Source: Gammaproteobacteria bacterium
Lineage (GTDB): Bacteria > Pseudomonadota > Gammaproteobacteria > Steroidobacterales > GCA-2729495
DNA length: 42,168 nt
Assembly: GCA_024276095.1 (NCBI GenBank)
Contig: JAJRXW010000243.1
Coordinates: 1 to 42,168, forward strand
Reading direction: 5' to 3'
How positions within the stretch are numbered: position 1 is the first letter of the stretch; the number at the start of each line of letters is the position of its first letter. The position numbers and the translations under genes are program-made. This document shows, piece after piece, positions 1 to 42,168 of this stretch. Below the pieces are notes generated by a model. It was not told the origin of the DNA and ran no database searches. It saw nothing but the letters and a program-made list of their open reading frames with translations.

Positions 1-917
1 AGGATCAGCTGGAAAGCCGCCGCAACCCTGTCTGCCGTCGCACCGCCGCCCACATCGAGAAAATTGGCCGGCTCCCCGCCATGCAGCTTGATCAGGTCCA
101 TCGTGGCCATCGCCAGGCCGGCACCGTTGACCATGCAGGCGATATTGCCGTCCAGTGAAACATAGCTGAGCTCGTGCTCGGCAGCGCGGTTTTCCATCTC
201 GTCTTCCTGGCTGGCATCACGCATCTTCGCCAGTTCCTGCTGGCGAAAAAGTGCGTTGTCCTCGATGTTGATCTTGGCATCGAGCGCCACCAGGTCTCCG
301 TCACCGTTGACGATCAGGGGGTTGATCTCGAGCAGGCTGGCATCGGACTCGCAGAACAGCCGGTAAAGGTTTTGCGCCAGCGCGATAAACTGCGTCAGCT
401 GACCCTTGTTCAGGCCCAGTCCGAAACCCAGCTGGCGGGCCTGGTAGGGCAGCAGTCCGGCGGCAGGATTGACAGCCACGGTGAATATCCGTTCCGGCGT
501 TTTCGCGGCGACCTCTTCGATATCCATACCGCCATCGGCCGAGGCCATGAACGCTATCCGCTCACGGCTTCGGTCCACCAGCATGCTCAGGTACAGCTCG
601 CGCTGAATGGTACTGCCGGCTTCGACAAACACCTGGTTGACGGGCAGCCCCCCGGCGCCGGTCTGTTTGGTCACCAGCCGGGTGCCCAGCATTTTCTCTG
701 CCGCCTGATGTACGGCAGCCGGGCTTTTCGCCAGTTCGACACCACCGGCCTTGCCGCGACCACCGGCATGTACCTGGGCTTTGACCACCCAAAGATCGCC
801 GCCGAGCCGTTCGGCGGCCGCCTTGGCCTGGTCCGGTGTGGAAGCCGGTTCGCCGGCCGGTACCGGAATACCGTACCGGGAAAATAACTGCTTAGCCTGA
901 TATTCGTGAAGATTCAT
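1..917 (-). CDS. sucC: Succinyl-CoA synthetase (ADP-forming) beta subunit, 3' part cut by window edge
   Basis: This is the beta subunit of the TCA-cycle enzyme that makes ATP or GTP from succinyl-CoA, partnered with SucD. It reads from an ATG at 917 with the family's N-terminus ([12 protein letters not shown]). The ATP-grasp features follow: [17 protein letters not shown] at about residues 44-60, and the carboxylate-rich [21 protein letters not shown] at about 208-228, where the metal and nucleotide phosphates are held. About 305 codons are present out of the usual 385-390. The C-terminal ligase domain with the CoA site lies off the left edge. The gene is divergent from pilS, with 168 bases between them. 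sucD would be expected just beyond the left edge. Identity is certain; only the missing end is unseen. Confidence 0.96.
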
Positions 918-1085
918 GATCTTTGTATCCCACCGGGCCGAACCGCCGGCCTCGCACGGCGGGTATTGTGGGACAAATAGGAGGGAATCAAAAGCACGAG
1001 CGGATCTTTTTTTGCGACGTCCCTCACGCATGGGGGTGGGTGATCGGACATAATACGGTAGAATGAACCCACAGGTGCTTGAAGC

Positions 1086-2747
1086 ATGACGGCCGCCGAA
1101 AAGTCTATTCTCAGCGATTTCAAGGCGTCGCCGGCCGAAGCCAGTCGCCCGATCCCCGCTGACACCTCAAAGCGCGTGCTGCGCCTGGTCGCGCTGTTTC
1201 GCCTGCTGGTGGCACTGAGCCTGCTCGCGGTAGCGATGATTTACCAGGATCCGCCGCTGCTGGGCGGTCGATTCCCGACTCTTTTCGTGTCCGTCGCCGT
1301 CGCCTGGTCGATCATGGGCGGACTGATCCTGCACGCCCTGACCCGCAACAGCATTGATATCGCGCGGCTGGTGCCGGTGCAGATCGCCGGCGATATCCTG
1401 GCGGTCGTGACGCTGATGTACGCCGGTACCGGCATCAAAAGCGGGATCGGTGCTTTGCTGGTGGTATTCGTCGGCGCTGCCAGCCTCGCGCTGAAAGGCC
1501 GCCATGCCTTTTTCGCCGCCGCGATCGCTGCTCTGGCGGTACTCGCGCAGCAACTGGTGTCCTATGCCCAGGGTGCGGCGACCGCCAGCGAGTTTATTGC
1601 CGCCGGCGTACTGGGGGCCATTATTTTCGTGATTGCCTCTGCCGCCCACCCGCTGGCCCGGCGAATCGAAGAAAGCGAAGCGCTTGCGCGACAACGGGGC
1701 ATCGATCTTGCAAACCTCGCCCAGCTCAATGACTATATTATCCAGAATCTGCGTGAAAGCATTGTGGTCGTCGATGAGTCCAACCGGATACGACTGATCA
1801 ACCAGTCGGCTGCCGAGCACCTTGGCGCACCCAACAGGAACCCGGGTCAGGAATTGAAGGAAATTTCTCCGAACCTGCATCGCATACTGGTCAGCTGGCG
1901 TGAGAACCGTGGCAAGACACATTCGCTGCCGCCCAATTTTGTCGCCGCCGACGGCAGCATGCTGATCAACACCTATATTGCGCCGTTGGGCCAGCAGGAA
2001 AAAGGGCCGGTATTGCTGTTCCTTGAGGATGCCGGACGGATCGCAGAAAAAGTCCAGCAATCCAAACTGGCGGCACTGGGCAGACTCAGTGCCAGTATCG
2101 CCCACGAGATCCGGAATCCGGTGGGCGCGATGAGTCATGCCGGACAGCTGCTGGAGGAATCGCCTTCGATCGGCGAACAGGAAAAGCGCTTTATCGATAT
2201 CATCCGCAGCAATTCCCGGCGGGTCAGCGATATCGTGGAAAGTGTATTACAGCTGTCCAGGCGGGAAGCGACCAACCCCGAACTGCTGTCGCTGAAAAAA
2301 TGGACACAGGAGTTTGCCCAGGAGTTCACCTCGACGCTGGAACTTTTCGAAGGCCAGATCATGGCCACTCCATCGGAGGACGTGGAAGTACGCATGGATC
2401 CCGGCCAACTGCACCAGGTCGTCTGGAACCTGTGTGACAACGCCGTGAAATACGCCAGTGAAGCCGCAGGAGGAATCGCGGTTGAGCTGCGCTATGGAAG
2501 AATGCCGAACAACCGGCGCCCCTATCTCGAAATCGTCGACAGCGGTACCGGCATCGCCGAGAGCTTCAGGGAACAGGTATTCGAGCCGTTTGCAACCGGC
2601 CGTTCGGGCGGCACGGGCCTGGGCCTTTTCATCTCGCGGGAACTGTGTGAATGTAACCGTGCCGCACTGGTCTACGAGCCCAACCCGAATGGCGGCAGTA
2701 TTTTCAGGATCGTTTTTGCCGACCCGGCACGCTGGGGGGATGAGTAA
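1086..2747 (+). CDS. pilS: Type IV pilus sensor histidine kinase PilS
   Basis: This 553-residue membrane histidine kinase phosphorylates PilR to control pilin transcription. Six hydrophobic segments lie between about residues 31 and 187. A PAS-like region follows at about 215-315, then the dimerisation/phosphoacceptor helix with H340 in [10 protein letters not shown]. The ATPase domain has an N-box ([12 protein letters not shown], about 447-458), a G1 box (VDSGTGI) and a G2 box ([10 protein letters not shown]). The ATG at 1086 is preceded by AGGTG at suitable spacing. In Pseudomonas PilS the membrane region is reported to sense PilA levels in the inner membrane; the six-segment layout here suits that, but it is family knowledge. 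Only 5 bases separate its stop from pilR, so the two are surely one operon. Confidence 0.95.
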
Positions 2748-2752
2748 TTATC

Positions 2753-4105
2753 ATGAGCAAACCGCTTGCCCTGGTAGTCGACGACGAACCGGACATCTGT
2801 GAGCTGCTGGCGATTACCCTGGAGCGAATGAGTATCCGGACCAGCACCTGTGCCGATGTCGCCTCGGCCAAGGAACAGCTGAGCCGGCAGGAATTTCAGC
2901 TTTGCCTGACCGACATGCGCCTGCCCGACGGTGACGGCCTGGAACTGGTTGAATGGATGCAGGCGCAAAACATGAGCACGCCGGTGGCGGTCATCACGGC
3001 CCATGGCAACGTGGAAACTGCGGTGCGGGCATTGAAATCGGGTGCCTTCGATTTCATTTCCAAGCCGCTTGATCTGGGCACGCTGCGCAAACTGGTAGTC
3101 AGTGCCCTGCGGTTGCCGAACACGAATCTCGGCAAGGGCAAGGCACAGTTGTGCGGTGACTCGCAGATCATGCAGGAACTGCGCAGGCTGATTGCAAAAG
3201 TCGCCCGCAGCCAGGCCCCGGTGCATATCACCGGCGAGTCGGGAACAGGGAAAGAGCTGGTTGCCCGCATGATCCACGAACAGGGGCCGCGCGCCGACGG
3301 GCCGTTCGTGCCGGTCAACTGCGGCGCCATTCCCGGAGAGCTGATGGAAAGCGAGTTTTTCGGTCACCGGAAAGGCTCCTTCACCGGTGCGGTAACCGAC
3401 AAGGCCGGACTTTTCCAGATTGCGGAAGGCGGCACACTTTTTCTGGATGAAATCGCCGACCTGCCACTGCCGATGCAGGTCAAACTGCTGCGGGTGATTC
3501 AGGAGAAAAAGCTGCGGCCCGTCGGCCAGGCCGAAGAAGTGGCTGTCGATGTCAGAATTCTCAGCGCAACGCACAAGGACCTGGGTGCGGAAGTCGTGGC
3601 CGGACTTTTTCGTGAAGACCTTTATTACCGCGTCAATGTCATCGCGCTGAGAGTGCCCCCGCTGCGCGAACGCATGCCGGATCTGCAACCCCTGATAGGC
3701 ACAATTCTCGAAAGGCTGGCCGGCACCCTGGACACACCCGTTCCGGGCATGACTGCCGACGCCATCAGCAGGCTTGAGGCCTACCATTTCCCGGGCAACG
3801 TTCGTGAACTGGAGAATATCCTGGAACGGGCGGTTGCCCTGTCCGGAGACGACCTGATCCATGCCGACGATATCCAGTTGCAGCACGCCGGCGAGCGCGC
3901 GCCGGCAACCACGACGGCACAATCGAAGCAGGGCGCCGATCACAAGCCGGGGGACAGGCTGGGAGAACAACTGCAATCGGTAGAACGGGATGCCATCATC
4001 GAAGCACTGGAGCAACACCGCTACAACAAGACCGCGGCCGCCCGGTCGCTGGGCCTCACACTGCGGGCTTTGCGTTACCGGATACAAAAACTGGGCATTG
4101 AATAA
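2753..4105 (+). CDS. pilR: Sigma-54-dependent response regulator PilR
   Basis: This NtrC-type activator has 450 residues. The receiver domain (1-120) has the acidic pocket VVDDEPD, the phosphorylation site D54 (CLTDMRLPDG) and K104 in FISKPL. The AAA+ domain has Walker A GESGTGKE (161-168), the sigma-54 contact loop GSFTGA (208-213, Ser where GAFTGA is the usual form) and Walker B GTLFLDE (227-233). A Fis-type helix-turn-helix ends the protein (NKTAAARSLGLTLRALRYRI). It is co-transcribed with pilS. A consensus sigma-54 promoter sits 155 bases downstream in front of the first pilin gene, which is direct contextual support for PilR rather than another NtrC-family regulator. Confidence 0.95.
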   Translation: MSKPLALVVDDEPDICELLAITLERMSIRTSTCADVASAKEQLSRQEFQLCLTDMRLPDGDGLELVEWMQAQNMSTPVAVITAHGNVETAVRALKSGAFDFISKPLDLGTLRKLVVSALRLPNTNLGKGKAQLCGDSQIMQELRRLIAKVARSQAPVHITGESGTGKELVARMIHEQGPRADGPFVPVNCGAIPGELMESEFFGHRKGSFTGAVTDKAGLFQIAEGGTLFLDEIADLPLPMQVKLLRVIQEKKLRPVGQAEEVAVDVRILSATHKDLGAEVVAGLFREDLYYRVNVIALRVPPLRERMPDLQPLIGTILERLAGTLDTPVPGMTADAISRLEAYHFPGNVRELENILERAVALSGDDLIHADDIQLQHAGERAPATTTAQSKQGADHKPGDRLGEQLQSVERDAIIEALEQHRYNKTAAARSLGLTLRALRYRIQKLGIE

Positions 4106-4115
4106 CGACCGACTA

Positions 4116-4130
4116 TGACAAAAATTGTCA
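4116..4130. promoter_or_regulatory. Inverted repeat TGACA-N5-TGTCA, candidate PilR operator
   Basis: A perfect inverted repeat TGACA/TGTCA with a 5-base A-rich spacer lies 131 bases upstream of the -24 element of the pilin promoter. Further TGAC half-sites follow at 4136 and 4211-4215, each next to T/A runs. PilR in Pseudomonas binds TGTC-type elements upstream of pilA. The position and motif fit an enhancer site, but binding is inferred. Confidence 0.55.
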
Positions 4131-4260
4131 CTTTTTGACGCTGAGCGGCAACAGCCTGCCACATGGCTCCCGCATTATGTTCCGTGCCGACCGTCCTGGA
4201 AAAAATTATCTGACATTTTTTCCATTATTTTCAATCGATTAAACATATTGCCGGCCGGGC

Positions 4261-4276
4261 TGGCATGCTGCTTGCA
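4261..4276 (+). promoter_or_regulatory. Sigma-54 (-24/-12) promoter of pilA
   Basis: TGGCATGCTGCTTGCA matches the sigma-54 consensus TGGCAC-N5-TTGCA, with GG (4262-4263) and GC (4274-4275) separated by exactly 10 bases. Transcription should start near 4287, leaving a leader of about 54 bases before the pilin ATG at 4341. The sigma-54 activator PilR is encoded immediately upstream. Confidence 0.9.
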
Positions 4277-4340
4277 CTATCTCTCGCATCGGCGCAAAGC
4301 CGTTGTCTTTTGACCTACAACCTATCTCAGGAGAGATTCC

Positions 4341-4847
4341 ATGAAGAAGATACAGCAAGGCTTTACGCTGATCGAACTGATGATCGTGGTAGCCATTATC
4401 GGTATTCTTGCCGCCATTGCGATCCCGGCATATCAGGATTACACCATTCGTGCCCAGGTTTCCGAAGGCATGAGTCTGGCGGCAGCAGCCAAGGCCGCTG
4501 TTGCAGAAAGTTTTCTGGACCGTGGCGTACCCCCGGCTACGCGTGTAGTTGCCGGCATGTCAGCGAACGATACGGATACGACCGGTAAATACGTCCAGAG
4601 TGTCGGCATCGTCAACGGCGTGATCACTGTGACCTATGGCAACGAAGCCAACGCACAGATTAACGGCATGACCCTGACGCTGACTCCATACGAATCAATC
4701 GATCTGAGTGTTGTATGGCGTTGCGGCTCTGCTGCCGCACCTCTTGGCGGTGCGCTTCCGCTGGGCACCAGCGGTGGCGGTGCAGTCGCTGCATACGTCG
4801 CACCGACCGTTCTGCCGAAATACCTGCCTTCTGCCTGCCGACTGTAG
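4341..4847 (+). CDS. pilA: Type IV major pilin PilA (first copy)
   Basis: This 168-residue type IVa prepilin has a 7-residue basic leader ending in Gly, then the mature N-terminus F-T-L-I-E with Glu5 and the hydrophobic assembly helix. Mature Pro22 is present ([10 protein letters not shown]). The C-terminal disulfide loop runs from VWRCG to [16 protein letters not shown] stands 7-9 bases before the ATG. PilD should cleave after G7 and methylate Phe1. It sits behind a PilR/sigma-54 promoter and is followed by a strong terminator, so it is probably transcribed alone at high level. The presence of Glu5 and Pro22 makes this the likely main filament subunit. Confidence 0.95.
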
Positions 4848-4869
4848 ATCACCGGCAGTGTCATCACTC

Positions 4870-4892
4870 AAAGGGGGGCTATGCCCCCCTTT
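4870..4892 (+). terminator. Rho-independent terminator after pilA
   Basis: A 10-base perfect stem, AAAGGGGGGC / GCCCCCCTTT, closes on a 3-base TAT loop and runs into TTTGTTT. It lies 22 bases past the pilA stop and separates the first pilin gene from the second. Confidence 0.9.
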
Positions 4893-4976
4893 GTTTCGGT
4901 GCCGCATGAATACAAGCCTTTACATGCCATTGCCTATTGAATCTAATAGTATCCAGCAAGCGCCCGGGAGGCACGC

Positions 4977-5510
4977 ATGCCACGTCAGCAGAACCAACGC
5001 CAGCACAGCAAGGGATTCACGTTAATCGAGTTGATGATCGTTGTCGCGATCATCGGTATTCTCGCCTCCATCGCAATCAGCTCCTTTCAGACCTATACCA
5101 TCCGCGCCCAGATCACCGAGGCAATCAGCCTCGCCGGCAACGCCAAAGTGCCTGTAACCGATGCCTTTTTGCAGCGGGGCGAAGCCCCCGCAAACCGCGT
5201 AGAAGCGGGTATGACACCCAATGCTACCGATACCACGGGCAGTTACGTACAGTCGGTCAACGTGGTCAACGGTCGACTGGATGTGGTCATGGGAGGCAGC
5301 GCCAACCAGGCCGTATTTGGGCAGACAGTCACGCTGACACCCTACGAAACAACCGACGGCGCCATTGTCTGGCGCTGCGGCAAAGCCGGTATTCCCCAGG
5401 CCAACGGCGGCAACCTGAACCCGATGGGCACCTCGGGCGGCGGCAATACGACTGTATGGGCAGACAGTACCGTCGATGCCAAGTATCTGCCCCAGTCGTG
5501 CAGGCCATGA
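4977..5510 (+). CDS. Second type IV pilin-like protein, PilA paralog lacking Pro22
   Basis: This 177-residue prepilin is a diverged tandem copy of the preceding pilin. Its leader is longer (13 residues, ending S-K-G) and the mature start is F-T-L-I-E with Glu5. The C-terminal disulfide loop (IVWRCG to KYLPQSCRP) and the TPYE segment are shared with the first copy. Mature position 22, proline in the first copy and in most type IVa pilins, is Ser here (SIAISSFQTY). GGGAGG lies 6 bases ahead of the ATG. No sigma-54 element is visible in its own short upstream region, and a terminator separates it from the first copy. It may be an alternative or accessory subunit rather than the main one. A pilin fold is certain; the role is not. 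Confidence 0.9.
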   Translation: MPRQQNQRQHSKGFTLIELMIVVAIIGILASIAISSFQTYTIRAQITEAISLAGNAKVPVTDAFLQRGEAPANRVEAGMTPNATDTTGSYVQSVNVVNGRLDVVMGGSANQAVFGQTVTLTPYETTDGAIVWRCGKAGIPQANGGNLNPMGTSGGGNTTVWADSTVDAKYLPQSCRP

Positions 5511-5678
5511 GGCAAACCGACTTCGAATCGGCGGGCATTTTCCTCATCGGCTCACAGAACACCTTTAAATCGTGGCATTATTCCGGGTTGCATTCGCTTG
5601 CGCTGGATGCCCGATTTCAGTAACACTACGAACTTAAGCACCTGACTTTGAAGTCAATCCATCTCGCACGGGGAGTCA

Positions 5679-7400
5679 ATGGCCGTATCCGCACCCAGTT
5701 CGCCGCTCACCGGTCTGCCGCGCCGGCTGGTTCAGGATGGCATTATCCAGGAAGAGGCCATTCTTCAGGCCATCGAAGACGCGCGCAAGGACAAGACCAG
5801 CCTCGTCGCTCACATTATCGCCAAGAATCTTGCTGAATCCCGAAAAGTAGCCCTGGCAGCCTCCCATGAGTTCGGAGTACCACTTATGGACCTCGAGGTA
5901 CTGGAACTGGACCTGGAGGCGGTCAAATCGGTCGACCAGAAAATCCTGAACAAGCACCGGGTCCTGCCCATGATGCTCCGCGGCAAGCGGCTGTTTCTCG
6001 GTGTCTCCGACCCCACCAATCTCGCCGCCATCGATGAGATCAGGTTCCAGACGGGATTCCGGGTCGACCCGGTCGTCGTGGAACAGGACAAGCTCGACGA
6101 GCAGGTCACCAGCGCACTCGAGGCCATCGATACCTCGATGTCCAGCTTCGATGAGGACGATTTCGACCTGGAAGGCCTTGAAATCTCGGGCGGTGACGAA
6201 CAGGCGACCGACGATGTCACCCGCGACGATGTCGACGATGCACCGGTGGTGCGATTCGTCAACAAGATCATGCTGGACGCCATCAAGCGCGGCGCATCGG
6301 ATATCCATTTCGAGCCCTATGAAAAAATGTTCCGGGTGAGAACCCGGCTCGACGGTGTGCTGCACCAGGTGGCGGCACCGCCTATCGCACTGGCAACCAA
6401 AGTCTGCGCCCGGCTGAAAGTCATGGCCCGGCTCGACATTGCCGAGCGCAGGGTACCCCAGGACGGGCGCATCAAGATGCGCCTGTCGAAAAACCGGGCG
6501 GTCGATTTTCGTGTCAACACCTGTCCCACCCTGTTTGGCGAAAAAATCGTCATGCGTATCCTCGACCCGAGCAGCGCAAAGCTGGGCATCGATGCACTCG
6601 GTTACGAAGAAAAGCAGAAACAGCTGTATATGGACTGCCTCTCCAAACCGCATGGCATGATCCTGGTGACCGGCCCCACCGGCAGCGGCAAGACGGTTTC
6701 ACTGTATACCGGCCTGAATATTCTCAACACCGAAGATCGCAATATATCGACTGCCGAGGACCCGGTGGAAATCAACCTCCCGGGCATCAACCAGGTCAAT
6801 GTCAATCCGAAAGTCGGGCTGACTTTTGCCTCGGCGCTGAAGGCTTTCCTGCGCCAGGATCCGGATGTCATCATGGTCGGTGAGATCCGCGACCTCGAAA
6901 CCGCCGAGATCGCCATCAAGGCGGCACAAACCGGCCACCTGGTGCTGTCCACCCTGCATACCAACGATGCCCCCCGGACACTGACACGGCTTGTCGACAT
7001 GGGCGTCAAACCCTATGCGATTGCGACCTCCGTCAACCTGATCATCGCTCAGCGCCTGGCCCGGCGGCTGTGCGAAAGCTGCCGGGAGCTGCGCGATATT
7101 CCCGCCGAAGCGCTGCTGCTGGAAGGATTTACCGAGGACGAGATCAATCCCGGGCTGAAAATCTTTGGCCCGGTCGGCTGCAAGGCCTGCTCGGACGGCT
7201 ACAAGGGCCGGGTCGGCATCTACCAGGTGATCCCGATCTCCGACGCGACATCGAGAATTATTCTCGAGGGCGGTAATGCCGTGCAGATTGCCGACCAGGT
7301 AGCCGAGGAAGGGCACTGGGATTTGCGGCGGGCGGCATTGCAAAAAGTCAAGGACGGGATTACCAGCCTTGAAGAGATCAACCGGGTTACAATTGAATGA
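5679..7400 (+). CDS. pilB: Type IV pilus assembly ATPase PilB
   Basis: This 573-residue secretion-type hexameric ATPase powers pilus extension from the cytoplasmic face. An N-terminal T2SSE_N domain spans about residues 15-150. The core has an Asp box (ASDIHFEPYE), Walker A GPTGSGKT (332-339), Walker B (DPDVIMVGEIRD) and a His box (TGHLVLSTLHTNDA). A zinc-binding tetracysteine is formed by C465, C468, C501 and C504, typical of PilB/GspE and absent from the retraction ATPase PilT. The length is normal. CGGGGAG precedes the ATG. An inverted repeat (TGACTT-TG-AAGTCA, 5643-5656) lies just upstream and may be an operator. pilC follows after 51 bases. Confidence 0.97.
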   Translation: MAVSAPSSPLTGLPRRLVQDGIIQEEAILQAIEDARKDKTSLVAHIIAKNLAESRKVALAASHEFGVPLMDLEVLELDLEAVKSVDQKILNKHRVLPMMLRGKRLFLGVSDPTNLAAIDEIRFQTGFRVDPVVVEQDKLDEQVTSALEAIDTSMSSFDEDDFDLEGLEISGGDEQATDDVTRDDVDDAPVVRFVNKIMLDAIKRGASDIHFEPYEKMFRVRTRLDGVLHQVAAPPIALATKVCARLKVMARLDIAERRVPQDGRIKMRLSKNRAVDFRVNTCPTLFGEKIVMRILDPSSAKLGIDALGYEEKQKQLYMDCLSKPHGMILVTGPTGSGKTVSLYTGLNILNTEDRNISTAEDPVEINLPGINQVNVNPKVGLTFASALKAFLRQDPDVIMVGEIRDLETAEIAIKAAQTGHLVLSTLHTNDAPRTLTRLVDMGVKPYAIATSVNLIIAQRLARRLCESCRELRDIPAEALLLEGFTEDEINPGLKIFGPVGCKACSDGYKGRVGIYQVIPISDATSRIILEGGNAVQIADQVAEEGHWDLRRAALQKVKDGITSLEEINRVTIE

Positions 7401-7451
7401 ATCTGTTCAGCGTGTAGGGGCCGGGACATGATGTCCGGGGTGTAAAGCGAT

Positions 7452-8669
7452 ATGGCAAATAGTGTTGCGGTCAAGGATATTCCATTCACCTGGGAAGGTA
7501 CCGATACCCGTGGCAACCGGGTCAAGGGTAAAACCACGGCAGTCAACGAAAATGCCGTGCGGGCTGAGCTGCGCCGCCAGGGCGTCGTGCCGGTACGGAT
7601 CAAAAAGCAGTCCACACTGTTCAAGAGCACCGGCAAGGTCACACCGGCTGACATCGCCATTTTCAGCCGCCAGCTTGCCACGATGCTGACGGCGGGCATT
7701 CCGCTGGTGCAGGCCTTCGATATCGTCGGCGCAGGTAATGACAACCTGGCGATGCAAAAGCTGATTCTTTCCATCAAGGCCGACGTTGAAGGCGGCACCG
7801 CACTGGCGGATGCGCTGGGCAAACAACCGCTTTATTTCGACGATCTGTTCGTCAACCTGGTCGCAGCGGGTGAACAGGCGGGTGCACTGGAAACCCTGCT
7901 CGACAAGATCGCGACCTACAAGGAAAAAACCGAGGCGATCAAAAAGAAGATCAAGAAGGCGCTGTTCTATCCCACTGCGGTGCTGGTGGTGGCGGGTATC
8001 GTCACGACGATTCTGCTGATCTTCGTGATCCCCGAGTTTGAATCGCTCTTCCAGGGATTTGGCGCAGACCTGCCGGGCTTTACCCGTGCCGTGATCGATC
8101 TTTCCGAGTTCGTGCGCGACAAAGGCTGGTTCCTGGCCATCGGTGCCGTGGGCGCTTTTTCAGGTTTCATGTATATCAAGAAGCGCTCCAGGAAAATGCG
8201 CGAAACTCTCGACAGGATAGCGCTCAAGATGCCAGTGATCGGGCCTATCCTCGAGAAAGCTGCGGTAGCAAGATTCGCACGCACACTGTCAACCATGTTC
8301 AGTGCGGGCGTGCCGCTGGTCGAGGCTCTTGAATCGGTCGCCGGGGCAACCGGCAACATCGTTTACGAAAATGCCGTCATGCAGATTCGCGACGAAGTGG
8401 CAACCGGCCAGCGCCTGCAACGAGCCATGGACAACACCGATCTTTTCCCCAATATGGTCATTCAGATGATCGCTGTCGGTGAGGAATCCGGCTCGCTGGA
8501 CGAGATGTCCAGCAAGGTAGCCGACTTCTACGAAGATGATGTGGACAACGCGGTCGATGGCATGAGCAGTCTGCTGGAACCGCTGATCATGGCGATTCTG
8601 GGCGTCCTGGTCGGTGGCCTGGTGATCGCCATGTACCTGCCTATCTTCAAGATGGGTGCAGTCATCTGA
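7452..8669 (+). CDS. pilC: Type IV pilus inner-membrane platform protein PilC
   Basis: PilC (405 residues) is the polytopic platform that PilB turns or contacts to add pilin subunits. It has a basic N-terminal cytoplasmic region (FTWEGTDTRGNRVKG) and two repeated T2SSF domains (about 75-195 and 280-400). Their matching signatures are FSRQLATMLTAGIPLVQAF and FARTLSTMFSAGVPLVEAL, each followed by a GEESG/GEQAG element and a membrane helix. Three membrane segments are visible (about 178-200, 228-245 and 378-400). The stop overlaps or abuts the probable start of pilD, indicating coupled translation. Confidence 0.97.
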   Translation: MANSVAVKDIPFTWEGTDTRGNRVKGKTTAVNENAVRAELRRQGVVPVRIKKQSTLFKSTGKVTPADIAIFSRQLATMLTAGIPLVQAFDIVGAGNDNLAMQKLILSIKADVEGGTALADALGKQPLYFDDLFVNLVAAGEQAGALETLLDKIATYKEKTEAIKKKIKKALFYPTAVLVVAGIVTTILLIFVIPEFESLFQGFGADLPGFTRAVIDLSEFVRDKGWFLAIGAVGAFSGFMYIKKRSRKMRETLDRIALKMPVIGPILEKAAVARFARTLSTMFSAGVPLVEALESVAGATGNIVYENAVMQIRDEVATGQRLQRAMDNTDLFPNMVIQMIAVGEESGSLDEMSSKVADFYEDDVDNAVDGMSSLLEPLIMAILGVLVGGLVIAMYLPIFKMGAVI

Positions 8670-9568
8670 CTATTGCTGAGCTCGCAACTGCCCACGCCGT
8701 CTTTTTTGCCGCTGCGGCCGGTGTACTGGGGCTGCTTGTCGGCAGCTTTCTGAACGTCGTCATCCATCGCCTGCCGATCATGATGCAGCGCGAGTGGCAA
8801 AGTCAGGCCCACGATATCCTCCATGGCGATGGAGAAAAATCGCAGCAGGAAAAAGCGCCTCCCTATAACCTGGTTACACCCCGCTCGTGCTGCCCTGCCT
8901 GCGATGCGCCGATTACTGCCTGGCAGAATATCCCGCTGGTCAGTTACGCCCTGCTGAAAGGCCGCTGTGCCTCCTGTGGCACCGCCATTCCCGCGCGCTA
9001 CCCGCTGATCGAGCTGATATGCGGTGCGCTGTCAGCCATTCTTGCCTGGCGATTCGGCTTTAGTACCGAATGCCTCGCGGCACTGGTCCTGTGCTGGTCA
9101 CTGCTCGCCCTCGCGGTGATCGACCTGGACCACCAGCTGTTGCCGGATTCAATCACGCTGCCGTTACTCTGGGCCGGCCTGGTGTTCAGCCTGTTCAGCG
9201 CGCCGGTAGCGGATATCGACCTGTTTCCCGATCCCCGCTCAAGTATTATCGGAGCGGTAGCCGGATATCTCAGTTTGTGGTCGATTTATCACCTGTTCAG
9301 GCTGATCACCGGCAAGGAAGGCATGGGTTATGGGGATTTCAAACTGTTTGGCGCGCTGGGTGCGTGGCTGGGCTGGCAGATGCTGCCGCTGATTATCCTG
9401 ATGTCGGCGGCTGTCGGTGCCGTGGTCGGGATCGCCATGATCCTGTTCGGCGGCCATCAGCGGCAGGTACCCATTCCCTTCGGACCGTACCTGGCAGCAG
9501 CCGGGGTGGTCGCCCTGCTGTGGGGGCCGCAGCTGATGTCCGCCTACCTCAAGGCCAGCGGTCTGTAA
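8666..9568 (+). CDS. pilD: Prepilin peptidase/N-methyltransferase PilD, non-canonical start
   Basis: PilD cleaves prepilin leaders and methylates the new N-terminal Phe; it is an integral membrane aspartyl protease. The conserved N-terminus (GLLVGSFLNVVIHRLP) lies upstream of the first ATG (8780), so that ATG cannot be the real start. Reading back in frame there is no ATG, GTG or TTG before a stop at 8537. The options are CTG at 8666, which makes a 4-base CTGA overlap with the pilC stop, or ATT at 8672. From CTG the length is 300 residues, close to the usual 290. Zinc-type cysteines occur as C76/C79 and C101/C104. The catalytic aspartates are in the VIDLDHQLLPD motif (about 153) and GYGD (D224). 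Identity is certain; the start is open. Confidence 0.93.
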   Translation: MTIAELATAHAVFFAAAAGVLGLLVGSFLNVVIHRLPIMMQREWQSQAHDILHGDGEKSQQEKAPPYNLVTPRSCCPACDAPITAWQNIPLVSYALLKGRCASCGTAIPARYPLIELICGALSAILAWRFGFSTECLAALVLCWSLLALAVIDLDHQLLPDSITLPLLWAGLVFSLFSAPVADIDLFPDPRSSIIGAVAGYLSLWSIYHLFRLITGKEGMGYGDFKLFGALGAWLGWQMLPLIILMSAAVGAVVGIAMILFGGHQRQVPIPFGPYLAAAGVVALLWGPQLMSAYLKASGL

Positions 9569-9571
9569 CAG

Positions 9572-10186
9572 ATGGAGAAACAGGCTGTACTGCGTATCGG
9601 CCTGACGGGCGGCATCGCAAGCGGCAAATCCACCGTAGCCGACCGGTTTGCATCGCTGGGGGCGGTTGTCATCGACACCGACCAGATCGCCAGGCAACTG
9701 GTGGAACCCGGCAGCGAGGCATTCAGTGAGATCGTCGATGCCTTTGGCCAGACAGTGCTGGAACCCGATGGCAGCCTCGACCGCGGGCGACTCAGGGCCC
9801 TGGTCTTTCAGGATGATGCGCTGCGGCATAAGCTGGAAGCCATTCTGCACCCGCGCATCCGGCGCCGGACGCTGGAAACTGCCGAGGCGGCAGGCGGGCC
9901 GTACCAGATACTGGTGGTTCCCTTGCTGGTAGAAACCGGATTCCGGCAGCTGGTGAACCGGGTACTGGTCGTAGACTGTCCGGAATGCCTCCAGCAGGAA
10001 CGGCTCATGGCCCGGGACGGCACCAGCGCCGATCAGGCCGGGCAGATCATGGCCGCCCAGATCGGCCGGCAGGAACGGCTGGCTGCGGCCGACGATGTCA
10101 TTCACAATGACGGCAGTCCGGCAGATACGGCAGCCCAGGTTCAGGCCCTGCACGAGCGCTATGTGACGCTCGCCACGGCAAATTGA
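9572..10186 (+). CDS. coaE: Dephospho-CoA kinase
   Basis: CoaE catalyses the last step of coenzyme A synthesis, phosphorylating the 3'-OH of the dephospho-CoA ribose. The protein has 204 residues, as usual. A P-loop lies at 13-21 (GGIASGKST), followed by the substrate motif VIDTDQIARQLVEPG. The lid region contains HPRIRR, and LVVPLLVETG and VLVVDC form later core strands. The ATG is 3 bases after the pilD stop, so it is transcribed with the pilus genes. This pilD-coaE pairing is widespread in gammaproteobacteria and is not functional evidence linking CoA to pili. Confidence 0.96.
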   Translation: MEKQAVLRIGLTGGIASGKSTVADRFASLGAVVIDTDQIARQLVEPGSEAFSEIVDAFGQTVLEPDGSLDRGRLRALVFQDDALRHKLEAILHPRIRRRTLETAEAAGGPYQILVVPLLVETGFRQLVNRVLVVDCPECLQQERLMARDGTSADQAGQIMAAQIGRQERLAAADDVIHNDGSPADTAAQVQALHERYVTLATAN

Positions 10187-10251
10187 GGGTTCGCTTGTGG
10201 TCGCGGTATTGGTAGCGCAGAATATGCCGGGGGACGATTAATGACCAAGGT

Positions 10252-11055
10252 ATGATTCAGACTGCGGAAATCCTGACCGAAGCACAGCTATCGGAAGCCC
10301 CGGTGCTGTACGAACAGCCGCTGAATGAGCGGTTGCGGACTCTGCTGCGGCTGGAATACCTGTACCAGCAGTTTCTGTTTCAGGCCGATTTGCCGGCGCA
10401 GGCCTCGAGCCGCGTGGCCATCTCCAGCATCCTGGACATCATCGCAGTACTCAGCCGCGGCGATGTACGCAGCGACATCCTCAAGGAACTGGAGCGCCAG
10501 CTCTATATGTTCGACCGCTACCAGGATCAGCCGGATGTCGACAGGCACCGCCTGCAGTGTGTCCTGATCAAACTGCAGAATCTCAGGCATGAGCTGATAG
10601 CCGTGGGCCCGCAATACCTGCAACCGGTCAGGGAATGTGAATTCCTCAGTGCCATCAAACATCGCAGCACCATTCCCGGTGGTACCTGCGAATTCGATTT
10701 GCCCGATTACAGCCACTGGCTGCGCAAGCCCTATGAGCAGCGTATCGCCGATATCAACCACTGGATGTCGACGCTGCGGCCGCTGTGCAACAGCGCCACG
10801 GAACTGCTCTGGCTACTCAGGGAAAGCGGGCAACCCGGTAAACTGGTGGCCAGCAACGGCGTATACCTGCACTGTTTCGATCGTGACACGACAGCCGCAC
10901 TGCTGCGCATCTCCCTGCCACCCGGTGCACAGCTTTATCCCGAGATCAGCGGCAGTCACCACCGCTTTACCGTGAGATTCATGCAATGGTCGGATGTACG
11001 GAACCGGGCCGTGCAGACCAGCGAGGACATACCGTTTATGCTCACTATCTGCTAG
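10252..11055 (+). CDS. zapD: Cell division protein ZapD
   Basis: ZapD (267 residues) binds the FtsZ C-terminal tail and bundles protofilaments at the Z ring. The family signatures are EQPLNERLRTLLRLEYL near residue 20, GDVRSDILKELERQ near 80, IPGGTCEFDLPDYSHWL near 140, and the closing QLYPEISGSHHRFTVRFM. The N-terminus is about 15 residues longer than in E. coli. The ATG at 10252 is the first usable one, as ATG 10231 runs into a stop. The small zinc protein gene yacG, often found between zapD and mutT, is absent. FtsZ itself is encoded 6 kb downstream on the other strand. Confidence 0.93.
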   Translation: MIQTAEILTEAQLSEAPVLYEQPLNERLRTLLRLEYLYQQFLFQADLPAQASSRVAISSILDIIAVLSRGDVRSDILKELERQLYMFDRYQDQPDVDRHRLQCVLIKLQNLRHELIAVGPQYLQPVRECEFLSAIKHRSTIPGGTCEFDLPDYSHWLRKPYEQRIADINHWMSTLRPLCNSATELLWLLRESGQPGKLVASNGVYLHCFDRDTTAALLRISLPPGAQLYPEISGSHHRFTVRFMQWSDVRNRAVQTSEDIPFMLTIC

Positions 11056-11058
11056 CAG

Positions 11059-11082
11059 CCGGCACGAACCGGTTCGTGCCGG
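11059..11082. terminator. Perfect 24-base palindrome between convergent zapD and mutT
   Basis: CCGGCACGAACC is followed directly by its exact reverse complement, filling the whole gap between the zapD stop (11055) and the mutT stop (11083). It can fold on either strand and is well placed as a shared bidirectional terminator. There is no T-run on either side, so termination efficiency is uncertain. Confidence 0.6.
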
Positions 11083-11484
11083 TCAATCCGATAACAGCAG
11101 CTCGATAATCGGCAGATCCGCCGGTAACAGTCCCGCCCCGGACAGTTCCGCTTTTTTTATCCACCGCACTGCCTGGCCCTCGCGGCCGTGGGGCTCGCCG
11201 ATATAGGCCCGGACGCGCCAGACGTGGAGCAAAATGGTTCGGTCGGGATAGTCGTATCGATAGTCGGTCATCGGCTGAGCCCGGGTGACCGTGATGCCCA
11301 GTTCCTCATCCAGTTCACGGGTCAGCGCATCCAGGGAGGTCTCCCCGGCATCGACCTTGCCACCGGGAAATTCCCACCAGCCTGCCGCATGAGTGCCCTC
11401 CGGCCGCTGCGTGATCAGGACATTACCCGAGTGATCCTCGAGCACGCCCGCAGCGACGCTGACTAATCGATCCGCCCGTGGCAA
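11083..11484 (-). CDS. mutT: 8-oxo-dGTP diphosphatase MutT
   Basis: MutT hydrolyses 8-oxo-dGTP and so prevents A:T to C:G mutations. The Nudix box is intact within [24 protein letters not shown], and WWEFPGGK precedes it. There is no ThiE-like fusion at the C-terminus. The start is not an ATG. The conserved first strand ([11 protein letters not shown]) begins right at the end of secA, and the best in-frame start is a TTG at 11484, giving 133 residues and a 22-base overlap with the secA 3' end. A long upstream extension in this frame is just secA coding sequence and should be ignored. It is co-transcribed with secA. Confidence 0.9.
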
Positions 11485-14342
11485 CGCTTGTACTTCTTGC
11501 CGGAACCACAGGGGCAGGGCTCGTTCCGGCCAACCTTGCGCGTTTCGCGCACGAAAGGCGCTGCCGGCTCCGGCTCCTGCTGCTGCACCGCTCCCGGCCC
11601 AGCCACCGCCGACTGTGCATCCGCATGACGGTATTGCATCTTGTCGACCGACTGCCGTTGCTCGTCGACCGCTTCGACATCTTCGGGTGACTTCACCTGG
11701 GCCTTGCACAGAATACTGATGACATTGTGCTTGTATTCATTGAGCATTGTGCCGAACATCTCGAAAGCTTCGCGCTTGTATTCCTGCTTGGGGTTTTTCT
11801 GGGCGTAGCTGCGCAAACCGATTCCCTGGCGGAGATAATCCATCGCCCCCAGATGCTCTTTCCAGTGCATATCGAGCTGCTGCAGCATCACGGCCTTCTC
11901 GAACTGCCTGAGAATATCCGGGCCGATGAGCTCTGCCTTTTGCTCATACAGGGCGCGAACTTCGGCGATGACCCGATTGCGAAGATCCTCGATACTTTGC
12001 TCCGGATCTTCTTTCAGCCATGCACCAACGCGCAGCCTGGCGCCAAACTCCCCTTCCAGGGCATTTTCCAGTGACGGAATATCCCACTGGTCTTCCAGGC
12101 TCCTGGGAGGAATATAGGTATCAAAGGTTTCGCCCAGCACCTCGGCGGCGATTCCTTCGATCACATCCTCGATATCATCCGTTTTCATCAGCATGTTGCG
12201 CTGGGCATAGACAACATGACGCTGGTCATTCGCCACATCGTCGTACTCAAGCAGTGCTTTTCGTGAATCGAAATTGTGCGCTTCGACCTTGCGCTGAGCG
12301 CGTTCGATCTGCCGGGTCAGCAGCTTGCTTTCGATGGCCTCGCCTTCCTGCATGCCCACCCGGGACAGCATGGCCTTGGTGCGCTCCGGGTTGCCGAAAA
12401 TACGCATCAGGTTATCTTCCATGGACAGGAAAAACCGGCTTGAACCCGGGTCTCCCTGCCGCCCTGACCGCCCTCTGAGCTGATTGTCAATGCGTCGGGA
12501 CTCGTGCCGCTCGGTACCGATGATATGCAGACCACCGGCTTTCAGGACCTGTTCATGACGTTCCTGCCACTCGGCCATATAGCGTTCCCTGACCTCGTCA
12601 GTCACGTCCTCGCCCAACTGGGCAATTTCCGCCTCGACATTGCCGCCGAGCACGATATCGGTGCCGCGACCGGCCATATTGGTGGCGATGGTCACCGATC
12701 CGGGTCGTCCGGCATCGACAATGATCTGCGCTTCCCGCTCATGCTGCTTGGCGTTGAGCACCTGGTGCTTGAACCCCTCTTTTTTCAGCAGACCGGAAAG
12801 ATACTCGGAGGTCTCGATGGAGGTCGTACCGACCAGCACCGGTTGCTGGCGCTCCCGGCAGTCCTTGATGTTCTCGATGATGGCCGCAAACTTGTCCTTC
12901 GCGTTCAGATAGACCAGGTCCGGCTGATCGTCACGGATCATGGGTTTGTGCGTGGGGATGACCACGACCTCGAGACCGTAGATCTGCTGAAACTCGAATG
13001 CCTCGGTATCTGCCGTACCGGTCATGCCGGACAAAGTGCCGTACATCCGAAAATAGTTCTGAAAAGTAATGGAAGCGACCGTCTGGTTTTCTTCCTTGAT
13101 GGCCACTCCTTCTTTCGCCTCGACAGCCTGGTGCAGGCCGTCCGACCATCGCCGGCCGGGCATGGTCCGCCCGGTGAATTCATCGACGATCACGATCTCG
13201 CCGTTGTTCACGACGTATTCGACATCGCGCTTGAATACCACGTGCGCCCGAAGTGCTGCAGTGATGTGGTGCATCAGCCGGATATTGCCGGAATCGTACA
13301 GGCTCTCTCCCTGGTTGAGCAGGCCGGCTTCCAGCAGCAGCTTCTCGACATGATCGTGGCCGGCTTCAGTCAGATACGCCTGCCGGCTTTTTTCGTCGAC
13401 AGTGTAATCCCCCTGGTCCAGGATGCGGCATACGGGCACCTTGGCGCCCGGATCCGTCTCGACCAGGTCACCACCGGCCTCTTCCGCCATTGCCAGCGCA
13501 GCGCCGATGGGCATCGGCTCCTGTTCCTCGCCATCCGGGGTAATCACCACTACCTTGGTGGCCGTAATATCCTCGTTGCGCAGCCGGCCTTCTTCCGGTT
13601 GCCGCTTGAGTTTCGGGACGATTTTATTGATTCCCAGGTAGAGGTCGGTGCTGCCTTCCGCCGGCCCGGAAATAATCAGCGGCGTCCTGGCTTCATCGAT
13701 GAGGATCGAGTCGACTTCGTCGACGATTGCAAAATCCAGGCCACGCTGCATCTGATCTTCGGAGCGAAAAGCCAGGTTGTCGCGGAGATAGTCAAAACCG
13801 AATTCGTTGTTGGTGCCATAAGTGACACCGGACTGGTAGGCGGCACGTTTTTCATCGGGTGTCTGCCCGCTTCTGATCACGCCTACACTGACGCCGAGAA
13901 ACTCGAATACCGGGCCCATCCACTGGGCATCGCGCTCGGCAAGGTATTCGTTGACGGTCACGACATGAACGCTCCCGCCGGTCAGAGCATGCAAATATGC
14001 GGGCAGTGTCGCCACCAGTGTCTTGCCCTCACCGGTACGCATTTCGGCGATCTTCCCCTGGTGCAGCGCGATGCCGCCTGCCAGTTGTTCATCGAAGTGT
14101 CGCAGGCCCAGCGTCCGGCGGGAAGCTTCCCGCACTACGGCGAAAGCTTCCGGCAACAGATCGTCCAGTGTCTCGCCGTCTGCGTGACGCTTTTTGAATT
14201 CGTCGGTCTTTTCCCGCAGCTCCAGGTCAGACAGCTTCTCGAGTTCCGACTCCAGTTCATTGGCCCGTACAATCAGCTTCCTGTAGGTACGCAGCAGCCT
14301 CTCGTTGCGGCTACCGAATAGCCTTGTAAAGATCTTTTTCAA
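11463..14342 (-). CDS. secA: Preprotein translocase ATPase SecA, TTG start, with insertion
   Basis: SecA drives preproteins through SecYEG. No ATG occurs before residue 101. The TTG at 14342 has AGAGGA six bases upstream and gives the family N-terminus ([16 protein letters not shown]), 959 residues. Walker A MRTGEGKT is at 101-108 and DEVD at 208-211. [32 protein letters not shown] and the C-terminal zinc/SecB-binding [14 protein letters not shown] are all present. Compared with E. coli there is an extra segment of about 50 residues at roughly 249-300, between KIVPKLKRQ and YTVDEKSRQ, near the start of the preprotein cross-linking domain. A TTG at 14366 is an alternative but has no ribosome site. 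No secM-like arrest gene is upstream; an M23 peptidase gene takes that place. Confidence 0.97.
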
Positions 14343-14461
14343 CCTGTTTCCTCTTGGTAGCCGCAATCAGCAGAGCGCGGCTCGGCACCGGCGACGGTTC
14401 ACAACAGTCTGCCGGCAAAGTTGGATATTGTAAGGGGTTTGAGGGGAAAGGTGGCGAGAAA

Positions 14462-15388
14462 TCAGGTCGTCTGCTGGACGAATTTGACCGGATTGACGGG
14501 CTTGCCGCGATGCCAGACCTCAAAGTGCAGGTTCGGCCCTGTCGCACGGCCTGTAGAGCCCATTCGTGCGATGACCTGGCCTTTTTGTACATTGTCACCG
14601 ACGGCGACCAGATTCTGGTTATTGTGGGCATAGCGGGTCACATAGCCGTTGGCATGCCGTACTTCCACCATCTGTCCATATCCGTAGCGATCGCCGGACC
14701 AGATCACGACCCCGGCCGCAACGGCGATCACGTCAGACCCTGCTTTGCCGGCAAAATCGACCCCGCGATGATAGGCAATCTTGCCGGTAAACGGATCCGT
14801 CCGCTTGCCAAAAAAGCTGGACATCCACCCGGATGTCACCGGCCGGCCCTTTGGCAGTACGCGATCCTGCAGCTTCCGGTTGAGCATGAGCTCTTCGAGA
14901 ATGGTCAGCTGCTGTTCCTGCTCATAAAGCAGGTTGTCCAGGGACTCGATGTCTGCAACCAGGCTACTGGTCGAATGCTGATTATCCGGCCCGCCGACGG
15001 GCTCTTCAGGCCCGCCCATCGCGGGCTGGCTGTCGAAATCGAACTCGCCGTCATCCAGCTTTGCCATGCCGGTCAGACGCCGGCCAAGGGCATTGAGCCG
15101 AATGACATTCGCATTGAGCTGCCCTACCTTCAGCGCCATCGCACCGATCTGGTCCTGAGCCGCAATACGGGCTTCGCGAACCTCTTCCTGCTGCCTCTGG
15201 AGTTGTTCCTTGAGCTCTTGAATCCGGGCGTCGGACATCGCGCCCTGCGCGGACGGTGAAACCGCATAACCGATACCGGCCCCGATGGCCAGAGAAATCA
15301 GAAATAACAATACGATGACTGTTGCCATCAACCGAAGGCTCAGCTGCTGGGCGGCGCGATTGTGCCGCGATAACAGTATAAGATTCAT
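14462..15388 (-). CDS. Membrane-anchored M23 (LytM-type) metallopeptidase
   Basis: This 308-residue protein has a single N-terminal membrane segment (about 21-45), then a Gln/Glu-rich coiled coil (about 52-105). A Gly/Pro/Asp-rich linker and a second short helical region precede the C-terminal peptidase domain (about 185-305). The M23 zinc ligands are visible: H and D in YHRGVDF, then the HxH element in NLHFEVW, plus the active-site His in RYAHNNQN. It is therefore likely an active endopeptidase acting on peptidoglycan cross-bridges in the periplasm, unlike degenerate EnvC/NlpD activators. A similar gene occurs between secA and lpxC in Pseudomonas. The substrate is inferred from family membership. 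Confidence 0.9.
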   Translation of the reverse strand: MNLILLSRHNRAAQQLSLRLMATVIVLLFLISLAIGAGIGYAVSPSAQGAMSDARIQELKEQLQRQQEEVREARIAAQDQIGAMALKVGQLNANVIRLNALGRRLTGMAKLDDGEFDFDSQPAMGGPEEPVGGPDNQHSTSSLVADIESLDNLLYEQEQQLTILEELMLNRKLQDRVLPKGRPVTSGWMSSFFGKRTDPFTGKIAYHRGVDFAGKAGSDVIAVAAGVVIWSGDRYGYGQMVEVRHANGYVTRYAHNNQNLVAVGDNVQKGQVIARMGSTGRATGPNLHFEVWHRGKPVNPVKFVQQTT

Positions 15389-15490
15389 ATAGTCTGCCCT
15401 GATTCTCGCACCTGCAGCGCGAACTATGCATAAACAGCTCTGTTAAGACAAGGAATCAACTTCACATTCAGGACAGGAACCTGATCTATT

Positions 15491-15796
15491 ATGTCAAAAA
15501 GTGGCCCCAAGTCATTGTCTGAACTGATGGTTGATGCCAACTCCCCGGTGAAACGCCTGATGGATGAGGCCCACAGTCGCATTGAGCTCGCCGACCGGAT
15601 TCGCGCCGGGTTACCCGAACCGCTCGATCAGCATATCGAGGCATGTAACCTGAGAGAGGACGGAACGCTGGTAGTGCTGGCGACCAACCCGGAATGGGCA
15701 GCCCGATTGAGGTTCGAGAGCGACAAAATACTGTCGCAGTGCCGCCAGCAACATCCGGGCGCCGCCCGGGTCAAGATCCGGGTATGGTGCCAGTAA
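15491..15796 (+). CDS. dciA: DciA/DUF721 family protein, predicted replicative helicase loader
   Basis: This small basic protein of 101 residues matches the DUF721 fold: helices at the N-terminus (SPVKRLMDEAHSR) and a strand-rich core (LVVLATNPEWAARLRFES) with the conserved W-A-A-R-L-R segment. DciA interacts with DnaB and is the ancestral helicase loader in bacteria that lack phage-derived DnaC. This is family knowledge, not shown here. The ATG at 15491 fits, and the gene stands alone on the plus strand between the lpxC and M23 genes. The length is at the short end for the family, so this is mostly the core domain without the long disordered tail seen in some species. Confidence 0.85.
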   Translation: MSKSGPKSLSELMVDANSPVKRLMDEAHSRIELADRIRAGLPEPLDQHIEACNLREDGTLVVLATNPEWAARLRFESDKILSQCRQQHPGAARVKIRVWCQ

Positions 15797-15805
15797 GATC
15801 CGTGT

Positions 15806-15827
15806 GGTGCCGGTGTACACCGGCACC
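15806..15827. terminator. Perfect 22-base palindrome between convergent dciA and lpxC
   Basis: GGTGCCGGTGT followed by its exact reverse complement lies 9 bases after the dciA stop and 12 bases before the lpxC stop. It is a candidate two-way terminator or transcript-end protector. No T-run follows on either strand. Confidence 0.55.
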
Positions 15828-15839
15828 ATCGCTCCGTCG

Positions 15840-16748
15840 CTAGACGACGGGGACGAGATTCGGGTAAGCGACCGGGGCTTTGGAAAGATCCTTGAAGGTA
15901 ACTTCTTCCCATGCGCTTTGGTCGGCTCGCAGTTTACGCAATAACTGGTTATTCAGAGCGTGGCCGGATTTGTAGCCGGTGAACTCGCCCACCAGGCCAT
16001 GGCCGAGCAGATACAGGTCACCGATGGCATCGAGGATTTTGTGCTTGACGAATTCATCTTCGTAGCGCAGGCCATCTTCGTTCAGCACCCGATAGTCATC
16101 CAGTACGATCGCGTTGTCCATACTGCCGCCCAATGTCAGGTTCATGGCGCGCAAGGCTTCGATATCGCGCAGGAATCCAAACGTCCGCGCCCGGCTGACC
16201 ACCCTGAGGAACGCCGAGGTCGAAAAATCGACACTGGCGGACTGGGTATGTTTCTTGAACACCGGGTGGTCGAATTCAATACTGAAATTTACTTTGAAAC
16301 CGGAGTACGGTCGGAATTCAGCCCACTTGTCGCCCTCTTCCACACGTACCCGGCGTTTGATGCGGATAAACTTCTTGACCGCTTTTTGTTCCGTGATACC
16401 GGCAGACTGCAGCAAAAAGACGAAGGGCGCTGCGCTGCCGTCCATGATGGGCACTTCCGCTGCGCTGAGATCGACATAGGCATTGTCGATGCCCAGCCCG
16501 GCAAACGCTGCCATCAGGTGCTCGACGGTCGCCACCTTGACACCGTCTTCGACAAGGGTGGTACCCAGCATGGTTTCGCCGACCTTGAATGCGTCAGCGA
16601 CAATGTCTGCGGGTGGATCGAGGTCAATACGCCGGAAAACGATACCGGTATTCTCTGCCGCCGGACGCAGGATCATGTAGACCTTGTTACCGCTGTGCAG
16701 CCCGACGCCGGTGGCGCGGATCGAATTTTTGAGTGTTCGCTGTCGCAT
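15840..16748 (-). CDS. lpxC: UDP-3-O-acyl-N-acetylglucosamine deacetylase LpxC
   Basis: LpxC catalyses the committed step of lipid A synthesis. The protein has 302 residues, the normal length. The zinc ligands are H77 ([16 protein letters not shown]), H236 and D240 ([16 protein letters not shown]); the catalytic acid/base E76 and H263 ([10 protein letters not shown]) are also visible. The ATG at 16748 starts [10 protein letters not shown] as in the family. No purine-rich ribosome site is apparent; instead a 9-base stem hairpin (16759-16781) stands 10 bases upstream. It is the last gene of the dcw cluster, 175 bases after ftsZ. The C-terminus lacks the longer degradation tail residues of the E. 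coli enzyme, so FtsH-dependent turnover cannot be assumed. Confidence 0.97.
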
Positions 16749-16758
16749 ACAGTCAACG

Positions 16759-16781
16759 CGCGTCCGATCGGCTCGGACGCG
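16759..16781 (-). promoter_or_regulatory. GC-rich hairpin in the lpxC leader
   Basis: Arms CGCGTCCGA and TCGGACGCG (9 base pairs) surround a 5-base loop. On the lpxC strand the hairpin ends 10 bases before the ATG, where the ribosome would bind, and no Shine-Dalgarno sequence is visible between. It could limit lpxC translation or mark the end of the ftsZ transcript. Its function is unproven. Confidence 0.5.
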
Positions 16782-16923
16782 GTCTTTCCTCGATCCTTAT
16801 ATTAAACTAACCCATTGAATATAAAACAATTTCAGCGGGATAGCGCACAATAACAGACGCGCCTTGCCGCGAAAGCTATCACAGACCACCAAATCAAGGG
16901 AAATCTCGCCCGCCCGGGTTTGC

Positions 16924-18087
16924 TCAATCCGCCTGCCGGCGCAAAAAGGCCGGTACATCCAGCAGATCGAACGATGGTTGCGCCGGCGGTGCCGCAGCCT
17001 GACCGGTGGCCTCGCGGCGCTGGGTCGTCGGCTGCTCGAAGTTCGCATAGTTCGGCTGGTCGGAACCACCTTTGGCGACTGCTTTGACCGGCGTCACAAC
17101 ACGCATCGGCGGCTGCTCCTGAACAGCGGCAGGTTGCCCCAGTCCGGTGGCCACAACGGTGACCCGAATCATATCGGTCATGTCATCATCGATCACCGTA
17201 CCCACAACGACGGTTGCATCCTCCGAGGCGAACTCCTTGACTATTTCGCCTACTTCCTGGAACTCGCCGATCGACAGATCTTTGCCGGCGGTAACGTTCA
17301 CCAGGATACCGCGCGCTCCGGACAGATCGACATCATCGAGCAACGGGCTGGAGATAGCCGATTCCGCAGCCTCCCGGGCACGATCTTCACCACTGGCACT
17401 GCCCGAACCCATCATGGCCATACCCATCTCCGCCATCACCGTGCGTACATCCGCAAAGTCGACATTGATCAGGCCCGGCCGGGTAATCAGTTCGGCGATC
17501 CCCTGAACGGCTCCCTGGAGCACATCGTTCGCAGCACTGAAAGCATCCAGCAACGTGGTCTCGGCCCCCAGCACGGTGTGCAACTTTTCGTTGGGAATGG
17601 TGATCAGCGAATCCACGTACTTGGCCAGATCGGATACGCCCTGATCGGCAATACTCATCCGCTTCGCACCTTCCATCGAGAAAGGCTTGGTCACGACCGC
17701 AACCGTCAGGATACCGAGCTCCCTGGCTACCTGCGCCACGACCGGACCGGCCCCCGTGCCGGTACCGCCGCCGAGACCGGCGGTAATGAACAGCATGTCG
17801 GTGCCTTCGATGACTTCCTGAATCCGGTCCCGGTCCTCCATCGCCGCTTGCCTGCCCGTTTCGGGATTGGCGCCGGCACCCAGGCCCTTGGTGATATTGC
17901 AACCGATCTGCAGGGCCGTGCGAACCTTGGCACTGCGCAGTGCCTGAGCGTCCGTATTGGCGCAGATAAAATCCACCCCTTCAATGCCGCTTTTCACCAT
18001 ATGGCGAACGGCATTACCGCCACCCCCGCCTACTCCAAGCACCTTGATTACAGCATTCTGGCTATATGCATCCATGAGTTCAAACAT
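16924..18087 (-). CDS. ftsZ: Cell division GTPase FtsZ
   Basis: FtsZ, the tubulin-like GTPase that forms the Z ring, has 387 residues. The nucleotide-binding start (VIKVLGVGGGGGNAV, 13-27), the G-box GLGGGTGTGAGP (about 105-115) and the T7 catalytic loop NVDFAD (208-213) are intact. A variable Gln/Pro-rich linker leads to the conserved C-terminal peptide FDLLDVPAFLRRQAD, the docking site for FtsA, ZipA and ZapD. A strong ribosome site (GGAGAG) precedes the ATG. It lies 54 bases after ftsA, and that gap holds a CAAC-rich repeat. zapD is in the same window. Confidence 0.98.
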   Translation of the reverse strand: MFELMDAYSQNAVIKVLGVGGGGGNAVRHMVKSGIEGVDFICANTDAQALRSAKVRTALQIGCNITKGLGAGANPETGRQAAMEDRDRIQEVIEGTDMLFITAGLGGGTGTGAGPVVAQVARELGILTVAVVTKPFSMEGAKRMSIADQGVSDLAKYVDSLITIPNEKLHTVLGAETTLLDAFSAANDVLQGAVQGIAELITRPGLINVDFADVRTVMAEMGMAMMGSGSASGEDRAREAAESAISSPLLDDVDLSGARGILVNVTAGKDLSIGEFQEVGEIVKEFASEDATVVVGTVIDDDMTDMIRVTVVATGLGQPAAVQEQPPMRVVTPVKAVAKGGSDQPNYANFEQPTTQRREATGQAAAPPAQPSFDLLDVPAFLRRQAD

Positions 18088-18106
18088 CGACTTCTCTCCT
18101 CGGCAT

Positions 18107-18137
18107 CAACAACAACTAAACAACAACTAACAACAAC
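18107..18137 (-). repeat. GTTGTTG triplet-like repeats in the ftsA-ftsZ spacer
   Basis: Three CAACAAC blocks (18107-18116, 18121-18127, 18131-18137) separated by TAA or TAAA fill most of the 54-base spacer. On the ftsZ strand they read GTTGTTG and lie 20-50 bases upstream of the start codon. They would make an unstructured U/G-rich leader. A translational role is conceivable but unproven. Confidence 0.6.
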
Positions 18138-18141
18138 AAAA

Positions 18142-19374
18142 TCAGAGATGTCCCTGAAACCAGGCTCTCATCCTGTTCAGTACATCCTTCAAACCACTGC
18201 CGACCCGCATATCCGCGCCCGGCTGCCCGGATCGGCGCCTTGCATACTGCAACAAGCCCACACCGGTCGCGTGGATCGGGTTTCTGACCACATCGCCCAG
18301 ACCCTGAACGGCCTGTGGCAAACCCAGCCGGACCGGCATATGGAACACTTCTTCCGCCAGCTCGACGGCACCTTCCATCTTGGAACTGCCGCCCGTCAGC
18401 ACGATGCCCGCGGCAATCTGATCCTCGAAACCGCTGCGCCGGAGTTCATCGCGAATCAGCGTAAACAGCTCCTCGTAACGGGGCTCGACGACCTCGGCCA
18501 GCGTTTGACGCGCCAGCCGCCTCGGTGGACGTTCGCCGACACTGGGCACTTCGATGGTTTCATCCGGATTGGCCAGTTGCGACAGCGCACAGGCGTACTT
18601 GATCTTGATTTCCTCGGCATACTGGGTGGGCGTTCGCAATGAAACCGCGATGTCGTTGGTCACCTGATCGCCGGCAATGGGGATCACCGCCGTATGCTTG
18701 ATGGCGCCGCCGTTGAATACGGCGATGTCGGTGGTACCGCCACCGATATCGACCAGGCAGATACCCAGCTCCATTTCATCTTCAGTCAGCACGGCATAGC
18801 TGGATGCAAGCTGCTCGAGCACGATGTCATCGACTTCAAGCCCACAGCGCTGTACGCACTTGACGATGTTCTGCGCCGCACTGGCTCCGCCGGTCACCAT
18901 GTGCACTCTTGCTTCCAGCCTGACACCGGACATGCCGATCGGCTCGCGTATCCCGCCCTGCCCGTCGATAATGAATTCCTGCGGCAGGACATGAAGAATG
19001 CGCTGGTCGGCAGGAATAGCGACTGCACGAGCGGCATCGATCACCCGGTCGACATCGCTGCGGGCAACCTCACCGTCACGAATGGCGACGATACCGTGCG
19101 AGTTCAGGCTGCGGACATGGCTGCCGGCGATGCCGGTAAACACGGTATGAATTTCACACCCGGCCATCAGTTCGGCCTCCTCGACGGCCCGCTGTATGGA
19201 ATGAACCGTGGATTCGATATTGACCACAACACCCTTTTTCAATCCTCTTGACGGGTGCATGCCAAAACCGATCACCTCGAGATCGTCATCCACGACCTCA
19301 CCGACAATGGCGACCACTTTGGAAGTGCCGATATCCAGCCCGATGATGATTCCCTTGTCCGGTTTCTTAGGCAT
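18142..19374 (-). CDS. ftsA: Cell division protein FtsA
   Basis: FtsA is the actin-like protein that tethers FtsZ to the membrane and recruits later division proteins. The protein has 410 residues from the ATG at 19374 (MPKKPDKGIIIGLDIGTSKVV). The actin-family phosphate-1 (GLDIGTSKV), phosphate-2 (LVDIGGGTTDIAVF) and adenosine (GIVLTGGSSKMEG) motifs are seen. The C-terminal amphipathic helix ends NRMRAWFQGHL, the membrane-targeting sequence. A longer in-frame reading upstream is ftsQ sequence in another frame and is not used. The start overlaps the ftsQ stop by 8 bases, and AGGCAGGG provides a ribosome site. Confidence 0.97.
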   Translation of the reverse strand: MPKKPDKGIIIGLDIGTSKVVAIVGEVVDDDLEVIGFGMHPSRGLKKGVVVNIESTVHSIQRAVEEAELMAGCEIHTVFTGIAGSHVRSLNSHGIVAIRDGEVARSDVDRVIDAARAVAIPADQRILHVLPQEFIIDGQGGIREPIGMSGVRLEARVHMVTGGASAAQNIVKCVQRCGLEVDDIVLEQLASSYAVLTEDEMELGICLVDIGGGTTDIAVFNGGAIKHTAVIPIAGDQVTNDIAVSLRTPTQYAEEIKIKYACALSQLANPDETIEVPSVGERPPRRLARQTLAEVVEPRYEELFTLIRDELRRSGFEDQIAAGIVLTGGSSKMEGAVELAEEVFHMPVRLGLPQAVQGLGDVVRNPIHATGVGLLQYARRRSGQPGADMRVGSGLKDVLNRMRAWFQGHL

Positions 19375-20134
19375 GCGGCCCTGCCTTTTCACTTTTCCAG
19401 CCAATTGCAAAACCATTTGTGTAGCGCATGTCGATGTAATCCACTTCTTCGGGACCTGCCCCCATCCCCTGATCCAGTACCAGAAAGAACCGCTCCAGCC
19501 GCCGGTCGATATCGGTCGCTCCAATGCGCACCCGAATACCGTTGCTCAGCTCGAACACCCATGCACCCCGCTCATCGAGCGTCATCGAGCGCGCCGACAA
19601 ACCCCGCTGTTCCAGCTGCTTCTGAACCTGGAAATAGCGCCGTGCGACGACGGTTTCCGCACCTTCCGGTCCGCTCAGGCGAGGCAACTCGGCCGGCAGG
19701 TGGGTTGCATCCTGCACAAACTGGTCACCGTGTATGTTGAGCAGGCCACTTTCACCCCAGGCAGCCGCAGCGGACTGTTCCTCGACAAATACCTCGATCG
19801 AAGCCGGCCAGCGCCGCCGCACGTCGGCAGTTGCGATCCACGGAATGTGCGTCAGCTCCTTTTGCATTGCGCTGATATCCGCACTGAGAAAACCGGTTTC
19901 TACATACGAGGACAGCACTTCTTCCAGTTGCACTGCCGATACGCGCTGGAAAACACCCTTCACCACCACCGCTTCAATGGGCCTGTCCATCAGCCAGCGG
20001 GTCAGCTGGTAGGTGCCAACCAGGCATACCGCGACACCGGCCGTGCTCAACATCCGCAGCCAGTTGATCGCCGGCAGCTTAAACCGGGGGCTCTTTTTGC
20101 TCCGCTTGCGCTTGCGATTTCGTTTAGTGACCAT
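19367..20134 (-). CDS. ftsQ: Cell division protein FtsQ
   Basis: FtsQ is a bitopic divisome scaffold that binds FtsB/FtsL. From the ATG at 20134 it has 255 residues: a very basic cytoplasmic start (VTKRNRKRKRSKK), one membrane segment (about residues 27-45) and a POTRA domain beginning IEAVVVKGVFQRVS. The FtsQ beta domain follows, with LPRLSGPEGAE and WVFELSNGIRVRIG. An ATG 42 bases further upstream is in frame but adds residues encoded within ddlB. The chosen start overlaps the ddlB stop by 11 bases. Sequence conservation in this family is low, but order and architecture make the call secure. Confidence 0.95.
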   Translation of the reverse strand: MVTKRNRKRKRSKKSPRFKLPAINWLRMLSTAGVAVCLVGTYQLTRWLMDRPIEAVVVKGVFQRVSAVQLEEVLSSYVETGFLSADISAMQKELTHIPWIATADVRRRWPASIEVFVEEQSAAAAWGESGLLNIHGDQFVQDATHLPAELPRLSGPEGAETVVARRYFQVQKQLEQRGLSARSMTLDERGAWVFELSNGIRVRIGATDIDRRLERFFLVLDQGMGAGPEEVDYIDMRYTNGFAIGWKSEKAGPHA

Positions 20135-21062
20135 CAGAAAAACTCGTTTCGAGAATTCGCCAGACCAGTTCGTCAAAGCCGATGCCGGCTGCCTGCGCTG
20201 CCATCGGCACCAGGCTGTGATCCGTCATTCCGGGTACGGTATTCACTTCGATGATCAGCGGCCGGCCATCGCCATCGAGCATGAAATCGACCCGCCCCCA
20301 GCCATCCGCGCCAACGGCCCGGAATACCGCCAGCGCCAGGTCGCGGAACTGCTGCTCGGTATCTTCCGGTAAACCACAGGGGCAGACATAACCCGTGTCG
20401 TCGCTGAAATATTTCGCGTCGTAATCATAAAAAGAGTTGGCCGCATCGATTCGTATCAGCGGCATGGCCTGCCCCTGGAGAATTGCGGCGGTATATTCGG
20501 GGCCGTGTACCCATTGCTCGGCAAACACCGCACACCGGTACCGGTCAGCCAGCCGCCATGCAGCTTCCATTTGCTCCGGATGCTCCACTTTCGTCAGGCC
20601 GATGCTGGACCCTTCCGCAGCAGGCTTGACCATCAGCGGCAGGCCCACGGTCTCGATCACCTGATCGAAGTCCCCGTTGTCAGCCATGACGGCGTAACCC
20701 GGTGTGCTGAATCCGGCGCCGATCAGCAACTGCTTGGTTCGCAGCTTGTCCATGGTGAGCGCACAACCCAGTACGCCGCTGCCCGTGAACGGCATCCCCA
20801 GAACTTCCAGCAGGCCCTGCAGACTGCCGTCTTCACCGCCACGGCCATGCAGTGCTATCCAGACCCGGTCAAAGCCGCCCGATGACAATGCGCCGGTAAG
20901 ACCTTCCGCCGGATCGACAGCATGGGCATCTACACCGCTTCGCAACAACCCGTCCAGTACCGCTTTGCCCGACATCAGCGATATCTCGCGCTCGGCGGAC
21001 CGGCCACCCAGCAACACGGCAACTTTGCCAAACCCGGCGGGGTCATCAATGCGAACGCGCAT
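20124..21062 (-). CDS. ddlB: D-alanine--D-alanine ligase Ddl
   Basis: Ddl joins two D-Ala molecules for the peptidoglycan stem peptide, using ATP. It is an ATP-grasp enzyme of 312 residues. GGRSAEREISLMSG near residue 15 is the N-terminal signature. LPLMVKPAAEGSSIGL carries the ATP-binding Lys and the serine loop. RVDFMLDGDGRPLIIEVNTVPGMT has the metal-binding Asp/Glu/Asn. Two ATGs are possible (21068 and 21062); an AGGGGG box stands 6 bases before the second, so 21062 is preferred. The start overlaps the end of murB by 17 bases. Its place between murB and ftsQ is standard for this cluster. Confidence 0.96.
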   Translation of the reverse strand: MRVRIDDPAGFGKVAVLLGGRSAEREISLMSGKAVLDGLLRSGVDAHAVDPAEGLTGALSSGGFDRVWIALHGRGGEDGSLQGLLEVLGMPFTGSGVLGCALTMDKLRTKQLLIGAGFSTPGYAVMADNGDFDQVIETVGLPLMVKPAAEGSSIGLTKVEHPEQMEAAWRLADRYRCAVFAEQWVHGPEYTAAILQGQAMPLIRIDAANSFYDYDAKYFSDDTGYVCPCGLPEDTEQQFRDLALAVFRAVGADGWGRVDFMLDGDGRPLIIEVNTVPGMTDHSLVPMAAQAAGIGFDELVWRILETSFSDGH

Positions 21063-21936
21063 CTGCATCCCCCTGTTCGCCCACCAGGTGCACTTCGAGT
21101 TCCAGCGCAATACCGTGGTCACGCTGTACGATTTGTTGAATTTCCCGAATCAGGTTTTCGACATCCGCGGCTGTGGCGTCACCGGTGTTGATAATAAAAT
21201 TGGCATGTTTTTCGGAAACCTGCGCACCGCCGCGACGATGGCCTTTCAGGCCGGATGCCTCGATCAGCCGCGCGGCATGGTCGTCCGGCGGATTGCGAAA
21301 TACCGAACCGCAGCTGGGCAGGCCCAGGGGCTGGGTTGCCTTGCGTGCCTCCATCAGCGTTTTGACCCGCTGCATGTCGGTTTCTTCGCTGTGCCGGAAC
21401 TGAAACCGGGCCGAGACAAACCACTCGTTGCGAGGACCGCTGGTCTCGCGGTAACCGATCGTGAACTCTGCCGGCTTGCGGGTCAGGAACTCGCCCGCAC
21501 GCGTCATGACCTCTACTTCGACCACGTTGTCCCAGGTCTGTCCGCCGAATGCACCGGCATTCATTTTCAGTGCGCCACCGACGGTGCCGGGTATGCCGGC
21601 AAAAAATTCGGCGGGACCGAGTTTCCAGCGCACGCACTGGCGGGCAAGAATGGTACAGGCAACTCCCGCGCCGGCTTCGACGAGGCCATCGCCGAGATCC
21701 AGCACCGAGTTGAGCGCCGCCGAAGCAGCCACTACCACGCCACGAATGCCGCCATCACGCACCAGTACATTGCTGCCCAGGCCGAACCAGTAAACAGGCA
21801 GGTCATGATCCAGCTCCATGATGAACGACTGCAGTTCAGCGCGCGTACGGGGTCGAAAATAGATATCGGCCGGGCCGCCCAGCCGCCAGGAGGTGTGCTT
21901 CGCCATCGGTTCATGGTGCAGAACGCTGCTGTTCAT
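21046..21936 (-). CDS. murB: UDP-N-acetylenolpyruvoylglucosamine reductase MurB
   Basis: MurB is the FAD/NADPH enzyme that completes UDP-MurNAc. The protein has 296 residues from the ATG at 21936, which follows GAGGGG by 6 bases. The FAD-binding residues lie in MAKHTSWRLGGPADIY and WFGLGSNVLVRDGGIRG. GIPGTVGGALKMNAGAFGG is the second flavin motif, and the catalytic Ser is in PSCGSVFRNP. The compact length lacks the long insert of the E. coli enzyme, so this is the type II MurB form found in many bacteria. It sits 10 bases after the murC stop. Confidence 0.96.
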   Translation of the reverse strand: MNSSVLHHEPMAKHTSWRLGGPADIYFRPRTRAELQSFIMELDHDLPVYWFGLGSNVLVRDGGIRGVVVAASAALNSVLDLGDGLVEAGAGVACTILARQCVRWKLGPAEFFAGIPGTVGGALKMNAGAFGGQTWDNVVEVEVMTRAGEFLTRKPAEFTIGYRETSGPRNEWFVSARFQFRHSEETDMQRVKTLMEARKATQPLGLPSCGSVFRNPPDDHAARLIEASGLKGHRRGGAQVSEKHANFIINTGDATAADVENLIREIQQIVQRDHGIALELEVHLVGEQGDADARSH

Positions 21937-21946
21937 GCGCCGCCCC

Positions 21947-23386
21947 TCATGAACCCGAACTCCGGAACCTGTTTTCAGGACCGTCGTTTTTTGCCAGCCG
22001 CGCCGGCAGCTCGGCCGCAACCGCACCAATATCCCCTGCACCCAGTGTCAGCAGCAGATCGTCGTTGCGAAGCACACCCGACAAAACATCCGGCAGCTGA
22101 TCGAGGTCCGGAACGAATACCGGTTCTACCTGACCCCGGCTGCGAATCGCGCGGCAGATCGACCGGCCATCGGCGCCCGCGATGGATTCCTCGCCGGCCG
22201 CATAGACCTCGGTAACCAGCAGCCGGTCCACGCCCGCCAGCACCTCGGCAAAATCGTCCAGAAGATCCCGCGTCCGCGAGTAGCGGTGCGGCTGAAACAC
22301 AACCACCAGCCGCCGTCCCGGCCATGCGCTGCCCACCGCCTCGAGCGCTGCGGCAATTTCCGTAGGATGGTGACCATAGTCATCTATAAAGAGTACCTTG
22401 CCGGCGCTGGTTTCCGTTTCGCCGAGCAACTGCATTCTGCGGCCGATACCCTGGAAACCGGACAGCGCCCGTTGCACCGCCTGATCGTCCAGCCCGAGAT
22501 CGTGGGCCACGGCAACCGCTGCCAGCGCATTGAGTACGTTGTGCAGACCGGGAAGGCTCAACGTGATCTGCAACGGCGCGCAGGTACCTGCGCGATGCAC
22601 AGTAAATCGCGTCTGCGGACCGTCGACAACGATATCCGAAACCCGCACATCGGCGTCTTCATCCATGCCGTAGGTCAGTGTCGTCCGCTTGACCGACGGC
22701 AAAATTGCACGCACGCCGGGATCGTCCAGACACATCACCGCAAGTCCGTAGAACGGCAGATTGTGAACGAACTCGATGAAGCTCTGGCGCAACTGCCCGA
22801 CATCGCCTGCATACGTATCGAGATGATCGCTGTCGATATTGGTCACCACGGCCAGCATCGGCTGCAGATGCATGAACGACGCATCGCTCTCGTCCGCTTC
22901 GGCCACCAGGTATTCTCCGGCACCCAGCCGGCCATTGGTGTCGGCGCTGATCAGCCGGCCGCCGATCATGAAAGTGGGGTCCTCACCCGCCTCGGCCAGC
23001 ACGCTGGCAATCAGGCTAGTGGTAGTGGTCTTGCCATGGGTTCCGGAAACAGCAATGCCAAAGCGAAAGCGCATCAGTTCCGCGAGCATTTCCGCACGCC
23101 TGACAACCGGCTTGCGAGCGTCCCGCGCAGCAGCCACTTCCGGATTCTCCTGGCTGATGGCACTCGATACCACGATCACATCCGCGTCGCCGATGTTCCC
23201 GGCGCGGTGACCGATGTGAATCGTCGCACCGAGTCCCTTGAGCCGCAGCGTGACCCGCGATTCCCGGAGATCGGAGCCCTGCACGGCGTAACCCAGGTTG
23301 ATCAGTACTTCCGCAATGCCGGCCATGCCGACACCGCCGATCCCGACCAGGTGTATCCGGTTGATCCGGCGCATGCGTGATTTCAT
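21947..23386 (-). CDS. murC: UDP-N-acetylmuramate--L-alanine ligase MurC
   Basis: MurC adds L-Ala to UDP-MurNAc. The 479-residue protein begins at the ATG at 23386, overlapping the murG stop by 4 bases (ATGA). The Rossmann start is [18 protein letters not shown]. The Mur-ligase P-loop is [12 protein letters not shown], with the metal/substrate segment [10 protein letters not shown]. The third domain carries [12 protein letters not shown] and [10 protein letters not shown]. All family residues I can check are in place and the length is normal. A longer in-frame start at 23410 would lie inside murG and is not favoured. Confidence 0.97.
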
Positions 23387-24465
23387 GATCCCGCTCCGGC
23401 ATTCAGGCACAGCTCCACCAGCGAACTGGTCGCCTCGGGCTGGGCGAGTTTGCGAACCGTCCTGGCCCGCTCGAGGATAAATTCCCGGTGTTCGGTACAG
23501 GCGCGAATTTCATCGGCAAGCTGCTCGGGCGTCAGCGTAGCCTCCGGCATCATCACCGCAGCACTCACGCGAGCCAGGTATTCCGCATTCCTGGTCTGAT
23601 GATCGTCGGCCGCCGCAGGATAAGGAACCAGTATTGCGCCCAGACCGGCAACCATCAGTTCGGTAATCGTCAGGGCACCGGCACGACAGATCACCAGGTC
23701 TGCCCAGTCATAGGCGGCGGCCATGTCATCGATAAAAGGCTCGACCCGGGCCGTGATGCCGGCAGTTTCGTATTCGGCGCAGGCAGCCTCGCAGGTAGCC
23801 GTGCCCGACTGGTGCCATATTTCCGGGCGGGATTCCTCTTCAAGCAGTGCAACCGCTCTGGGCACCATGCGATTCAATACCAGGGCACCCTGGCTGCCGC
23901 CCAATACCAGCAGGCGCAGCGCCCCCTGCCGGTTGGACAACCTCTGCTCCGGATCGGGCAGGTTCATGATTTCAGAACGGACCGGGTTGCCGATGCGGTG
24001 AGTTTTTACGCCGGCAGGAAAGCTGCCCGGAAATGCTTCGGCAATTTCACGGGCAAACCTGGCGAGAATACGATTGGTCAGCCCGGCGACGGCATTCTGT
24101 TCATGAATCACCAGCGGGCGACGCAGCATCCAGGCCGCAATCCCGCCGGGCCCCGATGCGAACCCGCCCATTCCCAGCACTACTTTCGGCCGCAGGCGCC
24201 GCACGATTCTTATCGCATCGAAAACCGCGACGAGCAGCCTGAACGGTGCCAGCAGCCATGCCAGCAAACCCTTGCGGCGCAGTCCCGATACCCGTATCAG
24301 CTCGAGTCGAATGCCCTGCCGGGGTACCACTTCGGCTTCGAGCCCCCTGGAAGTCCCCAGCCAGATGACCTGCTCGTCCCGGTCCAGCAGCGCGCGCGCA
24401 ACCGCCAGGGCCGGAAATACATGTCCGCCCGTTCCGCCCGCCATGATCAGTACCGGTGCTGTCAT
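23383..24465 (-). CDS. murG: UDP-GlcNAc:lipid I N-acetylglucosamine transferase MurG
   Basis: MurG converts lipid I to lipid II on the inner face of the membrane. It is a GT28-family enzyme of 360 residues. The Gly-rich loop [16 protein letters not shown] (8-23) and the membrane-facing [14 protein letters not shown] and [12 protein letters not shown] are seen. The C-domain has [13 protein letters not shown] and [15 protein letters not shown], with the UDP-GlcNAc-contacting [14 protein letters not shown]. The ATG at 24465 shares one base with the ftsW stop (TGATG). A longer reading in this frame runs through ftsW sequence and is not real. Confidence 0.97.
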
Positions 24466-25646
24466 CAGGCCCTCGCCCGCCGCCGCTTGCCGGCACTGCG
24501 TTTTCGCGGGCCGGTCAGGTGCCGGTTTTCGTAGTCGATCCGGATCAGGATTCCCAGCGCAATCAGCGTCACGATCAGGCTGCTGCGCCCGTAACTGATC
24601 AGCGGCAGGGTCAGCCCCTTGGTGGGCAGAATGCCCATGTTCACGCCGATGTTGATAAACACCTGGATGCTTTGCCAGACTGCAAAACCGAAGGCAAGAT
24701 TCGCCTGGTACAGCCGCCCGCATCGCGCCGATTCCCGGGCAATACCGAGTATTCTCCAGATCAGCAGGCTGAACAGGACAATCACCCCGATGCTGCCGAC
24801 CAGCCCCAGCTCCTCGGCGATGACGGCAAACACAAAATCCGTATGCGCTTCGGGAAGATAAAACAGTTTTTGTACGCTGCCCCCGAGTCCGGTGCCAAAC
24901 CACTCGCCGGTGCCCACGGCAATCAGCGACTGGGTCAGCTGGAACCCGGTGTTGAACGGGTCGGCCCACGGATCCAGGAAAGCGGTGAGTCGATCCATCC
25001 GGTACGCCTTCGACAATGCCACCGGCACCAGCACACCCAGCGCCAGCGCAAGGCAGCCGAGAAAATTACGCAGGCGTGCACCCGCGACGAACAGCATGGA
25101 CAGCGAAATCACCACCATCACGACAGTGGCGCCGAAGTCGGGTTGCATCAATAACAGCCCGCATACCGCTGCGATCAGCAGCAGGGGTTTTAGCAGGCCC
25201 ATGAATCTTTGCTGCAGGTCCTTGCTGTGACGGACGACATAACCGGACAGATACATCAGCATCAGCAGGCGAACGGGCTCCGAAACCTGGATCTGGACCA
25301 CTCCGGCAAGACTCAACCAGCGCGTACTGCCGTTGACCTTGTTGCCCAGCCCGGGAATGAAAACCGCCAGCAACAATACGAAGGCAAGACAGACCAGCGG
25401 CAGACCCAGACGCTCCCATATGCCGGTCGGAATCCTGGTCGCCGCAACTGCCAGGCCCAGGCCGATCAATGCTGCAACCAGCTGTCGTTCGAGATAAAAG
25501 AACGGGTCACCGGTCTGGCGGTCGGCCTGCGAGATGGATGCCGAGGCGAGCATAACCAGCCCACCGCACAGCAGTATGGCGATCACGACCAGCAGAATCC
25601 CGTCGATCGGAAATGAGTCATTGCCCGTCGTCGCCCGTGCGGTCAT
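24465..25646 (-). CDS. ftsW: Septal peptidoglycan glycosyltransferase FtsW
   Basis: FtsW is the SEDS-family polymerase that works with FtsI to make septal glycan. The protein has 393 residues and about ten membrane segments. Conserved stretches include PDFGATVVM, the catalytic-site Asp in LTAFLDPWADPFNTGFQLTQSLIAVG, the EAHTDFVFAVIAEELGL loop and GILPTKGLTLPLISYGRSS. That last motif is usually ISYGGSS; the second Gly is Arg here (codon 24585-24587). A basic cytoplasmic tail ends the protein. The start overlaps the murD stop by 4 bases (ATGA). Confidence 0.97.
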   Translation of the reverse strand: MTARATTGNDSFPIDGILLVVIAILLCGGLVMLASASISQADRQTGDPFFYLERQLVAALIGLGLAVAATRIPTGIWERLGLPLVCLAFVLLLAVFIPGLGNKVNGSTRWLSLAGVVQIQVSEPVRLLMLMYLSGYVVRHSKDLQQRFMGLLKPLLLIAAVCGLLLMQPDFGATVVMVVISLSMLFVAGARLRNFLGCLALALGVLVPVALSKAYRMDRLTAFLDPWADPFNTGFQLTQSLIAVGTGEWFGTGLGGSVQKLFYLPEAHTDFVFAVIAEELGLVGSIGVIVLFSLLIWRILGIARESARCGRLYQANLAFGFAVWQSIQVFINIGVNMGILPTKGLTLPLISYGRSSLIVTLIALGILIRIDYENRHLTGPRKRSAGKRRRARA

Positions 25647-27043
25647 GGCGACCCCTCCCGGACAGCCTGTTGAAACACATCGCCACGGTGCGAGAAATCA
25701 TCGAACATATCGAGGCTGCTGCAGGCCGGAGCCAGCAGTACCGTATCGCCGGGAGCAGCCAGCTTTCTGGCTGCATCTACAGCCTCCGGCAGGTCGTTCA
25801 CCGCTGTGATGTCACAGTGGTCCTCCAGCGCGGCGGCGATTCGATCCGCGTCCCGACCCAGTACGATCACACTGGCATGACGCCCGGACAGCGCTCTTGC
25901 CAGATCCTCAAAACCGGCACCTTTTCCGTCCCCGCCGGCGATCAGTACCAGGCGGCCCGCAACGCTGCGGATACTCATCACGGCCGCTGCGACATTGGTT
26001 GCCTTGGAATCGTCGATCCAGGTAATCCCGTCATCGGTCAGCACCTGCTGCATTCGATGTGCCAGCCCCTGAAACGCACGCAATCCGGGCAACATCCGGG
26101 CCGGCTCGATGCCGGCCGCATACCCCAGTGCCAGGGCTGCAAGGGCATTGGCCAGGTTATGCCTGCCGGTGACCGAAAGCGCATCGACGGGCATGAGCAG
26201 TTCGTTACCCTGTGCAATGAACTCACCGTCGCCGGTCAGACGCACACCGAAGTTCCGCTGTGCCGGTTCATCCAGGCCGAAACTGATGACCGGTTTGTCG
26301 GCGGGAACAAGATCGTTCAACCGGGGGCAATCGCGATTGAGAATCACTGTCTCGCATTGCGCATAGATATGTGCTTTGGCTGCGACATACGAAGCAAAGC
26401 TGCAGTGCCGGTCGAGATGATCCGGGACAATATTGAGCACCGTCGCCGCCACCGAGCGTATGGGGCGGCTCCGCTCCAGCTGGAAACTCGATAATTCCAG
26501 CACGTAAAAATCGTCGTCCGGACTCAGGAGATCCAGTGCAGGCCGTCCGAGGTTGCCGCCGACACCCACACTGTGGCCTGCAGCGCTGAGCATTTCGCCC
26601 AGCATCGTGGTCACGGTACTTTTGCCGTTCGTTCCGCTGATCGCAATCACCGGTGCGTTGCATTCCAGGACAAAGACATCGATATCACTGAGTATCTCGA
26701 TACCTTGCCGGCGCGCGCGCCTGATCAGCGGGTGCTGGAGATCGACGCCGGGAGAGATAATGACATGGTCGATCCCCGGTGGCAGGTCTGCCAGGGCATC
26801 GCCGGCAAACAGCTCTGCGTCGGGCATGGCCGCGCGAATATCGGCGGACCCGGGCGGCTCCTGCCGCGAATCCGCGAATACCGCACTGATGCCGCGCAGC
26901 GCCAGATAGTGGGCGCAGGAAACACCGGTGACTCCCATGCCCAGTACCAGGACTCGAGACGCCGATCCGGAATCGGCAGCCTGTGCCCGGGCCCGATGTC
27001 CTGTATTCCGGTGCTCCATTTTTATATTCACTGCCGTCGCCAT
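25643..27043 (-). CDS. murD: UDP-N-acetylmuramoylalanine--D-glutamate ligase MurD
   Basis: MurD adds D-Glu to UDP-MurNAc-L-Ala. The dinucleotide-like start VLVLGMGVTGVSCAHYL, the P-loop ISGTNGKSTVTTM and the segment VLELSSFQLER are typical. The C-domain has WIDDSKATNVAA and ends LLAPACSSLDMFDDFSHRGDVF. The chosen ATG at 27043 shares a base with the mraY stop (TGATG) and gives 466 residues. This adds about 20 polar residues ([16 protein letters not shown] and on) before the core. An ATG at 27019 would trim eight of these. Neither start has a clear ribosome site; coupling favours 27043. Confidence 0.96.
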   Translation of the reverse strand: MATAVNIKMEHRNTGHRARAQAADSGSASRVLVLGMGVTGVSCAHYLALRGISAVFADSRQEPPGSADIRAAMPDAELFAGDALADLPPGIDHVIISPGVDLQHPLIRRARRQGIEILSDIDVFVLECNAPVIAISGTNGKSTVTTMLGEMLSAAGHSVGVGGNLGRPALDLLSPDDDFYVLELSSFQLERSRPIRSVAATVLNIVPDHLDRHCSFASYVAAKAHIYAQCETVILNRDCPRLNDLVPADKPVISFGLDEPAQRNFGVRLTGDGEFIAQGNELLMPVDALSVTGRHNLANALAALALGYAAGIEPARMLPGLRAFQGLAHRMQQVLTDDGITWIDDSKATNVAAAVMSIRSVAGRLVLIAGGDGKGAGFEDLARALSGRHASVIVLGRDADRIAAALEDHCDITAVNDLPEAVDAARKLAAPGDTVLLAPACSSLDMFDDFSHRGDVFQQAVREGSP

Positions 27044-28125
27044 CACCGGATCTTCAGACTGGATAAGCCGACCAGTACCAGGATGACGGTAATGATCCAG
27101 AAACGCACAATCACCTTGGGCTCGGCCCAACCTTTCAGCTCATAGTGATGATGCAAAGGGGCCATGCGAAATATCCGGCGGCCCGTTAACTTGAACGATG
27201 CCACCTGGATAATGACGGACAGGGTTTCGATCACGAACAGACCGCCCATCACCGCCAGAATCAGTTCCTGGCGCACGATCAGCGCCACCGTACCCAGCGC
27301 CGCACCCAGGGCCAGGGCGCCGATATCGCCCATGAAAACCTGGGCCGGATAGGTGTTGAACCACAAAAATCCCAGGCCGGCGCCCGACAGCGCAGCGCAA
27401 AAAACCAGCATTTCCCCGGCACCGCTGATATAGGGAATACCGAGGTAGTCGGAAAAAATGACGTTGCCGGCAGCATAGGCGAAGATGCCCAGGCCGCCGC
27501 CGACCAGCACTGTCGGCATGATCGCCAGGCCGTCCAGACCATCGGTCAGATTGACCGCATTGCTGGTACCGACAATCACCAGGTAGGCAAATACAATGTA
27601 GAAACCGCCCAGCGGCAACAGCAGGTTCTTGAAATAGGGAATCAGCAGCGCGGTCTGATAAGGCTCATCCGCCAGTGAAAACAGATAGACCGCCGCGGCC
27701 AGCGCAGCCAGCGACTGCCAGAAGATCTTGGCGCCGGCAGACAGGCCGACGGAATTGCGGAGCACGAGTTTTCGATAATCATCGACGAACCCGATCGCCC
27801 CGAAAGCCAGTGTCACACCGATCACCGTCCAGACATAGGGGCTGGTCAGATTGGCCCACAGAATCGTACTGAACAAAATGGCAACCAGGATCAGCACACC
27901 GCCCATGGTGGGTGTGCCGCTTTTAATAAGATGGGTTTCCGGCCCGTCTTCACGAACCGGCTGCCCGATTTGCCGGACGCTCAGCCGGCGAATGACGCGC
28001 GGGCCGTATACGAAGGAAATCACGAGCGCGGTCAGTGCCGCCATGATGGCCCGCATCGTAATGTAGGTGAATACGTTGAACCCGGATACATACCGGGAAA
28101 GATATTCGGCCAAATGCAGCAACAT
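27043..28125 (-). CDS. mraY: Phospho-MurNAc-pentapeptide transferase MraY
   Basis: MraY makes lipid I by moving phospho-MurNAc-pentapeptide onto undecaprenyl phosphate. The 360-residue protein has ten predicted membrane segments. The family motifs are all here: [11 protein letters not shown], the Asp pair in [37 protein letters not shown], and the cytoplasmic [14 protein letters not shown] near the C-terminus. The start lies 10 bases after the murF stop; length and order are standard. Confidence 0.98.
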
Positions 28126-28135
28126 CGCCCGCCCC

Positions 28136-29548
28136 CTACCCGGTTGCCTGGCGGGCAGCGGCCAGCCGGTCGACCAGTTTGTCCAGGCCCATGCTGCGCG
28201 ATCCTTTGATCAGCACCGTAATGCCGGGTCGCGAATCGGCGACGATGGCACCAGCCAGTGCATCGACGGACGGGTAAGCCGCCCCCCGGGAACCGAAACC
28301 CGGGATTGCCGATTGACTGAGATCGCCAATGCACAGCAGGCGATCGATGCCGGCTTTGCGGGCCTGTTCGCCTGCGGCGTAATGCAGCGCCCGGGCATCC
28401 TTGCCCAGTTCCGCCATATCCCCCAACACCAGCCACGTCTCGCCCGGAATGCCGGCAAGAAAATCGATCGCCGCGGACACCGATGCGGGATTGGCATTGT
28501 AGCTGTCATCGAAAAAGGTCATGCCCAAACGGTTGGTCACCGCCTTGAGCCGCCCCGGGACATTCTCCATACCCGCCAGCCCCTGTCGCGCTGCATCCAC
28601 GGAGGCACCGGCGGCGGCAGTGGCGGCCACCGCCGCCAGGGCATTGATAATATTGTGCTTGCCGGACATCGGCAGGCGAAGATCGAAATCACCGTCGGGG
28701 GTGTGTATCAGCGCCTCGATCAGGGGTGCAGCCTGGCTGTTCTCGCCTACTGTCCGTTCACGAATCCCGGTGGCGTAGTAGTCGGCATTTTCAGACAAAC
28801 CAAAGCTGCGCATATCAGCGGCACGGCTGATTCGCTGCCAGTAGTCGAAAAACCGGTCATCGCGATTGATCACGGCAAAGGAACACCGGTCCCCGGACGA
28901 ACTGTGCATCTTCGCAAACAGTTCACCTTTGCTGGAGGCGACCCGCTCGATACTGCCGAACCCTTCCAGGTGCGCCGGGGCGGCGTTGGTGATCACGGCA
29001 ACATCGGGCCGGGCGATACCGGCAAGGTAATCGATTTCCCCGGGACGACTGGCGCCCATTTCCAGTACCGCCATGCGGTGACAATCACGCAGGTTCAACA
29101 CGGTCAACGGCAGACCGATATCGTTGTTCAGATTGCCGGCGGTCACCAGTAGCTGCCCGGCATCGCCGCCCAGCTCTGCGGTCAGAATGGCGGCAATCAT
29201 TTCCTTGACCGTTGTCTTGCCGTTGCTTCCGGTTATGGCGACAACCAGCGGGGAAAACTGCCGGCGCCAGCTGCGCGCCAGGTCACCCAGGGCACGCCTG
29301 GCATCCTCCACCTCGACCTGGCTAAGAGCAGTATCCTGGCGCTGCTCCACCACTGCACCTGCTGCACCCCGGCGCTGTGCCTCGGCGACAAATTCTGCTG
29401 CGTCGAAACGCTCTCCGCGCAGGGCGACAAAAAGCTGTCCCGATTTCAGGCTGCGGGTGTCTGTGCTGACGGAATCGAAACGGGCATCGGCGCCGATGAG
29501 CTGCCCACCCACTGATTCCGCGACCATTGCCAGGCTGCCCATGCTCAT
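28136..29548 (-). CDS. murF: UDP-MurNAc-tripeptide--D-alanyl-D-alanine ligase MurF
   Basis: MurF adds the D-Ala-D-Ala made by Ddl. The 470-residue protein shows the N-terminal substrate segment [18 protein letters not shown], the P-loop [13 protein letters not shown], and [14 protein letters not shown]. The C-terminal domain has [20 protein letters not shown] and VLGDMAELG. The start overlaps the murE stop by 4 bases (ATGA). No missing motif is seen. Confidence 0.97.
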
Positions 29549-31101
29549 TCCCCGGACCCCGCCGCCGGTCCCAGCACCCGCCGTGCCACTGCGGCATCGG
29601 AAAATGCCCGCGTATTGCCGCGTGCGATCTGTTTTGTTTCGTGCCCCTTGCCGGCAATCACCACGACATCGTCTGCACCGGCCGAGTCAATCGCCGCTGC
29701 AATGGCTGTCGCCCGATCCATGACGATTTCCACTACAGCCGGGTCATCGATACCCGTCATGATGTGTTCGACGATCGACTCCGGACTTTCGTTGCGCGGA
29801 TTGTCGTTGGTGACGATGACGCGATCGGCCAGCGCTGCGGCAATCGATCCCATCGCAGAACGTTTGCCGGTATCGCGATTTCCACCGCAGCCAAACACCA
29901 GCCAGAGCCGGCCGTTGCAGTGCTGCCGAACCGCTGACAACAGCTGCTCCAGACCATCGGGCGTATGCGCAAAATCGACCAGTACCGCCGGCTGCCCCGG
30001 GCCGGCAGGCAATGTCTGCATGCGCCCCGGTGGTGCAGCGCACCCGGACAAGGCCGCAACGACATCGTCCAGGGGATAACCGTGAGCAACGAGTATTCCC
30101 GTCGCCATGGCAAGATTCTCGGCGTTGAAACGCCCCCACAGCGAACTGGCCAGCGCTGCTTTGCCATGGGTGCCCGTAAACCCGATCCGCATTCCATCGA
30201 GACCCGTTTCGAGAATTTCAAACTGCAGGCCGGCGGTTGCCTGAGACCGTGCCGCGGCAACCGATACCAGTTCGATTCCGGTCGCAATCCCGGCCGCGAT
30301 TTCGCGGCCAAAAACATCCGCCACGTTGATCACTGCCGCCGCCATATCAGCGCGCTGAAACAACTTCGCCTTGGCTGCAGAGTAGCTGGCCAGGTCACCG
30401 TGATAGTCCAGGTGATCGCGGCCAAGATTGGTCAGTGCGGCGATTCGAATATGAACGCCCGCAATCCGTTGCTGATCCAGTGCATGCGACGATACTTCCG
30501 TGACGACGTGTGTGGCACCGTTATCCAGCAGTGTCCGCAACCGGCGGTGTACCGTGATGCAATCCGGCGTGGTCATCGAGGACGGCTGCAGATCCGGACC
30601 GATACCAAAACCCAGCGTGCCCATGTAAGCCGCTGTCTGCCCGAGCCGGTGCAGGGCCTGGGCCACGAGAAATGCCGTCGTGGTCTTGCCGTTGGTCCCG
30701 GTAATCCCGGTCACTGCCAGTGACGCCGAGGGCGTGTCGAAAAAACGATTCGCGATATTGCCCAGTTCCCCGCGTAATTCCGGAATGGCGATACCGGGCA
30801 CTCCCTCGGGAAGCACCGGCGCGGCAATACCCGTGGCAGGCTCCCAGGCCACCGCGGCAATACCGGATGCCAGCGCCTGATCGAGGAACTCCAGTCCGTG
30901 ATGCCGGGCCCCGGCACAGGCAAGAAACAATCCGCCCGGTGTGACACTGCGGCTGGCGGCACTGATATCGGAAACGGCCAGCGCAGGCACCACGGCGTTC
31001 ATCCCGCGCAGCAGGAATTGCAGGTCCACGCCCCTGTTTTCGCTCACTCCTGTTCCATTTTCCCCTGCGCTACTCAATAGCTGATTTCCATTCGCAATCA
31101 T
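29545..31101 (-). CDS. murE: UDP-MurNAc-L-alanyl-D-glutamate--2,6-diaminopimelate ligase MurE
   Basis: MurE adds the third stem residue. The 518-residue protein has the P-loop ITGTNGKTTTAFL, the nucleotide segment TNLGRDHLDYHG with the carbamylated-Lys neighbourhood, and the specificity motif DNPR (TNDNPRNESPE). DNPR marks meso-diaminopimelate, so the wall is of the usual gram-negative A1gamma type. The N-terminus from the ATG at 31101 has about 30 residues before the first conserved helix, slightly longer than in E. coli. It overlaps the ftsI stop by 4 bases (ATGA). Confidence 0.97.
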   Translation of the reverse strand: MIANGNQLLSSAGENGTGVSENRGVDLQFLLRGMNAVVPALAVSDISAASRSVTPGGLFLACAGARHHGLEFLDQALASGIAAVAWEPATGIAAPVLPEGVPGIAIPELRGELGNIANRFFDTPSASLAVTGITGTNGKTTTAFLVAQALHRLGQTAAYMGTLGFGIGPDLQPSSMTTPDCITVHRRLRTLLDNGATHVVTEVSSHALDQQRIAGVHIRIAALTNLGRDHLDYHGDLASYSAAKAKLFQRADMAAAVINVADVFGREIAAGIATGIELVSVAAARSQATAGLQFEILETGLDGMRIGFTGTHGKAALASSLWGRFNAENLAMATGILVAHGYPLDDVVAALSGCAAPPGRMQTLPAGPGQPAVLVDFAHTPDGLEQLLSAVRQHCNGRLWLVFGCGGNRDTGKRSAMGSIAAALADRVIVTNDNPRNESPESIVEHIMTGIDDPAVVEIVMDRATAIAAAIDSAGADDVVVIAGKGHETKQIARGNTRAFSDAAVARRVLGPAAGSGE

Positions 31102-32831
31102 TGGCGTCTGGCCATCATCGTGGTTCGATCCTGCTTGACCGGGTCGACCAGCAGATCCGGCGTGACCGCCAGAATTCGCAGCGCCCCGGAAGCCACTTTC
31201 GAAAAAACCGGCGCGGCAACCGCACCACCGTAATACTCCCCGGCACTCGGCTCATCGATGACGACGACGATGGCCAGACGGGGATCGGAAACGGGAGCGA
31301 TCCCGGCAAAGACCGCGGTATGCCGGTCATCGACATATCCGCCTGCAGCTGACTTTCTCGCGGTGCCTGTTTTTCCCGCCACGCGATAACCGGCAACCGC
31401 CGCCTTGCGACCGCTGCCGGTCGGGCCGGTCACCGTTTCAAGCATTCCCAGCACCGCCTGAGCGGTCTCTTCCCTGACGACGCGGCGTGCGATGGGCGGA
31501 CTGTCGATGCGCAGCAGCGATACAGGACGGCGCAGTCCACCCGCACCGATCGCGGCATAGGCCTGAGCCAACTGCAGTGGCGTCAGCGACAGGCCGTAGC
31601 CATAAGCCAGTGTCGCCTGGCTGATCGGACGCCAGTTCTCATAATAGCTCAGCAACCCGGCCGACTCACCCGGGAATCCACTGGACGTCAGCCGACCGAT
31701 GCCGAAATTGGAAAGCACTTCCCAAAGCAGGGACGGCTTGAGTGTCATGGCCACCATGGTTGCGCCGACATTGCTGGAACGCACCAGAATCGTGGTCAGA
31801 TCGATACGACCGAGATTCTCGCTGTCCTCGATCACCTTCGAACCGACCGAGATACGGCCGGGAGACGTATTGACCCGGCTGTCCGGCTGGTACTGTCCGC
31901 TCTCCAGGGCTGCGGCAATGATCAGCGGCTTGAAGCTCGAGCCGGGCTCGAATATATCGGTGATCGAACGGTTGCGATAACGCGAAGCGATAAACTGCGA
32001 GCGGTCGTTGGGATTATAGGAAGGCTGATTGGCCATCGCCAGCACCTCGCCCGTGAGCACATCCAGCACCACAACGGACCCGGATACCGCTTTGTGCTGT
32101 TGCATGGCAGATTTGAGTTCCCGGTATGCGAGATACTGAATACGCAGATCGATGGAAGTGACCAGGTTCCTGCCGGGTTTTGGTGACTCGATGCTTTCCA
32201 CGTCTTCGACAACGTGCCCGTAACGATCCTTCAGCACCTTTTTCTTGCCGGGCGTACCGGCCATCCAGTGATCGAAAGCCAGCTCCAGCCCTTCCTGGCC
32301 GACATCGTCTATGTTGGTAAAACCGATCAAATGCCCCGCTACCTCGCCGACCGGGTAATAGCGGCGGTATTCACGCAGCAGGTACACACCGGGAAACTTT
32401 CTTTGCTCGACAGCGGCAGCGTCCGCAGGATTCATATGCCGCTTGAGGTACATGAACTCCTTGCCGGCATTCCGGGTCAGCCGGCGCGTCAGCGATTCGC
32501 GTTCCAGATCCAGAGAAACTGCCAGCGCGGGTATCTTGTCGGGGTATTTCAGCAGCTCGCGCGGATTCACCCAGACGGAATCGACGGGCGTGCTGACCGC
32601 CAGGGGCTCACCGTTCCTGTCGGTGACCGTGCCACGATGCGCCGAGATCCGGGCCATCCGCAGGTGCCTTGCAGCTGCCTGCTCGTTGAGAAAGCTCTTG
32701 TTGAAAACCTGCAGGTGAACAGCCCGTGCACTGAGCACCACGGCGAAAAGCAGCAGGCCCGCCGTCATGAAATGGCAGCGCTGAAGAAAGCTGCGCTGCT
32801 GACTGTTGAGCTGCCGGCGTTTTGGCTTCAT
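31098..32831 (-). CDS. ftsI: Septal transpeptidase FtsI (PBP3)
   Basis: FtsI cross-links septal peptidoglycan and is a beta-lactam target. Of 577 residues, a basic cytoplasmic tail and one membrane helix (about 20-38) come first. The pedestal domain follows, with RGTVTDRNGEPLAVS. The transpeptidase domain has S298-x-x-K301 (GSSFK), S352-S353-N354 and K487-T488-G489 (KTGTAR). All three active-site boxes are intact. It overlaps ftsL by 4 bases and murE by 4 bases. Confidence 0.98.
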   Translation of the reverse strand: MKPKRRQLNSQQRSFLQRCHFMTAGLLLFAVVLSARAVHLQVFNKSFLNEQAAARHLRMARISAHRGTVTDRNGEPLAVSTPVDSVWVNPRELLKYPDKIPALAVSLDLERESLTRRLTRNAGKEFMYLKRHMNPADAAAVEQRKFPGVYLLREYRRYYPVGEVAGHLIGFTNIDDVGQEGLELAFDHWMAGTPGKKKVLKDRYGHVVEDVESIESPKPGRNLVTSIDLRIQYLAYRELKSAMQQHKAVSGSVVVLDVLTGEVLAMANQPSYNPNDRSQFIASRYRNRSITDIFEPGSSFKPLIIAAALESGQYQPDSRVNTSPGRISVGSKVIEDSENLGRIDLTTILVRSSNVGATMVAMTLKPSLLWEVLSNFGIGRLTSSGFPGESAGLLSYYENWRPISQATLAYGYGLSLTPLQLAQAYAAIGAGGLRRPVSLLRIDSPPIARRVVREETAQAVLGMLETVTGPTGSGRKAAVAGYRVAGKTGTARKSAAGGYVDDRHTAVFAGIAPVSDPRLAIVVVIDEPSAGEYYGGAVAAPVFSKVASGALRILAVTPDLLVDPVKQDRTTMMARRQ

Positions 32832-33106
32832 GGCTGCATCAGCTGTATTTCATCGGGACGTGGCGTACGCATGTGCATCTCCTGCCGAGCCATCTTCTCG
32901 ACGCGCGCATGCCGGGACCACATACTCTGTTCGATCTGCAGCCGGCCCCATTCAACTTCCAGCTGGTCCCGCTCGGCAATCATGGCCTGGAGTTCGGTAA
33001 ACAGCTTGCGTGATTCATGCTTGGCATAGACGCAGCCGATAGCCGATGCCATTACCAGTATCGTCAACACGCCAACCAGCACCAGTCGTGGCCAGACCCC
33101 GGTCAT
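32828..33106 (-). CDS. ftsL: Cell division protein FtsL
   Basis: FtsL is a small bitopic protein that forms a coiled coil with FtsB and activates FtsWI. The 92-residue protein from the ATG at 33106 has a membrane helix at about residues 6-26 and a periplasmic heptad region (LFTELQAMIAERDQLEVEWGRL). RHARVEKMARQEMHMR is the conserved end segment. The 4-base ATGA overlap with the rsmH stop fixes the start; a longer reading upstream is rsmH coding sequence in another frame. Confidence 0.94.
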   Translation of the reverse strand: MTGVWPRLVLVGVLTILVMASAIGCVYAKHESRKLFTELQAMIAERDQLEVEWGRLQIEQSMWSRHARVEKMARQEMHMRTPRPDEIQLMQP

Positions 33107-34122
33107 GCCACACGCTCTGCGACTCTCAGCACGGCGCTGCGCGCCCTGGGGTTCCGGCACATCTCTTCGTCCCCGGGCCGTATCGCCCGCGACGGAAGCT
33201 TCAGGTGAGGAAGAGCTGAATCCGGCACGACGGGTAAGTCCGCCAGTGCCGGATCAACCCGCGCACCTTCACGAAAAAATCGCTTTACAATCCTGTCTTC
33301 CAGGGAATGAAAGCTGATCACACATAACCGGCCGCCGGTCGCCAGGCCTTCCAGTGCGGCCGACAGCCCCTGGGAAATCTCATCGAGTTCCCGGTTGATA
33401 AATATCCTGATCGCCTGGAACGATCGCGTTGCCGGGTGCCGGCTCTTGCTCTTGCTCTTGCTCTTGCTCTTGCTCTTGCTCTTGCCCTTGCCCTTGCCCT
33501 TGCCCTTGCCATGCCCCGAACCGCGGCGCGGCAGTACTCTCTCGATCAGCGCAGCCAGTTGCCCGGTGGTCGTAATCGGGTTTTGCTCACGCTCGACACA
33601 CACCGCTTTGGCAATCCGGCGAGATGAACGCTCTTCTCCGTAGCGGTACAACACCCGTGCAATTTCCCGTTCCGATACCGAGTTGATCCATACCTGCGCC
33701 GAAATACCACTGGCAGGATCCATGCGCATATCCAGCGGACCATCTTTCATAAAACTGAAACCACGCCTTGCATCGTCAAGCTGCGGCGAAGACACGCCCA
33801 GGTCGAACAAAATTCCGTTGACCCGGCCGACCAGCTGCCTGCTTTTCAGAAATGCGCCCAATTGCCCGAAACTCTCGTGCTCGATACAAAACCGAGGATC
33901 TTTTTGACTCAATTCTTCCCCAACCCGAACTGCTTCCGGATCGCGATCCAATCCGAATACCCGGCCTTCGGGTCCCAGTACGTCAAGAATCGCCTGACTG
34001 TGTCCTCCACGACCGAATGTGCAATCGACGTACACACCATCCGGTCTGATTGCCAGTTGATGCAAAACCTCATCCAGCAGCACGGGTTCATGTGGAATCA
34101 CTCTGGTGATCCGACCTGCCAA
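33103..34122 (-). CDS. rsmH: 16S rRNA (cytosine(1402)-N(4))-methyltransferase RsmH, with GK/SK repeat insert
   Basis: RsmH (MraW) methylates N4 of C1402 in the ribosomal P site, using SAM. RsmI, encoded 1.1 kb away, adds the 2'-O-methyl at the same base. The SAM motif VDCTFGRGGHS (32-42), LFDLGVSSPQLD, DMRMDP and ISFHSLEDRIVK are present. Residues 205-226 are a low-complexity run of five Gly-Lys then six Ser-Lys dipeptides inserted between the VLPRR and RHPATRSFQAIRI elements. These are normally joined by a short basic loop. The run lies in the inserted helical substrate domain and may touch rRNA. Total length is 339 against about 313 in E. coli. Confidence 0.96.
   Translation of the reverse strand: MAGRITRVIPHEPVLLDEVLHQLAIRPDGVYVDCTFGRGGHSQAILDVLGPEGRVFGLDRDPEAVRVGEELSQKDPRFCIEHESFGQLGAFLKSRQLVGRVNGILFDLGVSSPQLDDARRGFSFMKDGPLDMRMDPASGISAQVWINSVSEREIARVLYRYGEERSSRRIAKAVCVEREQNPITTTGQLAALIERVLPRRGSGHGKGKGKGKGKSKSKSKSKSKSKSRHPATRSFQAIRIFINRELDEISQGLSAALEGLATGGRLCVISFHSLEDRIVKRFFREGARVDPALADLPVVPDSALPHLKLPSRAIRPGDEEMCRNPRARSAVLRVAERVA
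33445..33510 (-). repeat. In-frame hexanucleotide repeat within rsmH
   Basis: Six units of CTTGCT (33445-33480) are followed by five units of CTTGCC (33481-33510) without interruption, 66 bases in all. On the coding strand they encode (GK)5(SK)6. The unit length is a multiple of three, so slippage would change loop length without breaking the frame. Confidence 0.95.
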
Positions 34123-34131
34123 ACGAGATTC

Positions 34132-34587
34132 TTACAGCGACAGGGACTCAAGTTCGGGTGGCAATTCAAGTCCTTCGTCACCACCTTCTGCCAACCAGGC
34201 ATCCCTTTTCGAGTTCCAGCCCGCCTCATCCCATAGTTCAAATTTGTTGCCCTGACCAATCAGAATTGATTGACGATCGAGTCCTGCGTATTCCCGGAGC
34301 TCCCTCGGGATCAAAACCCGGCCATGTCCATCCAGCTCGAGATCCGACGCGTAACCGACCATCAAGCGCTGCAGTTTGCGGGCCGCCCTGTTCAGGCTCG
34401 GCAGCCGCATCAACTGTCGTTCGATGTCTTCCCAGTCAGGGAGGGGATAAAGAAGCAGGCATTTGTCCTGGTCGATGGTGCACACGAGATGCCCTTCGCA
34501 ACGGGCAACGATTCGTTCCCGGTAGCGGGCAGGGATAGCCAGCCGCCCCTTGGCATCAAGGGTAATTTTTGTCGCCCCACGAAACAC
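34132..34587 (-). CDS. mraZ: Transcriptional regulator MraZ, GTG start
   Basis: MraZ is a DNA-binding protein with two AbrB-like (SpoVT) half-domains, here about residues 5-50 and 78-125. Each carries the signature LDAKGRLAIPARYRE or LDGHGRVLIPRELRE. It forms a ring that binds spaced TGGGN boxes at its own promoter and represses the dcw cluster. The 151-residue length is standard. The start codon is GTG (34585-34587) with no obvious ribosome site, hinting at low translation. The four boxes it should bind lie 19-53 bases upstream. rsmH follows after 9 bases. Confidence 0.97.
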   Translation of the reverse strand: MFRGATKITLDAKGRLAIPARYRERIVARCEGHLVCTIDQDKCLLLYPLPDWEDIERQLMRLPSLNRAARKLQRLMVGYASDLELDGHGRVLIPRELREYAGLDRQSILIGQGNKFELWDEAGWNSKRDAWLAEGGDEGLELPPELESLSL

Positions 34588-34605
34588 GATATACCGGACA
34601 AGTTA

Positions 34606-34640
34606 GCCCATTTCCTCCCACTGTTTACCACTTCTCTCCA
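34606..34640 (-). promoter_or_regulatory. Four MraZ boxes with 10-base period
   Basis: Reading the minus strand, TGGAG (34640-34636), TGGTA (34630-34626), TGGGA (34620-34616) and TGGGC (34610-34606) occur with exactly 5 bases between them. MraZ is known to bind direct TGGGN repeats at 10-base spacing. The array covers the expected transcription start, consistent with autorepression. Confidence 0.85.
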
Positions 34641-34669
34641 CTATAGAGAGATTATCGTCATACTGTCAA
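34640..34669 (-). promoter_or_regulatory. Sigma-70 promoter of mraZ and the dcw cluster
   Basis: On the minus strand a consensus TTGACA (34669-34664) and TATAGT (34645-34640) are separated by 18 bases. The first MraZ box abuts the -10 element. The start of transcription should be near 34633, giving a leader of about 46 bases before the mraZ GTG. Confidence 0.85.
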
Positions 34670-34820
34670 CCGCAAGCAGTGATTAATTCTTTGAGGACAG
34701 CAACTTAGCGGTGTTCCGGGGAGTGGTTTGGAGGCTTTTTTCCGCACTGCTGATACGCAAAATCATGGTGTTAGCGCACTTTGTTTTAGTTCTGTCGAGG
34801 TTTTGCGGGAAAAAGAAAAA

Positions 34821-35207
34821 GGAGCTGGCCGATAAGCCGGGTTCTGTCGAGGGCAATCATTCATCTGGGACCGCTGTCACCAGCAGCCTCAAGCGACCTA
34901 CCCGGGAGTCCGGGCGGACATCCGGCCCACGCACCCCGGGGGATGAACCCGGGGCCCTGGATACTCCCCTATTTGGTCTTGCTCCGGGTGGGGTTTACCG
35001 TGCCGCGGCGTGTTGCCACCCGCGCGGTGCGCTCTTACCGCACCATTTCACCCTTACCACGGGCTGCGAACAGCCTGTGGCGGTATATTTTCTGTGGCAC
35101 TTTCCGTAGGCTCGCGCCCCCCAGGCGTTACCTGGCACCCTGTCCGCAGGAGCCCGGACTTTCCTCCCGGCGAGTCATCCCCGCCGCGCGATTGCCTGGC
35201 CAGCTCC
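34821..35207 (-). ncRNA. rnpB: RNase P RNA (class A)
   Basis: The catalytic RNA that trims tRNA 5' leaders. On the minus strand it starts GGAGCUGGCC and ends GGCCAGCUCC, which pair to close the P1 helix. Near the 5' end is the universal GAGGAAAGUCCGGGCU, and near the 3' end the conserved ACAGAACCCGGCUUAUCG. About 387 nucleotides, a normal size. A T-rich run (TTTTTCTTTTT) follows the 3' end and may help termination. Open reading frames across this region are not genes. The order rsmI-rnpB-mraZ is the same as in Pseudomonas. End positions are set from P1 pairing and could be off by a few bases. Confidence 0.95.
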
Positions 35208-35217
35208 AGAAACCACC

Positions 35218-35223
35218 ATACTA
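35218..35223 (-). promoter_or_regulatory. Candidate -10 element of rnpB
   Basis: TAGTAT on the minus strand lies 10 bases upstream of the first paired base of the RNase P RNA, and its TAG is the rsmI stop codon. No good -35 hexamer is visible at the right distance, so processing from a longer rsmI transcript remains possible. Confidence 0.35.
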
Positions 35224-36069
35224 GGTGTCACGACGCAAGCCAACAGCGATACGGTAGGCCTGCTTTCTCGGTGCGCCGGGAATCCTGGCCGCCAGCGTTG
35301 CCGCCTGGCCGGCCGGCAGCTGGCTGCTCAGGATGGACACCACCCGCTCCAGGTTCTGCTGATCGACGCTGGTGTCCGGCTCGCAGCCACCGATGACCAG
35401 CGTATATTCGCCCTTGCTGCTGCCCGGATCGGCCGCCAGCTGTTCCCGCACTGCACCGATGCTGCCCCGGTAGAATGTCTCATGCAGCTTGGTCATTTCC
35501 CTGCCCAGCGTCACCGGCCGGTCTGCACCGAATACACAGGACAGATCTGCCAGGGTGTCGTGGATCCGGTGGACCGACTCGTAAAACACCAGTGTTTCGG
35601 TGCACTGCCGCAGACCCTCGAGTGCCGTCTTGCGCGCCCCGGACCTGGCGGGCAGAAAGCCTTCAAAGCGAAACCGGTCGGTGGGCAGCCCGGCCACCGA
35701 CAACGCGGCGATCAGGGCACAGCTGCCCGGTATCGGAGTAACCGGGAAAGCACGCTCCCGCGCCGCGGCCAGCAAACGAAAACCCGGATCGCTGATCAGT
35801 GGCGTACCCGCATCGCTGACCAGCGCCACGCTCTTGCCGGCTTCGATCCGGTCGATGACGGTCTGCACCCGTTCCGGCTCATTGTGCTCATGCAGCGACA
35901 TCAGCCGGTTGCTGATCCCGAAATGCGTTAGCAATTGCCGGACCCGGCGGGTATCCTCGGCCGCCACGAGATCCACCGTTGCCAGCACGGATCGTGCCCG
36001 GGGACTGATATCATCGAGATTCCCGATGGGCGTAGCGACGATATAAAGCGTACCTGGTTCAGTCGGCAT
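35221..36069 (-). CDS. rsmI: 16S rRNA (cytidine(1402)-2'-O)-methyltransferase RsmI
   Basis: RsmI uses SAM to methylate the ribose of C1402, partnering RsmH. The 282-residue protein begins with GTLYIVATPIGNLDDISPRA, the family signature. AAEDTRRVRQLL, ALVSDAGTPLISDPGF, PIPGSCALIAALSVAGL and GREMTKLHETFYRG follow in the expected order. The start at 36069 (MPTEPGTLYIV) matches family starts; an in-frame ATG at 36099 would add ten residues and has no ribosome site. It is divergent from lpoA with a short AT-rich spacer and is followed by rnpB after 13 bases. Confidence 0.96.
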   Translation of the reverse strand: MPTEPGTLYIVATPIGNLDDISPRARSVLATVDLVAAEDTRRVRQLLTHFGISNRLMSLHEHNEPERVQTVIDRIEAGKSVALVSDAGTPLISDPGFRLLAAARERAFPVTPIPGSCALIAALSVAGLPTDRFRFEGFLPARSGARKTALEGLRQCTETLVFYESVHRIHDTLADLSCVFGADRPVTLGREMTKLHETFYRGSIGAVREQLAADPGSSKGEYTLVIGGCEPDTSVDQQNLERVVSILSSQLPAGQAATLAARIPGAPRKQAYRIAVGLRRDT

Positions 36070-36142
36070 CCGTTGATCAACCTTATACTTGCTATACATT
36101 CATATGAAATCAAATCCGGCCGAAGCAGCAAACACCACCTTC

Positions 36143-38003
36143 ATGCACACCGGAAAGGCCCTGAGAATACGCGCGGGCCTGATGCTGATCATTCTGGCGC
36201 TGCTCGTCACCGGCTGCGGGCCCGAGCGATTCGTACGACCGGAAACCCCGACAGACGCCGACGTCACCCGGGCCGAACAGTTCAGCAGTAACGGGCAACA
36301 TGGCGCTGCGGCTGCAGTGTACAGAGACCTGGCCAATCGCGGTATGCCTGAGGCCAGACAACGATACACGCTGCTGGCAGTCCGTGAATACCGGCTCGGC
36401 GGGGCACTCGATACCGCACAACAGCTTATTGAACGGCTGCCACAGCCTGTCGCCGCAGAAAACCGGCCGATGTGGGCACAGGTCAGGGCAGAGCTTGCGC
36501 TTAGCCTGGGCAATCCGGAGCAGGCGCTGGAGTATCTGGCCCAGGCGGGCCGGCCAGAAAGCGATGACATTGCCGCGAACCTGCTGCTGATCCGCAGCGA
36601 GGCGCTGTTTCGCCTCAGCCGGCCGGCCGAGGCCGTAACGACGTTGCTGGAACGGGAAACGCGGCTGAAATCTGCAGAGATTGCCGACAATCACCGGAAA
36701 ATCTGGCGCGGCCTGCAGAACTGGGGAGGCGGCATCACGCCCGAATCCTGGCAGGCCGCCGCTGACCCGGTGCTGGCCGGCTGGCTGCAGCTTGCCTACC
36801 TCACCCGCCCGCTGCGCGCCGATCCGACGGCATTGCGCTTTGTGCTGACCAACTGGCAGTTATCGCATCCCCGCCACCCTGCAAACCAGAGCCTGCTGGG
36901 CGAACTACTCGCCGACCTCACCATCATGCTCAACTACCCGCAGCGGGTCGCGTTGCTGTTACCGTTGTCAGGCCGTCAGCAACACACCGCCGCTGCCATT
37001 CGCGACGGTTTTCTCGCTGCTCATTTCGAAATCGATTACCTTCCGGTGCGACCTGAAATCATCGTCTATGACGTCCAGCGCCTTGGCGCCGTGGAAGCCT
37101 ATCATCAGGCAATCGTGGACGGTGCCGATTTCATCGTAGGCCCATTGTTAAAGAATGCCGTTCTGGATGCCGCCCGGGTGGCAGGCAACACACCTACCCT
37201 GGTTCTGAACTACCTGCCCGATGATGCCACCGCACCGCCCAGCCGCTTTTACCAGTTTTCCCTGTCCCCGGAAGATGAGGCCCGCCAGGCCGCTCGCACC
37301 GCCCTTGCGGCAGGCGAGTTTCGGGCCATCGCGCTGGCACCGGGCAATGTCTTCGGACAACGCCTGCTGACCAGTTTTGCCGCAGAACTCGAACAGGGCG
37401 GCGGCAAACTGCTGGACTACCAGTATTACGATCCCCGTACCCCCGATTACTCGGCGAGCATCCAGGCGCTGTTGCTGATCAACGAGAGCAAGTCACGTTA
37501 CCGGCGGCTGAGTGCGAATCTTGGCGAAAAGCTCGCTTTCGAGCCGCGCCTTCGCGGCGATGTCGATCTAATATTCCTGGCGTCCCGGGCGGAAGCGGGT
37601 AAAGCCATACGCCCACAACTTCGTTTCCACTTTGCCGGAGACATTCCGACCTATGCGACATCGGCAATTTTCCAGGAAAATTCCCGCAACAATGCTGACC
37701 TGAACGGCATCATGTTTCCAGAAATCCCATGGATTATCGATCCGGACGAGAAAACCGTCGCGCTCAAAAGGATCATCGCCGAGCGCTGGCCGTCGCAGGC
37801 GGTGCGCCGCTCGCGCTTCTACGCAATGGGTTACGACGCCTACCGGCTGATGCCGTTACTTCACGGCCAGGCGCAGTTCGGCGACCGGGAAGTTCCCGGT
37901 TTGACCGGCAGGCTGTTCATGGATCGAGACGGACGAATCCACCGCCGCATGCCCTGGGCCCGGATGACGCGCGGGAAACCCGTGCCCATGGCGGAAACGG
38001 ACT

Positions 38004-38008
<5 letters not shown>
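36143..38008 (+). CDS. lpoA: Penicillin-binding protein activator LpoA (outer-membrane lipoprotein)
   Basis: LpoA is an outer-membrane lipoprotein that reaches through the wall to stimulate PBP1A. A lipoprotein signal peptide is clear: a basic start, LMLIILALL, and the lipobox LVTGC, with the lipidated Cys as residue 25 from the ATG at 36143. In-frame starts at 36104 (ATG) and 36089 (TTG) would give longer leaders. The N-terminal half is helical and TPR-like. From about residue 270 (RVALLLPLSGRQQHTAAAIRDGFLAA) it has the periplasmic-binding-protein-like LppC fold. Total 621 residues. The TAG stop overlaps the likely ATT start of yraN. Confidence 0.93.
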
Positions 38009-39045
<1,037 letters not shown>

Positions 39046-39065
39046 CAGACAGGCGCGCTGTTACG

Positions 39066-39533
39066 CTACTTGACGACTCTGAGGTGCGATTTTCCGGGGT
39101 GCGATTTTCCGGAATGCGATCTCCCGGAATGTAGCCCGCCGGATGGTGCATTTCCGGCCGATGCCGGCGCATCGTCAGGAGCGGTTTCGGGTGTGGCGGG
39201 GGCTGCTGTATCGCCGGAAACCCCCTCTTCGGAAAAAATCATTCCCTGCCCCGAGCCTTTGGCAAATATCCCCAGTATGGCATCGACCGGAACCCGGACA
39301 TGGCGTCTGACACCGGAGAACCGGCCGTCAAAGCTGATCAACTCATTACCAAGATCGAGGTTACTGGTTGCTGAATAGCTGATATTCAGAATGATCTTGT
39401 CATCCTTCGCATATTCCATCGGCACATTGACACCGGATGCGCTCACATCGACGACAACGTGAGGCGTCTCACCATTGTCGATCATCCACTCGTGCATCGC
39501 ACGAAGCAAATAGGGGCGTTGTGAGGTCGCCAT
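39066..39533 (-). CDS. sspB: ClpXP protease adaptor SspB, repeat-bearing tail
   Basis: SspB delivers ssrA-tagged proteins and other substrates to ClpXP. The 155-residue protein has the substrate-binding core (RPYLLRAMHEWMIDNGETPHVVVDV, then NISYSATSNLDL, FSGVRRHVRVPVDAILGIFAKGSGQGM) at about 6-98. A flexible Ala/Pro/Asp-rich linker follows. The last residues are LRVVK, the ClpX-docking motif, as in E. coli. Between linker and motif lies a degenerate pentapeptide repeat (HSGRS, HSGKS, HPGKS). The gene is 7 bases downstream of sspA, the usual pairing, and converges on diaA. Confidence 0.96.
   Translation of the reverse strand: MATSQRPYLLRAMHEWMIDNGETPHVVVDVSASGVNVPMEYAKDDKIILNISYSATSNLDLGNELISFDGRFSGVRRHVRVPVDAILGIFAKGSGQGMIFSEEGVSGDTAAPATPETAPDDAPASAGNAPSGGLHSGRSHSGKSHPGKSHLRVVK
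39085..39144 (-). repeat. 15-base tandem repeat in the sspB 3' end
   Basis: Four units begin at 39085, 39100, 39115 and 39130. The first two differ at two bases only, the third at three or four, and the fourth is strongly decayed. They encode the pentapeptide His-Ser/Pro-Gly-Lys/Arg-Ser just before the LRVVK end of SspB. The unit length keeps the frame. Confidence 0.85.
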
Positions 39534-39540
39534 GGCCCGG

Positions 39541-40170
39541 CTATTGCCGCATTTCCTGCTCGAGTTCCGTCAGACTCTCCTGGAATGAGGGCCGCGAAAA
39601 CACGTCGTCCATATACCGATCGATGGCCACCGACGAGCCGGCAATATCAATGCCATAGTGTGGCAGACGCCACAGTACAGGCGCGATACTGCAATCGACC
39701 AGCGAAAAAACATCGCCCAGAAAGAACCGTTTCGCATCGAATACTTCCGCACTCGCCAAAACGCTTTCCTCCAGCATTTTACGGGCTCGCGTCGACTGCT
39801 TTTTCTCTGCCGCTTCCTCGACCTTTTCGGCGAGGCTGTACCAGTCTTTTTCGATGCGATACAAAGCAAGACGAAATTGCGCGCGCGTGACGGGATCTAC
39901 CGGCATCAGCGGCGGGTGCGGGAACCGCTCATCGAGATATTCGACGATGACTCTCGAATCGTACAAAACCAGATCACGATCGACGAGCGTCGGAACGCTG
40001 TGATAGGGATTCAGATCGAGCAGATCTTCAGGAAGATCCGCCCCGTCAACATTGACGATCTCCACATTGATGCTTTTTTCAGTCAGTACCAGGCGTGTCC
40101 GGTGGCTGTGGAAGCAGGTGGGACTCGAAAACAGCGTCATTACAGAACGCCTGTTTGCTACAACTGTCAT
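39541..40170 (-). CDS. sspA: Stringent starvation protein A SspA
   Basis: SspA is a glutathione-S-transferase-fold protein that binds RNA polymerase with sigma-70 and affects stress and virulence genes. The 209-residue protein has a thioredoxin-like domain (about 10-85) with FSSPTCFHSHRTRLVL and HSVPTLVDRDLVLYDSRVIVEYL. FPHPPLMPV is the conserved surface pocket needed for function in E. coli. The helical domain contains FFLGDVFSLVDCSIAPVLWRL. The first ten residues before MTLFSS are unusual; an internal ATG there would match the E. coli start better. The ATG at 40170 overlaps the cytochrome c1 stop by 4 bases. Confidence 0.95.
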   Translation of the reverse strand: MTVVANRRSVMTLFSSPTCFHSHRTRLVLTEKSINVEIVNVDGADLPEDLLDLNPYHSVPTLVDRDLVLYDSRVIVEYLDERFPHPPLMPVDPVTRAQFRLALYRIEKDWYSLAEKVEEAAEKKQSTRARKMLEESVLASAEVFDAKRFFLGDVFSLVDCSIAPVLWRLPHYGIDIAGSSVAIDRYMDDVFSRPSFQESLTELEQEMRQ

Positions 40171-40955
40171 GTTACGTCTTTCCAGAATTCTTTTTTCAAC
40201 ATATGCGCGAACAACCCGAATACCAGCAGAAAAGCGATCACCAGCACGCCAAGCCTGTGGCGTTCCAGTTGCACGGGCTCTCCCACATATTCGAGAAAAT
40301 TGACTGTATCGCGAACGAACTGATCGTATTCTTCCGCTGTCAGCGACCCTTCGGTGACGGGCTCGAACTTCTTGAACACGTGCTCCGTCCTGCCGTCTTC
40401 GTGGACCACTTCCTCATAGACAGGCTTTTGCAGCCCCTGAAGCTCCCAGAGCACATGCGGCATGCTGAGATTTTCCAGCATCAGGTTATTGACACCGGTC
40501 GGCACGCCTTCCTCAACATAGAAGGATTTGAGAAAAGTGTACAGGAAATCAGGGCCTCTGCTTCGCCCGATCAGCGTCAGGTCCGGCGGTGTCCGGCCAA
40601 ACCAGCGCTCCGAGTCTGCCGGCGGCATGGCAATCGTCATCATATCCGTCGGTTTCTCGGCAGCGAACATCAGATTATTGACCACCTGGTCCTCGGAAAT
40701 ACCCAGGCCCTTGGCAAGCTGGTTGTAGCGCATGTACTGCAGCGAATGACAGCCCATACAGTAGTTGACATAGTTCCTGGCCCCGCGCTGCAGGGAGGCC
40801 TGATTGCCGATGTCGTTATTTGCTTTCATCAACAGCTCGCCGCCACCGGCTGCCATGACAGCCGCCGTCCAGGTCACAAGCAGGATTGAAGCGAATCCAC
40901 GTATGGCGATCGCAGGAAATAAATTCATGGTTCTGTTGCTCATAGCTGATATCAC
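40167..40955 (-). CDS. petC: Cytochrome c1 of the bc1 complex
   Basis: Cytochrome c1 carries electrons from the Rieske protein to soluble cytochrome c. An N-terminal hydrophobic segment is a signal sequence, probably cleaved after AVMAA. The haem site is C66-M-G-C69-H70, and the Met in SMPHVLW is the likely sixth ligand. A C-terminal membrane anchor (RLGVLVIAFLLVFGLFAHML) ends in basic residues. The longest start, GTG at 40955, makes a 4-base GTGA overlap with the petB stop and gives 262 residues. ATGs at 40943 and 40928 are also possible and would give a tidier signal peptide. Order petB-petC-sspA-sspB is typical. Confidence 0.96.
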   Translation of the reverse strand: MISAMSNRTMNLFPAIAIRGFASILLVTWTAAVMAAGGGELLMKANNDIGNQASLQRGARNYVNYCMGCHSLQYMRYNQLAKGLGISEDQVVNNLMFAAEKPTDMMTIAMPPADSERWFGRTPPDLTLIGRSRGPDFLYTFLKSFYVEEGVPTGVNNLMLENLSMPHVLWELQGLQKPVYEEVVHEDGRTEHVFKKFEPVTEGSLTAEEYDQFVRDTVNFLEYVGEPVQLERHRLGVLVIAFLLVFGLFAHMLKKEFWKDVT

Positions 40956-42168
40956 CCGTGATAGACAACGCGTTCCGGAACGGGTTTGGTTTTTTCCCGG
41001 CTCGTATAGATCGGCATGAATAAAAAGAAGCCAAAGTACAACGCTGTAAATATCCGGGAGAAAGTCGTATAGGGTTCAGCCGCAGGTTTCATGCCCAGGT
41101 AACCAAGTGCCAGAAAACTCACAGCAAATATGGTCAGAGCCAGCTTGTATGTCCAGCCCCGGTACCGTATCGACTTCACTTTGCAGCGATCCAGCCACGG
41201 CAGAAAAAACAGAACCACGATCGCACCACCCATCAGCATGACGCCTCCGAGCTTGCTCGGGACGGCACGCAACATGGCGTAGAACGGCGTGAAGTACCAC
41301 AAGGGCTGAATATGTTCCGGTGTCTGCAGAATATTTGCCGGCTGGAAATTGACAGACTCAAGGAAATAGCCGCCCATCTGCGGCGCAAAAAACACTACAC
41401 CGGAAAACAGGATCAGGAAAATGATGATAACGACCAGGTCCTTGACCGTGTAGTATGGATGGAAGTTGATGCCATCCAGTGGAACGCCTTTTTCGTCCTT
41501 GCGTTCCTTGATCTCGATTCCGTCAGGATTGAGTGAACCTGTCTCATGCAGCGCCAGAATATGCAGCACGACCAGCGCAATCAGGGCCAGCGGCACTGCG
41601 GCTACATGCAGGGCAAAGAACCGGTTCAGGGTAATGTCTGAAATAAAATAGTCGCCCCGCATCCACTCGGCAAACCCGTCACCGACGTAGGGAATCGCTC
41701 CAAAGAGTGACACGATGACCTGGGCACCCCAGTAAGACATCTGCCCCCAGGGCAGCAGGTAGCCGAAGAACGCCTCGGCCATCAGGACAACGTAGATCAC
41801 CATACCGATCAGCCACAACAGCTCGCGCGGTTTCTTATAGGAGCCATACATCATGGCACGGAACATGTGCAGGTAGATGACGATAAAAAATGCCGACCCG
41901 CCGGTGGAATGCATATAGCGAATCAACCAGCCGAACTCTACATCGCGCATGATGTATTCCACGGACGCAAATGCTTCCGTGACCGATGGCTTGTAGTTCA
42001 TGGTCAGGAATATGCCCGTGACCAGCTGGATTACCAGCACAACCATCGCCAGCACGCCGAAGACATACAGCCAGTTGAAATTTTTCGCGGCGTAGTACTC
42101 GGTCAGGTGCTCCTGCATCATCTTGGACATCGGAAAACGCGCATCGATCCAGTCGACGAGCTGAGACA
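40952..42168 (-). CDS. petB: Cytochrome b of the bc1 complex, N-terminus cut by window edge
   Basis: This is the membrane core of ubiquinol-cytochrome c reductase, with both quinone sites and two b haems. About 404 codons are seen. The visible start (SQLVDWIDARFP) precedes MSKMMQEHLTEYYAAKNFNWLY, so only a few residues lie off the window and the internal ATG at 42130 is not the true start. Haem-ligand pairs are in RYMHSTGGS with YLHMFRAMMYG, and LHVAAVPLALI with VLHILALHETGS. LLPWGQMSYWGAQV is the Qo-side helix. The Qo motif normally PEWY reads PLWY here (41295-41306). The Rieske gene petA should lie just outside. Confidence 0.96.
   Translation of the reverse strand, partial: SQLVDWIDARFPMSKMMQEHLTEYYAAKNFNWLYVFGVLAMVVLVIQLVTGIFLTMNYKPSVTEAFASVEYIMRDVEFGWLIRYMHSTGGSAFFIVIYLHMFRAMMYGSYKKPRELLWLIGMVIYVVLMAEAFFGYLLPWGQMSYWGAQVIVSLFGAIPYVGDGFAEWMRGDYFISDITLNRFFALHVAAVPLALIALVVLHILALHETGSLNPDGIEIKERKDEKGVPLDGINFHPYYTVKDLVVIIIFLILFSGVVFFAPQMGGYFLESVNFQPANILQTPEHIQPLWYFTPFYAMLRAVPSKLGGVMLMGGAIVVLFFLPWLDRCKVKSIRYRGWTYKLALTIFAVSFLALGYLGMKPAAEPYTTFSRIFTALYFGFFLFMPIYTSREKTKPVPERVVYHG

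Follow-up and report, generated by a model that had tools for sequence, protein, structure and literature searches.

What is a run of eleven six-base units doing in the middle of an rRNA methyltransferase gene, and how did it come to be there? The question is raised by rsmH in a gammaproteobacterial draft genome (2.87 Mb in 322 contigs), from which we analysed one entire contig of 42,168 bases, called the window below. The locus holds an unusual variant of an ordinary, widespread enzyme, and is not a new kind of system.

A hexamer array in the middle of rsmH

On the plus strand of the window, six copies of CTTGCT (33445–33480) are followed by five copies of CTTGCC (33481–33510). Read on the minus strand, which is the coding strand, the array at 33445–33510 is (GGCAAG)5(AGCAAG)6, eleven in-frame hexamers in mid-gene that encode residues 198–219 of the 332-residue RsmH as (GK)5(SK)6. 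The coding sequence around it runs CAT (GGC AAG)5 (AGC AAG)6 AGC CGG CAC CCG, or H-(GK)5-(SK)6-S-R-H-P, with a trailing half unit AGC (Ser220, 33442–33444, minus strand) before CGG (Arg221) and CAC (His222). The sequence of both strands, TRF and the translation all bear out the original prediction of an in-frame (GK)5(SK)6 stretch built from eleven hexamers. TRF places the repeat at 33442–33509 (period 6, 11.3 copies, 98% match), and its score of 108 is the highest among the 8 TRF rows of the window.

Two exact period-6 spans, of 44 bp and 30 bp, make up the array, against a longest chance span of 12–20 bp per run when sequences of 42,168 bases were simulated 60 times with a third-order Markov model; the length of the array is far beyond chance. 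A pattern of four units with at most two mismatches gives 9 overlapping matches in the 2.87-Mb assembly, all of them within the array, and the array motif is unique to the rsmH locus in this genome. Elsewhere in the genome, 148,195 readable bases drawn from 15 further contigs (20 sampled stretches, from which five consisting wholly of N were excluded) contained no exact period-6 span of at least 21 bp, and 726,292 bases from further loci contained none of at least 24 bp.

The gene itself (rsmH, also mraW; 33103–34101, minus strand, with a GTG start placed by homology) encodes a 16S rRNA (cytosine(1402)-N4)-methyltransferase, as originally predicted: its product scores 353.2 bits against TIGR00006, far above the equivalog cut-off of 154.3, and 350.2 bits against PF01795 (cut-off 27 bits). 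The best Foldseek match of the modelled protein is E. coli RsmH (3tka, E 3.5e-38). Its neighbourhood is the one expected for RsmH, with mraZ upstream (34132–34587, minus strand; TIGR00242, 148.2 bits, cut-off 98.35) and ftsL downstream (32828–33160, minus strand; TIGR02209, 78.9 bits, cut-off 42.45), the latter overlapping the 3' end of rsmH when read from its first GTG. Genes resembling ftsI, murE, murF, mraY and murD follow, as in the dcw cluster. The protein thus resembles the RsmH/MraW proteins of E. coli (3tka), Thermus thermophilus (1wg8) and Thermotoga maritima (1m6y, 1n2x) in family score, in fold (TM-scores by target of 0.89–0.96), in conserved motifs and in its dcw position beside mraZ and ftsL. 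All invariant columns of our alignment A1, described below, are present in it, which is true by definition since the window protein is a member of that alignment.

In aligned codons, rsmH differs from that of a congener with dN of 0.120–0.122 and dS of 0.90–1.08, and apart from the loop the gene is, judged from this comparison, under purifying selection. By these measures the window enzyme is otherwise an ordinary RsmH, and we take its N4-methylation of C1402 to be unchanged. The same strand also carries rsmI upstream of mraZ and rsmH (35221–36099; TIGR00096, 262.4 bits, cut-off 167.9). RsmI is a 2'-O-methyltransferase that acts on C1402, the nucleotide also targeted by RsmH, and the window's rsmI product aligns with that of the congener over 291 residues with no indel.

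Loop length in relatives and growth of the array

The array lies in a loop of sequence LPRRGSGH-(GK)5-(SK)6-SR (residues 190–221; 33439–33534, minus strand), delimited with alignment A1 and an AlphaFold2 model. A1 joins the window protein to 55 of 108 other parsed homologues (56 sequences); most of those omitted were closely related to retained rows or were frames with long N-terminal run-ons, and one incomplete homologue (L018) was not parsed. Measured from residue 190 to the residue preceding His222, the loop spans 7–9 residues in 54 of the 56 sequences, 14 in the congener and 32 in the window protein, which in this respect, not a family-defining one, departs from its RsmH/MraW relatives; in E. 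coli RsmH, for instance, a short VKDKF-like loop stands ahead of KHPAT. The net charge of the loop is +14 in the window protein and between −1 and +6 in the other 55 sequences, where a single loop (L035) has −1 and the remainder are all at least +1. The original description of the protein as otherwise highly conserved therefore holds for the enzyme, whereas the loop is variable in sequence and nearly fixed in length.

The congener (G015, the only one among 40 genomes of the family; 81% identity) has the loop PRRSHGKGKGKTRHPAT, in which (GK)3 is written in mixed codons (GGC AAA GGA AAA GGA AAG ACC AGA). Other loops in the family read PRRGKGKHPAT, PRYGKGKHPAT, PRRGPRHPAT and similar, in a comparison of loop sequences and codons that leaves aside L004, L023 and L028. 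In the order sample, PF01795 matched in 140 of 147 genomes (136 full-length, 4 partial only), and among the 136 full-length matches the window protein exceeds the profile by 22 positions, the other 135 lying between −8 and +8. In the class sample, PF01795 matched in 353 of 369 genomes, and among the best ~150 matches listed, a biased set in that the window's own match ranks lower, no span exceeded 936 bp, as against 987 bp in the window. A 56-residue query comprising the loop and its flanks matched 265 of 398 genomes in the phylum sample, the other 133 having no match to this short query; among the matches listed, alignment from residue 1 is confined to the window, and all others start at residue 23 or later. 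Among the best 80 of 587 named-genome relatives (Methylophaga, Thiotrichaceae, Chromatiales and others, whose affiliation suggests a gammaproteobacterial source), none exceeded 53% identity, and a scan of viral contigs found no relative. A search for the insert in related RsmH proteins, as originally proposed, thus recovered a short GK seed in some of them and the long array in none of those examined; the seed is common to some relatives, and of the genomes examined this one alone has the array. The open-access literature that we searched yielded no description of a repeat or a lysine-rich loop in RsmH/MraW.

The codons indicate recent slippage, being uniform in the eleven units here and drifted in the congener's three units. 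The original prediction of slippage as the likely origin is thereby upheld, by the perfect uniform units here and the short, drifted (GK)3 of the congener. A short GK(-S/T-R) seed, as in relatives, would have been lengthened by replication slippage in this lineage. The array ends in AAG AGC CGG (K-S-R), where the congener reads AAG ACC AGA (K-T-R), so a Ser/Thr-Arg pair ahead of the conserved His was probably present before the array expanded, and tandem duplication of the hexamer AAGAGC at this boundary gives the SK block with no substitution. One duplication would produce K-S-K-S-R, and further rounds the entire SK block. The more specific suggestion that one point change had been spread by slippage is in this sense only half retained, as slippage stands and the point change is not needed, AAGAGC duplication being sufficient; from the two sequences compared, we infer that the boundary route is the simpler one.

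In a draft genome of 322 contigs, repeat numbers are easily miscounted, and the true number of units could be smaller, or the array could have been built from mixed reads. We consider such an assembly artefact the least probable of the explanations, barely to be credited, since no perfect span exceeds 44 bp, a length that ordinary reads could cover, the array is asymmetric owing to its two blocks, its frame is maintained across 66 bp, and a shorter form of the motif stands at the matching place in the congener.

The uniform codons also suit a recent microsatellite that grew neutrally in a length-tolerant, disordered loop, with no change in methylation or fitness. This is a possible reading that we rate tentatively, below the one preferred in the next section: the loop is predicted to be flexible, its sequence differs among relatives, and such an array has been kept by no relative examined. 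Its difficulties are that the near-constant loop length (7–9 residues in 54 of 56 sequences) makes a constraint on length probable for most lineages, and that a loop which contacts RNA by homology has gained 11 lysines, which should change RNA binding at least in vitro. Should the expansion nonetheless be neutral, the locus would show cleanly that an enzyme can accommodate a large polycationic insert where it meets its substrate.

Elsewhere along the congener's syntenic contig, 26 window frames could be aligned (at least 80 aa, shadow frames included), and an indel of at least 10 aa occurs only in rsmH; two others of the 26 have a 7-aa indel each. From this sample of 26 frames against the congener, we claim no trend of genome-wide repeat growth.

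The expanded loop and its probable RNA contact

The AlphaFold2 model built from the 56 sequences has a mean pLDDT of 92.1, with low values only around the loop and at N-terminus-like edges. Mean pLDDT falls to 64, 55 and 59 in residue blocks 191–200, 201–210 and 211–220, respectively, and the flanking helices (residues 179–189 and 225–235) are intact in the model, in which the loop is probably disordered. Among solved structures, the model comes closest to RsmH of E. coli, Thermus and Thermotoga and to METTL15, the mitochondrial RsmH homologue of human and mouse (7pnx, 7pnv, 8ipi–8ipm), which shares the fold. In an alignment to human METTL15 (7pnx), the loop corresponds to F262–H279; counted by hand in this alignment, L190–P191 of the window protein match F262–P263, and H222 matches H279. 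A mitochondrion-specific insertion in METTL15 was also considered as a homologue of the expansion and was rejected, as that insertion comprises residues 335–373.

The METTL15 loop at the matching place is somewhat longer than usual and contacts the backbone of h44 RNA; it is not repetitive. The report on the crystal structure of METTL15 with h44 RNA (PMC10828496) describes a positively charged channel made up of the beginning of helix 7 and the loop joining helices 8 and 9, with F262, P263, A266, T269 and R270 contacting the RNA backbone or ribose. According to the same report, two triple mutants, one of which (F262A/P263A/K270A) lies wholly within the loop, had no detectable RNA binding, and binding is to the backbone, is not sequence-specific and is considered electrostatic by the authors, who credit recruitment to the subunit to RBFA rather than to RNA affinity (PMC10828496). 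A simulation study indicates that K271–H279 of METTL15 bends slightly when SAM is brought near its target, with the average deviation of L274 rising from ~2.1 to 2.7 Å, and that large deformations are unneeded (PMC11785013). Because the window's loop aligns with this RNA-contact loop, the expansion lies, by homology, within the loop that holds the RNA, and the positively charged loop originally proposed to lie near the RNA-binding region finds its counterpart in the h44-contacting loop of METTL15.

With moderate confidence, we favour a working RsmH in which slippage has lengthened the RNA-contact loop, the extension being tolerated and possibly adding weak, non-specific affinity for rRNA. The firm part of this explanation, which we hold to be highly probable, is the slippage origin together with the placement of the loop. 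The loop would be positioned above the RNA channel as in METTL15, where its 11 lysines may act as a flexible polycation that binds h44 or nearby rRNA weakly and without sequence specificity, and N4-methylation of C1402 is assumed to stay the same. Whether the extra lysines affect affinity is the uncertain part. Several points speak against such an effect: the cited RNA contacts come from human mitochondrial METTL15, a distant homologue and not a bacterial RsmH, and METTL15 itself is argued to be recruited by RBFA; the flanking basic P-R-R, already present, could be enough by itself; and relatives, judged by their sequences, manage without the extension. The L035 loop, with its charge of −1, indicates that positive charge in the loop is no strict requirement. 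About four times longer and with 11 added lysines, in a gene the rest of which is under purifying selection, the RsmH loop would offer a natural experiment on the importance of RNA affinity in this loop.

Possible variation in unit number, the coding-strand motif and other repeats

In mutL of Salmonella and E. coli, an in-frame hexamer repeat of three units is known to vary in copy number, with an accompanying phenotype. This repeat resembles the present array in its six-base in-frame units and its housekeeping enzyme, and differs in having three units where rsmH has eleven. It is a precedent for a tuning, contingency-like locus, at which the number of units would vary among cells, in frame, grading loop charge and RsmH activity. 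A perfect 44-bp span beside one of 30 bp is of the kind expected to slip, and the array shares with contingency loci a homogeneous tandem run of short units. It does not share their switching by frameshift or promoter spacing, as each step adds or removes two residues in frame, which would shift dose instead of switching the enzyme off. In the congener, the codons of the three GK pairs have diverged and the stretch seems stable, and rsmH belongs to the dcw cluster and has a housekeeping role, unlike the surface genes typical of contingency loci; we regard tuning as improbable. A rheostat in which the number of GK/SK units, changing in frame, grades loop charge and so the grip of RsmH on the decoding-site helix, such that cells within a population would differ in C1402 methylation and with it in decoding accuracy, is more improbable still.

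Another explanation holds that the nucleic acid matters and not the protein, with a quadruplex, formed by the coding strand or by the mRNA, driving expansion or slowing rsmH translation. The GK block contains a predicted G-quadruplex consensus, GGGCAAGGGCAAGGGCAAGGG (33485–33505, minus strand, which is the coding strand), found by pattern match and by ViennaRNA with quadruplexes allowed. It holds exactly the four tracts needed, fitting the minimal four-tract consensus of G3 tracts with loops of 1–7 bases, and when quadruplexes are allowed the predicted energy falls from −5.6 to −16.4 kcal/mol for the 42-nt core and from −32.1 to −40.7 kcal/mol for a 115-nt segment. Consensus motifs are, however, not rare in this genome (2 matches in the window and 6 in 148,195 sampled bases); the SK block, which interrupts the G tracts, is longer and more expanded and yet has no GGG tracts; and the frame and basic character are already those of the seed. 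We think this explanation very unlikely. The only other consensus match in the window is at 12445–12473 on the minus strand. Short G-rich tandem units able to form four G tracts are also described in a report on the GGGNATC repeats of Xanthomonas and Nostoc, which differ in being seven-base, genome-wide and mainly intergenic, while here a single six-base array is coding (PMC4692102).

Overall, we rank the tolerated and possibly affinity-raising extension first, followed by neutral growth, tuning, a nucleic-acid effect and, last, an assembly artefact.

Other repeats were observed in this genome. A CAA-rich imperfect array at 18107–18141 (TRF periods 3 and 11) lies within an open reading frame at 16864–18642 on the plus strand, which encodes 592 aa, has no NCBIfam match at E ≤1e-10 and may not be a gene. 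On another contig of the same genome (C240; L137, 1–443), a 48-bp tandem repeat of ~9.2 copies with 90% match begins at the contig's first base, and is therefore possibly incomplete. Finally, the gene for SspB, a ClpXP specificity-enhancing factor (39066–39533, minus strand; NF008769, 157.6 bits), contains three tandem 15-bp units (SGRSH SGKSH PGKSH) at 39085–39131, just N-terminal of the LRVVK end, where the congener's SspB has a single SGKSH unit before LRIVK. This is a second small in-frame basic repeat, located in what is probably a linker, 6 kb from rsmH.
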